Positions 1 to 54,269 of a stretch of 54,269 nt of DNA are shown here, one piece after another. Every line of letters starts with the position of its first letter. Position 1 is the stretch's first letter. The DNA lies in contig JAHBWG010000066.1 of the NCBI GenBank assembly GCA_019637095.1, forward strand, positions 1 through 54,269, given 5' to 3'. The notes beneath the pieces are model-generated. The model had not been told where the DNA came from. It made no database searches and saw only the letters and a program-made list of their open reading frames with translations. Both the position numbers and the translations under genes were made by a program. The stretch is from Sandaracinaceae bacterium (lineage in GTDB: Bacteria > Myxococcota_A > Polyangia > Polyangiales > Sandaracinaceae).

Positions 1-206
1 CGCGGCGGGCCGCCGGAGGGCCGCCGCGGCGCCGGCGCGCGCTCGGAGTCCCGCTCCCCTTGCGCGAAGCGGGCGCGGCACGTCGCGTCGCAGAGGAACC
101 GGAACCCGTCCTCGAGCAACAGGACCTCGCGTGCGCGGAGCGGCTCCACCGGCGCGCCGCACACCGGGCAGGGCCGTTCGGGCAAGGTCGGACGGGCCGG
201 GCTCAC
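1..206 (-). CDS. Zinc-ribbon/YHS-like protein, N-terminal part only (runs off left edge)
   Basis: Reading leftwards from a GTG at 206 gives an open frame to the window edge (68 codons). The visible part has a C-x2-C pair (Cys13, Cys16, in CPVCGAPV) and a C-x3-C pair (Cys39, Cys43, in FLCDATCRARF), which looks like a small treble-clef or YHS-type zinc-binding module. Such modules often sit at the front of metal-transporting P-type ATPases or in short metal-handling proteins, but the rest is missing, so no function can be assigned. It is divergent from the porin gene at 285. No good ribosome binding site is visible, so the start is provisional. Confidence 0.5.
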   Translation of the reverse strand, partial: MSPARPTLPERPCPVCGAPVEPLRAREVLLLEDGFRFLCDATCRARFAQGERDSERAPAPRRPSGGPP

Positions 207-270
207 CGGCGCGGCTTATGAGCCGGCGAGGCGGCGGTCAACCACCGTCGCCCACCGAGCCCCCGGTCTG

Positions 271-276
271 CTACAC
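271..276 (+). promoter_or_regulatory. Possible -10 hexamer (CTACAC) of the porin gene
   Basis: CTACAC ends 8 nt before the GTG at 285 and no Shine-Dalgarno sequence lies between them. It fits a pattern repeated in this window of -10-like hexamers 6-9 nt before a start codon. No convincing -35 is seen, so this is a weak call. Confidence 0.25.
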
Positions 277-284
277 GTCCGCGC

Positions 285-1691
285 GTGGTCGCGTCACCTG
301 CCCGCCCCGCGCTGGTCGCGGGATGTTCACTCGCGTGGTTGCTGCTGGCGGCGCTCGCCGCGCCGGCCCCGGGCCGCGCTCAGACGGGCGCCGCGGGCGC
401 GCTCGCCGCCCCGAGCGCCGCCGCGCCCCCTTCCCCCGAGGAGAGCCAGATCGACCCGCCCGAGTGGGAGGACATCCCCGAGCTCGCCGTGGACCCACCT
501 CCGCCGGTCGAGGCGGGGCTGCGCCTGCACGACGCGCCCTCGCTCGAGACGGTCGGCCAGACGCCGCAGCCCATCGTCGGGCGCGCCGCGTTCGGCGACG
601 GCGTCACCTTCGACGCGGGCGACACGTTCTCGCTCCAGGTCCGCGCGCGGCTGCAGTTCCGCGTCGCGCTCGCGCACCCGGGCAGCGGCGCGATCGACGC
701 CGGCGCGCCGCCGGGGCTGTTCAGCGAGATCCTGATCCGCCGCGCGCGCCTCGTCTTCGCGGGGCACGCGTTCGTGCGCGAGCTCCAGTACTACATCCAG
801 CTCGGGGTCGCGCCCCTCGACATGGAGCAGGATCTGCTGATCCCTCTGCGTGACGCGCGGCTGACGTGGCAGCTCCACCGCGACTTCGGCATCCGCGTCG
901 GACAGATGAAGGTGCCCCTCGGGCAGCAGCGCGTCATCTCGTCTTCCGCGCTCCAGTTCGTCGACCGCTCGATCGTGACCACCGAGCTCAACCTCGACCG
1001 CGACATCGGGCTCTACTTCCTCTCGGAGGATCTCTTCGGCCTCGGGGGGATCCTCGGCTACGAGATCGGCGTCTTCGGCGGCCGCGGCCGCAACCGCTTC
1101 GGCGCGCTCGACGCCGCGATGTTCGTCGGCCGCATCCAGATCAGCCCCTTCGGCGCGTTCGAGTGGCGGACCGAGCCCGACTTCTCGCGCAGCATGCAGC
1201 CGCGCATGGCCATCGGGCTCGGCGCCGCCTACAACATCGACAGCAACCGGCGGCGCGGGACCCACGAGCAGGTCTTCCGCGTCGCCCGCTTCGACTACCT
1301 GCACCTCGGCGCGGACGTCTCCTTCAAGTGGGCCGGGCTGAGCGTGCTCGCCGAGGCGATGTTCCGGGAGGCCGACGCGCCCTCCGGGAGCGGGGAGATC
1401 GATGGCGCGCTCGTCACCGAGTACTCGCGATCCGCGTGGGGCTGGTTCGCGCAGCTCGGCTACATGCTCCCGTTCCCCGTCGAGCTCGCCGCGCGCTACG
1501 GCGAGATCCGGCCGCTCGAGGGCAACGCGCCGGAGGCGAGCTTCTTCTTGCAACGCGAGCTCGGCGGCGCGGTGAGCATCTACGCGCAGGAGCACGCGCT
1601 CAAGCTCCAGCTCGACTACTTCTACTACTTCGGCGACGCGCCGCGCGCGGAGCGCCACCAGGTGCGCCTGCAGGCGCAGCTCTTCTTCTGA
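285..1691 (+). CDS. Phosphate-selective porin O/P-like outer-membrane protein
   Basis: 468 aa from a GTG. The first ~30 residues form a signal peptide (hydrophobic WLLLAALAAPAPG, probable cleavage near GRAQ). A proline-rich acidic linker (about 35-95) leads into a beta-barrel-like domain with features of the porin O/P superfamily: RARLVFAGH, LRDARLTWQL, GQMKVPLGQQR, then alternating aromatic strands ending in LQAQLFF, a C-terminal Phe suited to BAM recognition. The expected role is passive uptake of phosphate or other anions across the outer membrane; the substrate cannot be read from sequence. It is a single gene, with argH starting 52 bp downstream in the same direction. Confidence 0.75.
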   Translation: MVASPARPALVAGCSLAWLLLAALAAPAPGRAQTGAAGALAAPSAAAPPSPEESQIDPPEWEDIPELAVDPPPPVEAGLRLHDAPSLETVGQTPQPIVGRAAFGDGVTFDAGDTFSLQVRARLQFRVALAHPGSGAIDAGAPPGLFSEILIRRARLVFAGHAFVRELQYYIQLGVAPLDMEQDLLIPLRDARLTWQLHRDFGIRVGQMKVPLGQQRVISSSALQFVDRSIVTTELNLDRDIGLYFLSEDLFGLGGILGYEIGVFGGRGRNRFGALDAAMFVGRIQISPFGAFEWRTEPDFSRSMQPRMAIGLGAAYNIDSNRRRGTHEQVFRVARFDYLHLGADVSFKWAGLSVLAEAMFREADAPSGSGEIDGALVTEYSRSAWGWFAQLGYMLPFPVELAARYGEIRPLEGNAPEASFFLQRELGGAVSIYAQEHALKLQLDYFYYFGDAPRAERHQVRLQAQLFF

Positions 1692-1743
1692 CGCGCGCTC
1701 GCGATTGACCCCGGGCGCGCGATGCCGCACACCTCGCGCACTC

Positions 1744-3138
1744 ATGAGCGACAAGGCGTGGGGCGGACGGTTCGACACGGATCTGGACGCGGTAGCGGCG
1801 CGGTTCAGCGAGTCGGTGAGCTTCGACCAGCGCCTGGGCGCGGTCGACGTGCGGGGCTCGATCGCCCACGTCTCGATGCTCGCGGCGCGCGGGATCGTGT
1901 CGAGACAGGACGCCGCGGCGATCGTCGCCGGCCTCGAGCAGATCGGCGAGGAGATCGCGCGCGGTGAGGTGACCTGGGACCCGGCCCTCGAGGACGTGCA
2001 CATGAACGTCGAGACGCGGCTCAGCCAGCGCATCGGCGCCGCGGGCGGCCGCCTCCACACCGGGCGCTCTCGCAACGATCAGGTCGCGACCGACATGCGC
2101 CTCTGGACGAAGGAGGCGATCGAGGGGACGTGCGCGCGCATCGATCGGCTGCTCGGCGTGCTCGTCCGGCGCGCGCCCGGGCTCGTCGACCACCTCCTGC
2201 CCGGCTACACGCACCTCCAGCGCGCACAGCCGATGCGGCTCGCGCACCACGTGCTCGCGTGGGCCGAGATGCTGGAGCGCGACCGCGGCCGGCTCGGTGA
2301 CGCACGCGCGCGGATGGACGAGTGCCCGCTCGGCGCCGCCGCGCTCGGCGGCACGACGTTCGACCTCGATCGAGACATGACCGCGCGCGCGCTCGGCTTC
2401 GCCCGCCCGAGCGCCAACAGCCTCGACGCGGTCGGCGACCGGGACTTCCTGCTCGAGACGGTCGCGGCGCTGTCGATCACGGCGATCCACCTCTCGCGCA
2501 TCGCCGAAGAGCTCGTGCTCTGGAGCACACAGGAATTCGCGTTCGTCGAGATGAGCGACGCGTTCACCACCGGCAGCTCGATCATGCCGCAGAAGAAGAA
2601 CCCGGACATGGCCGAGCTCGTGCGCGGCAAGACGGGTCGCGTCGTCGGCTCCCTCGTGAACCTGATGATGCTGATGAAGGCGCTCCCGCTCGCGTACAAC
2701 CGCGACATGCAGGAGGACAAGCCCCCGGTGTTCGACGCGTTCGACACGGTCGACGCGAGCCTCGACGTGCTCGCCGGCGCGCTCGAGGGTGCGCGCTTCG
2801 ACGCGGCGCGCATGCGCGAGGCGCTCGAGCGCGGCTTCGTCGACGCGACGGAGGTCGCCGACTGGCTCGCGGACCGCGGCGTCCCCTTCCGCGAGGCGCA
2901 CCACGTGACCGGCGCGCTCGTCCGGCGCTGTGTCGCGGAGCAAAAGACGTTGTCCGCGCTGACGCTCGAGGAGCTCCGCGAGGCGCACCCGTCGTTCGAC
3001 GAGACGCTCTACGCCGCGCTCGACCCGGAGACCGCGATCGAGCGGCGCCGCCTCTTCGGCGGCCCGGCGCGGGCGCGCGTGCACGAGCAGATCGAGGCGT
3101 GGCAGGCGCGCCTCCGCGCGCGCGGGGTGGAGGTCTGA
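1744..3138 (+). CDS. argH: Argininosuccinate lyase
   Basis: 464 aa from the ATG that begins MSDKAWGGRF, the typical N-terminus of the family; an in-frame TTG 39 nt upstream would add an unconserved extension. The enzyme splits argininosuccinate into arginine and fumarate, the last step of arginine synthesis, in the cytosol. The fumarase/aspartase superfamily signature GSSIMPQKKNPD is near residues 276-287, and the active-site segments HTGRSRNDQ and GYTHLQRAQP are present. Length is normal (about 460). lysA starts 4 bp after the stop, so the two are probably co-transcribed. Confidence 0.95.
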   Translation: MSDKAWGGRFDTDLDAVAARFSESVSFDQRLGAVDVRGSIAHVSMLAARGIVSRQDAAAIVAGLEQIGEEIARGEVTWDPALEDVHMNVETRLSQRIGAAGGRLHTGRSRNDQVATDMRLWTKEAIEGTCARIDRLLGVLVRRAPGLVDHLLPGYTHLQRAQPMRLAHHVLAWAEMLERDRGRLGDARARMDECPLGAAALGGTTFDLDRDMTARALGFARPSANSLDAVGDRDFLLETVAALSITAIHLSRIAEELVLWSTQEFAFVEMSDAFTTGSSIMPQKKNPDMAELVRGKTGRVVGSLVNLMMLMKALPLAYNRDMQEDKPPVFDAFDTVDASLDVLAGALEGARFDAARMREALERGFVDATEVADWLADRGVPFREAHHVTGALVRRCVAEQKTLSALTLEELREAHPSFDETLYAALDPETAIERRRLFGGPARARVHEQIEAWQARLRARGVEV

Positions 3139-3142
3139 CGCG

Positions 3143-4438
3143 ATGGACCGAGGAACCCGCGCCGACATCCCGCCGAGCTCGCACTTCGCCTACCGCCTCG
3201 GCGCGCTCGCGTGCGACGAGGTCCCGCTCTCGGTGATCGCGGAGCGCTTCGACACCCCCACGTTCGTCTACTCCGCGCGCGCCATCGACGAGGCGTACGA
3301 CGCGCTCGCCGCGTCGGTCCCGCAGCCCTGCCTGATCGCCTACGCCATCAAGGCCAACTCGAACCTCGCGATCCTCGCGCGGCTCGCGCGCCGCGGCTGC
3401 GGCGCCGACATCGTCTCGGGCGGCGAGCTCGCGCGGTGCCTCGAGGTCGGCCTCGACCCGAAGAAGATCGTGTTCTCCGGCGTCGGCAAGACCGACCGCG
3501 AGCTGTGCATGGCGCTCGACGCGGGCATCCGCGCGCTGCACGTCGAGAGCGTCCCCGAGATCGACGCGATCGAGGCGATCGCGCGCGACCGCGGCGTGCG
3601 CGCGCCGATCACGCTCCGCGTGAACCCGGACGTGGACCCCAAGACGCACCCGTACATCGCGACCGGGCTGCACGACACGAAGTTCGGGCTCGAGCTCGAC
3701 GTCGCCCGCGCGCTCCTGCCGCGCCTCTGCGCGAGCGAGCACCTCGCCCTCGAGGGCGTCGCCTGCCACGTGGGCTCGCAGCTCGCGGGGGCGGAGCCGA
3801 TGGCCGACGCAGTGGAGATCCTCGGCGCTTTCGCGGTCGAGTGCGTGCGCGCCGGCGCGCCCCTGCGCTCGCTCGACGCGGGCGGCGGCTGGCCCATCCG
3901 CTACGGCGACGAAGACCTCGACTACGCGCCGTGGGAGGCGTTCGGCGCCGCGATCCGTCGAGGGCTGGAGATCAGCGGCGCCGCGGCGCTCGGGCTCGAG
4001 CTGATCGTGGAGCCCGGCCGCGCCCTCGTCGGCGACGCGGGCGCGCTCTTGACCCGCGTGGTGTTCGTGAAGGAGCAGCACCAGAAGCGCTTCGTCATCG
4101 TCGACGCCGCGATGACCGAGCTCATCCGTCCCGCGCTCTACGACGCGTACCACGCGGTGATGCCGGTGCGCGCCGCGGCGCCGGCGGGCGCCGCCGACCT
4201 CGTGGGCCCCGTCTGCGAGACGGGCGACTTCTTCGCGATCGATCGCGCCCTGCCCCCGGTCGCGCGCGGTGACCTGCTGATCCTGCGCGGCGCGGGCGCC
4301 TACGGCATGTCGATGGCGAGCCAGTACAACTCGCGACCGCTCGCCGCCGAGGTCCTCGTCGAGGGCGGCGAGGCGCACCTCGTCCGCCGCCGCCAGAGCT
4401 TCGAGGATCTCTTCCGCGACGAGCTGCGCCCCGCCTGA
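3143..4438 (+). CDS. lysA: Diaminopimelate decarboxylase
   Basis: 431 aa, starting 4 bp after argH. It converts meso-diaminopimelate to lysine with a PLP cofactor. PLP-binding Lys70 lies in YAIKANSN; VACHVGSQ, the glycine-rich DAGGGWPIRYG and the VCETGDFFA motif (around residue 357, active-site Cys) follow in the order of fold-III decarboxylases. Length matches the family. The argH-lysA order makes a small amino-acid operon; the 3-prime end faces the Nudix gene with an 18 bp gap. Confidence 0.95.
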   Translation: MDRGTRADIPPSSHFAYRLGALACDEVPLSVIAERFDTPTFVYSARAIDEAYDALAASVPQPCLIAYAIKANSNLAILARLARRGCGADIVSGGELARCLEVGLDPKKIVFSGVGKTDRELCMALDAGIRALHVESVPEIDAIEAIARDRGVRAPITLRVNPDVDPKTHPYIATGLHDTKFGLELDVARALLPRLCASEHLALEGVACHVGSQLAGAEPMADAVEILGAFAVECVRAGAPLRSLDAGGGWPIRYGDEDLDYAPWEAFGAAIRRGLEISGAAALGLELIVEPGRALVGDAGALLTRVVFVKEQHQKRFVIVDAAMTELIRPALYDAYHAVMPVRAAAPAGAADLVGPVCETGDFFAIDRALPPVARGDLLILRGAGAYGMSMASQYNSRPLAAEVLVEGGEAHLVRRRQSFEDLFRDELRPA

Positions 4439-4456
4439 CGCCACGGGATCGTCGCG

Positions 4457-4933
4457 CTACAGGCCGAGCGCGGCGCGCGCCACCTCGGCGCGTGCGAGGA
4501 AGGGGACCTGCGCAGCGGAGAGCTTCTTCGCCGCGCGCCGGGCGTCGAACCAGCCGCCGCGATCGACCTCCGGGAACGACGCGCGGCGGCCCGAGCGCGG
4601 CGGCCACTCGAGCTCGAACGTGTCGCTGACGAGCCGCGCCGGGTCGACGTCCCCCGCGACCGCCCACGCGACGACGCGCTTGCCGCTGCGCAGGCGGACC
4701 TCGCCGAGCTCCACGTACGGCCCCTCCGGCGGGGCGAAGCCGGTCTCCTCGCGCAGCTCGCGCCGCGCCGCCGCGAGCGGGTCCTCGCCCTCGCCGACGA
4801 GGCCCTTGGGCAGGCTCCACGCGCCGTCGTCTCGGCCGCGGAAGTACGGCCCGCCCGGGTGCACGAGGAAGTGCTCGAGGGTGCCGCGGGATCGTACGAG
4901 GAGGAGGCCAGCGCTCAGCGCTCCGGAGGGCAT
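4457..4933 (-). CDS. Nudix hydrolase
   Basis: 158 aa from the ATG at 4933. A perfect Nudix box (G-x5-E-x7-R-E-L-x-E-E-x-G-F) spans residues 44-66, giving Mg-dependent cleavage of a nucleoside diphosphate linked to another group. LVHPGGPYFRGRDDGAWSLPKG before the box resembles small NTP-pyrophosphohydrolases that take Ap4A or similar substrates; the real substrate is unknown. It is divergent from the DUF4241 gene, with start codons only 36 bp apart, so their promoters must be very close or overlap. There is no Shine-Dalgarno sequence; TAGGAC (4941-4946) sits 7 nt before the ATG. Confidence 0.85.
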   Translation of the reverse strand: MPSGALSAGLLLVRSRGTLEHFLVHPGGPYFRGRDDGAWSLPKGLVGEGEDPLAAARRELREETGFAPPEGPYVELGEVRLRSGKRVVAWAVAGDVDPARLVSDTFELEWPPRSGRRASFPEVDRGGWFDARRAAKKLSAAQVPFLARAEVARAALGL

Positions 4934-4969
4934 GGCCAGCGTCCTAACGCGTGCTATGCGTTGGCGCTC

Positions 4970-6073
4970 ATGTCGGAGGCTCCCGAGTGGTTGCGCGAGC
5001 TCGCCGAAGGCTCGCTCGAGGGCGTCCGCGAGGTCGGCAAGGAGCGCCTCGAGGTGACCTCGGGGCGGCTCGTCGCGTGTGATCCCCTGGTGTTCCTCAG
5101 CGGCGCGGACCCGTTCGCGCGCGAGGTCCCGGCGGGACGTCACGAGGTGCGGGTCGGGCAGCTCGACGGCGACAACGCGTACGCGATCGTGCGGTTCGGC
5201 AAGGGCAAGATCGCCCGCTGGGAGGTCGCCCGCTGCCCCGGCGAGGAGGACGTGGAGGGCTGGCCGGGCTACGGCGTCGACTCCGGGACGGGGTGCTTCA
5301 CCGACTACGCCGTCGTCGAGCGCTTCCGCGCCGACGAGGAGGCCCTCTCCGCGCGCGTCGCCGCGAAGCTCTCGGCGGACGGCGTCGACGCCACGGACGC
5401 CCTCTCCTACCACGAGGCCCACGAGCGGGCGCGCGAGGAGCTCGGCGGCGCGGACCCGCTCGACGCGCTCGTGACCGACCTCGGCCGCCACCCGATCGCC
5501 TCGGTGGTCCTGCCCGGGGGCGAGCTCGTGGCCTTCAAAGCCGGCGCCGGGGACGGCGTGTACGCGAGCTTCTGGGGCCTGTCCGCGCGCCAGAAGGTCC
5601 TCGCGCTCGTGACGGACTTCGGCCTCCTCGCCGACGCGCCGGCCCCGGCCGACGAGGACGACGGAGAAGACGACGAGGACGAGGCGAGCCCCGACGACGA
5701 GCTCGAGGCGCTCGAGGCGGAGCTCGGCGGCGAGCTCGGGCTCGCGCGCGAGCTCGGGGATCTCGGCCGCCTCGACGCGCTCGCGGCCGCGCTCGGTCTC
5801 GGCGCCGAGCCGGAGCCCGAGGAGCAGCAGGGGCCCTCGCCGCTCTTCCTGCAGGCCCGCGATCTCGTGAAGGGCTGGGTGCGCGCCGAGAAGATCGAGC
5901 TCGAGCCCGACACCAACCTCGACGCGTTCGCCGAGGCGCTCCTCGAGAAGCTCGTCTCGCTCTCCGGCCAGCGCCGGCCGGGCGCGCACATCGCGGAGTG
6001 GCTGCTCGATCGCCCCGAGGTCGCCGACGTCTACGCGACGGACGAGGACTTCGACGCCGACCTCGTCCGCTGA
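4970..6073 (+). CDS. DUF4241-like protein
   Basis: 367 aa from the ATG at 4970 (MSEAPEWLREL). Residues about 15-220 look like DUF4241: VRVGQLDGDNAYAIVRF, a SGTGCFTDYAVVERF segment, then VLPGGELVAFKAGAGDGVY, with a cluster of Asp and Gly as in that family. It is followed by a very acidic linker (about 225-250) and a C-terminal helical domain of ~70 residues (ARDLVKGWVRAEKIELEPDT). The biochemical role of DUF4241 is unknown to me. There is no signal peptide, so it is probably cytosolic. A longer frame opens upstream, but it would overlap the divergent Nudix gene; the chosen start avoids this. Confidence 0.65.
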   Translation: MSEAPEWLRELAEGSLEGVREVGKERLEVTSGRLVACDPLVFLSGADPFAREVPAGRHEVRVGQLDGDNAYAIVRFGKGKIARWEVARCPGEEDVEGWPGYGVDSGTGCFTDYAVVERFRADEEALSARVAAKLSADGVDATDALSYHEAHERAREELGGADPLDALVTDLGRHPIASVVLPGGELVAFKAGAGDGVYASFWGLSARQKVLALVTDFGLLADAPAPADEDDGEDDEDEASPDDELEALEAELGGELGLARELGDLGRLDALAAALGLGAEPEPEEQQGPSPLFLQARDLVKGWVRAEKIELEPDTNLDAFAEALLEKLVSLSGQRRPGAHIAEWLLDRPEVADVYATDEDFDADLVR

Positions 6074-6090
6074 AGGCGCCCGCCGGTGCG

Positions 6091-7191
6091 TCAGCCGGTG
6101 AAGAACGAGTCCGGATCGAGCGGCTGCGCGCCGAGGTCGAGCAGGTCCTCGCCCGCCGCCTGCTGGCTGAACATCGCGAGCTCCTGCGCGAGCAGCTCCG
6201 CGACCGCGGCGGGCACGGCGTCCTGCTCCTGCCGCACGCTCGCGAGGTGCAGCCCGACGAGCAACGCCACGTCCCGCGCGCCGACGCCGGGATCGATGCG
6301 CCGGATCAGCACGTCGAGGCTCGCCGCGCACTCCGCCCCGCTCGCCACGCGGCGCCGCGGATCCGGATCGAGGATGGCGCCGAGCAGCTCCTCGAGGTCC
6401 GGCGTGACCCGGCGGTTGATCGCCCGGAGCGAGGGAATCTCGCACCGCGCCACCGCTTGCACCGTCTCCGCGTCGGTGCGGCCCTGGAAGAGGCGGCGGC
6501 CGGCGAGCATCTCCCAGAGCACGATGCCGACCGCGAAGATGTCGATCTGGGGCGTGCTCGGCTCCTGGCGGATGATCTCCGGCGCGAGGTAGCCCAGCTT
6601 CCCGCCGAGCATCCCGTCGCCGAGCTGCGTCGAGTGCACGCTCGCGTCCGCGAGGCCGAAGTCCGCGAGCTTCACGTCGCCGTTGCGCGCGAGCAGCAGG
6701 TTGTGCGGCGAGACGTCGCGGTGGATGATGCCCATCGGCTCGCCCTGCGCGTCGGTCGCCGCGTGCGCGTACTCGAGGGCCTTCGCGAGCTGCCACGCGA
6801 TGTGCAGCGCGCTCGGTACGGGCATCGGCGCCCTGCGCTCCTGCGCGCGATCGAGCAGGCTCTTCAGCGAGCACCCGTCGACCAGCTCCATGATCATGAT
6901 GTACGTGCCGCCGACGTCTCGCGCGTCGTACACGCGGACGATGTTCGGGTGGCGCAGCGCCATCCCGAGCCGCGCCTCGTCCTGGAACATCGCGCGGTAG
7001 ATCTCCTGGGCCGCGAGCTCCGGCAGCACGCGCTTGATCGCGACCGGGTGCGAGCCGCCGTCCTGGAAGTGCGCGACGCCCTTCCACACCTCGGCCATCC
7101 CCCCGGAGGCGAGGCGCGCCGACGGGACGTAGCGCGTCGGCGCCATCCGCAGCTTCTGAGTCAGGCGCGGCTTCACCCGAGAGCCGTCCAT
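6091..7191 (-). CDS. Serine/threonine protein kinase, soluble
   Basis: 366 aa from the ATG at 7191. A complete Hanks-type kinase domain covers about residues 20-300: glycine-rich loop (LASGGMAEVWKG), VAIKRVLPE with the ATP lysine, IIHRDVSPHNLLL as catalytic loop, LADFGLADA and YLAPEII. The catalytic loop has Ser where HRDxKPxN kinases have Lys. The C-terminal ~60 residues contain no membrane span or known sensor domain, so it is a cytosolic kinase. The 3-prime end faces the DUF4241 gene (17 bp). The methyltransferase gene lies 32 bp upstream on the same strand and may share its transcript. Confidence 0.88.
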   Translation of the reverse strand: MDGSRVKPRLTQKLRMAPTRYVPSARLASGGMAEVWKGVAHFQDGGSHPVAIKRVLPELAAQEIYRAMFQDEARLGMALRHPNIVRVYDARDVGGTYIMIMELVDGCSLKSLLDRAQERRAPMPVPSALHIAWQLAKALEYAHAATDAQGEPMGIIHRDVSPHNLLLARNGDVKLADFGLADASVHSTQLGDGMLGGKLGYLAPEIIRQEPSTPQIDIFAVGIVLWEMLAGRRLFQGRTDAETVQAVARCEIPSLRAINRRVTPDLEELLGAILDPDPRRRVASGAECAASLDVLIRRIDPGVGARDVALLVGLHLASVRQEQDAVPAAVAELLAQELAMFSQQAAGEDLLDLGAQPLDPDSFFTG

Positions 7192-7223
7192 GCCTGGCAG
7201 CGTGTCGCCGCGCCCCAGGGGCG

Positions 7224-8975
7224 TCAATGGCGATCGACGGTGCGATAGGCGACGTCGCAGGCGCGGACGGCCGCCTCGAGCGCGTCGCTCGCGAGGACGC
7301 GGTGGCCGATCACCACGTGCGCTCCCCCCTGCGGCGGCGCCGAGAGCGCCGCGGCGACGGCCGAGCCCGCGGCCGAGAGCGCGTCGAACGCGGCGCGGTC
7401 GGGCGGCGGCGGGATGCGCGGGTAGTCCGCGCGCAACGCGTCGTCGTAGCGGGCGCGGTAGCTCGCCGCGGCCAAGACACCCAGCACGTAGTCCGAGAGC
7501 GCGACGGGCTCCGGCACGAAGCCCGCCCACGCCCGGACCGCGGCGGCGTCGAGGTTCGGCACGCCGTCCGGGCGATGCGTCGGGAACGCGCGCGTCCGGC
7601 AGCTCGAGCGCGACGAGAGCCAGCAATTGTCGACCGGGTGCGGCGTCGCGCCGAAGTGCGCCCACGCGCGCTCGCCGCGGTCCTTGCGCACCGTCAGGAG
7701 CGCGCGGACGGAGCGGTCCATCGCCGCGAGCAGATCGAGCCGCGGCCGGTGGCACGGGCCGCGGACCAGGCACGCGAAGCGGTCGTCGCCGGGCCGGTAC
7801 GCGAGGCGGCGCACGACCGTCTCGCCCGCCGCGCGCGCGCGCGTGAGCGCGGCGGCGGCGGCGCGCGGGTCGTAGTGCGCGCTCGGGACGCCGGCCTTCC
7901 CGGGCCACGCCTCGCCGCGGGCGAACGCGTCCAGGCGCGCGTCGAGCCGCGCGCGATCGGCGTCGACGCAGAGCTCGTCGCGGTTGGTCTGCACGCCCTC
8001 TCGGTGGAACGGCAGCAACGCCGGCAGCGGCGGCCAGCGCGCGTACGCCGGCCCGACGTCGCGCGCCGGGACGAAGCGCGCGAGCGGCGCGGCGGGCGCG
8101 AGCGGGACGAAGTCGAGGGCGCCGCGGTCGAGCGCGTCGAGCTTGTCGGCGCGCGCGCCGCGCAGCGCCGCGACCCGCACCTCGCCGTCGCGATCCTCGG
8201 GGTGGCCCGCGGGACGCCGCGCGACGGTGATCACGACGCCCGGCCTCACCCCGAACACGTTCTCGTCCCGGACGCCGCCCTCCTTGGCGACGAGCGCGGA
8301 GCCGCCGAGGTCGACGAGGTCGATCGTCGCGAACCACCGCAAGAGGCGCGCGCGCATGCCGCGATGCACGGGGCCGTCGAGGAAGGACGCGCTCGTCACC
8401 ATCGCGAGCGCGCCGCCCTGGGGCCGACGCAGCTGCTCGCACGCCCAGCGCAGGAACCGGACGTAGTCGTCCGAGAGGACGCCGATCTTGCGCTCGCCCA
8501 GGGGCGCGCCGGCGGCGTCGCGCCGGAAGTCGGCCAAGAGCGCGTCGGTGTAGGCGGCGCCGGCGTTCGCCGTCCGCCCCGCCCACGGCGGGTTGCCGAC
8601 GATCACGAGCGGGCCGCGCTCGACGAGCGGCGCCGCGAGCGTGTTGCCGGTGCGGAGCTCGAGCGACCAGCCGCGCGCCTCCGCCCGCGGGCCGACCACC
8701 GCGGCCGCCTCGGCGATCGCGGCGGGGTCGACGTCCATCCCGATCGCGCGCCGCGCGCTCCCGTGGGCCTCGATGCACGCGGCCACGAACACACCGGGGC
8801 CGCACGCAGGATCGACCAGCGTCCCCGGCGCGTCCGCGATCGCGCGCGCGACGTAGCGGGCGATCGCGGCCGGCGTGTGGACCACGCCCCGGGCGCGTCG
8901 GGTCGCCGGATCGAGCGCCTCGAGCCGGCGAGCCCCCGCGTCGGCGAGCGCGTCGAGCGGATCGATCTCGCTCAT
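7224..8975 (-). CDS. N6-adenine DNA methyltransferase with Type ISP-like C-terminal domain
   Basis: 583 aa from the ATG at 8975. SAM-binding motif I (VDPACGPGVF, residues 54-63) and catalytic motif IV NPPW (128-131) mark a gamma-class amino-methyltransferase acting on adenine. The C-terminal half (DNCWLSSRSSCRTRAFPTH, then SYRARYDDALRADYPRIPPPP) resembles the target-recognition/C-terminal region of Type ISP enzymes such as LlaBIII. The Mrr-like nuclease and helicase that precede the methylase in those enzymes are absent: the protein starts 50 residues before motif I. No restriction gene is adjacent, so this looks like an orphan methylase for epigenetic marking, or a remnant of a restriction system. 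Confidence 0.75.
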   Translation of the reverse strand: MSEIDPLDALADAGARRLEALDPATRRARGVVHTPAAIARYVARAIADAPGTLVDPACGPGVFVAACIEAHGSARRAIGMDVDPAAIAEAAAVVGPRAEARGWSLELRTGNTLAAPLVERGPLVIVGNPPWAGRTANAGAAYTDALLADFRRDAAGAPLGERKIGVLSDDYVRFLRWACEQLRRPQGGALAMVTSASFLDGPVHRGMRARLLRWFATIDLVDLGGSALVAKEGGVRDENVFGVRPGVVITVARRPAGHPEDRDGEVRVAALRGARADKLDALDRGALDFVPLAPAAPLARFVPARDVGPAYARWPPLPALLPFHREGVQTNRDELCVDADRARLDARLDAFARGEAWPGKAGVPSAHYDPRAAAAALTRARAAGETVVRRLAYRPGDDRFACLVRGPCHRPRLDLLAAMDRSVRALLTVRKDRGERAWAHFGATPHPVDNCWLSSRSSCRTRAFPTHRPDGVPNLDAAAVRAWAGFVPEPVALSDYVLGVLAAASYRARYDDALRADYPRIPPPPDRAAFDALSAAGSAVAAALSAPPQGGAHVVIGHRVLASDALEAAVRACDVAYRTVDRH

Positions 8976-9016
8976 CGCGGGGCATCTTGGCACGTTCGCG
9001 CGAGCGCGCGCGAACG

Positions 9017-9829
9017 TCATCGCTCGACGGCGACGACTCGCGTCCCGTCCCAGCGACGCACCACGCCCTCGTCGGTTACCAGGACGTGGAGCGCGACGCG
9101 CCGGTTGTTCTGCGCGGCGAGCGCGCGGCGCGTGGGGTCGAGCGGATCGCGCGCCCCGCTCGAGAACGCGCGCAGGCGCTCTGGCGCGACGCCGCGCCGG
9201 AGCAGCGCCGCCCGCACCGCCTCCGCGCGCCGCTGGCCGAGGGCCTCGGGCGCGCGCTCCCCCGCCGCCGCGTGCCCGACGAGCGCGAGCTCGACGATGG
9301 AGGGGTTGGCCTCGAGCGTCGCGGCGATGGCGTCGAGCACGGCCGCGGCGGCGGGCGGCACGTCGTCGCGGCCGGCGTCGAACGCGATCCGCTCGTAGAC
9401 CACGGGCCCCGGGCACGAGTACACGTGGACCTCCCCCTCGTCGGGGCACCCGTCTTCGTCCTCGAGCCCGTTGTAGACCTCGGGCTCGTCCGGGCAGCGG
9501 TCGTCGATGTCCGCGATCCGGTCCTGGTCGTTGTCGGGATCGGGGCACCCGTCCTCGTCCTGCCAGCCGTCGACGTCCTCCGGCTCCCGGGGGCAGAGGT
9601 CGGCCGCGTCCGCGATGCCGTCGCCGTCGTCGTCGTCGTCGGGGCACCCGTCGGCGTCCTGCCAGCCGTCGGCGTCCTCGGGCGCGTCGGGGCACGCGTC
9701 CGCCTCGTCCGGGATCCCGTCTCCGTCCCGATCGGCGAGCGGCGCCCCCTCGACGGACGCGCGCCCCGCTCGGGGCGCGTGCGCGCACCCTGCGAGAGCC
9801 ACGAGCGCCGCGACCACGCACCTCCGCAC
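9017..9829 (-). CDS. OmpA-family lipoprotein with thrombospondin type 3 repeats
   Basis: 270 aa from the ATG at 9829. Lipoprotein signal with lipobox LAGC (Cys15). Residues ~33-130 are four acidic calcium-binding TSP3-type repeats (DRDGDGIPDEADACPDAPED, DDGDGIADAADLCP, DNDQDRIADIDDRCP). The C-terminal ~110 residues are an OmpA/MotB peptidoglycan-binding domain (IVELALVGHAAAGE, LGQRRAEAVRAALLRRGV, NNRRVALHVL). It is expected to be anchored in the outer membrane and bound to the cell wall. This architecture is very common in myxobacteria. The next gene to the right diverges from it. Confidence 0.88.
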   Translation of the reverse strand: MRRCVVAALVALAGCAHAPRAGRASVEGAPLADRDGDGIPDEADACPDAPEDADGWQDADGCPDDDDDGDGIADAADLCPREPEDVDGWQDEDGCPDPDNDQDRIADIDDRCPDEPEVYNGLEDEDGCPDEGEVHVYSCPGPVVYERIAFDAGRDDVPPAAAAVLDAIAATLEANPSIVELALVGHAAAGERAPEALGQRRAEAVRAALLRRGVAPERLRAFSSGARDPLDPTRRALAAQNNRRVALHVLVTDEGVVRRWDGTRVVAVER

Positions 9830-9873
9830 GAGAAGAACCTACGCCACTGGGCGCTCCGTTGCCCCGCGCGAAG

Positions 9874-9879
9874 CATACT
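9874..9879 (+). promoter_or_regulatory. Possible -10 hexamer (CATACT) of the methyltransferase gene at 9886
   Basis: CATACT ends 6 nt before the GTG start and no Shine-Dalgarno sequence is present, so the transcript could be leaderless. No clear -35 was found. It lies in the 56 bp divergent spacer with the OmpA gene. Confidence 0.28.
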
Positions 9880-9885
9880 GCGCGG

Positions 9886-11064
9886 GTGGCCGAGGCCCGC
9901 CCCCCCATCGCCCGACACCTCGCGTGGATCGTCGCGCTGCTCGACGCGGTCGACGACGTCCTCGCCGAGCGGCCGACGTCGCCGGCCCCGCCCCCGTGGT
10001 GCGAGGGGCGAGGGTGGACGCAATACCTCTTGCAGATGGCCGACTCCTCGCTCGAGGCGGCCGAGGCGCTCGGGCCCGAGCACGTCCTCGCCGGCGACCC
10101 GCGCGCGCCCGCCTCGCTCCGCGCGCTCGCGGCGGAGGTCCGCGAGGCGGCGGTGCTCCCCGAGCGCGCCGCGCCAGCGGCCGCGCCGATGCGGCTGGCG
10201 AGCGTGCGCAAGCAGGTGCAGATCGAGGCGCTCGTCGCGCTCGCGCCGCGCGGCGTCGCGCGCGTGGTGGACCTCGGCGCCGGCCGGGGACACCTCACCC
10301 GACGGCTCGCGCGGGCGCTCGGTGTCCCCGCGGTCGGGATCGAGCGGCGCGCGCCGGTGGTCGAGCTCGCGCGGGCCATCGAGCCCGGCCCCGACGTCGC
10401 CTTCGAGGCGCGCGAGATCGACGACGATCTCGCGCTCGAGCCCGACGACCTCGTGGTCGGCCTGCACGCCTGCGGCGCGCTCGGCGATCGGCTCGCGCGC
10501 GCGGCCGCGCGCGCCGGCGCGGCGGTGCTCCTCGTGCCGTGCTGCCCGCAGAAGATCCCGGGCGACGTGCGCGCGCCGCTCTCGTCGCGCGGTCGCCCGC
10601 TCGCGCGGCGCGTGCTCGGCCTCGCGAACCTCGGCGGCGCGACGGAGGCCGGCACCACCGTCGCGGACTCCGCGCACCGTCGCGCCATGCGCCACGCGCT
10701 GCGGATCCTGCTCGACGAGGCGGGCGTCCCCACGCACCCGGGAGAGGAGGCTCGGGCGGTCAACCGCCGCCAGTTCCGCCGGCCGCTCGAGGAGGTGGCC
10801 GCGCGCGCGTTCGGCGCGCTCGGGCTCCCCCCTCCGCGCGACGCCGCCCTACGGCGCGCCGCGCAGCGCGCCGCCGAGGAGCAAGCCGTGATGCGACGCC
10901 TCGCGCTGCCGCGCGCGATGCTCGCGCGCCCCCTCGAGCTCGCCGTCGTGCTCGACCGCGCCGCCGCGCTCGAGGAGGGCGCCGGGGCTCCCCCCGAGGT
11001 GCTGCGCGCCTTCCCCCCGACGGTCTCACCGCGCAACGTCGTGATCCACCGACCGCCCCGATGA
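9886..11064 (+). CDS. METTL25-like SAM-dependent methyltransferase
   Basis: 392 aa from a GTG. A class I SAM motif (VVDLGAGRGHLTRRLA, about 127-142) is followed by GLHACGALGD (~192) and VPCCPQKIPG (~216), which together resemble the Methyltransf_32/METTL25 (RRNAD1) group. Family members act on RNA or protein targets; the substrate here cannot be read. Residues 1-90 are helical with WTQYLLQMADSSLEAA, as in bacterial homologues. There is no signal peptide or membrane segment. The start was chosen because the frame runs upstream through the OmpA gene without plausible coding, and a -10-like CATACT lies 6 nt before this GTG. Confidence 0.7.
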   Translation: MAEARPPIARHLAWIVALLDAVDDVLAERPTSPAPPPWCEGRGWTQYLLQMADSSLEAAEALGPEHVLAGDPRAPASLRALAAEVREAAVLPERAAPAAAPMRLASVRKQVQIEALVALAPRGVARVVDLGAGRGHLTRRLARALGVPAVGIERRAPVVELARAIEPGPDVAFEAREIDDDLALEPDDLVVGLHACGALGDRLARAAARAGAAVLLVPCCPQKIPGDVRAPLSSRGRPLARRVLGLANLGGATEAGTTVADSAHRRAMRHALRILLDEAGVPTHPGEEARAVNRRQFRRPLEEVAARAFGALGLPPPRDAALRRAAQRAAEEQAVMRRLALPRAMLARPLELAVVLDRAAALEEGAGAPPEVLRAFPPTVSPRNVVIHRPPR

Positions 11065-11131
11065 GGCTTCGAGCCCGGGCGCACGCGGCGGCTCGCCTGG
11101 GCGCGGGGTGCGTGCTCCACTGACTCCCGAG

Positions 11132-13162
11132 ATGAGCCGGCTCCTCCGCCTCTGCTGCGTCCTCGCAGCGCTCACGGTCGGCGCGTGCACGTCCTCGGCT
11201 CCGAGCGTGCCCCGCGACGCCGCGTCGGCCGGCGACGACGCGATGGCGCGCGACGCGGCCGGCGCGGACGCGGAGGCGGCGACGGACGCCGCGGCGCGCG
11301 CGGACGCCGCCTCCGACGCGAGCGCGAGCGCGCCCCCCGTGCGCGTCGTCTTGATGATCGGCGACGGGATGGGGCCGGGTCAGCTCGAGGCGGCGTCGCG
11401 CTTCGCGCACGGCGCGCCCGGCGCGCTCGCGATGCACGCGCTGCCGGTGCGCGGCGCGCTCACCACCGGAGGCCCGAGCGGCATCATCGACTCCGCCGCG
11501 TCCGCCACCGCCATGTCGACGGGCGAGGTCACCGAGAACGCGCGCGTGGCCCTCGATCGCGACGGCCGCCGGCTCGAGACCCTCGTCGAGCTCGCGCACG
11601 CGCGCGGGCTCGCGACCGGCGTGGTCACGACCGCGGCGCTCCCGCACGCGACGCCGGCCGCGTTCTCCGCGCACGACGAGTCGCGACACCACTACGTCGA
11701 CATCGCCGCCGCGCAGGTGCGCGACGTCCGCCCGCACGTGATGCTCGGCGGCGGCGCGCGTTACTTCCGCGCCGCCGGCCCCGGCTCGCAGCGCCCGGAC
11801 GAGGGCCTCTTCGGTGAGCTCGCCGCCGCCGGGTACGCGCTCGTCGAGGATCGCGCGGGGCTCGCCGCCATCGACCCGCGAGAGACCGCGCGCCTCTTCG
11901 GCGCGTTCGCCGATCAGCACATGACGTTCGCGCGCGAGCGCGCGGGCGACAGCCGCGAGCCCACCCTGACCGAGATGGCCCTCACCGCCCTCGAGGTGCT
12001 CGAGGCGCAGGATCGGGGGTTCTTCCTGATGATCGAGGGCGCGCGGATCGACATGGCCTCGCACGGCAACGACCTCGCCAACGCGATCGGCGAGACGCTC
12101 GCGTTCGACGAGGCGGTCGCCGCGGTGCGCGCGTGGGCGAGCGCGCGCGAGGGCGTGACGCTCGTGGTGACCGCGGACCACGAGTGCGGGGGCCTCGAGG
12201 TCCGCGGGTCGAGCCCCGCCGGCACGCTCCCCGACGTGGGCTGGCGTTGGAACCACCACACCAACGCGCGCGTCCCCGTCTTCGCGGAGGGGCCGCTCGC
12301 GGACGTGCTCCACGACGAGGTCCGCGACCACCGCTGGGTGCACGCCGTCTTGCGCGCGCGCGTCACGGGCGCCCCGCTCGCCCCGCCCCCGCGCGTCGCG
12401 GTGCCGGACGGCCGCCTGCTCGACCTGCGGCACGAGGTCGCGCGCCAGGCGGTCGAGAGCAGCTTCGGTCCCACCCACAACCGCCTCGACGCGCTCCGCC
12501 TCGACGCGGATCGCTACGGCCTGCACGTCGGGGTCGAGGGCCTCTTCGAGTGGAGCGCCAACGCGCTCGTGGTCCTCATCGACGTCGACTTCGGCGCCGC
12601 GACCGGCCACGCCACGCTCGCCGGCGCGCTCCGCGATCGGGACGGACGCGCCGACGCGGTGCTCTCCGCGTCGCGCCTCGACGCGCCGCCGGTCGAGGGC
12701 TTCGGCGCCGACTTCGCGATCGTCACGTACGGCGGCGCGGACCCGCAGCTCGGCGAGCGCGCGGACGACGCCGGCCTGCGCGGCCTGCGGCCGCCCTTCG
12801 GGCGCCCAGACGACCTCGGCTGGCACGCCGCCGCCCTCAACTTCGGCGAGGGCGTGCGCACGCGCGCCGGCGTCCCGGCGTCTCCTCTGCCGGGTGAGGG
12901 CTTCGAAGCGTTCGTGCCGTGGGCCGCGCTCTACCCCGACCTCGGTGGCCGCGTGCCGCCGGGCGCCGAGCTCGCCCTCGCGGTGGTCCTCGTCAACTCG
13001 GACGGCGGCTTCACCTCGAACCAAGCGCTGCCGCCGTTCCCGGCCGGCACCGCGAGCCCCGGCCGCGCGCGCGTCGCGCTCCCCGGCGTCGCGCGCTTCG
13101 TCGTCGACGCCGACGGCGACGGCGTCGCCGACGCGGACCGCGCCCCGGCCGTGCTGCCGTGA
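11132..13162 (+). CDS. Secreted alkaline phosphatase, lipoprotein
   Basis: 676 aa from the ATG at 11132 (MSRLLRLCC). Lipoprotein signal ending VGAC, then a low-complexity Ala/Asp linker. The catalytic domain (about 70-430) has VLMIGDGMGPGQ (metal ligand Asp), IIDSAASATA with the nucleophilic Ser near residue 121, GARIDMASHGND and TADHECGGLEV (around 347), so it is a zinc-dependent alkaline phosphatase releasing phosphate from monoesters outside the cell. A C-terminal domain of ~230 residues (VESSFGPTHNRLDAL onward) is not part of the core enzyme and may bind carbohydrate or cell surface; the tail VDADGDGVADADRAP is TSP3-like. The porin gene at 285 could serve the same phosphate supply, but there is no direct link. 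Confidence 0.85.
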   Translation: MSRLLRLCCVLAALTVGACTSSAPSVPRDAASAGDDAMARDAAGADAEAATDAAARADAASDASASAPPVRVVLMIGDGMGPGQLEAASRFAHGAPGALAMHALPVRGALTTGGPSGIIDSAASATAMSTGEVTENARVALDRDGRRLETLVELAHARGLATGVVTTAALPHATPAAFSAHDESRHHYVDIAAAQVRDVRPHVMLGGGARYFRAAGPGSQRPDEGLFGELAAAGYALVEDRAGLAAIDPRETARLFGAFADQHMTFARERAGDSREPTLTEMALTALEVLEAQDRGFFLMIEGARIDMASHGNDLANAIGETLAFDEAVAAVRAWASAREGVTLVVTADHECGGLEVRGSSPAGTLPDVGWRWNHHTNARVPVFAEGPLADVLHDEVRDHRWVHAVLRARVTGAPLAPPPRVAVPDGRLLDLRHEVARQAVESSFGPTHNRLDALRLDADRYGLHVGVEGLFEWSANALVVLIDVDFGAATGHATLAGALRDRDGRADAVLSASRLDAPPVEGFGADFAIVTYGGADPQLGERADDAGLRGLRPPFGRPDDLGWHAAALNFGEGVRTRAGVPASPLPGEGFEAFVPWAALYPDLGGRVPPGAELALAVVLVNSDGGFTSNQALPPFPAGTASPGRARVALPGVARFVVDADGDGVADADRAPAVLP

Positions 13163-13169
13163 GGGCTCT

Positions 13170-14633
13170 TCACTCGCTCGTGCGGCGCACGCAGCGCATC
13201 GACGCGGCGTCGCACATGTAGCCGGTGCCGCAGCTCATCGAAGCACAGCAAGGCTCGTCGGCGTAGCCGCACGCCTCGCAGCGCCCCCCGACGCAGCTGT
13301 TCGGGGCCTCGCATGGGTAGGGGAACACGCCCGGGTCGGTGCAGCACGGCTCGCCGCGACGACCACACGGCGCGCAGCTCCCGCCGTTGCAGTACAGGAG
13401 CGCGCCGCACGCGTCCCCCGCGCAGCACGGTTCGCCGCGGCCGCCGCAGCCCGCGCACGCGCCGGACGCGCAGACGCCGCCCGTGTAGCAGCTCGTGCTC
13501 CCGCAGCACGGCTGACCGACGCCACCGCACGCGCGACACGTCCCTGCGTCGCAGCTCGCGCCGGGATCGCACGCAGCGCCTGCGCAGCACGGCTGACCGA
13601 CGCCGCCGCACGCGCCGCAACGCCCGTCCCCGCCGCAGACGTTGCCCGCGCCGCACCCGCCGCCCGCACAGCACGGCGCGCCGCGCGCGCCGCACGCGAC
13701 GCACGTGACCCCCGAGCACACCGCGCCGGCGCCGCAGCTCGAGCCGCAGCACGGCTGCCCGATGCCCCCGCACGCGGCGCAGGTCCCGAGGGAGCAGGCG
13801 GCGCCCGCGGCGCAGGCGTCACCCGGACAGCACGGCTGCGTCGGCCCCCCGCAGTCGCCGCACGTCCCGGTCGAGCCGCAGGTGCGGCCGTCGCGGCAGC
13901 TCCCGCCGGCGCAGCACGGCTCGCCCGCGCCGCCGCACGCGACGCACGCCGAGACGCGGCACACTGCGCTCGCCTCGCAGGTCGTCCCGCCGCAGCACGG
14001 CGTCCCCGCCGTCCCGCACGGCCGGCACGTCGCCGTCGCGTCGCACGTCGTGCTCGCGTCGCGGCACATCGAGCCGGGACAGCAGAGCTCCCCCGTCCCG
14101 CCACAGCCGCGACAGAACCCGGTCGCGAGGCAGCTCGCGCCGGCGAAGCACGCGCCACCGGGACAGCACGGCTGGCCCGCGCCGCCGCAGGTCACGCACC
14201 GCTCATCGAAGCACACGTCGGTCGCCAGCGAGCAACGGTTCCCCTCGCAGCAGGGGCCGTCGTGCGCCCCGCACGCCACGCACGAGCCGTCGTCGCACAC
14301 GATCCGCTCCGCGCCGCAGGGCGCCTCGCTCAGGCAGCACGCCGCGCCCACCGCGCCGCAGCCGACGCAGCGATCACCGACGCAGGTGAGCCCCTCCGCG
14401 CACGCCTCGCCGACCGGGCAGCACCCCGCGCCTTCGCCGCCGCACGGCCCGGACGGCGTCGCCGCGTCCGGGCGCGCCGCGTCCTCGCCGGGGGCGGCAC
14501 CATCGCCGTCGCCCCCGCCGGCGTCGAGGAGCGCGGCGTCCATCCCGCCGGGCCCGGCGTCCACGCCGCCGGGCGCGTCGCCGTCGCACGCCGCGAGGGC
14601 GCACGCGAGGAGCAGCGTGATCAGCCTGCGCAC
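13170..14633 (-). CDS. Cysteine-repeat lipoprotein (15 six-cysteine units)
   Basis: 487 aa. A lipoprotein signal (MRRLITLLLACALAAC, lipobox LAAC) and a Gly/Asp/Ala linker are followed by 15 consecutive units of 26-31 residues, each with six Cys in the order C-G-G-x-G-x-P-C-C ... C ... C ... C (for example CGGVGQPCCAGAACDPGASC). About 90 cysteines suggest a disulphide-knitted rod on the cell surface. I know no enzyme with this layout; it resembles cysteine-rich repeat proteins seen in myxobacterial genomes. Start: of three in-frame GTGs at 14633-14642 the last gives an 8 nt spacing from GAGG. The upstream gene ends 10 bp away, so they form an operon. The alkaline phosphatase ends 7 bp away convergently. 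Confidence 0.75.
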   Translation of the reverse strand: MRRLITLLLACALAACDGDAPGGVDAGPGGMDAALLDAGGGDGDGAAPGEDAARPDAATPSGPCGGEGAGCCPVGEACAEGLTCVGDRCVGCGAVGAACCLSEAPCGAERIVCDDGSCVACGAHDGPCCEGNRCSLATDVCFDERCVTCGGAGQPCCPGGACFAGASCLATGFCRGCGGTGELCCPGSMCRDASTTCDATATCRPCGTAGTPCCGGTTCEASAVCRVSACVACGGAGEPCCAGGSCRDGRTCGSTGTCGDCGGPTQPCCPGDACAAGAACSLGTCAACGGIGQPCCGSSCGAGAVCSGVTCVACGARGAPCCAGGGCGAGNVCGGDGRCGACGGVGQPCCAGAACDPGASCDAGTCRACGGVGQPCCGSTSCYTGGVCASGACAGCGGRGEPCCAGDACGALLYCNGGSCAPCGRRGEPCCTDPGVFPYPCEAPNSCVGGRCEACGYADEPCCASMSCGTGYMCDAASMRCVRRTSE

Positions 14634-14643
14634 CACGGTCACC

Positions 14644-16539
14644 TCAGAACGAGCTACAAGCGCTGCTGCTCGTCCGGTACGTGTTGATCGGGGTGATCGT
14701 GCACGTCGAGGCCGAGGTGAAGCGCACTCGCGCGACCGTCCAGAAGTCGTTGTTCGTGCAGTTCCCGGCGCTGGTCCCCGCGAGCGCGCGGCTCGTGAAG
14801 GTCTGCGTCGGGATGGTCGAGGTCGTCGAGCCACAGAAGACGTTCACCGTCGCCACGCGACCCGCGGCGCGCGCGTAGTTGTGGACCGCGATGGTGTAGT
14901 CGACGTTGAGCGCGGGCGAGTCCATGCGGATGTTCTCGGGCCCGTTCGCGCTCGTGTTGTCGAAGTCGAGCACCGCGCCCCACGCGGGCGTGCGGTTCGC
15001 GTAGTAGCAGTCCTCCGGCGCGCGGAACCACGGCTGCGTGGTCGGGTTGTGCATGTGGAGATCCACGTCACCGGTGCCGTTCCACGAGAGCTCGACGCGG
15101 AGCCCGTGCGGCAGCGCGCGCACGGTGAAGCGGCACGTCACGACGCGACCCGCCGCGTCGGTGCCGCGCACCTCGATCACGTAGTCGCCGACGATGGTGG
15201 GCGTGAAGCTCACGGTCGCCGTGTTGGGCGGCGAGGGGCTCCAGCGTGCGGTCGACGCACCGCCCGCGGGGGCGCTCACGATCGACCAGGAGTAGCTCGC
15301 AATGCCGACGCCCACCGCCGTGAGGGTCACCGACTGGCCGGCGGGGACGGTCGTGTCGCCGGGGCACGTGATCGTCCCGCCGCAGCCCTCGTCGACCGCC
15401 CCGTCGCAGTCGTCGTCGGCCGCGTTGTCGCAGACCTCCGTGACGGGGAGGCGCTCGCCGTCGCAGCTGCCCGACCACTCGGCGCCGCCCGCGCCGGCGA
15501 CGCACGTGTTGGTGCCGTCGCGGCAGAGACCCACCCCGCGCGTCGCGGGCGGCCCGCCGTAGCACGGGCGCGAGGTCCCGAGGATGCACGCGCAGCCGGC
15601 GCCGGGGACGCCGGTGCAGGTGTAGTCGATGCCGTCGCAGCGATCGGCCTCGGGCAGCACTTCACCGAGGCACGCGCCCCACATCGCGCCGACGCCGCCC
15701 GGGCCGGGCTCGCAGGTCTGCGCGCCCTCGCGGCAGATGCCTACGCCCACCGTGCCCACGGGGCCCGTGTAGCAGCCGCGCACGGTGCCCACGACGCACT
15801 CGCAGCCGGTGTTCGCGACGCCGTCGCAGTCGTAGTCGAGGCCGTCGCACAGCTCCGGGCGCGGGGTGACCTCGCCGGTGCAGCGGCCCCAGTCCGCGGT
15901 GCCGCCCATCGCGACGCACTCCTGCGTCCCGCCGACGCAGGTGCCGACGCCCTCCGTCTCGGCCGCTGCCGTGTAGCAAGGCCGGACGTCGCCTGGCGTG
16001 CAGCCGCAGCCCTCGTCGATCACCCCGTCGCAGTCCTCGTCCGCCGTCCCCTCGCAGAGCTCTTCGCCCGGCGGGGTCGAGCCCTCGCACGCGCCCCACG
16101 CGCCGAACTCGCCGCCCCCCGACACACAGGCTTGCTCGCCGCGCCGGCACGCGCCGACGCCCGCGCGCGCGGGCGGTCCGTCGTAGCAGCGCTGGGTCGC
16201 CCCGATCTCGCAGCCGCAACCCTCGTCGACCGAGCCGTCGCAGTCGTCGTCGAGGCCGTTGCCGCAAACCTCTGCGCCGCGGCAGCCGTCGGGGCCCGCG
16301 TCCGGGCTGGTCCCGCCGCCGCCGCCGTCCGTCAGCACATCGCCGGAGGCGTCCATGCCCGCCCCAGCGTCGAGTGTGCCGCCGCCACCGCCGCCAGCGT
16401 CTCCCGCGCCTCCTCCGGCTGCGCCGTCACGGTCGCCGCCTCCCCCGCCAGGGCCGTCTCCTCCCGCCGCGCCGCAACCAGCGATGCCCAGACAACAGGC
16501 TAAGAACACGGATGAGACGGCGAACGAAGACGCGCGCAT
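14644..16539 (-). CDS. MopE-like/PKD-type surface lipoprotein
   Basis: 631 aa from the ATG at 16539, with GGAGG 9 nt before it. Lipoprotein signal with lipobox IAGC, then a Gly/Asp-rich linker. Residues ~100-380 contain five modules that combine a MopE-type metal-binding motif (for example DDDCDGSVDEGCGC, DEDCDGVIDEGCGC) with a RPCYTGP...GVGxCRxGxQxC cysteine module. Next is an Ig/PKD-like domain (TCPGDTTVPAGQSVTLTAVG). The C-terminal ~170 residues include DVDLHMHNP and LDFDNTSANGPENI, as in the DUF2135/YfaP-like group. It is probably an adhesin or metal-binding surface protein. The cysteine-repeat lipoprotein gene follows after 10 bp and is probably co-transcribed. Confidence 0.75.
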   Translation of the reverse strand: MRASSFAVSSVFLACCLGIAGCGAAGGDGPGGGGGDRDGAAGGGAGDAGGGGGGTLDAGAGMDASGDVLTDGGGGGTSPDAGPDGCRGAEVCGNGLDDDCDGSVDEGCGCEIGATQRCYDGPPARAGVGACRRGEQACVSGGGEFGAWGACEGSTPPGEELCEGTADEDCDGVIDEGCGCTPGDVRPCYTAAAETEGVGTCVGGTQECVAMGGTADWGRCTGEVTPRPELCDGLDYDCDGVANTGCECVVGTVRGCYTGPVGTVGVGICREGAQTCEPGPGGVGAMWGACLGEVLPEADRCDGIDYTCTGVPGAGCACILGTSRPCYGGPPATRGVGLCRDGTNTCVAGAGGAEWSGSCDGERLPVTEVCDNAADDDCDGAVDEGCGGTITCPGDTTVPAGQSVTLTAVGVGIASYSWSIVSAPAGGASTARWSPSPPNTATVSFTPTIVGDYVIEVRGTDAAGRVVTCRFTVRALPHGLRVELSWNGTGDVDLHMHNPTTQPWFRAPEDCYYANRTPAWGAVLDFDNTSANGPENIRMDSPALNVDYTIAVHNYARAAGRVATVNVFCGSTTSTIPTQTFTSRALAGTSAGNCTNNDFWTVARVRFTSASTCTITPINTYRTSSSACSSF

Positions 16540-16627
16540 GAAGGACGACCTCCGGTGACGCCGCCATCGTGCCCGATGTGAGTTTGCTCGCCAAGGGCTG
16601 TCCGCGAACTGCACACCCCCGCGCCGA

Positions 16628-17104
16628 TCACTCGCGCGCTTCGCGCAGGGCGTCGCGCAGGACCTCGACGGCGCGGCCCGCGTCGGCGGGCGGGAGCCCC
16701 TCGAGCAGGAGCTCGCGGCCCCCGTCCGCCTCGACGAAGACGGTGCGCCACTCGCGCCCGTCCTCGCCGGCGCCGAACGCGCGGATCGCGCTCGTCGGCC
16801 ACTCGCGACGGGCGGCGCCTCGCGCGTGCACCAGCCGGCCGGGCTCGAGCCGCAGCTCGACGGGCTCGGCCGCGCTCGTGCGCGCGAGCCGGTGGACGAG
16901 GAGCGCGCCGAGCCCGAGCAGCCCGAGCATCCCGCCGAGGACCTCGAGCCCGTAGCCCTCCGGGATCCGCCGCTGCTCTGGCAACCCCGCGGCGCCCGGA
17001 TCGTGGGCGATCACGAGCACCCGGGGGGCGCCGGGGGCCGCGCGCTCCCAACGGATCCAGAGCACCTCCGAGCGGTGCTCCGTGTCGTCCTGCTCGTCGC
17101 TCAC
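16628..17104 (-). CDS. Small membrane protein of unknown function
   Basis: 158 aa from the GTG at 17104 (MSDEQDDTEHRSEVLWIRWE). One strong hydrophobic segment (LEVLGGMLGLLGLGALLV, near residues 55-75) splits a short N-terminal region from a C-terminal ~80-residue domain (EPVELRLEPGRLVHARGAA, then EWRTVFVEADGGRELLLEGL) that alternates beta strands and ends in a helix, similar in style to bacterial PH-like domains. I do not recognise the family. It is a single gene, divergent from the chaperone cluster (92 bp between starts). Confidence 0.55.
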   Translation of the reverse strand: MSDEQDDTEHRSEVLWIRWERAAPGAPRVLVIAHDPGAAGLPEQRRIPEGYGLEVLGGMLGLLGLGALLVHRLARTSAAEPVELRLEPGRLVHARGAARREWPTSAIRAFGAGEDGREWRTVFVEADGGRELLLEGLPPADAGRAVEVLRDALREARE

Positions 17105-17196
17105 GCGCGAGCGAGGATAGCGCGAGGGCGGGCTCGTGCGCCGAAGTCGCGTGCTCCAGCTTGTGAACGCTGCCCGCGGAAGCCACGATCGGTGCC

Positions 17197-18478
17197 GTGA
17201 TCCGACCCGTCCCGGCGGCTCCTCGCGCCCACACGGGCCCTCGCGCGTGGCGGCGCGAGGACGACGCGCTCCTCGCGCGACTCGAGGACGAGGCGCTGTT
17301 CGAGGCCGCGTGGAGGGCCCTCGCGCCCCCGGGCGCGCCCGCACCGCACCGGCGGGCCGCGGGCGTGCTCGCCGAGCTGCGCGCGATCCCCGCCGGCGCC
17401 GCGGCGCTCGGCGAGGCGCAGCGCGGCGAGCTCGCGCCGCTCGTCTCCGCGATCCGTGCGCCGGATCCCGCCACGCTGACGCCGCCGCTCGCGCACCACC
17501 TCGCGCTGCTCTGGGGGCGCGCCGGCCGGGCGGCCGCGCGCTCGAGCGACCCCGCGGTCCGCGCCGCAGCGGTGGAGGCGCTCGTCACGTCGCTCGCGAT
17601 GTGGCTGTGGCTCGCCGAGGAGGACGCCTACCTCGCCGCGCTCGCGGCGCGCGTGATCGACGGCGCGCTGCCGCCGCGCGACGTCGCGCTCGCCGCGCGC
17701 GAGGCGCCCTACGAGCCGATCGCCGCGCTCGGCGCGGTGGCGCGCGAGGGCGCCCGCGAGCGCAGCGCGGAGGGCGAGGCCGCGCTCGCGGCGCTCGCGC
17801 TCGTCGACGTCGCCTGCGCGCGCGCCGAGGTCTCGGAGGCCGTGACGACCGCGGCGGTGGCGCGCGCCCGCCGCGCGCGCGACGCCGCGGTCGAGGACGC
17901 GATCGGGCGCGTCGAGGCGAGCCTCGAGGAGGCGATCGCGCGCGACGCGCCCAGCGACGAGCTCGTCCCGCTGCTCTTCGAGGCGGCCGCGGTCTGGCGC
18001 TGGACCGGCGAGGACGTACACGTCGAGCGCTCCCTCGTGCGCGCGACGACGCCGGCGATCTGGGACCACTACCGCGAGCGCCGGTGGGAGGCGATCCGCA
18101 CGATCCTGCGGCCGCTGGAGCCGGTGGTGGAGCGGCTCGCCGCGCGCGTCGAACGCGAGCCGGGCGAGCTCGCCTACGCCGCGCCCTGCGCGCAGATGCT
18201 CGTGTTCCGCGCCGAGGTGGCCACGACGTTCGACGAGCAGCTCGGCCTCGCCGAGCGCGCGCTGCGCCTTTGCCCGACGCACCGCAACGCGCGCGTCGTC
18301 GTCGCGGATCTGCTCGTCGAGCGCGCGCTGCGCCGGCTCGACGCGGCGCTCCCGTGGCAGACGGGAGACGCCCTCGCGGACGCCGAGCGCGACTGCCGCC
18401 GCGCGAAGGATCTCTACCCCCAGCTCAAGCGCCTCGAGGACGCGACCCGCCGCCTCGCCGCCCAGGGGATCCGGCTCG

Positions 18479-18486
<8 letters not shown>
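17197..18486 (+). CDS. Helical repeat protein of the Hsp70 cluster
   Basis: 429 aa from a GTG, almost entirely alpha-helical and Ala/Glu/Arg-rich. The C-terminal quarter (ALRLCPTHRNARVVVADLL, LADAERDCRRAKDLYPQLK) reads like degenerate TPR units. There is no signal peptide or membrane span. It overlaps the next gene by 8 bp (ATGACTGA), so translation is coupled, and an Hsp70 follows. This context suggests a co-chaperone or client adaptor of that Hsp70; this is inference from position only. I do not recognise a named family. Confidence 0.6.
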
Positions 18487-18874
<388 letters not shown>

Positions 18875-18915
18875 ATCCGGGTTCCCGAAGCCCCGCACGC
18901 TTGATAGGAGAGCGC

Positions 18916-21474
18916 ATGTTCGTCGACCGCCCGATCGGGATCGATCTCGGAACCACCAACAGCGAGATCGCGCTCCTCGACCCATCCGAGACCGACCTCA
19001 TCGTCTACGCCGACCGCTTCGGCCGCCGCACGGTGCCGTCCGCGGTGTGCTGGGACCCGAAGAAGGAGGCGTTCGTCGTCGGCCGCGCCGCGCGCAACCG
19101 GCGCGGCCACGACCCGGGGCCCGTCGAGTCGATCAAGCGCAAGATGGGGCGCGACGTCACCGTCCGCGTCGGTCCGCACGAGCTGACGCCCGAGCAGGTG
19201 AGCTCGAAGATCCTCGAAGAGCTCGTGGCGCGCATGGGCGAGCACCTGCGCGAGCGCGCCGGGGACGTCGAGGTGCGCGTGGCGCGCGCGGTGATCACGG
19301 TGCCCGCGTACTTCGACCAGCCGCAGGTGGAGGCGACGCGCCGCGCCGGCGAGCTCGCGGGGCTCGAGGTGCTCGGCGTGCTGCAGGAGCCGACGGCGGC
19401 CGCCATCTACCACACCTGGAAGCGGCAGCTCGGCGACGGGAATTTCCTCGTGTACGACCTCGGCGGAGGGACGTTCGACGTCTCCATCCTGCGCTGCCTC
19501 GGCGGCGAGTATCAGGTGCTCGCGATCGACGGCGACAACTACCTCGGCGGCGACGACTTCGACCGCCGCTACGCCGAGACGCTGCGCGCCGAGCTCGCCT
19601 CGCGCGGCTACGCCCTCGACCTCGACGTCGCCGGCGACCCCGAGGACGCCGCGCGCTTCCTCGCGCTCGTGCACCTCGCGCAAGAAGTGAAAGAGGCGCT
19701 GTCGACCGCGGACGTGGTGCCGCTGCACAAGCAGGGCGTGCTCGACGACAAGGAGGGCGAGTCGATCGATCTCGAGCGCGAGCTCGGCCGCGCGGAGTGG
19801 GAGGCCGCCGTCGAGGACCTCGTCGAGACGACGCTCGCGTGCTGCCGCGGCGCGCTCGCGCGCGCCGAGGAGACGGCCGGGGTCGGCCTCGCGGACATCG
19901 ACCACGTGGTGCTCGTCGGCGGCTCGACGCGCGTGCCGCTGGTCGTGCGGCGCGTCACCGAGGCCCTCGCGGAGCAGACCCGGGCCAAGCGCGCGCCGCT
20001 CCAGGACGAGGTCGACACCTGCGTCGCGCTCGGCGCCGCCGTGCACGCCGCGCAGCTCGGCGGCCTGCGCGTCGGCGACGATCACGCGACGCTGTCGTTC
20101 CGCAGCCCGCTCGTCGGCAAGCGCGACACGCTGCCGCTGCGCGTCGAGGTCGAGCGCGCGCCCGAGGGCGCGGGGCGCTTCGCGGTGCGCGCGGACGGCG
20201 CCGTGATCGCGGAGGCCCCCATCGCGGACGGCGTCTTCAAGCTCGACGTGCCGCTCGGGCCCGAGCCGGGCAACCCCGTCGAGGCGGTCCTGCTCGACGC
20301 GGGCGGCGCGGCGCTCGCGACGCTGCCGTTCGTCCTCTACCGCGGCGACGTCAGGCCGCGCGCGAGCTCGCTCAGCCAGCCGTCGGTCATCGCCAAGGAC
20401 ATCTCCCTCGAGGTCGTGCGGGCCGGGCGGCGCGAGCGCAAGGTCCTGCTCGCGCGCGGCGCCGGGCTGCCGGCCGAGGTGGCGCACACCTTCTACACGG
20501 GCGACCGGAGCGGCGCCGTCGTGCTCCGCCTGCTGCAAGATCGGTTGCCGATCAAGACGCTGATGATCGCGATCGATCCCGGCGTCCCCGTCGGCTCGCC
20601 GGTCGAGCTCACGCTGCGCTGCGACGACGCGATGCGGCTCGAGGCGCGGGCGCTCGTCGCGGGCCAGGAGCTCTGGGCCAACGTCGAGCCGGCGCCGCAC
20701 AAGACGCCCGGCGCGGGAGAGGTCGAGCAGCTCCTCGCGCGCGCGGAGTCCGCGCAGGCCGCGCTCTGGGGCCATGACGCGGCGCACTACCGCCGCGAAG
20801 TGGAGCCGCTCGTGACCGGCATCCGCGAGGTCCTCGGCACGGATCCCGACAAGCTCACCGCGCTGTGCGCCAAGCTCGACCAGCTCCTCGAGAGCTTCGG
20901 CGGCGACGACGGCGCGCTGAGCCCGCCGATGCACCGCTTCGAGGTCGTGCTCGATCAACTCCGCCGGACCGTCTACCGCACGGAAGGGCCGATGCTCGGG
21001 ATGGGCCACGCCGAGTGGGAGGATCGCATCGGCGCGCTGATGCAGCGGGGCCTCGGCGCGTGGGAGGCCGGCGACTCCGGCGAGTGGCGCCGCGTATACA
21101 ACGAGGCGCAGGCGCTCTCCGAGACGGCGAGCGAGCAGGAGTTCAGCCGCAAGAAGCTCGACGACCCGGCCTACGTCAGCCAGCGCCTGCTCTCCGCGAT
21201 GTCGTACGCCAAGCGGCTCGAGCACGAGCTCGCGGACTTCGTCCCCTCGGCGACCGAGGAGGTGCGCGAGCTGCAGCTGCGCGAGCGCGATCGACTGATG
21301 GGGACGCTGCGCGAGAAGATCGACGGGCCGCTCGCGCGCCTCGGCACCGACGAGGAGGCCTCGCTCGAGGCCGCGCGCCGGCAGCTCGACGCGATCGTGA
21401 GCGAGCTCAACCGCATCGACGCCGCGCTCGAGCGCCTCCCGGCCATGGGCCTTCCGACCGAGCGCGGCCGCTGA
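18916..21474 (+). CDS. Hsp70-family chaperone with extended C-terminus
   Basis: 852 aa from the ATG at 18916, preceded by AGGAG at a good distance. The N-terminal ~400 residues are an actin-fold ATPase: GIDLGTTNSEIALLD (phosphate 1), EPTAAAIYHTW, VYDLGGGTFDVSILR (phosphate 2) and VLVGGSTRVPLV (adenosine). A beta-rich substrate-like domain follows (about 400-590). The last ~260 residues are helical and do not look like the DnaK lid; there is no EEVD-like tail. At 852 aa it is over 200 longer than DnaK (about 640), so it is a specialised Hsp70 rather than the housekeeping one. It is the third gene of a cluster with two unknown proteins; no dnaJ or grpE is nearby. Confidence 0.85.
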   Translation: MFVDRPIGIDLGTTNSEIALLDPSETDLIVYADRFGRRTVPSAVCWDPKKEAFVVGRAARNRRGHDPGPVESIKRKMGRDVTVRVGPHELTPEQVSSKILEELVARMGEHLRERAGDVEVRVARAVITVPAYFDQPQVEATRRAGELAGLEVLGVLQEPTAAAIYHTWKRQLGDGNFLVYDLGGGTFDVSILRCLGGEYQVLAIDGDNYLGGDDFDRRYAETLRAELASRGYALDLDVAGDPEDAARFLALVHLAQEVKEALSTADVVPLHKQGVLDDKEGESIDLERELGRAEWEAAVEDLVETTLACCRGALARAEETAGVGLADIDHVVLVGGSTRVPLVVRRVTEALAEQTRAKRAPLQDEVDTCVALGAAVHAAQLGGLRVGDDHATLSFRSPLVGKRDTLPLRVEVERAPEGAGRFAVRADGAVIAEAPIADGVFKLDVPLGPEPGNPVEAVLLDAGGAALATLPFVLYRGDVRPRASSLSQPSVIAKDISLEVVRAGRRERKVLLARGAGLPAEVAHTFYTGDRSGAVVLRLLQDRLPIKTLMIAIDPGVPVGSPVELTLRCDDAMRLEARALVAGQELWANVEPAPHKTPGAGEVEQLLARAESAQAALWGHDAAHYRREVEPLVTGIREVLGTDPDKLTALCAKLDQLLESFGGDDGALSPPMHRFEVVLDQLRRTVYRTEGPMLGMGHAEWEDRIGALMQRGLGAWEAGDSGEWRRVYNEAQALSETASEQEFSRKKLDDPAYVSQRLLSAMSYAKRLEHELADFVPSATEEVRELQLRERDRLMGTLREKIDGPLARLGTDEEASLEAARRQLDAIVSELNRIDAALERLPAMGLPTERGR

Positions 21475-21569
21475 GGGCGTGCTATGGCCGGCGGCGCCGC
21501 GGGGAAGCTGCCGAGCCCCGCTCGCGTAGGAGGCCCTGACCTACGGCCGTCGCCGGGAGGAACCGCACG

Positions 21570-22478
21570 ATGACGTCTCGCACGCTCCGACTCGCCCTCA
21601 TCGCCCTGTCTTGCCTCGTCACGCTCCCCGCGGTAGCGCAGGAGGTCGACCCCGAGACGGGCGACTTCATCCTGCCCCCGCAGCAGCCCGCGCAGCCGGC
21701 GCAGCCCACGCCGTGGTACGCTGGCGGCCCGACGGGGACGACGCCCGCGCAGCCTGCGCAGCCCGCGCAGCCAGCGCAGCCGGCGCGCACCTACGACGAT
21801 GAGCGGCCGGGGCAGTCGAGCAACACCGGCGACGGCTCGTCGCCCAGCAGCGCCCGCTCGGGTCAGAGCGATCACGCACGCGTGGTCGGCGGCGTCGGGC
21901 TCGGCTTCGTCGGCATCCAGCAGGTCCCGATCGGCGACTCGAGCGGCGCGGCCCAGTTCCTGAGCGCCCCGACGATCGGCATCCGCTACTGGCTCAACGA
22001 GACCCTCGCGATCGAGCCGGGCATCGGCCTGGGTTACCAGGGCGGCAACCTCACCGCCGGCTCGACGTCGGTCCCCCAGGACGACGGCTTCGCGATGACG
22101 CTGCACTTCGGCATCCCGCTCGCGCTCTTCCACGAGGGCCACTTCGCGTTCGAGATCATCCCGGAGATCAACTTCGGCTTCGCGACCGGCACGGCCTACG
22201 GCGCCATCTCCGACCAGGACCGCGGCCGCAGCGGGATCCTCTTCTCGGTCGGGGCGCGCGCCGGCGCCGAGCTCCAGTTCGGGTTCATGGGGATCCCGAA
22301 CCTCTCGCTGATGGCCACCGTCGGCCTCGCGTTCCAGTACGTCTCGGCGGGCATCGGCGCGCCCCGCAGCGGCGGGGACGGCGCGAGCGTCAACCAGTGG
22401 TCGCTCGCGACGAGCCTGCAGGGGGAGCCCTGGGACATCTTCATCGGCTCGCTGACCGCGCTGTACTACTTCCAGTGA
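21570..22478 (+). CDS. Outer-membrane beta-barrel protein
   Basis: 302 aa from the ATG at 21570, with GGAGG nearby. Signal peptide of 23 residues (ALIALSCLVTLPAVAQ). Residues ~25-85 are a Pro/Ala/Gln linker with PAQ repeats, then Ser/Gly-rich sequence. From ~100 on, alternating strands with Gly and aromatics (VVGGVGLGFVGIQQ, IGIRYWLNETLAIEPGIGLGY, FAFEIIPEINFGF) end in LTALYYFQ. This looks like an 8-10-stranded OmpW/OmpX-size barrel; no substrate or partner can be named. It is probably transcribed alone, 95 bp after the Hsp70 gene. Confidence 0.75.
   Translation: MTSRTLRLALIALSCLVTLPAVAQEVDPETGDFILPPQQPAQPAQPTPWYAGGPTGTTPAQPAQPAQPAQPARTYDDERPGQSSNTGDGSSPSSARSGQSDHARVVGGVGLGFVGIQQVPIGDSSGAAQFLSAPTIGIRYWLNETLAIEPGIGLGYQGGNLTAGSTSVPQDDGFAMTLHFGIPLALFHEGHFAFEIIPEINFGFATGTAYGAISDQDRGRSGILFSVGARAGAELQFGFMGIPNLSLMATVGLAFQYVSAGIGAPRSGGDGASVNQWSLATSLQGEPWDIFIGSLTALYYFQ
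21744..21785 (+). repeat. 9-bp tandem repeat encoding Pro-Ala-Gln
   Basis: Four full copies plus a part of the 9-bp unit CCNGCGCAG inside the barrel protein gene, encoding PAQPAQPAQPAQPA in the periplasmic linker. The unit keeps the frame, so copy number would change linker length only. Confidence 0.75.
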
Positions 22479-22554
22479 GGGCGCGGCCGGGCGCGCCCGC
22501 GCGGCGTGCCCGGCTGGACAGCGGGCGCCGGGCGCCGCAGATTCCCGGGCCCCG

Positions 22555-25356
22555 ATGAGCATCGAACCCCACCCGTACGCGGCGTTCCTCCCGCGCGTGC
22601 AGAAGCCGTCGCGCTACGTCGGCGGCGAGCACGGCGCGCTCGTGAAGGACTGGGACGCCGCGAGCGCGCGGATGTGCCTCGCGTTCCCCGATCTCTACGA
22701 CATCGGGATGAGCCACCTCGGCTTCAAGATCCTCTACTCGATCCTGAACCGCCACGAGAGGCTCCTCGCCGAGCGCGCGTACACGCCGTGGACCGACATG
22801 GAGGCGGAGCTGCGCGCCGCGAACGAGCCCCTGCGCTCGCTCGAGTCGGCGCGTCCGCTCTCCGCGTTCGACGTCGTCGGCTTCTCCCTCCAGTTCGAGC
22901 TGACGTACACGAACGTCCTGACGATGCTCGATCTCGGCGGGATCCCGCTCCGCGCGGAGGATCGGGCCGAGGACGACGCGCTGGTGATCGCGGGCGGCCC
23001 GACCGCGACGCACGCCGAGCCGCTCGCCCCGTTCATCGACGCGTTCGTCATCGGCGACGGCGAGGAGAAGACGCCCGAGCTGCTGCTCACGTGGAGCGCG
23101 TTGCGCCGCGCCGGCATGCCGCGGCGCGAGCGCCTGGTCGCGCTCGCGAAGCTCGGCGGGATCTACGTCCCCGCGCTCTACCCGACCCGCGTCGAGCCGG
23201 CGACCGGCGCGCTCGTCGTCGAGCCGAGCCCGACCGAGGGCGTCCCCTTCCCCGTCGAGCGCGCGATGCTCGACGATCTGAACGCGCACCCGTTCCCGCA
23301 CGACGGCCCCGTCTCGTCGACCGAGACGATCTTCGATCGCGTGAGCGTCGAGATCGCGCGCGGCTGCACCGAGGGGTGCCGCTTCTGTCAGGCCGGCATG
23401 ATCTACCGCCCGGTCCGCGAGCGCAGCCCCGCCTCGATCCTCGAGAGCATCACCCGCGCGGTGAAGGAGGGCGGCTACGACGAGGCGAGCCTCACGTGCC
23501 TGTCGACGGCGGACTACAGCGCGATCCACCCGCTCGTGAAGGAGGTGATGCGCGCCCTCGAGGCGGATCGCGTCGCGCTCTCGGTGAGCTCGCTCCGCGC
23601 CTACGGGCTCGACGAGGACCTGCTCGACGAGCTCAAGAAGGTGCGGGCCACCGGCCTCACGTTCGCGCCCGAGGCGGGCTCGCAGCGCATGCGCGACGTG
23701 GTGAACAAGAACGTGACCGAGGAGCAGCTCATGCTCACGGCGCGCCGCGTGTTCGAGCGCGGTTGGTCGCGCATGAAGCTCTACTTCATGATCGGCCTGC
23801 CGACCGAGGAGGAGGAGGACGTCCGCGAGATCGTGCGGACCGGCGCGCGGGCGCAGCGCGTCGGGCGCCAGCTCCAGAAGGGCCGCGGGCCCGAGGTCAC
23901 CGTCAGCGTCTCGATCCACGTCCCCAAGCCGCACACCCCGTTCCAGTGGTGCGCGATGGACGAGCGCGAGACCGTCCGCGACAAGCAAGGTTGGTTGCGC
24001 CAGGAGGCCGCCGCCGCGCGCATCAAGCTGCGCACACACGGGAGCGAGAGCTCGTGGCTCGAGGGCGTGCTCGCGCGCGGCGATCGCACGCTCGCCGACG
24101 TCGTCGAGGGCGCGTGGCGCCGCGGCGCCCGGTTCGACTCGTGGGAGGAGAAGCTCGTCGTCGAGGCGTGGGCGGAGGCGTTCCGAGAGGCGGGCGTCGA
24201 GCCCACGCGCTTCCTCGGCACGATCCCGCTCTCGGCGCGCCTCGCCTGGGACCACATCGACGTCGGCCTCGAGGAGGGCTTCCTCGCGCGCGAGTACGTC
24301 AAGGCGCTCAAGGACCGGCTGAGCCCACCGTGCGGCAAGGCCGCGGGGATGTTCGTACACCACACGAACCTCACCGAGGCGCGCGCGGATCGGCGCCGGC
24401 TCGTCTGCTACGACTGCGGCGTCGCGTGCGACCTGACCAAGATGCGCGAGGAGCGCCTCGACTTCCTCGGCGAGCTCCGCGCCGAGGCGCCGCCGGCGCC
24501 GCGCGAGGTGAGCGCGACGCAAGCGCCGACGCCCAAGCGCCGGCAGCCCTCCGTCGCGCGGCCTCAGGGCGCGCCGCTGCGGGTGCGGCTCGGCTTCCGC
24601 AAGATCGGTCGCGCCGCCTACCGCGGGCACCTCGATCTCGTCCGCGTCCTGCCGCGGGTGTTCCGGCGCGCCGGGATGCCCCTCTACTACAGCCAGGGCT
24701 TCCACCCGAAGCCCGAGATGGTCTTCGCGCCCGCGCTCGCCCTCGGCATCGCGTCGCTCGCGGAGTACGTCGACGTCAAGCTCGACGGCGACGTCCCGTT
24801 CGTCGTCGACGGGCTCGTCGCGCGGCTGAACGCGGTGACGGAGCCGGGGATCGAGTTCACGAGCGCGCGCGCGCTCGACGCCCAGGATCGCCGGCTCACC
24901 CGCGCGATCGACGAAGCGGTCTACGTCGCGGGCGTGCCGCGCGCGCTGCTCGCCGCGCGAGGCATCACCGACCTCGCCGCGCTCGTCGAGGCGCGCAAGC
25001 GCGGGCCGCTCGCCGCCTTGCGCGAGACGAAGGAGCCCGGGCTCAAGAAGCGCGTCGACCTCTCGCAGTTCCTCCTCGACGTCACCGCCGGCGAAGGCGC
25101 CGACGCGCTCGCGGAGGCCGGCGTCGCCGGCGACCTGATCGCCGTCCGCGTCCGGCTGCGCATCACGGGGAGCGGCGCGGCGCGGCCGGGCGAGGTGCTC
25201 TCGGCGCTGCTCGGCGCCGACGAGGAGATCCCGGCGCAGTGGGTGCGGGCCGCGCTCTTCGCCCACGTCGGCGGCGAGCGCATCGCGCCGCGCGAGGTCG
25301 AGCGCCTGCGGCGCCTGCCGGTCGCGAGCGAGCGCGTGGAGGCGGCGGCGCCGTGA
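22555..25356 (+). CDS. TIGR03960-type radical SAM protein with C-terminal DUF2344 domain
   Basis: 933 aa from the ATG at 22555. Residues ~20-240 resemble a cobalamin-binding-like N-terminal domain (FPDLYDIGMSHLGFKILYS). The radical SAM core carries the cluster motif C-x3-C-x2-C at Cys271, Cys275, Cys278 (ARGCTEGCRFCQAGMIYRP). From ~678, LRVRLGFRKIGRAAYRGHLD matches the TIGR03936/DUF2344 domain usually fused to this radical SAM type or encoded beside it. In many bacteria the pair sits next to ribonuclease G and ribosomal genes, so an RNA or translation role is suspected but unproven. It overlaps the next gene by 4 bp (GTGA). Confidence 0.88.
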   Translation: MSIEPHPYAAFLPRVQKPSRYVGGEHGALVKDWDAASARMCLAFPDLYDIGMSHLGFKILYSILNRHERLLAERAYTPWTDMEAELRAANEPLRSLESARPLSAFDVVGFSLQFELTYTNVLTMLDLGGIPLRAEDRAEDDALVIAGGPTATHAEPLAPFIDAFVIGDGEEKTPELLLTWSALRRAGMPRRERLVALAKLGGIYVPALYPTRVEPATGALVVEPSPTEGVPFPVERAMLDDLNAHPFPHDGPVSSTETIFDRVSVEIARGCTEGCRFCQAGMIYRPVRERSPASILESITRAVKEGGYDEASLTCLSTADYSAIHPLVKEVMRALEADRVALSVSSLRAYGLDEDLLDELKKVRATGLTFAPEAGSQRMRDVVNKNVTEEQLMLTARRVFERGWSRMKLYFMIGLPTEEEEDVREIVRTGARAQRVGRQLQKGRGPEVTVSVSIHVPKPHTPFQWCAMDERETVRDKQGWLRQEAAAARIKLRTHGSESSWLEGVLARGDRTLADVVEGAWRRGARFDSWEEKLVVEAWAEAFREAGVEPTRFLGTIPLSARLAWDHIDVGLEEGFLAREYVKALKDRLSPPCGKAAGMFVHHTNLTEARADRRRLVCYDCGVACDLTKMREERLDFLGELRAEAPPAPREVSATQAPTPKRRQPSVARPQGAPLRVRLGFRKIGRAAYRGHLDLVRVLPRVFRRAGMPLYYSQGFHPKPEMVFAPALALGIASLAEYVDVKLDGDVPFVVDGLVARLNAVTEPGIEFTSARALDAQDRRLTRAIDEAVYVAGVPRALLAARGITDLAALVEARKRGPLAALRETKEPGLKKRVDLSQFLLDVTAGEGADALAEAGVAGDLIAVRVRLRITGSGAARPGEVLSALLGADEEIPAQWVRAALFAHVGGERIAPREVERLRRLPVASERVEAAAP

Positions 25357-25973
25357 GCCGGTTCGACGTGCTCAAGAGCCTCGTGCGCGGCGCCGCGAAG
25401 GCGAGCGCCGAGCGCGTCGGCAAGCTCCGCTCGGTCGCCGGCCTGCGCGAGGCCTTCGCGCACCTGCGCGCCCGCCAGGCGATGATCACCGAGGCCGGGC
25501 TCGCGCGCGCGATCAGCCACGGGATCGCCGGCGCGAGCGGCGTGTCGGTCTCGCTCCGCGACGGGCGCGCCGTCATCGACGTCGCGTTCGAGCAGGGCGC
25601 ACCGCTCGTCGTCGCGGTGATCCCGGAGGAGACGCGCTTCGCGCCGCGCGGCGCCAAGGAGGTCCTCTTCCGCGTCGAGCCGCCGGAGCTGACCGGGGAC
25701 GCGCGCGCACGCGAGATCGTCGGCGCCGTCGCGGCCGCGATCGCGCGCGCGCTCTGGGGGCCCGTCCTGGGCGAGCGCCGCGAGGGCGAGCACGCGCTCG
25801 TCGATCGCGAAGGCGCGCGCCTGCGCGCCGACCTGCGCTCGGTCCCGAGCGTACGCGCCGCGCTCGAGGGCAGCGCGCTCGCGCCCGCGCTCGACGTCGT
25901 CTCGATCGGCGGCTTCGCGATCGCCGACCGCGCGCTCGCGGTCACCGTCGCGCTCCCCTTCCCCGCCCCGTGA
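25353..25973 (+). CDS. Unknown protein coupled to the radical SAM gene
   Basis: 206 aa from the GTG at 25353, which overlaps the stop of the radical SAM gene. N-terminal basic helix (FDVLKSLVRGAAKASAERVGK), then an alpha/beta region with SVSLRDGRAVIDVAFEQGAPLVVAVIPEE and a helix AREIVGAVAAAIARALWG, ending in ALAVTVALPF. There is no signal peptide and no cysteine. The family is not recognised. Translational coupling suggests a shared function or stoichiometric partner for the radical SAM enzyme. Confidence 0.6.
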   Translation: MSRFDVLKSLVRGAAKASAERVGKLRSVAGLREAFAHLRARQAMITEAGLARAISHGIAGASGVSVSLRDGRAVIDVAFEQGAPLVVAVIPEETRFAPRGAKEVLFRVEPPELTGDARAREIVGAVAAAIARALWGPVLGERREGEHALVDREGARLRADLRSVPSVRAALEGSALAPALDVVSIGGFAIADRALAVTVALPFPAP

Positions 25974-25976
25974 CGA

Positions 25977-26006
25977 TTGCCACCAACGGGTGACTTCCCG
26001 TAGCCT
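25977..26006 (+). promoter_or_regulatory. Candidate promoter of the H-NOX operon
   Basis: TTGCCA (25977-25982) and TAGCCT (26001-26006) are separated by 18 bp, a reasonable sigma-70-like pair. It starts right after the stop of the previous gene and lies 30 bp before the H-NOX ATG, which has its own GGGGAG ribosome binding site. Confidence 0.45.
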
Positions 26007-26012
26007 GTCCGC

Positions 26013-26022
26013 TCTCGCGAGA
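26013..26022 (+). promoter_or_regulatory. 10-bp palindrome TCTCGCGAGA before the H-NOX gene
   Basis: A perfect palindrome between the candidate -10 and the ribosome binding site of the H-NOX operon, at the place expected for a repressor site near the transcription start. Chance occurrence is possible. Confidence 0.35.
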
Positions 26023-26036
26023 AAAGGGGAGATCTC

Positions 26037-26581
26037 ATGAAGGGCATCGTCTTCACCGAGTTCCTCGAGATGGTCGAAGAGCGCTTCTCGCTCGAGGTCG
26101 TCGACGGGATCATCGAGCGCGCCGCGCTCCCCTCCGGCGGCTCCTACACGGCGGTGGGCACCTACCCGGTCGAGGAGATGGGGCGGCTCGTCGGCGAGCT
26201 CAGCGCGGCGACCGGAGCCCCCGTCCCCGCGCTGCTGCACGCGTTCGGCAAGCACCTGATGACGCGCTTCACGCAGGGCTTCCCCCGGTTCTTCGCGGAG
26301 TCGACCGACGCCCTCGGCCTGCTCGAGCGCGTCGAGACGGTGATCCACGTCGAGGTGAAGAAGCTCTACCCCGACGCCGAGCTCCCGAGCTTCGAGTGCA
26401 CGCGAGAGGGCCCCGATCGCATCGTCATGGTCTATCGCTCCCCGCGCCGGCTCTCCGACCTCGCCGCCGGCCTGATCGAGGGCTGCGCCGAGCACTACGG
26501 CGAGACGCTCGACGTGGCGCGCGAAGATCTCTCCGGGGACGGTCAGGCCGTGCGGTTCACCATCACGCGCGGGGGCGGCAC

Positions 26582-26585
<4 letters not shown>
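26037..26585 (+). CDS. H-NOX (haem-nitric oxide/oxygen binding) protein
   Basis: 182 aa, the exact size of stand-alone bacterial H-NOX proteins; GGGGAG lies just before the ATG. Proximal haem ligand His104 ([11 protein letters not shown]) and the haem-propionate motif Y-x-S-x-R (Tyr133, Ser135, Arg137 in VYRSPR) are present with the canonical 29-residue spacing. Counting from that motif, the place of the distal Tyr that gives O2 binding in the Thermoanaerobacter protein is Leu142, which suggests an NO rather than O2 sensor (needs alignment). It is the first gene of an operon with a hybrid histidine kinase, a response regulator and a receiver-kinase fusion, so ligand binding probably controls that kinase. 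Confidence 0.92.
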
Positions 26586-28266
<1,681 letters not shown>

Positions 28267-28270
<4 letters not shown>

Positions 28271-28635
28271 AGATCCTGATCGTCGAGGACAACGAGATGA
28301 ACCTCGACATGCTGACGAGGCGCCTCACGCGCCTGGGCTTCGAGATCGTCTCGGCCACGGACGGTCACCGGGGCATCGAGGCGGCGCACGCGGAGCACCC
28401 CGACCTCATCCTCATGGACATGAGCTTGCCGGACCTCGACGGCTGGGAGACGACGCGACGCCTCAAGGCGGAGCCCACGACGCGCGAGATCAAGATCATC
28501 GCGCTGACCGCGCACGCGATGGCGGAGGATCGCGAGCGCGCGCTCGCGGCGGGCTGCGACGACTACGACACCAAGCCGGTCGACCTCACGCGGCTGCTCG
28601 GGAAGATCCAGGCCTGCCTGGGAGCCATGCCGTGA
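28267..28635 (+). CDS. Single-domain response regulator
   Basis: 122 aa from the GTG at 28267, overlapping the kinase stop by 4 bp, with GGAGG before it. One complete receiver domain: acidic pocket VEDNE, phospho-acceptor Asp51 ([13 protein letters not shown]), conserved Thr (ALTAHA) and Lys (TKPVD). There is no output domain, as in CheY/DivK-type proteins, so it acts by protein contact or as a phosphate shuttle. It ends overlapping the receiver-kinase gene. Probable phosphate source is the hybrid kinase. Confidence 0.92.
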
Positions 28636-30098
28636 GCGAGCCGCGCCCGCGCGTCCTGATCGTCGACGACCTCGAGGACAACCTCGATCTCCTGGCGCGC
28701 CGGCTCGAGCGCAAGGGCTACGCGGTGTCGGTCGCGTCGAGCGGCCCCGACGCGCTCGCGCTCGTCGACGCGCGCCCCCTCGAGCTCGTGATCCTCGACG
28801 TGATGATGCCCGGCATGAGCGGGCTCGAGGTGCTCGAGCGGATCCGCGAGACGCGAGGCCCCCAGGAGCTGCCGGTGATCATGGCGACCGCCAAGGGCGA
28901 CTCGAGCGACGTCGTCGAGGCGCTCGACAAGGGCGCCAACGACTACGTCGTGAAGCCGATCGACCTCGACGTCCTGATCGCGCGGATGCGCGCGGCCCTG
29001 CGCGCCGTGGTCCGCGCGCCCGCCCCGCCGGAGACGGAGATCGTCGCCGGCCACCAGCTCGACGGGAAGTACGCGCTCGGCGAGCGGCTCGGCGTCGGCG
29101 GCTTCGGCACCGTCTACCGCGCGACGCACGTCGCGTTGCGGAACCCGGTCGCGGTCAAGATCCTCCACGAGCACCTGCTCGGCTCTCAGCAGGCGATCCG
29201 ACGCTTCGCGCAGGAGGGCGTGTCCGCGTGTCGCGTGCGGCACCCGAACGCGGTCGCGATCCTCGACGCCGGCACGACGTGGGACGGGCTGCCCTACCTC
29301 GTCATGGAGCTGCTCTCGGGGCCGACCCTCCAGCAGGAGCTCGAGCGTGAGCGCGTGCTCCGGCTCGCGCGCGCCGCCGAGATCGCGTCCCCCCTCTGCG
29401 CGGCGCTCGACGCGGCGCACCGCGAGGGGATCGTCCACCGCGACGTGAAGCCCGCCAACGTGATGCTCGCGCGCGACGCGACGGGCGTCGAGGTGGTGAA
29501 GGTCCTCGACTTCGGGATCGCCAAGCTCCTCGAGCCATCCCCCGACGCGCCCGCCACCGTCGACGAGATCGCGGGTACCCCGCAGTACATGGCGCCCGAG
29601 CGCCTGCTCGGCGAGCGCTCCGACGGACGCTCCGACATCTACAGCGTCGGCGTGACCCTCTACACCATGCTGACCGGCGCGCTGCCCTTCACCTACCAGA
29701 GCGACAACGTGCTCGTGCAGGCGCTCCAGCAGCTGCGCAGCACCCCGCGGCCCCTCGGCGTGCTGCGCCCGGACCTGCCGGACGACCTCGTCGCCGCGGT
29801 GATGGCCGCGCTCGACCGCGAGCCCCAGCAGCGTCCGTCGCTGCTCACGCTCGCCGGCGTCGTGGCGGAGCACGCGCAGACGTTCGAGGAGCCGGTGTGG
29901 CCCCCCGAGGTGGCCGCCGAGCGCTCGCTCGCGTTCGACGTCACCGAGACCGGTGCGCTCGTCCCGCGGCGCGAGCCGGGCTCGACCCGCGCGGAGCGCC
30001 CGGCGCCCCGCCCCGAGTCCGGCACCGTCGCGAAGCGCGGCGATGACGGAGAAGGCGGCGACCGCGACGGCGGCGCGGGCGAAGCGAACGGACGTTGA
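28632..30098 (+). CDS. Receiver domain fused to Ser/Thr protein kinase
   Basis: 488 aa from the GTG at 28632, overlapping the response regulator by 4 bp. Residues ~5-122 are a receiver domain (Asp56 in VILDVMMPGMSG, Lys in VKPID). Residues ~143-405 are a Hanks kinase with all key motifs: LGVGGFGTVYRA, VAVKILHEH, IVHRDVKPANVML, VLDFGIAKLL, GTPQYMAPERLL. The tail of ~80 residues is Pro/Arg/Gly-rich and disordered, without a membrane span. Phosphorylation of the receiver by the operon's histidine kinase would be expected to switch the Ser/Thr kinase, changing a two-component signal into Ser/Thr phosphorylation. Targets are unknown. Last gene of the operon. Confidence 0.92.
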   Translation: MSEPRPRVLIVDDLEDNLDLLARRLERKGYAVSVASSGPDALALVDARPLELVILDVMMPGMSGLEVLERIRETRGPQELPVIMATAKGDSSDVVEALDKGANDYVVKPIDLDVLIARMRAALRAVVRAPAPPETEIVAGHQLDGKYALGERLGVGGFGTVYRATHVALRNPVAVKILHEHLLGSQQAIRRFAQEGVSACRVRHPNAVAILDAGTTWDGLPYLVMELLSGPTLQQELERERVLRLARAAEIASPLCAALDAAHREGIVHRDVKPANVMLARDATGVEVVKVLDFGIAKLLEPSPDAPATVDEIAGTPQYMAPERLLGERSDGRSDIYSVGVTLYTMLTGALPFTYQSDNVLVQALQQLRSTPRPLGVLRPDLPDDLVAAVMAALDREPQQRPSLLTLAGVVAEHAQTFEEPVWPPEVAAERSLAFDVTETGALVPRREPGSTRAERPAPRPESGTVAKRGDDGEGGDRDGGAGEANGR

Positions 30099-30167
30099 GC
30101 CTGCCATCGCGGGGTCGGCCGCGTGCGCGCTCGATCGCTCGACGCGCTCCGAGGCCGCCGAGCCGGC

Positions 30168-32192
30168 TCACTCGCTCGGCGCGTCGCTCGCCTCGCCGCG
30201 CGCGCGCGTGCACGCCTGCTCGTAGCCCATCTCGCACGCGCGCCGGTAGAGGCCGAGCGCCGCGGCCGCGTTCGGCGCGCCGCCGAGCAGGCCCCGCTCG
30301 TGCGCGCGGCCGAGGTTGAAGCACGCCCGCGCCTCACCACCATCGCAGGCGAGGTGGTAGAGGCGCGCCGCCTCGTGCACGTCGCGCCGCGCGCCCTGGC
30401 CCGTCTCGAGGAGCGAGCCGAGGTTGTTGCATCCGAGGAGGTCGCCGCGGCGGCAGGCGCGCTCGAACAGGTCGCGGGCGCGGCCCGGGTGGCGCGGCAT
30501 CCCGCGCCCGGTCAACGCGGCGACCCCGAGGCTCGTGCAGGCCTCGCCGAGCCCACGCTCGCACGCGCGCTCGAACAACCGCGCGCCGCCCTCGACGTCG
30601 ACGGCGCCGCCGAGCCCCGACTGCATGGCGTGACCGAGGCTGTTGCACCCGCGCAGGTCGCCGCCGTCGCACGCCTGCGTGAAGAGCTGCCGCGCGCGCC
30701 GCTCGTCGAGCCGCACCCCCGTTCCGTCCCGGTGCACGAGCCCGAGCCGCGTGCAGCCGTAGAGCTCGTCCGCCTCGCACGCGGCGCGGAAGGACGCCAC
30801 CGCGCGCGCCACGTCGCGCGCGACGCCGCCGCGCCCCTCGAGCATGCGCACGCCGAGGTTCACGCACCCGAGGTGCAGGCCCGCGTCGCACGCGCGCCGG
30901 AACTGCTGCGCGGCGCTCCCGAGGTCCCGCTCGACCCCGTGCCCGCGCTCGTAGAGGAGCCCGAGGTTGTTGCACCCGAGCATCTCGGCGCCGTCGCACG
31001 CGCGGCGCGACAGCTCGAGGGCGCGCGCGTAGTCGCGGGTCACACCGCGCCCGTCCTCGTGTAGCACCGCGAGGCTCACGCACGCCGCGAGGTCGCCGCC
31101 GGTGCAGCCGCGGCCGTAGAGCTCGGCGGCGCGCGCCGGATCCTCGGGCCCGCCCTGCCCGTTCTCGAGCAGCTGGCCGAGCATCGCGCACGCCTCGGCG
31201 TCGCGCAGGGTGCAGCCGCGCGTGAGCGCGCGACGCGCCTCCGCCCAGTCGTCGCGGTCCTCCGCGAGCCGCCCCTCGCTCGTGCACGCGACCGCGACGT
31301 CCCCCTCACACGCGCGGCGGAAGAGCTGCGCCGCCTGCGCCGGGCTCGACTCCTCGAGCAGGAGCGCCAGGTCGTTGCACGCCGCGAGGTCGCCCTCGTC
31401 GCACGCGTTGCCGAAGAGCCGGCGCGCGCGCGGAAGATCCGGCCGCGGGTCGGACAGGATCGCGCGCGCGACGAGCACGCACGCGATCGGGTCCGCGCGC
31501 TCGCAGCCGCGCTCGAAGAGGCGCCGCGCCTGCGCGGCGTCGCGCGCGACGCCGAGCCCGTCGGCGTGCATGCGCCCGAGCGCGGTGCAGGCGATGCCGT
31601 CGCCGCCGCGGCACCCCTGCGTGAGGAGCGAGGCCGCGCGCTGCCGATCCGCCGCGACGTCGCTGCCCGCGAGGCGACGGCCGAGGTAAGTGCAAGCCGG
31701 CGCGAACTCGTAGCGGCAGGAGAGCTCGTAGAACTCCTGCGCGCGGTGCGGATCGCGCGCGACGCCCGCGCCGCGCTCGAAGATCCGGCCCGCGTCGAAG
31801 CAGCCCTGCCCGTGGCGCTGGTCGCACGCAGCGCGGAACATGCTGAGCGCGTCGCGCGGGTCCGGCGTCGCGCCCGGGCGAGGGCGCAGCAACAGCGCGC
31901 CTGCGCGGCGGCAGCCCTCGGGCGCGGTGCCCGCGCACGCGCGGCGGAACATCTCGAGGGCCTCGGCGAACCGATCGCGGGCCTCGAGCAGGTCGCCGGC
32001 CTCGGTGCACGCGTCGAGGTCCGCCGGCGCACAGCGCGCGCGCGCCGCCTCGAGCGCATCGGGGCAGCACCCGCGGGCGTCGCGCTGCGGACGAGGGCAA
32101 CTCGTGTTGCACTCGTCCTGCGCGGCGGCGCTGGACGGAAGGACGAGGAGGAGGGCGATGAGCCGGGCGAAGCGAAGGATCCCCACCTCCAC
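30168..32192 (-). CDS. Secreted Sel1/Hcp-like cysteine repeat protein
   Basis: About 674 aa. Signal peptide ([18 protein letters not shown]). The mature protein is built of Sel1-like helical repeats in which almost every unit has a C-x7-C pair at the helix junction ([27 protein letters not shown]); I count 18 such pairs from residue ~45 to the C-terminus. This is the pattern of Helicobacter cysteine-rich proteins (HcpA type), where each pair forms a disulphide. Probably a periplasmic or extracellular protein-binding scaffold. Start: two in-frame GTGs (32192, 32186) are possible, neither with an ideal ribosome binding site. The upstream gene ends 41 bp away on the same strand. Confidence 0.78.
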
Positions 32193-32233
32193 GGTGTGCC
32201 ACGGCTCCGCGCGGCGAGCACGCGCGCGGCGCG

Positions 32234-33562
32234 TCAGCGCGCGAGCCGCTTGGCCTCGCGCAGGAGGCGGATCGCCTCGTCGCGACGCCCCTCGCGCGCC
32301 GCCGTCCACCCCGCGCTCCGCAGGTAGAGCGCCAGCCGCGCCCGCGCCCCCGGCTCGCGGGCGGCGGCGGCGCGGCGCAGGAGCGCGACCCCCTCCTCGC
32401 TCGCGCCCGTCGCGAGCCACGCGTCGGCGAGCACGAGGTGACCGCGCGGCGGCGGCTCCGCGTCCGCGCGCGCACAGAGCGCTCGCACCAAGGTGCGCGC
32501 CGGCTCGCGCGCGAAGGGCGCGCCGACGAGCACCGCCGTCCAGAGCGGCGCCTCGACGCGCGCACCCCCCGCGATCCGGAAGTGCGCCTCGCGCAGGAGC
32601 TCGCGCACCTCGGCCGCGCGCCCCTCGCGCGCCGCGTGCACGATCGCGAGCGCGAGCCACTCCACGAGCAGCCGCCCCTCCCGCGGCCGCGGCCCCGGCG
32701 CGAGCCCGTCGAGCACCGCGCGCGCGCGCAGTCCGGCCTCGTCCCGCGCAGCGCCCGCCGCGCCAGCGGCCATGCGCGCGAGCGCGTCGAGCGCGGCGAG
32801 CGCCTCGGGCGACGCGCCGCCCTGCACGAGGATCGCCCGCACGCGATCGCGCTCGATCGCGCTCGACGCCGCGCTCTCGGCGTGGAGCGCCGCGCGCGCC
32901 AGCGCGTGCTCGCCGACGGGGCCGCCGGCGCGCACGAGCTCCTCGAGCACGTCGAGCGCCGCTGCGCGCCGGTAGCGACCGGACGAGCCGAGCGCCGCGA
33001 CCGCGACGGCGAGCCGATGCTCCGGCGGCGCGCTCGCGAGCGGGAGCAGCGCCTCCGCGCGGCGCGCGCGCTCGCCGGGGTCGGCGGTCGCGAGCAACGC
33101 GCGCACGCGCGCGCGCGACTCCAGGCGAGGGCGCCCCGCCGCGCGCGCCGCCGCGTGGTCGTACGCCTCGCGCGCGCCCGCTTCGTGCGCCGCCTCGAGC
33201 GCGAGCCCGAGGAGGTAGCTCGCCGGCGCCTCCGCGCGCGTCTCGCGCACGCGCGCCACCTCCGCGCGCGCGAGCGCCACCGCCGACGCGCGCTCGCCCT
33301 CCTTCAACAGCGCCCGCACCACCCGCCGGACCGCGCGGTGCTCACCGTGCCGCTCCGTCTCCCACGCGACGCACCGGATCCCGAAGCGCACCGGGTCGAC
33401 CCCTGCCGCGAGCCGCAGGACCTCGAGCCGCGCGCGGGCGCGCGCCGCGCCCTCCGGCATCGAGTCGAGCAGCGGCGCGAGCGCGCGCAAGGCGGCGCGC
33501 TTGCCGAGGCTGCGCTCGATCCGCTCCGCCCCGTCGATCGCCAGCTCGTCGAGCATGCCCAT
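32234..33562 (-). CDS. Helical repeat protein of unknown function
   Basis: 442 aa from the ATG at 33562 ([20 protein letters not shown]); a GTG 27 nt upstream is also possible. It consists of Ala/Arg/Glu-rich helices in TPR-like register throughout ([40 protein letters not shown]). There is no signal peptide, membrane span or catalytic motif. The family is not recognised. It probably shares a transcript with the Sel1/Hcp-like gene downstream and is divergent from cysC across 114 bp. Confidence 0.6.
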
Positions 33563-33662
33563 CGCGCCGTCGAGCCTGCCACCCCGCACCCCGCGAGGCG
33601 AGCCCGGTCGAGCCGCCGCGACCGCCGCGCCCGTCGCGGTGGTCTCGGGAGGGCCGGTGCTC

Positions 33663-33668
33663 TACGGT
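33663..33668 (+). promoter_or_regulatory. Possible -10 hexamer (TACGGT) of cysC
   Basis: TACGGT ends 8 nt before the cysC ATG and no Shine-Dalgarno sequence is visible, consistent with a leaderless transcript. No clear -35 is seen. Confidence 0.3.
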
Positions 33669-33676
33669 GCGCCGTC

Positions 33677-34282
33677 ATGACCGCCACCGACGTCACCTGG
33701 CACCACGGCGAGGTCACGCGCGACGCGCGCGAAGCGCTGCTCGGACACCGCGCCGCGTGCCTCTGGCTCACCGGCCTCAGCGGCTCCGGCAAGAGCACCC
33801 TCGCCCGCCGCGTCGAGCGCCTCCTCGTGGAGCGCGGCGTGCTCGCGTACGTCCTCGACGGCGACAACCTCCGCCATGGCCTCAACGCCGACCTCGGCTT
33901 CTCCGCCGCCGCGCGCGAGGAGAACGTCCGCCGCGTCGGCGAGGTCGCGCGCCTCCTCGTCGACGCCGGCGTCGTCGTGCTCGCCGCGTTCATCTCCCCT
34001 TACCGCGCCGATCGCGCGCGCGTCCGCGCCCTCTTCGAAGAGGGCCGCTTCGTCGAGATCCACGTCGCGACCCCGCTCGAGGAGTGCGAGCGCCGTGATC
34101 CGAAGGGCCTCTACGCGCGGGCGCGCGCGGGCGAGATCACCTCGTTCACCGGCGTCAGCGACCCCTACGAGCCGCCCGCGTCCCCGGAGCTCGTCGTCGA
34201 CACCACCGGCGCCGCGCTCGACGCGACGGCCGCCGAGGTCGTCGCGTGGCTCGCCCGCGCCGCGCTGATCCCGCCCGCCTGA
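33677..34282 (+). CDS. cysC: Adenylylsulfate (APS) kinase
   Basis: 201 aa from the ATG at 33677. It phosphorylates APS to PAPS with ATP. The P-loop GLSGSGKST (33-41) sits at the usual place, followed by [17 protein letters not shown], the [10 protein letters not shown] helix, FISPYRADR and [14 protein letters not shown], all signatures of bacterial CysC. There is no ATP sulfurylase (cysD/cysN or sat) beside it, so it is a stand-alone gene. The PAPS-type reductase gene cysH at 45281 would use its product. It ends 18 bp from the end of mltG on the other strand. Confidence 0.93.
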
Positions 34283-34300
34283 GCGCCGCTCCGAGCCGGG

Positions 34301-35404
34301 TCACCGCCGGCGCCAGCGCGCGACGGCGGCGTTGTGCTCCTCGAGCGTCTCGCTGAACGCGTGGCGACCCTGCCCGCGCGCGACGAAGTAGAGGTAGCGG
34401 TTGGGCTCGTGGTCGAGCACCGCACGGATCGAGGCGAGGCCGGGGTTCGAGATCGGCCCCGGCGGCAGGCCCTCGTGGCGGTAGGTGTTGTAGACGTTCT
34501 CGCGGTCCGAGAGCATCGAGCGCGTGATCGTCCCCGAGAACCCCGCGCAGCTCGGCGCGGCGTCGCGGGCGGCGAGGCAGCCGTACGACACCGTCGGATC
34601 GGCCTGGAGCCGTCGCGGGGAGAAGCCGGGCACGCGGAGCCGGTTGAGGAACACCCGCGCGATGATCGGGCGCTCGTCGGCGACGACGGCCTCCTTCTCG
34701 ATGATGCTCGCGAGCACGAGCACCTCGTGCGGCCCCCACGACAGCGTCGCCTCGAGCTCGCGCATCGCGCTCGCGTGCTCCTCGAAGAGCGGCGCCGCGC
34801 GCCGGCGGTGGTTGGCCACCATCCGGCGCACGATGCCCTCCGCCCCGAGCGACGCGGTGAGCCGGTACGTGTCGGGGTGCAAGTAACCTTCCGCGCTCGG
34901 CGCGCTCACGCCGAGCTCGTCGAGCAGCGCGCGGTCCTCCGTCGCGGCGAGGAACGACGCCGCGTCGGTGATCCCCCAGCGCTCGAGCCGCGCCGCGATC
35001 GCGAAGCGGTGGAAGCCCTCCGGCACGACGACGCGCACCGTGGCGTCGCCGTACCCGACGGCCACGCGCATGAGCACGTCCCCCGGCGTCATGTCGTCGG
35101 TGAGCAGGACCTCGCCCTCGCGCAGGCGATGGTCCGCGCGCATCAGGCGCGCGTGGAGCGCGAACACCCACGGGTCCTCGATGGCGCCGGCCGCGGCGAG
35201 CCGCGCGGCGAGCTCGTCGACGTCGAGGTCCGGGCGCACCTCGACCCGCACCTCGCGGCCCCGGCCCGGCCCGGCGCGCTTCGGGTACACGATGGCGAGC
35301 CAGCCGATCGACGCGACCGCCGCGGCGAGGAGCGCCGCGAGGCCGAAGATCAGCGCTCGGACGAGCGCTCGGCGCGCGCCGCGCTCGGCTCGCTTGCGTC
35401 CCAA
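34301..35404 (-). CDS. mltG: Endolytic peptidoglycan transglycosylase MltG
   Basis: 367 aa. The start is taken as the TTG at 35404 (MGRKRAERGARRAL), because AGGAG lies 6 nt upstream and no ATG or GTG precedes the membrane anchor; this puts the first 55 bp inside ruvX. A basic N-terminus is followed by one transmembrane helix (about 18-40), then the YceG-like domain with the catalytic Glu236 in ASIIEKEAV, LQADPTVSYG, and YNTYRHEGLPPGPISNPG. It cuts nascent glycan strands in the periplasm and sets their length. Length is typical (about 340). The ruvX-mltG order is common in bacteria. Confidence 0.9.
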   Translation of the reverse strand: MGRKRAERGARRALVRALIFGLAALLAAAVASIGWLAIVYPKRAGPGRGREVRVEVRPDLDVDELAARLAAAGAIEDPWVFALHARLMRADHRLREGEVLLTDDMTPGDVLMRVAVGYGDATVRVVVPEGFHRFAIAARLERWGITDAASFLAATEDRALLDELGVSAPSAEGYLHPDTYRLTASLGAEGIVRRMVANHRRRAAPLFEEHASAMRELEATLSWGPHEVLVLASIIEKEAVVADERPIIARVFLNRLRVPGFSPRRLQADPTVSYGCLAARDAAPSCAGFSGTITRSMLSDRENVYNTYRHEGLPPGPISNPGLASIRAVLDHEPNRYLYFVARGQGRHAFSETLEEHNAAVARWRRR

Positions 35405-35829
35405 AGGTCGTCTCCTGCCCGCGCCCGGCTGTCGAGGTAGCTCGACAACAGGAGGGCCGCCGCGACGCGGTCGAGCTTGCCCTTCTGCTCCTTGGCCCGG
35501 ACGCCGCCCTCGCGCAGCGCCCGCTCCGCCGCCGCGCTCGAGAGGCGCTCGTCCCAGAGCACCACCGGCACGCCGGCGCGTTGCTCGAGGAGCTCCGCGA
35601 AGCGACGCGCGCGCCGCGCCGACGCGCCCTCGCGTCCGTCGAGGTGGAGCGGCAGGCCCACCACGATCTCCCCGACGCCCTCGCTCGCGACGAGCTCGGC
35701 GAGCCGCGTCAACAGCGCGCTCGGGTCGCCGCGCTCCCACGTCGCGTACGGCGTCGCGAAGGTCCCGCCCTCGTCCGAGAGCGCGAGCCCCACCCGCCGC
35801 TCCCCGTGATCGATCGCGAGCCGCCGCAT
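35350..35829 (-). CDS. ruvX: Putative pre-16S rRNA nuclease / Holliday junction resolvase-like RuvX (YqgF)
   Basis: 159 aa from the ATG at 35829. RNase H-like fold with the catalytic Asp in AIDHGERRVGLALSD, the VVGLPLHLDG strand and VVLWDERLSS, then KLDRVAAALLLSSYLD near the C-terminus; the normal length is about 140-150. In E. coli the protein trims the 5-prime end of 16S rRNA precursor; a resolvase role has also been proposed. Its 3-prime end overlaps the predicted mltG start by 55 bp, so the two are co-transcribed. Confidence 0.9.
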   Translation of the reverse strand: MRRLAIDHGERRVGLALSDEGGTFATPYATWERGDPSALLTRLAELVASEGVGEIVVGLPLHLDGREGASARRARRFAELLEQRAGVPVVLWDERLSSAAAERALREGGVRAKEQKGKLDRVAAALLLSSYLDSRARAGDDLWDASEPSAARAERSSER

Positions 35830-35963
35830 GCGCCCGCGATGTACCAGGGCCTCCGCCCGAGCGCACGCCGCGCGGTGACCGCGGGCGCGTCGTCACGCTC
35901 GTTTGAGTGTCGAAATCGCCCGCCCCGCGCGAAACGGGCTGGAAACGCGGCCGCGACGCCGAC

Positions 35964-35969
35964 TACCCT
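35964..35969 (+). promoter_or_regulatory. Possible -10 hexamer (TACCCT) of glk
   Basis: TACCCT ends 8 nt before the GTG start of glucokinase, without a Shine-Dalgarno sequence between them. TGGAAA lies 18 bp upstream but is a poor -35. Confidence 0.3.
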
Positions 35970-35977
35970 CACGCGCC

Positions 35978-36964
35978 GTGCGGATCCTGGTCGGCGACAT
36001 CGGCGGAACGAAGACGCTGCTCGCGCTCTACGAGGGCGCGCGCGCGGCCGAGCTCCGCGAGACGCGACGGGAGCGTTACGAGAACGCGTCGAGCGACGGG
36101 CTCGCGCCGATCCTCGCCGACTTCGTCGCGTCGGGCGAGCCGATCGACGCGGCGGTGCTCGGCGTCGCGGGCCCGGTCGAGGACGACGTCTGCAACGCGA
36201 CGAACCTGCCGTGGGTGATCGACGCGCGCCGCCTCGCCGCGCAGCTCGCGATCCCGCGGGCGGCGCTGATCAACGACTTCGAGGCGGTCGCGCTCGGCCT
36301 CGACGCGCTGCCGTCGAGCGCGCTCGAGGTGCTGCAGGATCGGCCCGCCGATCCCGGCGCGCCGCGCGCGGTGCTCGGCGCGGGCACCGGGCTCGGCGAG
36401 GCGATCCTCGTCCCGACGGGCGGCGCGCTGCCGCGCGTGCTGCCGACCGAGGGCGGGCACGTCGACTTCGCGCCGCGCGACGAGGTGGAGATCGATCTGC
36501 TGCGCTTCGCGCAGGCGCGCTTCCCCCGCGTGTGCGTCGAGCGCCTCGTGTCGGGCCCCGGGATCGCCGTCGTCTACGATCACATCGTGGCCTCGGGCGC
36601 CGCGCCCGCGTCGCCGTCGGTGCCCGACGCGACGAGCGGCGACGATCGGAGCGCCGCGATCAGCCGCGCGGCGGCCGCGGGCGAGGAAGCGGCCGGCCTC
36701 GCGATCCGGCGCTTCGTCTCGCTCTACGGCGCGGAGGCGGGGAACTTCGCGCTCAAGTGCCTGCCGTTCGGCGGCCTGTACGTCGCGGGCGGGATCGCGC
36801 CGCGAATGATCGAGGCGCTGCGGGCGGGCGGGTTCATCGAGGCGTTCCGCGCGAAAGGCCGGATGGCGCCGCTGCTCGATCGGGTCCGCGTGAGCGTCGT
36901 GCTCGACCCGGCGGTCGGCCTGCTCGGCGCGAAGGCGAAGGCCGTCGCGATGCTCGGCGCGTGA
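35978..36964 (+). CDS. glk: Glucokinase
   Basis: 328 aa from the GTG at 35978 (MRILVGDIGGTKTLLALYEG). It phosphorylates glucose to glucose-6-phosphate with ATP. The phosphate motif DIGGTKT, INDFEAVALG with the catalytic Asp, GAGTGLGEAIL and TEGGHVDFAPRDEVEIDLL match the E. coli-type GlcK family; the length is normal (about 320). The frame stays open ~75 nt upstream to an ATG, but the extension lacks conservation and the GTG immediately precedes the family's N-terminal strand. It is a single gene, divergent from ruvX. Confidence 0.92.
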   Translation: MRILVGDIGGTKTLLALYEGARAAELRETRRERYENASSDGLAPILADFVASGEPIDAAVLGVAGPVEDDVCNATNLPWVIDARRLAAQLAIPRAALINDFEAVALGLDALPSSALEVLQDRPADPGAPRAVLGAGTGLGEAILVPTGGALPRVLPTEGGHVDFAPRDEVEIDLLRFAQARFPRVCVERLVSGPGIAVVYDHIVASGAAPASPSVPDATSGDDRSAAISRAAAAGEEAAGLAIRRFVSLYGAEAGNFALKCLPFGGLYVAGGIAPRMIEALRAGGFIEAFRAKGRMAPLLDRVRVSVVLDPAVGLLGAKAKAVAMLGA

Positions 36965-37007
36965 CGGGCTTTACGCCAACGGCGCGCGGCCCCATAGGCG
37001 CCCCTCG

Positions 37008-37439
37008 ATGCCGGTGATCTACGAGGACGAGCACATCGTCGTCGACGAGCGGCCCGAGCGACGGGTCGTGCTCGTGCGGCGAAAGCGGACCCGCCCCGAG
37101 ACGCCCGAGGTGCTGATCGAGGGCTACCAGGAGGCGCTCGGGCTCAACACGGGGCGCCACCGCGGCTGGGGCCTCGTGCTCGACATGCGGGAGGCGCTCG
37201 GCCGCACCGACCAGGACTTCGAGCGCGCGATGGCGCCGCTCCAGCGCCACGTGCGGCGCGTCTACGCGCGCGTGGTCCTGCTCGTCGCGACGGCGGCGGG
37301 CGAGCTGCACTCGCACCGCATCGCCCGCGAGCAGGGCTTCGGGACCGAGGTCACCCGCGACGAGGACGAGGCGATCGCCCTCGCCGCCGGCGCGCCCGAG
37401 GATCCCGTACCACGCTCGAACGATCGAAAGACGACTTGA
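37008..37439 (+). CDS. Small unknown protein, possibly SpoIIAA-like fold
   Basis: 143 aa from the ATG at 37008. N-terminal beta strands (IYEDEHIVVDERPERRVVLVRR), a middle GWGLVLDMREALGRTDQDFE segment, then RRVYARVVLLVATAAGELHSHRI and a C-terminal helix DEDEAIALAAG. The strand-helix order recalls SpoIIAA-like/STAS folds in small myxobacterial proteins, but no diagnostic motif is present, so this is a guess from shape. It is cytosolic. It ends 12 bp from the end of the frameshifted gene on the other strand. Confidence 0.55.
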   Translation: MPVIYEDEHIVVDERPERRVVLVRRKRTRPETPEVLIEGYQEALGLNTGRHRGWGLVLDMREALGRTDQDFERAMAPLQRHVRRVYARVVLLVATAAGELHSHRIAREQGFGTEVTRDEDEAIALAAGAPEDPVPRSNDRKTT

Positions 37440-37451
37440 CGCGCACCGCCG

Positions 37452-37854
37452 TCAGCATTCGTCGAAGGTGATCGCGCCGACGACCCGCGTTCCGTCCTCG
37501 AGCGTGCAGTCGAGCCGGACGTGGCCTCCCACGAGCCGCACGTCGTCGACCACGGTGCCGGTCGGCTCGACGTTCGCGTCGTAGGTGGCGCACCGATCGC
37601 GCGACACCGGGAACACCGTGCAGTCCGTGCCGTTCGCGTTGCGGCAGCTCCCCGGCACCTCGATCTCGACGCGGTGCCCCGTGACGTGGTCGAGCGACAC
37701 GTAGACGGCGCCGTCGTTCGGACCGTCGGCGTGCACGTTGGCGCCGAGCCGACCGTACGGCACAGCCGGTCGGCACGAACGTGAAGTCGCCGTGGGGCCC
37801 GCCGCTCACCGTCATCGAGCCCTCGGCGCTCCCGCAGTCGCCGACGGCGAGCAC
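37452..37854 (-). pseudogene. Frameshifted remnant of a small secreted or lipoprotein gene
   Basis: Two minus-strand frames read as one protein interrupted by a frameshift around 37755-37770. The first, from a GTG at 37854, gives LAVGDCGSAEGSMTVSGG and GGPHGDFTFVPTGCAV, then turns to Arg-rich nonsense. The other frame continues from the same place with PYGRLGANVHADGPNDGAVY and runs as a beta-rich domain with four Cys to TFDEC. The N-terminal part has no complete signal peptide, and a stop lies in frame upstream of the GTG. It is therefore either a decaying gene or one with a sequencing error. If only the second frame is used, a 103-aa protein without signal peptide results. Confidence 0.5.
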
Positions 37855-37895
37855 CTCCGCCCGCGAATTCCGGCGGGTTCAGACGAATCGGTGCT

Positions 37896-39047
37896 CTAAC
37901 GCAGGCGCGCAGCCATCTCGCGCAGCGCCTCTTCGACGGCCACCGACACGTTGCCGCCGACGGGGCGCCCGTTGAACAGCGCCGCCATCAGCGTCCCGTC
38001 CTCGGCGCGCATCATGAACGCGGTCGTCCCGGGCTTGGATCCGTCGTGCATCCACGCGCGCCCGCGCGCCGACTCGAGCACGAAGAACCCATGGCCGTAG
38101 TGGATGTCGAGCCCGTCCCAGTCGGGGTTCGACGGCGGACGGAGCACGGCGTCGAGCGCCTCCGCGGACAGGACGTCGTCGGGACCCGGGAGCCCGTCGA
38201 CCACCGCGAGGAAGCGGACGAGGTCCGCGGCCGACGCGATCCAGCCGCCATGCGCGGCCATCGGCTCGATGTAGAAGCCGCCGTCCGGCGTCGCGACCTC
38301 CTCCTCGTCCTCGAAGACCGAGCGCGCGCGCGCCTCGCGCGCGTGAGGGAAGTAGGCCGCCTCGTCGTCGGGCCGCTCGGACGGACGCGTGTGCGCGAGC
38401 TCCATGCGCTCGATCCCGGCCGGCGCGAACACGCGCTCGGCGACGAATGCGTCGTAGGCCCGCCCGCTCACGCGCTCGACGATGGCGCCGAGCATGGCGT
38501 AGCCGAGGTTCGAGTACGCGTAGCGCTCGCCCGGGTCGAACGAGAGCGGCCGCCGCAGCGCGACGCGGAGGATGGCGTCGAGCCCCGGCGGGCTCGGCGT
38601 CTGCAGCTCCTTGGCCACGCGCCGGCTCTCGAACGTCCAGTCGTGGCTCTCGTGCCGGTCGAGCCCGCTCGCGTGCTCGAGCAGGTGACGCACGGTGACG
38701 TCCTCCCAGCGCGGGTCCGCGGGCGACGCGGCGAGGTGTGGGAGCGCCGGCTCGTCGAGGGCCAGCGCGCCGTCGGCGATGAGCAGGTGCACCGCCACCG
38801 CGGTGATCGGCTTGCTGAGGCTCGCGATCCGGAACCGCGTGCGGGCGGTGACGGGGCGCCCCTCGGCCGCGACGCCGTAGCCGCGCGAGACGAGCAGCCG
38901 CCCGCCCCGCGCGATCGCCACCTGGCCGCCCGGGAGCTCCCACTCCTCGAGCAGCTCCGCGATCGGATCGCCCCCGCGCGGCGCCGGCACCGGCGCGCCC
39001 GCGCATCCACAGAGACAGAGCGCCATGAACAGGCCGCGACCCACCAT
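37896..39047 (-). CDS. Serine hydrolase of the beta-lactamase/class C family, lipoprotein
   Basis: 383 aa from the ATG at 39047. A short signal with lipobox LCGC (Cys15). The active-site motifs are S-x-x-K (Ser76-Leu-Ser-Lys79 in [12 protein letters not shown]), the Tyr motif YSN (in [10 protein letters not shown]), and [11 protein letters not shown] near the C-terminus in place of KTG. This is the beta-lactamase/D-Ala-D-Ala carboxypeptidase/esterase superfamily; peptidase, esterase or lactamase activity cannot be told apart by reading. Its promoter region, shared with the divergent DCC gene, contains three copies of the GGTCGTTTT-type motif, so it may be co-regulated with the CarH locus. Confidence 0.8.
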
Positions 39048-39049
39048 AC

Positions 39050-39058
39050 GGTCGTTTT
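39050..39058 (+). promoter_or_regulatory. GGTCGTTTT motif, copy 1
   Basis: Exact GGTCGTTTT just upstream of the serine hydrolase start. It is one of three exact copies and one near-copy found only in the promoter-like regions around the CarH-type regulator; such A/T-rich 9-mers stand out in this GC-rich sequence. Proposed operator half-site. Confidence 0.45.
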
Positions 39059-39088
39059 CTAGAGACACCCGGGCCAGAAACAACCATA

Positions 39089-39097
39089 AAAACGTCC
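39089..39097 (-). promoter_or_regulatory. GGACGTTTT motif, near-copy
   Basis: One mismatch to GGTCGTTTT, on the minus strand, in the 113 bp spacer between the serine hydrolase and DCC genes. It is followed by TATGG, as is the copy at 39113. Confidence 0.35.
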
Positions 39098-39112
39098 ACG
39101 ATGACCGCTAAT

Positions 39113-39121
39113 GGTCGTTTT
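39113..39121 (+). promoter_or_regulatory. GGTCGTTTT motif, copy 2, before the DCC gene
   Basis: Exact motif, followed 6 bp later by TACACT (39128-39133), a -10-like hexamer. The third copy, in the redoxin promoter, has TATAAT at nearly the same distance, so the motif would lie between -35 and -10 in both promoters. The ATG is 27 bp downstream of TACACT. Confidence 0.45.
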
Positions 39122-39160
39122 ATGGTGTACACTCGACCCGCGCGATGCCAGGCTCCTCTC

Positions 39161-39583
39161 ATGAGCAGCACCTGGCACGTGGAAGTGTTCTTCGATGGCG
39201 ACTGCCCGCTCTGCGCGCGCGAGATCGGCTTCTTGAGGCGGTTCGACCGGCGCGGCCGGATCCGCTTCACCGACATCGCAGCGCCGTCGTTCGACCCACG
39301 CGCGGTCGGCACCACGTACGAGACGCTGATGGAGCGCATCCACGGGCGGTTGCCGGACGGCTCGCTCATCGAAGGCGTCGAGGTGTTCCGCCGCCTGTAC
39401 GCGGCGGTCGGCCTCGGCCCGCTCGTGTGGCTCAGCCGCCTCCCGGTCGTCGCGCAGCTCCTCGAGGTCGCGTACGAGATCTTCGCGGACAACCGGCTGC
39501 GCTGGACGGGTCGGTGCGACGCCACGTGCGAGAAGCACGCGCGGGCCGAGGCCGGCGTCGCGCCCTCCCCGATCCTGGCGTGA
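39161..39583 (+). CDS. Thiol-disulfide oxidoreductase, DCC family (DUF393)
   Basis: 140 aa from the ATG at 39161; two earlier in-frame ATGs lie inside the promoter region and were not used. N-terminal [21 protein letters not shown] with the Cys15-Pro-Leu-Cys18 motif, and [20 protein letters not shown] in the middle, are typical of DUF393. The biochemical role is poorly known; a thioredoxin-like redox function is assumed from the CxxC. Members are often found with photolyase and B12-dependent MerR regulators, which fits the CarH-type gene 84 bp downstream. Confidence 0.85.
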
Positions 39584-39654
39584 GGCTCGGGCCTCGCGTC
39601 GCCCGATCCAAGCGCGCCGAGCGTTTTGGCCGCTTCCAGAGGACGCCGAGGCCC

Positions 39655-39660
39655 TAGAGT
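39655..39660 (+). promoter_or_regulatory. Possible -10 hexamer (TAGAGT) of the CarH-type gene
   Basis: TAGAGT ends 6 nt before the GTG start and there is no Shine-Dalgarno sequence, suggesting a leaderless transcript. No GGTCGTTTT copy is present here. Confidence 0.33.
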
Positions 39661-39666
39661 AGCTCC

Positions 39667-40470
39667 GTGAACCACCGCCTCCTGACGAGCACCGAAGCTG
39701 CGGAGTGGCTCAAGGCGAGCCCGACGAGCGTCAAGCGGTGGGCCGACGCGGGCCTCATCGAGTGCGTGCGCACGGTGGGCAACCACCGCCGCTTCACGCT
39801 CGAGTCGCTCGAGCGCTTCGCGCAGACGCACGGCGCGACGAGCACCGACGCGAGCGTCGGCGAGTGGCTGACCGTCCTGCTCGAGCGCAACGTCGACGCG
39901 GTGCACGGGCAGCTCCTGCTCGAGCGCTCGACCGCGCCGAGCTGGGCGGAGGTCTGCGATCGGCTCGCGCCCGTCCTCGCGGAGGTCGGCGAGGCCTGGG
40001 CCGCGGGCAGGATCCGCGTCGTCGACGAGCACCTCGCGAGCGAGCGGCTCGCGCGAGGCCTCGCGCGCGTGGTCGACGCCCTCCCGGTGGCGCCGCGCGC
40101 GCCGGTCGCGATGCTCATGACGGTCGAGGGCGACGAGCACACGCTCGGCCTCGCGCTCGCGGAGGTCGTCCTGCGCGAGGCGGGGTGGCAGACGCTCTGG
40201 AGCGGCCGCGCGACCCCGCTCGACGAGCTCGCCGCCACCCTCGCGTCGCGGCGCGTCGACGCGCTCGCGGTGAGCGCGTCGAGCTTCTCGTGCGACGAGG
40301 CCGCCCTCGAGCCGCAGCTCAGGGCGCTCGAGGCGGCGTGCGAGACCGCCGGCTGCGCGCTGGTCCTCGGCGGCAACGGCGCGTGGCCGGATCGTGCGAC
40401 CACCGGCCGCCGCGTGACGACCTTCCGCCAGCTCGGCCGCGTCGTCCAAGAGATCCTCGACGAGCGGTGA
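39667..40470 (+). CDS. CarH/LitR-type adenosylcobalamin-dependent MerR regulator
   Basis: 267 aa from the GTG at 39667. Residues 1-70 are a MerR-like winged helix (LTSTEAAEWLKASPTSVKRW, VGNHRRF). Residues ~75-140 are a B12-binding helical cap with the Wx9EH motif of light-sensing CarH proteins (Trp111, Glu121, His122). Residues ~145-267 are a Rossmann B12 domain with the base-off motif D-x-H-x-x-G (Asp156, His158, Gly161). CarH binds DNA as a tetramer in the dark with adenosylcobalamin and is released by light. Ala112 follows the Trp, where the Thermus protein has the His that ligates cobalt after light, so the photochemistry may differ. Likely targets are the neighbours carrying GGTCGTTTT motifs. 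Confidence 0.87.
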   Translation: MNHRLLTSTEAAEWLKASPTSVKRWADAGLIECVRTVGNHRRFTLESLERFAQTHGATSTDASVGEWLTVLLERNVDAVHGQLLLERSTAPSWAEVCDRLAPVLAEVGEAWAAGRIRVVDEHLASERLARGLARVVDALPVAPRAPVAMLMTVEGDEHTLGLALAEVVLREAGWQTLWSGRATPLDELAATLASRRVDALAVSASSFSCDEAALEPQLRALEAACETAGCALVLGGNGAWPDRATTGRRVTTFRQLGRVVQEILDER

Positions 40471-40496
40471 GCTGCCGCGACGGACGGCCGAGCCGC

Positions 40497-40555
40497 CCGC
40501 ACCGCGCGCCCGCACCGCGCGCCCGCACCGCGCGCCCGCACCGCGCGCCCGCACC
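40497..40555 (+). repeat. 13-bp tandem repeat, about 4.5 copies
   Basis: Perfect head-to-tail copies of CCGCACCGCGCGC in the 143 bp convergent gap between the CarH-type gene and the redoxin-like gene. No coding capacity is seen. It could act in transcription termination or be a neutral minisatellite. The rest of this gap (40471-40613) holds nothing else recognisable. Confidence 0.9.
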
Positions 40556-40613
40556 TCACGATCGCAAGGGACGTTGCGGGTTGGTGCGAAGCGCGGCGGA
40601 CCAGCGCTCGGCC

Positions 40614-41108
40614 TCAGGCGCGCGCGGCGAGCCGGCGCGCGAGCTCGCCCGCGGCGCGCGTGTCGAGGGCGGCGCCGAGCGCGCCGAAGAAGCGCTCGAG
40701 CCCGTCCGCGTCGAGCGGGCCGTCCCCGCGGAAGACGACGCACCCCGTCGCGTCGACCACCGCCACCGTCGACCCGCGCCCGCCGAAGCGGTACGGCGCC
40801 CGCGCGAGCACGCCGTGGAAGTCCAGCCACAGCTCGGCGCCGTAGCGCTGCGCGACGCGCCCGACCGCCGCGCGGACCACCGGCTCGACGAAGCCGAGCC
40901 CGCGCACGTCGGCGATCCCGAGCACCTCTAGGCGACCTCGCATCGACGGGCTCTCGGACAACAGGCCGCACGACTCCTTGAGGTGGAGGTTGTCCTCGAC
41001 GTGGTCGCGCGACTCGTAGAAGACCACCACCGCGCGCCCTCGGAGCGCCTCGAAGCTCAGCGCTCGGCCCCGGGTGGATCGGATGATTTGGCTGCTTTCC
41101 TCGCCCAT
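40614..41108 (-). CDS. Redoxin-like protein (YtfJ-type thioredoxin fold without CxxC)
   Basis: 164 aa from the ATG at 41108. The sequence follows a thioredoxin/redoxin fold: RAVVVFYESRDHVEDNLHLKE, LEVLGIADVRGLGFVEPVVR, YGAELWLDFHG, STVAVVDATGCVVFRGDGPL. The active-site CxxC is absent; Cys is only at isolated places, as in YtfJ-like proteins. There is no signal peptide, so it is cytosolic. A perfect TATAAT lies 7 nt before the ATG and a GGTCGTTTT motif sits between it and the -35 region, so it is the best candidate for direct repression by the CarH-type regulator, whose gene is convergent to it. Confidence 0.65.
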   Translation of the reverse strand: MGEESSQIIRSTRGRALSFEALRGRAVVVFYESRDHVEDNLHLKESCGLLSESPSMRGRLEVLGIADVRGLGFVEPVVRAAVGRVAQRYGAELWLDFHGVLARAPYRFGGRGSTVAVVDATGCVVFRGDGPLDADGLERFFGALGAALDTRAAGELARRLAARA

Positions 41109-41115
41109 GGACGGG

Positions 41116-41144
41116 ATTATAAGACCAAAACGACCGCCACAACA
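41116..41144 (-). promoter_or_regulatory. Promoter of the redoxin-like gene with embedded operator-like motif
   Basis: On the minus strand, TATAAT (41121-41116) is 7 nt before the ATG, so transcription should start at or next to the start codon (leaderless). A weak -35 (TGTTGT at 17 bp, or TTGTGG at 15 bp) precedes it. GGTCGTTTT (41135-41127) fills the spacer, the place where a bound repressor would block RNA polymerase. Confidence 0.6.
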
Positions 41145-41175
41145 CCCCCCGGCCGTCCCAAACCGTCCGTTTCGG

Positions 41176-42123
41176 TCACCGGCTCGCCGCGCGCCGGAGG
41201 CGGTCGGCGACGGCGAGGCCGAGCCCGATCGGCGGCGGCAGGGCCACCACCGCCACCTCGAACCCGCGCGCGTCCACCTCGCGAAGGGCCGCGTAGAGGC
41301 CGCGGGCCGCCTCGGCGGGCTCCGCCGAGAGGGCGATCCGCGGCGCGCCCGCCACGTCCACCGGGCCCAGGACGACCACGCGGCCGTCCTCGGCGGCGAC
41401 CGCCTCGGCGAGCCGCCGGGCGTCGACCGCGACGACGCGCGCGCGCGGCGCGTAGTGCGCGGGCAGCATGCCCGGCGCCCGGACGCCACCGCGCGGCGAC
41501 GCGAGCGAGCGACCGAGCACCGCCTCGATCGCCTCGACCTCCACCCCGCCTGGGCGCAGGAGCGCGGGCGTCTCGCCGCTCAGATCGACGATCGTCGACT
41601 CGACGCCGACGCGGCACGGCCCGCCGTCGAGGATCAGCGCGACCGCGTCGCCGAGCTCGAGCGCGACGTGCGCCGCGGTCGTGGGGCTGACCGCGCCGAA
41701 GCGGTTCGCGCTCGGCGCGGCGATGCCGGAGCCGAACGCCTCGAGCAGCGCGAGCGCGACCGGGTGGTCTGGCACGCGCAAGCCCACCGTCGGCTGCCCG
41801 CCCGTCACGACGTCGAGCACCTCCGGGCGCTTGTTCAGGATCACGGTGAGCGGGCCGGGCGCGAAGCGCTCGAACAGCGCGAGCGCCGCTGCGGGCACCT
41901 CGCGCGCCCACGCGTCGAGCGCGTCGATCGACGCGAGGTGCACGATCAGCGGGTGATCGGCGGGTCGCCCCTTCGCGGCGAAGATCGAGCGCACCGCAGG
42001 CTCGGAGCGCGCGTCCGCGCCGAGCCCGTAGACCGTCTCGGTCGGGAACGCGACGAGCGCTCCGGCGCGGAGCGCCGCGCACGCCTCTTCGATCGCCGCC
42101 TGCACGGTCGGCGGAGCGTGCAC
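41176..42123 (-). CDS. L-threonylcarbamoyladenylate synthase (Sua5 type)
   Basis: 315 aa from the GTG at 42123. The N-terminal YrdC domain (ALVAFPTETVYGLGADARSE, FAAKGRPADHPLIVHL, APSANRFGAVSPT) makes threonylcarbamoyl-AMP from threonine, bicarbonate and ATP for the t6A modification of tRNAs. A C-terminal Sua5 domain follows the linker GMLPAHYAPRARVVAV, so it is the long Sua5 form rather than short TsaC. It is the last of three minus-strand genes (UbiB-like, AgmX-like, Sua5) with gaps of 72 and 30 bp. Confidence 0.93.
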   Translation of the reverse strand: MHAPPTVQAAIEEACAALRAGALVAFPTETVYGLGADARSEPAVRSIFAAKGRPADHPLIVHLASIDALDAWAREVPAAALALFERFAPGPLTVILNKRPEVLDVVTGGQPTVGLRVPDHPVALALLEAFGSGIAAPSANRFGAVSPTTAAHVALELGDAVALILDGGPCRVGVESTIVDLSGETPALLRPGGVEVEAIEAVLGRSLASPRGGVRAPGMLPAHYAPRARVVAVDARRLAEAVAAEDGRVVVLGPVDVAGAPRIALSAEPAEAARGLYAALREVDARGFEVAVVALPPPIGLGLAVADRLRRAASR

Positions 42124-42153
42124 GCGCGCGCGCGGCGCCGCAAACGCCGTCGC

Positions 42154-43593
42154 TCACCCTTGGCGCGCGAGCACGATCGGGAAGTCGACGGTGACGGGGC
42201 GCTCGGGGCCGCGCGTCACGCGCACGGTCTGGACCGCACGCACGATGCACGCGCCGAGCGCCTCGGAGCCCGTCGAGTTGTCGGCCGCGCGCACGCCCGC
42301 GAGGTGGCCGGGCGGCATCACCTGCATCGAGAGCGTGATCCGACCGGCGAGCGTCGGGCTCTCGTGCGTGAGCGCGTGATCGTAGCAGCGCTGTACCGCG
42401 GGCATCCGCCCGCGCAGGCGCTGGATCAGCTCGGCGACCTGGAAGTCCGGGTCCCCCGGCTCGGGCGTGCCGAAGATCGGGCGCGGCGCGTTCGCCGGTC
42501 GCACCACCTCGACCTCGCGGATCGGGCGCCCCTCCGGCTGGCGCGCCATCCCGTCGCCGGGGCGGCGCGCGAGCTGGCCGAGATCGCGCGTGGCGCTCTC
42601 CGAGCTCTCGCGCCCGTCGCGCGGGCGCAGCACGCCGGGGTCGCTCGACGCGACCGCGGTGCCTTCGACGACGTCGAACACCTCCGCGGATCGCTCGGTC
42701 GCGGCGCCGTCGCGGAGCGCGTCGAACGCGCTCGCCAGGCTCGGCCCGCGGCTCGTGCCGAGCAGGAGCTGCTCGACGACGCTGCGCGCGATCGCGTCCG
42801 GATCGAGGCTCGGGGCCGTCGGGCGCGCGCTCGGCGGCCGGCGCGCGTCCGCGTGGCGCTCGCTCCGCTCGTGCGGGTCGGCGCGATCGCTCGGCTCGCC
42901 CGGCTCGCCGTCGCGCGCGTCGTCCGCGGCGCGGTCGGCGACGGACTCCGTGTCGGACTCGACCTCCGGCGTGCGTCGCTCGTCGGGGGGCGGCGGCTCG
43001 ATGAAGATCGTCGTCGCGAAGCGCACGGGCACGAGCGCGCTCTCCACGGGCCAGTCCGCGTCGAGGAGGTAGGCGATGACGCCGAGGTGCAGGCAGAAGC
43101 TCACCGCGACGAAGCTCGTGAACCACCAGTCGGTCCCCGAGAGCAGGCCGCCCACGAGCCCGGGAGGGAGCGGCGCAGGGCGGCGCTCGATCGGGCGATC
43201 GACCACCTGCACGAGCACCGCCGCGCCCCCCGCGAGCGCGAGCCTCGCGCGCCCGGACGGCCCGAGCCGCACCGCGCGCGTTCCGTCGAGCGGTCCCGCG
43301 TCGCTCTGGCCGGTGACCGCCTCGTCGGCGGCGACCATCCACGCTCCGCCGCTGTGGGATAGCAAGGTTCGTTGCGGCCCGGTCGCGGGCACGTCGCCCG
43401 CCTCACCGAGCGTGATCGTCCGCTCGGGCGGGACGGTCTCTTCGTGCTCGACGCGGCCGTCGCGGACGAGCGCGAAGCGCAGCCAGCGCGGACCGCTCGC
43501 CGTGCCGCTCACGCGCAGCGCGCTCGCGCGCATCGCGCGGGTCATGGCGCCGGGACGGACGGCGGCGTCTCCCGGAGTCGAAGGCTCGGGCAT
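42154..43593 (-). CDS. AgmX/PglI C-terminal domain protein (TonB-like, FHA-like N-terminus)
   Basis: 479 aa from the ATG at 43593, with GGAGG 7 nt before it. Residues ~35-135 form a beta-rich region like a degenerate FHA domain; one transmembrane helix (about 157-177) is followed by a long Asp/Glu/Arg/Pro-rich periplasmic spacer and a C-terminal domain (LIQRLRGRMPAVQRCYDHAL, AGRITLSMQVMPPGHLAGVR) of the AgmX/PglI type, related to TonB C-termini. In Myxococcus such proteins are linked to gliding motility and envelope complexes; here an energy-coupling or trans-envelope role is inferred. It lies between the UbiB-like and Sua5 genes on the same strand. Confidence 0.82.
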   Translation of the reverse strand: MPEPSTPGDAAVRPGAMTRAMRASALRVSGTASGPRWLRFALVRDGRVEHEETVPPERTITLGEAGDVPATGPQRTLLSHSGGAWMVAADEAVTGQSDAGPLDGTRAVRLGPSGRARLALAGGAAVLVQVVDRPIERRPAPLPPGLVGGLLSGTDWWFTSFVAVSFCLHLGVIAYLLDADWPVESALVPVRFATTIFIEPPPPDERRTPEVESDTESVADRAADDARDGEPGEPSDRADPHERSERHADARRPPSARPTAPSLDPDAIARSVVEQLLLGTSRGPSLASAFDALRDGAATERSAEVFDVVEGTAVASSDPGVLRPRDGRESSESATRDLGQLARRPGDGMARQPEGRPIREVEVVRPANAPRPIFGTPEPGDPDFQVAELIQRLRGRMPAVQRCYDHALTHESPTLAGRITLSMQVMPPGHLAGVRAADNSTGSEALGACIVRAVQTVRVTRGPERPVTVDFPIVLARQG

Positions 43594-43665
43594 CGTGGAC
43601 CTCCAGCGCGGCCGCGCGGCGGCTCGCGAGCGAGTGGACGGCGAAGGCGGGTGTGGGTCGGCCGG

Positions 43666-45123
43666 TCAGACAGCGACGAGCGCGGCAGGTTCCTCGGCTG
43701 CCGCGACTTCCTTCGCGGCCGCCTCGCGCGCGAGGCGCTCCGCCTCCCGCTTCGCCGTCACGAGCGGCATCACGTAGGGGAAGCCGATGCGCATCGGATC
43801 GACGTCCGCGTCGATCGTCCCGACGAGCCAGAACATCAGGACCGACGCGCGCTCCACGTAGAACCAGCCGTCCGGGTAGTCGACCGAGCGCATCAGCTCG
43901 CGCAGCTCCTCGCGCTCGACCTCGGGGTCGGCGAGCTTCTCGAGCTCCTCGGGGCTCGCGCGCATCAGCGCCCCCGGCGTGCGGTCCTTGATGCGCAGGA
44001 GCTTCTGGAAGTACGCCTCGACCGTCTTCTCGAGCAGCTCGTGGTTCGCCTCGTGCGAGGCGAACCCCATCTCGAGGAAGCCCTTGAGCAAGCGCGAGCC
44101 GTCCTCCTCGAACAGGCCCTGCAGGATCTCGATCATCCCGTCGACGAGCTCTTGGCGCACCACGCTGATCGCGCCGAAGTCGAGCACGACGATGTTGGGC
44201 CGCGACGGCTTGCGCCCCGCCTGCACGAGGAAGTTCCCCGGGTGCGGGTCCGCGTGGAAGAGCCGGTGCACGAACACCTGCTCGTAGAAGCACTCGACGA
44301 GGCGCACCGCGACGGCGTGCGGATCGATGCCGAGCGCCGGCATCTCCTCGACCTTGTTGATCTTGAGCCCCTCCATGAACGTCATCGTCAGGACGTTGCG
44401 CGTGGTGAGATCCCAGATCACCTCCGGGAACAGGACGTGGCTGCGGTTGGCGAAGTTCTTCGCCATCGCCTCCATCATCTCCGCCTCGTGCAGGTACTCC
44501 GTCTCGCGCGCGAGCAGATCGTCGAGCGCGTCGCCGACCCGCTCGATGTTCTGCACCGGCACGAACCACTTGTAGACGACGATCGCGAGGCGCAGCACGC
44601 GCATGTCCACGCGGATGAGCCTGCGGATCCCCGGGTAGAGCACCTTCACCGCGAGCTTGGTCCCGTCGGGCAGATACGCGACGTGCACCTGGCCGAGCGA
44701 GGCGGCGGCGATCGGCTGCTCCTCGATGCGCGCGTAGAGCTCGTGCGCGGTCTTGCCGAAGTCCTCGAAGAACGTCTCGGCGAGCTCCGCGAACGGACGC
44801 GGCGGCACCGCGTCCTGGAGCTGCTCGAGCTCCTTCGTGTACACGCGCGGCAGGAACCCGCCCATGATCGACAGGACCTGACCGAGCTTGATGTAGACGC
44901 CGCGCAGCCGCAGGATCGCCGCGAGCAAGCGCTTCGCGTTGCGCAGGTCGACGCGCTTGCGCCGGCGCCAGAGCCAGTTCGGCATCATCCGCCGGTCGCG
45001 GCCGGTCCTCGGATCGCGCTCCCACGTCGAGAGCAGCTGGGTCATCCCGAGCTGGAGCATGTAGCTCGCGAAGATCAGCCCGAAGACCGAGAGCGCCCGT
45101 AGGGTGCGAACGAAGAGCTCCAC
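43666..45123 (-). CDS. ABC1/UbiB-family atypical kinase
   Basis: 485 aa from a GTG at 45123. UbiB-specific features are present: GVYIKLGQVLSIMGGFLP (the KxGQ helix), the alanine-rich loop IAAASLGQVHVA replacing the usual glycine loop, LAVKVLYPGIRR, HRLFHADPHPGNFLV and VVLDFGAIS. The family supports ubiquinone or isoprenoid-lipid handling and has ATPase rather than normal protein kinase activity. The N-terminus has a hydrophobic stretch (LRALSVFGLIFASYMLQLG) that may associate with membrane. The C-terminal Ala/Glu tail is unstructured. It is first of three genes on this strand and divergent from cysH. Confidence 0.9.
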   Translation of the reverse strand: MELFVRTLRALSVFGLIFASYMLQLGMTQLLSTWERDPRTGRDRRMMPNWLWRRRKRVDLRNAKRLLAAILRLRGVYIKLGQVLSIMGGFLPRVYTKELEQLQDAVPPRPFAELAETFFEDFGKTAHELYARIEEQPIAAASLGQVHVAYLPDGTKLAVKVLYPGIRRLIRVDMRVLRLAIVVYKWFVPVQNIERVGDALDDLLARETEYLHEAEMMEAMAKNFANRSHVLFPEVIWDLTTRNVLTMTFMEGLKINKVEEMPALGIDPHAVAVRLVECFYEQVFVHRLFHADPHPGNFLVQAGRKPSRPNIVVLDFGAISVVRQELVDGMIEILQGLFEEDGSRLLKGFLEMGFASHEANHELLEKTVEAYFQKLLRIKDRTPGALMRASPEELEKLADPEVEREELRELMRSVDYPDGWFYVERASVLMFWLVGTIDADVDPMRIGFPYVMPLVTAKREAERLAREAAAKEVAAAEEPAALVAV

Positions 45124-45185
45124 GGCGTCGACGCGAGGCTATCAGGAACCGGCGCGGTGCCCAGCCCGACATTTCTTGACCAGAA

Positions 45186-45200
45186 CAGTGTGGTTCACTG
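45186..45200 (+). promoter_or_regulatory. Short palindrome CAGTG-N5-CACTG before cysH
   Basis: A perfect 5-bp inverted repeat in the 157 bp divergent region between the UbiB-like gene and cysH, 10 bp downstream of a TTGACC (45176-45181). It could be a regulator site for sulfur control; another TTGACA is at 45257-45262. The rest of the region holds nothing clear. Confidence 0.3.
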
Positions 45201-45280
45201 GGACGGCAATCCCCGGCCATCGGTGAGGCTCGCCCACTGATTCCCGACCTGTCCGATTGACAATCTCACCGACCTCGCCC

Positions 45281-46054
45281 ATGAATCGAGGGATGGAAGC
45301 GCTCAAGCTCGTGCCGCCGGGCCGCGACGAGCTCGACCTCGACGCGGTGAACGCCGCCCTCGAGGGCGCCGACGCGGAGGAGGTCGTGCGGTGGGCGGCC
45401 GAGACCTTCGGCGAGCGCCTCGTGATGTCGTCGAGCTTCGGCGCGCAGAGCGCGCTGATGCTGCACCTCGCGTCGCGCGTCGTCCCGAGGATCCCCGTGA
45501 TCTTCCTCGACACCGGGTACCTCTTCCCCGAGACCTACCAGTTCGCGGAGGCGCTGACCGAGCGCCTCGGGCTGCGGCTCGAGGTGTACACCCCGAAGAT
45601 GACCGCCGCGCGGCAGGAGGCGCTCTTCGGCCGCCTGTACGACGGCGACGCGGACGAGCTGCGCCGCTACCACGAGATCAACAAGCTCGAGCCCATGCGG
45701 CGCGCGCTGCGCGAGCTCGACGCGGCGGCGTGGCTCGCCGGCCTGCGCGCCGAGCAGACCGAGTTCCGCGCCGGGCTCGCGCCCGTCGTGCGGCAGAACG
45801 GCGTCTACAAGGTCCACCCGATCCTCCACTGGACCAAGCAAGACGTCGCCGACTACTTCGACCTCTACGACCTGCCCTACCACCCGCTCCTCGCGTGGGG
45901 CTACCGCTCGATCGGCGACGTGCACTCCACGGTGCCCGTCGCGCCGGGTGAAGCGGACGACCGCGCCGGGCGCCTCCTCGGCGACAAGCGCGAGTGCGGC
46001 ATCCACCTGCCCGACCCGGAGACCGCCGCGAGCCTCAAGAGCTCGGGGCTCTGA
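45281..46054 (+). CDS. cysH: Phosphoadenylyl-sulfate (PAPS) reductase
   Basis: 257 aa if the ATG at 45281 is used; the ATG at 45293 is an equal alternative. It reduces PAPS to sulfite with thioredoxin. The PP-loop motif (MSSSFGAQSALMLHL) and the C-terminal ECGIHL with the catalytic Cys are present. That Cys is the only one in the protein: the CC...CxxC ligands of the 4Fe-4S cluster in APS reductases are missing, so PAPS rather than APS should be the substrate. This agrees with cysC elsewhere in the window. The 3-prime end overlaps the desaturase end by 20 bp (convergent). No sulfite reductase is adjacent. Confidence 0.92.
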   Translation: MNRGMEALKLVPPGRDELDLDAVNAALEGADAEEVVRWAAETFGERLVMSSSFGAQSALMLHLASRVVPRIPVIFLDTGYLFPETYQFAEALTERLGLRLEVYTPKMTAARQEALFGRLYDGDADELRRYHEINKLEPMRRALRELDAAAWLAGLRAEQTEFRAGLAPVVRQNGVYKVHPILHWTKQDVADYFDLYDLPYHPLLAWGYRSIGDVHSTVPVAPGEADDRAGRLLGDKRECGIHLPDPETAASLKSSGL

Positions 46055-46946
46055 GCGGGGCCGCGACCGCCGGCGCCTCGCTCCGCGCCTCGTCGAGGAT
46101 GCGCGCGGGGACCGGCTTCAGGTTCCAGATCAGCCCGAGCCTCTCCAGCGCGAGCAGGCCGTACCAGGTGAGGTCGATCTCCCACCAGCGGTGCCCCATG
46201 CGCGCGCTGGTCATGTAGCGGTGGTGGTTGTTGTGCCAGCCCTCCCCGCACGTCAGCAGCGCGAGCAGGACGTTGTTCCGGCTGTCGTCCCCGGTCTCGT
46301 AGCGGCGCGTGCCCCACACGTGCGCGAGCGAGTTCACCGTGAACGTGCCGTGCCACACGAGGATCGAGCTCAGCGACCAGCCGAAGAAGAACGAAGGCCA
46401 CCCGAACGCGGCGAGGATGAGCAGCGAGACGACGGTCGGCGCCACGAACGGGTGGCGGTCCATCCAGCGTAGCTCCGGGTACTTCGCGAGGTCCCGCACG
46501 CGCCGCAGATCCGTCTCCGCGTTGCCGGAGAAGAACCAGCCGACGTGGGCGTGCAGGAAGCCGTGCTGGCGCGGCGAGTGGACGTCGGCCTCGGTGTCCG
46601 AGCGCAGGTGGTGCGCGCGGTGGTGGGCCGCCCACCAGAGCGGCCCGCGCTCGATCGAGAGCGTCGCCCCGAACGCCAAGAGCGCCTGGAAGACCCGGCT
46701 CGTCTGGAAGCTGCGGTGCGCGAAGTAGCGGTGGTACCCGGCGGTGACCGCGAACATCCGGCCCCAGTACAGCAGCGCGAAGACGACGACCGACGTCCAG
46801 TCGATCCCGGACCAGAAGACCCCGAGCCACACGAAGTGGCAGGCGACGAAGGGGATCCATCCCAGCCTCTCGTACCGATGGCGGCGGGTCGGCGGTGCAG
46901 CGCTCACCTTCGCAGCATACGGGCGCCGTCGCGGCGCGACCGTCAT
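46035..46946 (-). CDS. Acyl-CoA/lipid fatty acid desaturase
   Basis: 303 aa from the ATG at 46946; a GTG at 46907 would give 290 aa. Integral membrane di-iron enzyme introducing a double bond into acyl chains. The three histidine boxes are complete: HRYFAHR (72-78), HHRAHH (108-113) and HNNHH (238-242). Hydrophobic segments flank them (FVACHFVWLGVFW, VVVFALLYWG, VVSLLILAAFGW, LSSILVWHGTF). It is of the stearoyl-CoA delta-9 type by layout. It is divergent from the glycosyltransferase gene and its 3-prime end overlaps cysH by 20 bp. Confidence 0.92.
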   Translation of the reverse strand: MTVAPRRRPYAAKVSAAPPTRRHRYERLGWIPFVACHFVWLGVFWSGIDWTSVVVFALLYWGRMFAVTAGYHRYFAHRSFQTSRVFQALLAFGATLSIERGPLWWAAHHRAHHLRSDTEADVHSPRQHGFLHAHVGWFFSGNAETDLRRVRDLAKYPELRWMDRHPFVAPTVVSLLILAAFGWPSFFFGWSLSSILVWHGTFTVNSLAHVWGTRRYETGDDSRNNVLLALLTCGEGWHNNHHRYMTSARMGHRWWEIDLTWYGLLALERLGLIWNLKPVPARILDEARSEAPAVAAPLRAPSS

Positions 46947-46982
46947 CGCTCGGCAATTGCTGGAGGGGCGCGCGGCGCGGCG

Positions 46983-46988
46983 TAGGCT
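46983..46988 (+). promoter_or_regulatory. Possible -10 hexamer (TAGGCT) of the glycosyltransferase gene
   Basis: TAGGCT ends 8 nt before the GTG at 46997, with no Shine-Dalgarno sequence. It supports 46997 rather than the GTG at 46991 as start. Confidence 0.28.
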
Positions 46989-46996
46989 GCGTGGCC

Positions 46997-47995
46997 GTGA
47001 CACCGCGCCCCGACGTCAGCGTGCTGTTGCCCTTCCGCGACGCCGAGGCGACGCTCGCCGAGGCGATGGCGTCGATCCTCGCCGAGCGCGAGGTCGCGCT
47101 CGAGCTCGTCGCGGTCGACGACGGATCGTGCGACGCGAGCGCCGCGATCGCGCGCTCGTTCGGCGATCCGCGGGTCCGCGTCCTCTCGGGCGACGGCGCC
47201 GGGATCGCGCGCGCCCTCGAGCGCGCGCGCACCGCGGCGCGCGGCCGCTTCCTCGCGCGGATGGACGCCGACGATCGCTCGCTCCCCGGCCGGCTCGGCG
47301 CGCAGCTCGCCGCCCTCGAGGCGTCGCCCAGGCTCGGCGCGGTGGGGTGTCGCGTGCGCGCGTTCCCCGACGAGCGCGTCGGCGACGGACTGCGCGCCTA
47401 CGTCGAATGGCAAAACTCGTTGACCACTCCCGCCGACCACCGGCGCCAGCGGTTCGTGGAGGCGACGCTGTGCCACCCGTCGGTGACGCTGCGCCGCGAG
47501 GCGGTCGAGGCGGTCGGAGGCTGGCGCGACGAGCTCTGGCCCGAGGACTACGCGCTCTGGCTGCGGCTGCACGCGCGAGGGTGGGCGCTCGCGAAGGTCC
47601 CCGAGGCGCTCTTCGAGTGGCGGCACTCGGAGGGGCGCGCGACGTTCACCGACCCGCGCTACGCCGCCGCCCGCGTGCTCGCGCTGCGCGCGCGCTTCCT
47701 GGCGCGCGCGATCGGCGAGGCACCGCTCACGATCTGGGGGGCCGGCAAGACCGGGCGGCGGCTCGCGCGCGCGCTCGAGGCGCACGGCGTGCGCGCGCAG
47801 CGCTTCGTCGACATCGACCCGGCCAAGATCGGCCGGACCGCGCGCGGCGCGCCGATCGTCGGGCCGGAGGCGGTCGCGAAGGGAGGCGGCGCGCTCGTCG
47901 TCGCGGTGGGCGCACGCGGCGCGCGGGCGATCGTGCGGGCGCGGCTCCGAGCGCTCGGCCTCGTGGAGGAGGAGGACTTCCTCTGCGCGGCTTGA
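46997..47995 (+). CDS. Family 2 glycosyltransferase fused to a Rossmann-like C-terminal domain
   Basis: 332 aa from the GTG at 46997. The N-terminal ~230 residues are a GT-A fold: DVSVLLPFRDAEATLAEAM, VAVDDGSCDAS, the metal-binding DxDD (Asp90-Ala-Asp92-Asp93 in ARMDADDRSLPGRL) and the acceptor-side WPEDYALWLRL. From ~246 a second domain begins, TIWGAGKTGRRLARALEAHG, with a nucleotide-binding glycine pattern like that of sugar-modifying proteins. It is probably for polysaccharide or glycolipid synthesis, cytosolic face of the membrane. The fusion is unusual. The alkyl-DHAP synthase gene follows 18 bp later, perhaps on the same transcript. Confidence 0.82.
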   Translation: MTPRPDVSVLLPFRDAEATLAEAMASILAEREVALELVAVDDGSCDASAAIARSFGDPRVRVLSGDGAGIARALERARTAARGRFLARMDADDRSLPGRLGAQLAALEASPRLGAVGCRVRAFPDERVGDGLRAYVEWQNSLTTPADHRRQRFVEATLCHPSVTLRREAVEAVGGWRDELWPEDYALWLRLHARGWALAKVPEALFEWRHSEGRATFTDPRYAAARVLALRARFLARAIGEAPLTIWGAGKTGRRLARALEAHGVRAQRFVDIDPAKIGRTARGAPIVGPEAVAKGGGALVVAVGARGARAIVRARLRALGLVEEEDFLCAA

Positions 47996-48013
47996 CCCGG
48001 GCGCGGCCACCGA

Positions 48014-49672
48014 GTGAACTGGCCGAGCATGCAACGCCGCTTGAGCCACTGGGGCTGGGGCTACGAGGATCGCTTCCCCGACGTCGAGACGCGCCGGCTC
48101 TTCGCGCGCGAGGTGCAGATGTTCGGGGGCTTCGACGCGCTCACGCCGCGCGAGCCGACACCGCTCGCCGACGCCCGGCTGCCGGCGCCGCGCGTCACGG
48201 TCGACGACCCGCGCCTCGCGAGCATCGCGAGCGCCCTCCCCTACGACCGCGCCTCGCGCGCCTACGGGCGCTCGTACCGCGACATCGCGCGCGGCTTCGA
48301 GGGCGACTTCTCCGGCGCGCCGGACGTCGTCTTGCGGCCGACCGAGGAGGCGCAGGTCGCCGCCGCGCTCGAGTGGGCCGCGGCGCGCGAGGTGGCGCTC
48401 GTCCCCTACGGCGGCGGCACGAGCGTGGTCGGAGGCGTCGAGGTCGACGCGCGCGACGCATACGCGGGCGTGGCGTGCCTCGATCTGCGCGGGCTCGACC
48501 GCGTCCTCGAGATCGACGCGACCTCGAGAGCGGCGCGCATCGAGGCCGGCGCGACCGGGCCGCGGCTCGAGGCGCAGCTCCGCGCGCACGGCCTGACGCT
48601 CCGCTTCTTCCCGCAGTCGTTCGAGCTGTCCACGCTGGGCGGCTGGATCGCGACGCGCGCGGGCGGGCACTTCGCCACGCGCGAGACGCACATCGACGAC
48701 CTCGTCGAGTCGACGCGCATGCTCACCGGCCGCGGCGTGTTCGAGTCGCGCCGCTTGCCCGGATCGGGCGCGGGGCCGAGCCCGGATCGGCTCGTCATGG
48801 GCTCCGAGGGCACGCTCGGCGTGATCACCGAGGCGTGGGTGCGCGTGCGCCCGCGGCCGCGCTGGCGCGCGAGCGCGAGCGTGCGCTTCCGCGAGTGGAC
48901 CGGCTGCGTCTCCGCGACGCGCGCGATCGCACAGTCGGGCCTCTGGCCGGCGAACTGTCGAGTGCTCGATCAGCGCGAGGCGCTGCTCAACCGCGTCGCC
49001 GCGGACGGAACGCACGTGCTGCTCCTGGGCTTCGAGTCGGCGGACCACGACGTACGCCCCGCGATGGATCGCGCGCTCGAGCTCGCGCGCGCGCACGGCG
49101 GCGAGTGCCCGGACGGGGTCTCCGAGAAGCGCGCGGTCGAGGACGACGATCCGGGAGCGGCGCGCGACGAGGTCTCCGACCGCTGGCGACAGGCGTTCCT
49201 CGACGCGCCCTACCTGATGAACTCGATGGTGAGCCTCGGCGTGATCGCCGACACGTTCGAGACCGCGTGCACCTGGGACCGGCTCGAGGCGCTCCACCGC
49301 GGCGTGATCGCCGCGATGAAGGACGCGATGCGACGCGTGTGCGGCCGCGGGCTCGTCACCTGCCGCTTCACGCACGTCTACCCGGACGGCGCCGCGCCCT
49401 ACTTCACGTTCATCGCGCCCGCGCGCGAGGGAAGCGCGGTGAGCCAGTGGACCGAGCTCAAGCACGCGGCGTCCGAGGCGGTCCTCGCGCACGGCGGGAC
49501 GATCACGCACCACCACGCGGTCGGCCGGACGCACCGGCCGTGGTACGAGCGGCAACGCCCCGAGCCCTTCGGCGATGTGCTCGCCGCGGTGAAGGCGACG
49601 CTCGACCCGGCGGGCGTGCTCAACCCCGGAGTGCTCGTGACAGCGCCTCGCGGTCCTCGCGCCGGAGGCTGA
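48014..49672 (+). CDS. Alkyldihydroxyacetonephosphate synthase-like FAD enzyme
   Basis: 552 aa from the GTG at 48014; an ATG 15 nt later is also possible. The FAD-binding (FAD_binding_4) domain has VVLRPTEEAQVAAALEWA, VPYGGGTSVVGGVEV (about 130-145) and STLGGWIATRAGGHFATRET, with THIDDLVEST as in AGPS. The C-terminal ITHHHAVGRTHRPWY contains the His triplet of the alkylglycerone-phosphate synthase active site. It swaps the acyl chain of acyl-DHAP for a fatty alcohol, the committed step of ether-lipid synthesis, which myxobacteria use in development. The desaturase and glycosyltransferase nearby support a lipid/envelope patch. Its end overlaps the PilZ-like gene by 53 bp. Confidence 0.85.
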   Translation: MNWPSMQRRLSHWGWGYEDRFPDVETRRLFAREVQMFGGFDALTPREPTPLADARLPAPRVTVDDPRLASIASALPYDRASRAYGRSYRDIARGFEGDFSGAPDVVLRPTEEAQVAAALEWAAAREVALVPYGGGTSVVGGVEVDARDAYAGVACLDLRGLDRVLEIDATSRAARIEAGATGPRLEAQLRAHGLTLRFFPQSFELSTLGGWIATRAGGHFATRETHIDDLVESTRMLTGRGVFESRRLPGSGAGPSPDRLVMGSEGTLGVITEAWVRVRPRPRWRASASVRFREWTGCVSATRAIAQSGLWPANCRVLDQREALLNRVAADGTHVLLLGFESADHDVRPAMDRALELARAHGGECPDGVSEKRAVEDDDPGAARDEVSDRWRQAFLDAPYLMNSMVSLGVIADTFETACTWDRLEALHRGVIAAMKDAMRRVCGRGLVTCRFTHVYPDGAAPYFTFIAPAREGSAVSQWTELKHAASEAVLAHGGTITHHHAVGRTHRPWYERQRPEPFGDVLAAVKATLDPAGVLNPGVLVTAPRGPRAGG

Positions 49673-49898
49673 CGAGGCGCACGCGCACGTCGAATCGACC
49701 GTCGAGGCGGCGCTTGCTCCCGATGGCCTTGCCACGGAGCGCGAGCGCGGCCTCGCCGGCAGACAGCGCGAGCTCGATCGGCGCCCCCGGCGCGAACGCA
49801 CGATCGAGGGCGCACGCGAGGACCTCCTCCCCGTCGAACGCGAGCGCCTCGCCGCCGCCACCCGGCACCGAGACGGCGACGCTCCCCGCGTCGCTCAC
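49620..49898 (-). CDS. Small PilZ-like domain protein
   Basis: 92 aa from the GTG at 49898, overlapping the smpB stop by 4 bp (GTGA). A single beta-barrel-like domain: SVAVSVPGGGGEALAFDGEE, PIELALSAGEAALALRGKA, RRLDGRFDVRVRLVSLRRED. It resembles the small PilZ-like proteins of myxobacteria, although a clean RxxxR...DxSxxG c-di-GMP motif is not seen, so nucleotide binding is doubtful. Its last 53 bp overlap the AGPS-like gene end on the other strand. Probably the final gene of the comF-smpB operon. Confidence 0.6.
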   Translation of the reverse strand: MSDAGSVAVSVPGGGGEALAFDGEEVLACALDRAFAPGAPIELALSAGEAALALRGKAIGSKRRLDGRFDVRVRLVSLRREDREALSRALRG

Positions 49899-50374
49899 CG
49901 GGCGCCCCGCACCGCGTCGCGCGCCTCGCGCAGGTCTTGGTCGCGCTTGAGCTCCTCGCGCCGGTCGTGGACCTTGCGCCCCTTGCCGAGCCCGAGCTCC
50001 ACCTTCGCGTAGCCACCCTTGAAGTAGACCGCGAGCGGCACGATCGCGTAACCCCGCACCGTCAACTTGCCTTGCCACTTCTCGATCTGCTGGCGCGACA
50101 TCAGGAGCTTGCGCCTGCGCTTGGGCTCGTGCTGGAAGAACGGCCCTGCCTGCTCGTAGGGCGCGATGTGCATCTTGTGCAGCCACGCCTCGCCCGCCTC
50201 GATCGCGCCGTACGAGCCCTCGAGGTCCGCGCGCCGGTTGCGCAGGCTCTTGACCTCGGACCCGGTCAGCACGAGCCCGGCCTCGAGCCGCTCTTCGATG
50301 TCGTAGAGCTTGGTCGCCCTCGGGTTGCGGCACACGAGCAGCTCACCGGGGACGGTCTTCTTCTTCGCGCTCAT
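49895..50374 (-). CDS. smpB: tmRNA-binding protein SmpB
   Basis: 159 aa from the ATG at 50374. SmpB binds tmRNA and brings it to stalled ribosomes for trans-translation. Family landmarks: ARKY-like ATKLYDIEERLEAGLVLTGSEVKSLR, GSYGAIEAGEAWLHKMHIAPYEQ, HEPKRRRKLLM and the C-terminal KGRKVHDRREELKRDQDLR. Normal length (about 155). It is 20 bp after the VCBS-like lipoprotein gene and overlaps the PilZ-like gene, so it sits in a four-gene operon on the minus strand. The tmRNA gene itself is not in the window. Confidence 0.96.
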   Translation of the reverse strand: MSAKKKTVPGELLVCRNPRATKLYDIEERLEAGLVLTGSEVKSLRNRRADLEGSYGAIEAGEAWLHKMHIAPYEQAGPFFQHEPKRRRKLLMSRQQIEKWQGKLTVRGYAIVPLAVYFKGGYAKVELGLGKGRKVHDRREELKRDQDLREARDAVRGAR

Positions 50375-50394
50375 GGGCCGGCGGCGTTTCTACG

Positions 50395-51279
50395 TCACGG
50401 CTCGACGTCTCGCCAGCCCGCCGCCACGACCGCGCGGACCGCGGCGACGCGATCGCGCTCGTGCGGCGTCAGCACGAGGCCGGCCAGCGCCTCGTCGAAG
50501 CGCTCGACCTGCCGCGCGATCGACGCGCCCGCGAGGTGCGCGAGCGCGGCGAGCTCGAGCGCGAGATCGGCCGCCTGCGCGACCTCACGAGCGGCGCGCG
50601 CCGCGGCGAGCGCCGCCTCTCGGCGCGCGCGCTCGCGCTCCGCGAACGCGGCGGGCAAGCCGTCGGCGCGAAACGCTCCGTCGCGCAGCGCGAGCGGGAC
50701 CTCCACCGCCGCGACGTGCTCGCCGAGCGAGAGCGCGGGCCAGTCGAGCCGGACGATCGCCTCGAGCGCGCCGTCGGCGTCGACGTCCTCGTAGCGCCCG
50801 ACGCACGCGCCCTCGCGCAGCGACGCCGCCTCGTCGGCGAGCGCGCGCGCCGCGCCGGTCTCGTCGAAGCGGAGCGCGGCCAAGCACGGGAGCGGCTCCT
50901 CCTCGCGCGAGACGACCAGCTCGTCGACGCCGTCACCGTCGAGGTCGCGCGCGGCGGGCTCCGCGAGCGTCACGCGCCCGTGCCGCCGCCGCACGCCGTC
51001 GGGCTCGTGCGAGTCGAGCGACGCGGCGAGCCCGCGCGACGTGATCACCCGCACCGCCCGCTCCTCGTCGCCGCGCGCGAACGCGAGCGCGACGAACCGC
51101 GGCGTCTCGACCTCGTGCGTCAGCGCCCAGCCAGCCGCCTCGAGGCGCGCGCGCACCGCGTCCGCCTCCTCGCGCGCCTGCACGCCGACGCGGAGGAAGC
51201 GCTCGACGCCGACCGGCTCGGGGGCCGGCGCGCACGCCCCGAGGACGCCGGCGAACAGCGCGAAGCGCACGCCCCACAT
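50395..51279 (-). CDS. Lipoprotein with FG-GAP/VCBS-like segment
   Basis: 294 aa from the ATG at 51279. Lipoprotein signal with lipobox LGAC (Cys16). Residues ~25-95 look like a small alpha/beta region (FLRVGVQAREEADAVRARLE). The middle has RDLDGDGVDELVVSREEE and YEDVDADGALEAIVRLD, calcium-binding FG-GAP/VCBS-type repeats. The C-terminal ~100 residues are long Ala/Glu/Arg helices, probably coiled coil. It is likely at the inner face of the outer membrane. The family is not recognised. Second gene of the comF-smpB operon, 43 bp after comF. Confidence 0.68.
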   Translation of the reverse strand: MWGVRFALFAGVLGACAPAPEPVGVERFLRVGVQAREEADAVRARLEAAGWALTHEVETPRFVALAFARGDEERAVRVITSRGLAASLDSHEPDGVRRRHGRVTLAEPAARDLDGDGVDELVVSREEEPLPCLAALRFDETGAARALADEAASLREGACVGRYEDVDADGALEAIVRLDWPALSLGEHVAAVEVPLALRDGAFRADGLPAAFAERERARREAALAAARAAREVAQAADLALELAALAHLAGASIARQVERFDEALAGLVLTPHERDRVAAVRAVVAAGWRDVEP

Positions 51280-51322
51280 CGCCCGCGAGGCTACGCCGTC
51301 CCCCGCCGCGCGAGAAGGGCGC

Positions 51323-51943
51323 TCACCCCTCGACGCGCGCGAGCACGAACGGGTGCACCTCGACGACCCCCGCCGCGAGCAGCGCCTCCCCGCACGCGGC
51401 GAGCGTGGCGCCGGTCGTGCGCACGTCGTCGACGAGCAGGACGCGCGGCGGCAGCGACGCGAGGACGCGGAACGCGGCGCGCACGTTCGCGTCGCGGGCG
51501 CCGACGTCGAGGCTGGCCTGCGGCGGCGTGTCGCGCACGCGACCCAACGCGCGCGCACGGCACGGCACGGCGAGCGCGCGCGCCCACGCGCGGGCGAGGA
51601 GCGCCGTCTGGTCGTAGCCGCGCGCGCGCTCGCGTCGCGGGTGGAGCGGCACCGACACGACGACGTCCACGCGACCCGCGAGCTCGAGCACGGCGGGACG
51701 CGCCATCCGCGCGAGGACGGGCGCGAGCTCGCTCCGGCCGCCGTACTTGAAGCGCCGCACCGCGTCGGCGAGCGGGCCGCCGTAGAGGAACGCGGCGCGC
51801 GGCGCGCCGTCCGCGCGCTCGACGAGCGCGCCGCACGGCGCGCAGAGCCCCTCACCGCCCGGCGCGAGCGGCGCATCGCACGCCGCGCACGCGGGCGGCG
51901 CGACGAGGTCCAGGAGCCCTCCGAGGATCGCACGCGCGCGCAT
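51323..51943 (-). CDS. comF: ComF-family phosphoribosyltransferase-like protein
   Basis: 206 aa from the ATG at 51943. An N-terminal zinc-binding double C-x2-C (Cys19, Cys22, Cys34, Cys37) leads to a type I PRTase domain with FKYGGRSELAPVLARM, VVSVPLHPRRERARGYDQ and the PRPP loop VLLVDDVRTTGAT. ComF is needed for DNA uptake in naturally competent bacteria and for late processing of incoming DNA in some; in others its role is unclear. Length is normal (about 200-240). First gene of a probable operon with smpB; divergent from the toxin-antitoxin pair (102 bp). Confidence 0.9.
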   Translation of the reverse strand: MRARAILGGLLDLVAPPACAACDAPLAPGGEGLCAPCGALVERADGAPRAAFLYGGPLADAVRRFKYGGRSELAPVLARMARPAVLELAGRVDVVVSVPLHPRRERARGYDQTALLARAWARALAVPCRARALGRVRDTPPQASLDVGARDANVRAAFRVLASLPPRVLLVDDVRTTGATLAACGEALLAAGVVEVHPFVLARVEG

Positions 51944-52010
51944 GCCCCGCCATCGGTCGGCGGCGCGCGCGGTTTCGCGCGCTCGTGCGGCGGCAGGGAG
52001 CGGCCTCGGG

Positions 52011-52034
52011 CGGTATTCTCGTCGTGGAATACCG
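52011..52034 (+). promoter_or_regulatory. Perfect inverted repeat, probable toxin-antitoxin operator
   Basis: CGGTATTC and GAATACCG are perfect 8-bp inverted repeats separated by 8 bp, ending 11 bp before the antitoxin ATG. The left arm contains TATTCT, a -10-like hexamer, so a bound antitoxin dimer would block transcription. Ribbon-helix-helix antitoxins usually repress their own operon through such sites. Confidence 0.7.
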
Positions 52035-52045
52035 CGGAGGAACGC

Positions 52046-52300
52046 ATGCCCGTCAAGAAGATCGCGATCTCGGTGCCGGAAGACGTCGCACGCCAAGTCG
52101 ACGAGGCCGCAGCGGCGCGGGGAGTGACGCGGAGCCGCTTCATCACGGATGTTCTGCGAACGGCCGCGCGCGCCCGTACGGACGCGGAGATCACGCGCCG
52201 GCTCGACGAGTTGTTCGCGGACGAGACGGTGACGCGAGAGCAGCGTGAGACTGCCCGTGACTATCAGCAGGCCGCCCCGAAGGATGGCACGCAATGGTGA
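52046..52300 (+). CDS. Ribbon-helix-helix antitoxin
   Basis: 84 aa from the ATG at 52046, with GGAGG at an ideal distance. Residues 1-45 are a ribbon-helix-helix fold (KKIAISVPEDVARQVDEAAA, GVTRSRFITDVLRTA); the C-terminal half is charged and helical (ARTDAEITRRLDELFADETV) as expected for the toxin-binding arm. It overlaps the toxin gene by 7 bp. The perfect palindrome at 52011-52034 is the likely autoregulatory site. Similar to antitoxins paired with MazF/PemK toxins. Confidence 0.88.
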   Translation: MPVKKIAISVPEDVARQVDEAAAARGVTRSRFITDVLRTAARARTDAEITRRLDELFADETVTREQRETARDYQQAAPKDGTQW

Positions 52301-52647
52301 TCGAGCAGGGGGAGGTCGTCTGGATCCAGCTGCGTCCTGCGCAGGGTTCGGAGCCCGCCGATCGGCGTCCCGCCGTCGTCCTTCAGCACGACCGCTTCAA
52401 CCGCAGCCGGATCGCCACGACGGTCGTCGCGGCCATCACGTCCAATCTCGAGCTCGCCAGATCACCCGGGAACGTGCGGCTCCGCAAGGGCGAGGCGGGC
52501 CTGCCGCGCGCCTCAGTCGTCAACGTCACGCAGATCGCGACGATCGACCGCTTGGTCGTGCTGGCCAAGGCCGGGCGCGTGTCGCGGCGGCGGCTGGAGG
52601 AGATCTGGGCCGGCGTGCGCCTCGTCCTCGAGCCACCGCACCCGTGA
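52294..52647 (+). CDS. MazF/PemK-family mRNA endoribonuclease toxin
   Basis: 117 aa, starting 7 bp before the antitoxin stop. Family motifs: an N-terminal GEVVWIQLRPAQGSEPADRRPAV-type strand pair with the catalytic-region Arg, VVAAITSNLELARSPGNVRL, LPRASVVNVTQIATIDR and the final helix RLEEIWAGVRLVL. Such toxins cut mRNA in the cytosol at short sequences when the antitoxin is degraded. The cut site cannot be read. About 100 bp of apparent non-coding sequence (52648-52745) separates it from the next gene, which faces it. Confidence 0.92.
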   Translation: MVIEQGEVVWIQLRPAQGSEPADRRPAVVLQHDRFNRSRIATTVVAAITSNLELARSPGNVRLRKGEAGLPRASVVNVTQIATIDRLVVLAKAGRVSRRRLEEIWAGVRLVLEPPHP

Positions 52648-52745
52648 AGATCGAGCCCGTTCTCTGCGTCTATGCCGCGCTGCGCGAGATCGAGCTCCCC
52701 GGCGCGATCGAACACCGGCGAGAAAGACACGGGCGCCGAGCGCGG

Positions 52746-54233
52746 TCAGGGCGGCAGCAGCGGGTCTGGCTGGAGCGGCCCGAACGGGGCCGGGATGGGC
52801 GCGCGGCCCTCGGCGAGGGAGCGCAGGTGCGCCTCGCGCGCGTCGAGCTCGCGCCGGTAGAACGGGCTGAACGTGCGGTCGGGGAGCGTCTGCACGAACG
52901 GCGCGTCCGTCGCATGGCAGGCGGGGCAGCCGACGATCTCGAGCTGCTGGCGCAGGCGCGGGTAGCGCTCGAGCGCAGCGAGGCCGCCGAGGTCGAGCGC
53001 GATCCACGGGACGCCGTCGTTGACGCGCGCGCTCGGCGCGCGGAACCGCTCCGGGACGAGCTGCGTGCGCGCGTCGAGCGCCGCGGCGTTGTCGCCGACC
53101 CACGCGAGGAACGCGCCGCGATCGGGGCCGGCGCGGTTGAGCCGCTCCGTGTCGACTGTCTGGAAGAGCGGCCGGTTCTCGAGCGCGCCGCCCTCGAGGA
53201 ACCACTGCCGCCACTCCCACGGCGAGATGATGAACTCCACCGTCTCGAGCACGAGGAAGCGCGCGGGCGCGAGCGCCTCCGCGAGGACCGCGCGCGCCGC
53301 CGCGCGGAACGCCGCGTCGTCGAGCGCGCTCAGCCGCGCCCACGCGAGCGCCGTCGCCGCGCAGTGCGCGACGCCGTCCGGCCGAAGGTCCTCGTCGCGA
53401 GCCGGCTGCGCGAAGAGGAAGATCAAGTGGAACGGCTGGTGGAGCGCGTGCGTCGAGGCGAGCGACACGCGCAGCTCGCCACACCCCGTTCCGTCCGCGA
53501 GATCGACGCGGTTGTGCACCCCCGTCACGCGGAACGGGAGCGCGTCGAGGTCCCAGCCCGCCGGATCCGCACCCTGCAACTCGACTTGCTCCTCGACGAT
53601 CCGCTGCGGCCCGAGCCGCTCGGAGTGCGCGGTGGTGCCGAAGCGCCGGAACATCGCGTCGAGCAGCCGCCCCGGCGGCGCGTCGCCGCTCACCGCGCGC
53701 ATCACGCGATCGAGGCCGGCGACCTCGGGGTCGTCGAGGAGCGCGGCGTCCGTCCACGTCAGGCTCCGCGCGATCGACAGCGCGGCGGGCGGCGGCGCGC
53801 CGAGGTCGCGGACGTGGAGGGTCGTGTCGCGGTCCACCGCGACAAGCCACGTCCCCGCGTCGAGACGGAGCGGCCCGACGTAGGCCCCCTCGCGCGCGGC
53901 GAGCGTCAACGACCCGTGCTCGACCCAAAGGTCGAGCACGCGGGCCTCGTCGAGCGTGAGCGTCGCGCCACACGACGCGTGGATCGCTCCGGTCGCGCGC
54001 GGAGCGCCGGGGATCGCCAGCGCGAGCGGCGCGCACCCCCCGCCGTCGTCGGCCGCGCCGTCGAGCGCGCCGAGCCCGGCGTCCACGGCCGGCCCCGCGC
54101 CCTCGCAGCCGATCGCGCCGAGCGCCGCCCCGACGAGCGCCGCGAGACGGAGCGAGCGCCCGCGCCGCGCGGGCGCGGCGATCCGGCGCGGCCGCGCCGC
54201 GCCCCGAGGATGCTGCGCGAAGCGAACGGCCAC
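52746..54233 (-). CDS. Large lipoprotein of unknown function with a C-x2-C-H motif
   Basis: 495 aa from the GTG at 54233. A long Arg-rich N-terminus precedes a lipoprotein signal with lipobox AIGC (Cys43), so the true start may be later, although no ATG is available. The sequence has a beta-rich N-terminal part (ATLTLDEARVLDLWVEHGSL), then a helical/mixed domain with NRVDLADGTGCGELRVSL and FIISPWEWRQWFLEGG. Near residue ~440 is VGCPACHATDAPFVQT, a single C-x2-C-H like a cytochrome c haem site; haem binding is possible but unproven because no other c-type features are clear. Similar unnamed lipoproteins occur in myxobacteria. Confidence 0.7.
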   Translation of the reverse strand: MAVRFAQHPRGAARPRRIAAPARRGRSLRLAALVGAALGAIGCEGAGPAVDAGLGALDGAADDGGGCAPLALAIPGAPRATGAIHASCGATLTLDEARVLDLWVEHGSLTLAAREGAYVGPLRLDAGTWLVAVDRDTTLHVRDLGAPPPAALSIARSLTWTDAALLDDPEVAGLDRVMRAVSGDAPPGRLLDAMFRRFGTTAHSERLGPQRIVEEQVELQGADPAGWDLDALPFRVTGVHNRVDLADGTGCGELRVSLASTHALHQPFHLIFLFAQPARDEDLRPDGVAHCAATALAWARLSALDDAAFRAAARAVLAEALAPARFLVLETVEFIISPWEWRQWFLEGGALENRPLFQTVDTERLNRAGPDRGAFLAWVGDNAAALDARTQLVPERFRAPSARVNDGVPWIALDLGGLAALERYPRLRQQLEIVGCPACHATDAPFVQTLPDRTFSPFYRRELDAREAHLRSLAEGRAPIPAPFGPLQPDPLLPP

Positions 54234-54241
54234 GCGCGCCC

Positions 54242-54269
54242 TCAGCGCCGTCGGCGGGCGAGGCCGAGG
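54242..54269 (-). CDS. C-terminal end of a gene cut by the right edge (MYXO-CTERM-like tail)
   Basis: Eight visible codons before a TGA read LGLARRRR, a hydrophobic-to-arginine ending like the MYXO-CTERM sorting tag of myxobacterial surface proteins. Only the last 28 bp are in the window, so this is a weak call. It lies just 8 bp upstream of the large lipoprotein gene on the same strand. Confidence 0.35.

Follow-up and report, generated by a model that had tools for sequence, protein, structure and literature searches.

The window (the whole 54,269-nt stretch of the Sandaracinaceae contig analyzed here) carries a gene for a putative cobalamin-binding regulator, which is listed in Table 1 together with its neighbors and the predicted binding sites. 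The gene preceding it encodes a DCC1-like (DUF393) thiol-disulfide oxidoreductase (DCC) and, across an 84-nt gap, is probably the first gene of an operon with the regulator. A gene for a serine hydrolase/beta-lactamase-fold protein is divergent from the DCC gene; its start and its lipoprotein-like leader were read from the sequence. On the other side of the regulator lies a gene for a thioredoxin-fold (“redoxin-like”) protein, for which there was no Pfam match. Its alignment contains conserved E, H, N, and K residues and no CxxC, so a role as a thiol redox enzyme is improbable. No carotenoid genes were found beside the regulator within the window.

A window scan located GGTCGTTTT exactly at 39050(+), 39113(+), and 41127(−) and, with one mismatch, as GGACGTTTT at 39089(−), in agreement with the three exact copies and one imperfect copy given by the initial annotation. 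Read on the other strand, GGTCGTTTT becomes AAAA-CGAC-C, and its reverse complement is AAAACGACC. All copies had been placed in promoter-like regions, two of them just before a −10 element; the 41127 copy does adjoin a bare TATAAT (41121-41116, − strand), but the DCC-side −10 is weak, the 39050 copy abuts the serine-hydrolase start with no distinct promoter, and a promoter scan recognized no sigma-70-like promoter pair. The 41118..41135 pair was the best tandem match of the window and the 41081..41098 pair the second best, the gap of 19 between them being as in relatives; the latter, inverted pair is possibly a chance occurrence. With a matrix trained on orthologs, the 39089..39106 pair was the top 18-mer of the window, its second half being a further half-site at 39098. 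The DCC and serine-hydrolase sites are single or degenerate pairs, not clean tandem repeats.

Table 1. Genes and predicted operator elements around the regulator gene (window positions)
Feature	Position	Strand	Details
Serine hydrolase/beta-lactamase-fold gene, lipoprotein-like leader	37896..39047	−	PF00144, E=7e-64
Predicted half-site AAAACGACC	39050..39058	−	2 nt upstream of serine-hydrolase ATG (39047)
Weaker predicted half-site GAAACAACC	39077..39085	+	Gap of 18 to the 39050-39058 site
Tandem 9-bp pair AAAACGTCC + ACGATGACC	39089..39106	+	Second half degenerate
Predicted half-site AAAACGACC	39113..39121	−	~40 nt upstream of DCC ATG
Weak predicted half-site CACTCGACC	39130..39138	+	Gap of 8 after 39121; below score threshold, read from sequence
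DCC1-like (DUF393) thiol-disulfide oxidoreductase gene	39161..39583	+	PF04134, E=3.6e-29
Predicted half-site AAAACGCTC	39619..39627	−	In the DCC-regulator gap
Regulator gene	39667..40470	+	267 aa; BldC-type winged HTH (aa 5-54) and CarH-type cobalamin-binding domain (aa ~80-245)
Thioredoxin-fold (“redoxin-like”) protein gene	40614..41108	−	AlphaFold pLDDT 86; fold matches ResA/TlpA
Inverted tandem pair AAAGCAGCC + AAATCATCC	41081..41098	−	Within the start of the thioredoxin-fold ORF
Tandem 9-bp pair TATAAGACC + AAAACGACC	41118..41135	+	Overlaps the TATAAT that closely precedes the thioredoxin-fold gene
Predicted half-site AAACCGTCC	41160..41168	+	Upstream of the 41118..41135 pair

The regulator matched HTH_17, B12-binding, and B12-binding_2 in Pfam (B12-binding_2 above its cut-off), and among NCBIfam models HTH_BldC scored best for its DNA-binding domain. 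In the PDB, this domain matched CtMerR (8jbs) and BldC (6ama/6amk), CtMerR being the closest solved relative by sequence; the AlphaFold model (pLDDT 88) had TtCarH and 8jbt as its best fold matches. Alignment recovered the sensor elements W111-x9-E121-H122 and GDEH158, which bear out the earlier view of a B12- and light-type regulator, and the full light-responsive signature (G108xxW111, E121H122, G155xxH158, and G180xxxP184), defined in the SignatureFinder set as GxxW, EH, GxxH, and GxxxP (PMC11796333). When aligned to 6ama, the DNA contacts Arg30, Trp31, His46, Arg47, and Arg48 of BldC were kept as R-W and H-R-R, and contact Lys26 was not conserved. As judged from its predicted domains, the regulator would act like BldC at the DNA, lies outside BldC subfamily NF033787 (43.1 bits against a subfamily cut-off of 77), and is a BldC-type winged helix joined to a CarH-type B12 sensor, not a canonical CarH.

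Orthologs were gathered from the order and from 84,980 genomes; the genomes used are mostly metagenome bins, and many of the relatives are non-independent. The core set excluded a group of more distant paralogs within the order (L039, L040, and L065-L068; ~33% identity). A de novo count of 9-mers shared with one mismatch among nine promoters was not significant against shuffles; therefore, a motif-free period test and a cross-validated profile were used. The period test (self-repeat spacing in the 100 bp preceding the regulator gene, 74 relatives) detected direct repeats at period 9, with z=8.0 for 35 orthologs (37-49% identity) and z=11.1 for 39 relatives (mostly 22-32% identity). Periods 6-8 and 10-14 gave no signal in either set (period 11, z of about 1 and −0.1). 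Period 9 was also prominent in a smaller set. An expectation-maximization (EM) fit recovered AAAWCGWNC as the half-site, with sites in 59 of 78 loci (8.8 bits), a site count that is weak by itself because random segments of the same loci drifted to AT-rich motifs in many runs (at most 51 sites and 6.1 bits). For the profile, the published BldC consensus was the only seed, and one half of the family served for training. It gave 26 strong matches in 386 kb of the second half, 23 of them no more than 200 bp upstream of the regulator gene; with the halves exchanged, the figure was 26 of 31. When distant relatives were the training set, the four sites of the initial annotation all came within the five highest-scoring 9-mers of the 54-kb window; the remaining one of these five, AAAACGCTC at 39619, tied for the top score.

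Many promoters of relatives carry two inverted arrays whose A-tracts face each other across 8-9 or 17-19 bp, and the gaps in the window are alike: 18 (39058-39077), 19 (41098-41118), and 8 with a weak partner (39121-39130). AAAACGACC agrees with the half-site AATTNNNN(C) published for BldC; on such repeats, BldC sets its wing in the AT-rich minor groove and Arg30 on the C-G pair (PMC5859096). The predicted operators would be 9-bp direct repeats rather than the 11-bp repeats of CarH, and GGTCGTTTT is the probable binding site of the adjacent regulator, as had been supposed.

Across the whole 9.25-Mb genome, the tandem consensus gave 40 matches at up to three mismatches and its reversed control 6; the matches with three mismatches are probably background for the most part. 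The two best tandem sites of the genome (C141:42144 and 42211, 67 bp apart, with one and two mismatches) lie ~110 nt before an unlinked gene for a three-domain fasciclin lipoprotein, which takes the predicted targets beyond the local mini-regulon first described. The singlet-oxygen RpoE regulon of R. sphaeroides includes a Beta-Ig-H3/fasciclin protein (RSP_1409; PMC7074977), and algal fasciclin proteins (AstaP) bind astaxanthin/carotenoid and quench singlet oxygen (PMC7477208). There was no site at the phytoene synthase locus of this genome and no PF03441 photolyase in it. With fasciclin, thioredoxin-fold, and DCC genes as candidates, the set agrees with the initial suggestion of photo-stress targets other than the usual carotenoid genes.

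In the reading we favor, at a probability of roughly 80%, the motif is the operator half-site of the adjacent BldC-headed cobalamin photoreceptor with its CarH-type sensor, which would repress photo-oxidative-stress genes in the dark and release them in the light. The sequence shows its domain make-up, the conserved contact residues, the 9-bp operator repeats with their family-wide conservation, and the candidate target promoters; binding, AdoCbl dependence, oligomeric state, sign (repression), and light response are proposed from what is known of CarH, CtMerR, and BldC. In the dark, the AdoCbl-bound regulator would assemble in the manner of CtMerR and CarH and place its winged helices head to tail along tandem AAAWCGWNC repeats of 9 bp, reading the A-tract via the minor groove and the C-G pair via the major groove. 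The arrays, often paired in inverted orientation at a distance of 8 or 17-19 bp and overlapping promoters, would cover those of the DCC-regulator operon, the serine hydrolase gene, the thioredoxin-fold gene, and the unlinked fasciclin lipoprotein gene, and transcription would be blocked. Light would break the Co-C bond, the assembly would fall apart, and the photo-oxidative-stress genes and the regulator itself would be transcribed.

It is unlikely, though the foremost of the alternatives, that the same regulator and operators answer to cobalamin level or redox state, or that the protein activates. The regulator has W111-A112 and so lacks the Trp-following His of TtCarH, and BldC-type DNA binding alone does not imply repression (PMC5859096). 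However, CtMerR also lacks this His and, with the same domain plan, passes from tetramer to monomer on illumination (PMC11796333); all four elements of the light-responsive B12 signature are present, and photoprotective gene neighbors recur across the family. Relatives of the regulator adjoin genes for photolyase, crtI with a phytoene/squalene-synthase gene, and CFA synthase, as well as DUF523/DUF1722, lipocalin, and RPE65 genes.

The B12 protein might be a mere neighbor, and the repeats might serve another DNA-binding protein (a stand-alone BldC-like protein or an alternative sigma factor). Stand-alone BldC-like proteins occur in many bacteria (PMC5859096), but the idea is improbable given that the repeats accompany genes for this type of regulator in five phyla (Myxococcota, Planctomycetota, Acidobacteriota, Bacteroidota, and Ignavibacteriota) and that the contact residues of its DNA-binding domain fit the half-site. 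Slightly less probable again is a canonical CarH on tandem 11-bp nnnnTnnACAn repeats, the name given to the regulator at first on its Wx9EH and B12 motifs; a GTGTACAC palindrome at 39126-39133 also speaks for it. The RxWERRY recognition helix, conserved in myxobacterial CarH and CarA (PMC9304148), was not found in the regulator, which reads SVKRWADAG..HRRF there; its domain is of BldC type, and no 11-bp signal lies upstream of the family's regulator genes. On the CarH equivalog NF052513 the regulator scores 69.7 bits against a cut-off of 400, a weak criterion, as the WERRY proteins of sister genera also fall below it (140-157).

Chance, or an artifact of local sequence composition, is very improbable. 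At one mismatch, GGTCGTTTT occurs five times in the window against 2.2 expected, and 6 of 100 shuffles were as high, a weakly unusual and unimpressive count. Random scatter through the genome had been named as the outcome that would refute a regulatory role; three of the six exact copies in 9.25 Mb instead lie within 2.1 kb here (genome-wide Poisson expectation about 1e-6 to 2e-6), as do 4 of the 31 copies of the family-derived half-site AAAWCGWYC (expectation 4e-7), shuffle and Poisson figures alike resting on simple backgrounds. This clustering of GGTCGTTTT is beyond chance. The remaining single AAAWCGWYC matches are isolated, several within coding sequence. Moreover, the motif was recovered independently from other phyla, and the target genes are conserved in sister genera, so that chance is strongly disfavored at the sequence level.

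Three sister genomes with the regulator (G002, G005, and G008, the last two from one genus and not independent) have one or two genome-wide tandem sites each at up to two mismatches, one of them before a fasciclin gene in every case; no such pattern was found in G001 and G006, which have no regulator ortholog. A protein search identified the thioredoxin-fold ortholog in G005 and in G008, and in each 5-kb locus the single strong tandem site is at this gene; no site was found upstream of the DCC ortholog of G002. In G001, G003, G004, G007, and G009, DCC precedes a canonical CarH gene (in G003, this order rests on adjacent matches and a WERRY label). A fasciclin gene is divergent from this pair in G004, G007, and G009, where the CarH is of WERRY type, and in G001 a photoactive yellow protein gene adjoins the fasciclin gene. 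Between fasciclin and DCC, CarH-like 11-bp repeats were represented by one candidate pair in G007 and none that was clear in G004 or G009. In a sensor-domain tree, the window protein grouped with those of G002, G005, and G008, the WERRY proteins of the family falling elsewhere. The ortholog in G002 and G008 adjoins crtC- and crtD-like genes, and a carotenoid-gene neighborhood is present for orthologs L069/L075 and relative L085.

These gene orders suggest a photo-stress regulon that was apparently rewired, the same genes being kept and the B12 light switch and operators changed. More broadly, we think it fairly probable that BldC-headed B12 photoreceptors form a class present in many phyla, with an operator design not described before, in which 9-bp AAAWCGWNC units are arrayed in tandem and the arrays often occur inverted at spacings of 8 or 17-19 bp, and that in this myxobacterial family they took over a fasciclin/DCC/thioredoxin-fold regulon kept beside canonical CarH in sister genera, a photoreceptor swap with rewired operators. 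This indicates that B12 light sensing has been coupled to two DNA-reading heads with different repeat lengths. The 9-bp operator could offer optogenetics an operator orthogonal to that of CarH, and the comparison points to the fasciclin lipoprotein as a likely conserved light-response gene.

Among known systems, CtMerR of Chloracidobacterium thermophilum (8jbs/8jbt; PMC11796333) shares the domain plan, a BldC-like HTH and then a light-responsive AdoCbl domain. The paper on its structure reports “an alternative DNA-binding site,” and no report of its operator or target genes was found in the open-access literature; for photoreceptors of this type, an operator, a regulon, and test promoters are now predicted. 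Streptomyces BldC (6ama/6amk; PMC5859096) is like the regulator in its winged helix, with equivalents of Arg30/Trp31/His46/Arg47/Arg48, and in its 9-bp direct repeats AATTNNNN(C), but unlike it has 68 residues, no sensor domain, and a developmental regulon. CarH (T. thermophilus, B. megaterium, and Myxococcus; PMC9304148) shares the B12 sensor domain and Wx9EH, and dark repression via direct repeats overlapping promoters would be expected of both; unlike the regulator, CarH has a MerR-type DNA-binding domain with RxWERRY, 11-bp nnnnTnnACAn repeats, and mainly carotenoid targets. The RpoE-ChrR regulon of Rhodobacter sphaeroides (PMC7074977), which is under sigma/anti-sigma control with no B12 photoreceptor and in this differs from the system predicted here, overlaps with it in target classes, namely, fasciclin RSP_1409, CFA synthase, and photolyase.

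In G001, a sister genus without the BldC-type photoreceptor, the fasciclin gene (the counterpart of a predicted regulon target) is directly adjoined by a gene for photoactive yellow protein (TIGR02373, score over the cut-off), which is a third kind of light sensor adjoining this same target. The divergent block of fasciclin and DCC-CarH, the latter with the WERRY recognition helix, was kept in three sister genera (L254 in G007, L255 in G009, and L256 in G004); of the three, only G007 has two 11-bp stretches between fasciclin and DCC-CarH that are candidate CarH repeats, as a pair.

Coordinates of the features described
Feature	Location	Strand	Context
Photoactive yellow protein gene	L257:1934-2347	−	G001
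Thioredoxin-fold protein gene	window 40614-41108	−	
GC-rich short tandem repeat, cgcgcccgcaccg	window 40500-40560		Immediately downstream of regulator gene
Strong tandem site, AAAACGTACAAAACGTTC	L181:1501-1518		G006
Five consecutive 9-bp repeats	L110:5923-5967		Upstream of regulator gene, Ignavibacteria bin

The family of the window's thioredoxin-fold protein lacks CxxC, with E, H, N, and K conserved near the corresponding loop.

A same-family genome without the regulator ortholog, G006, carries a strong tandem site, possibly that of another BldC-type regulator. The uninterrupted array in the Ignavibacteria relative suggests that longer BldC-like filaments may form in some relatives.
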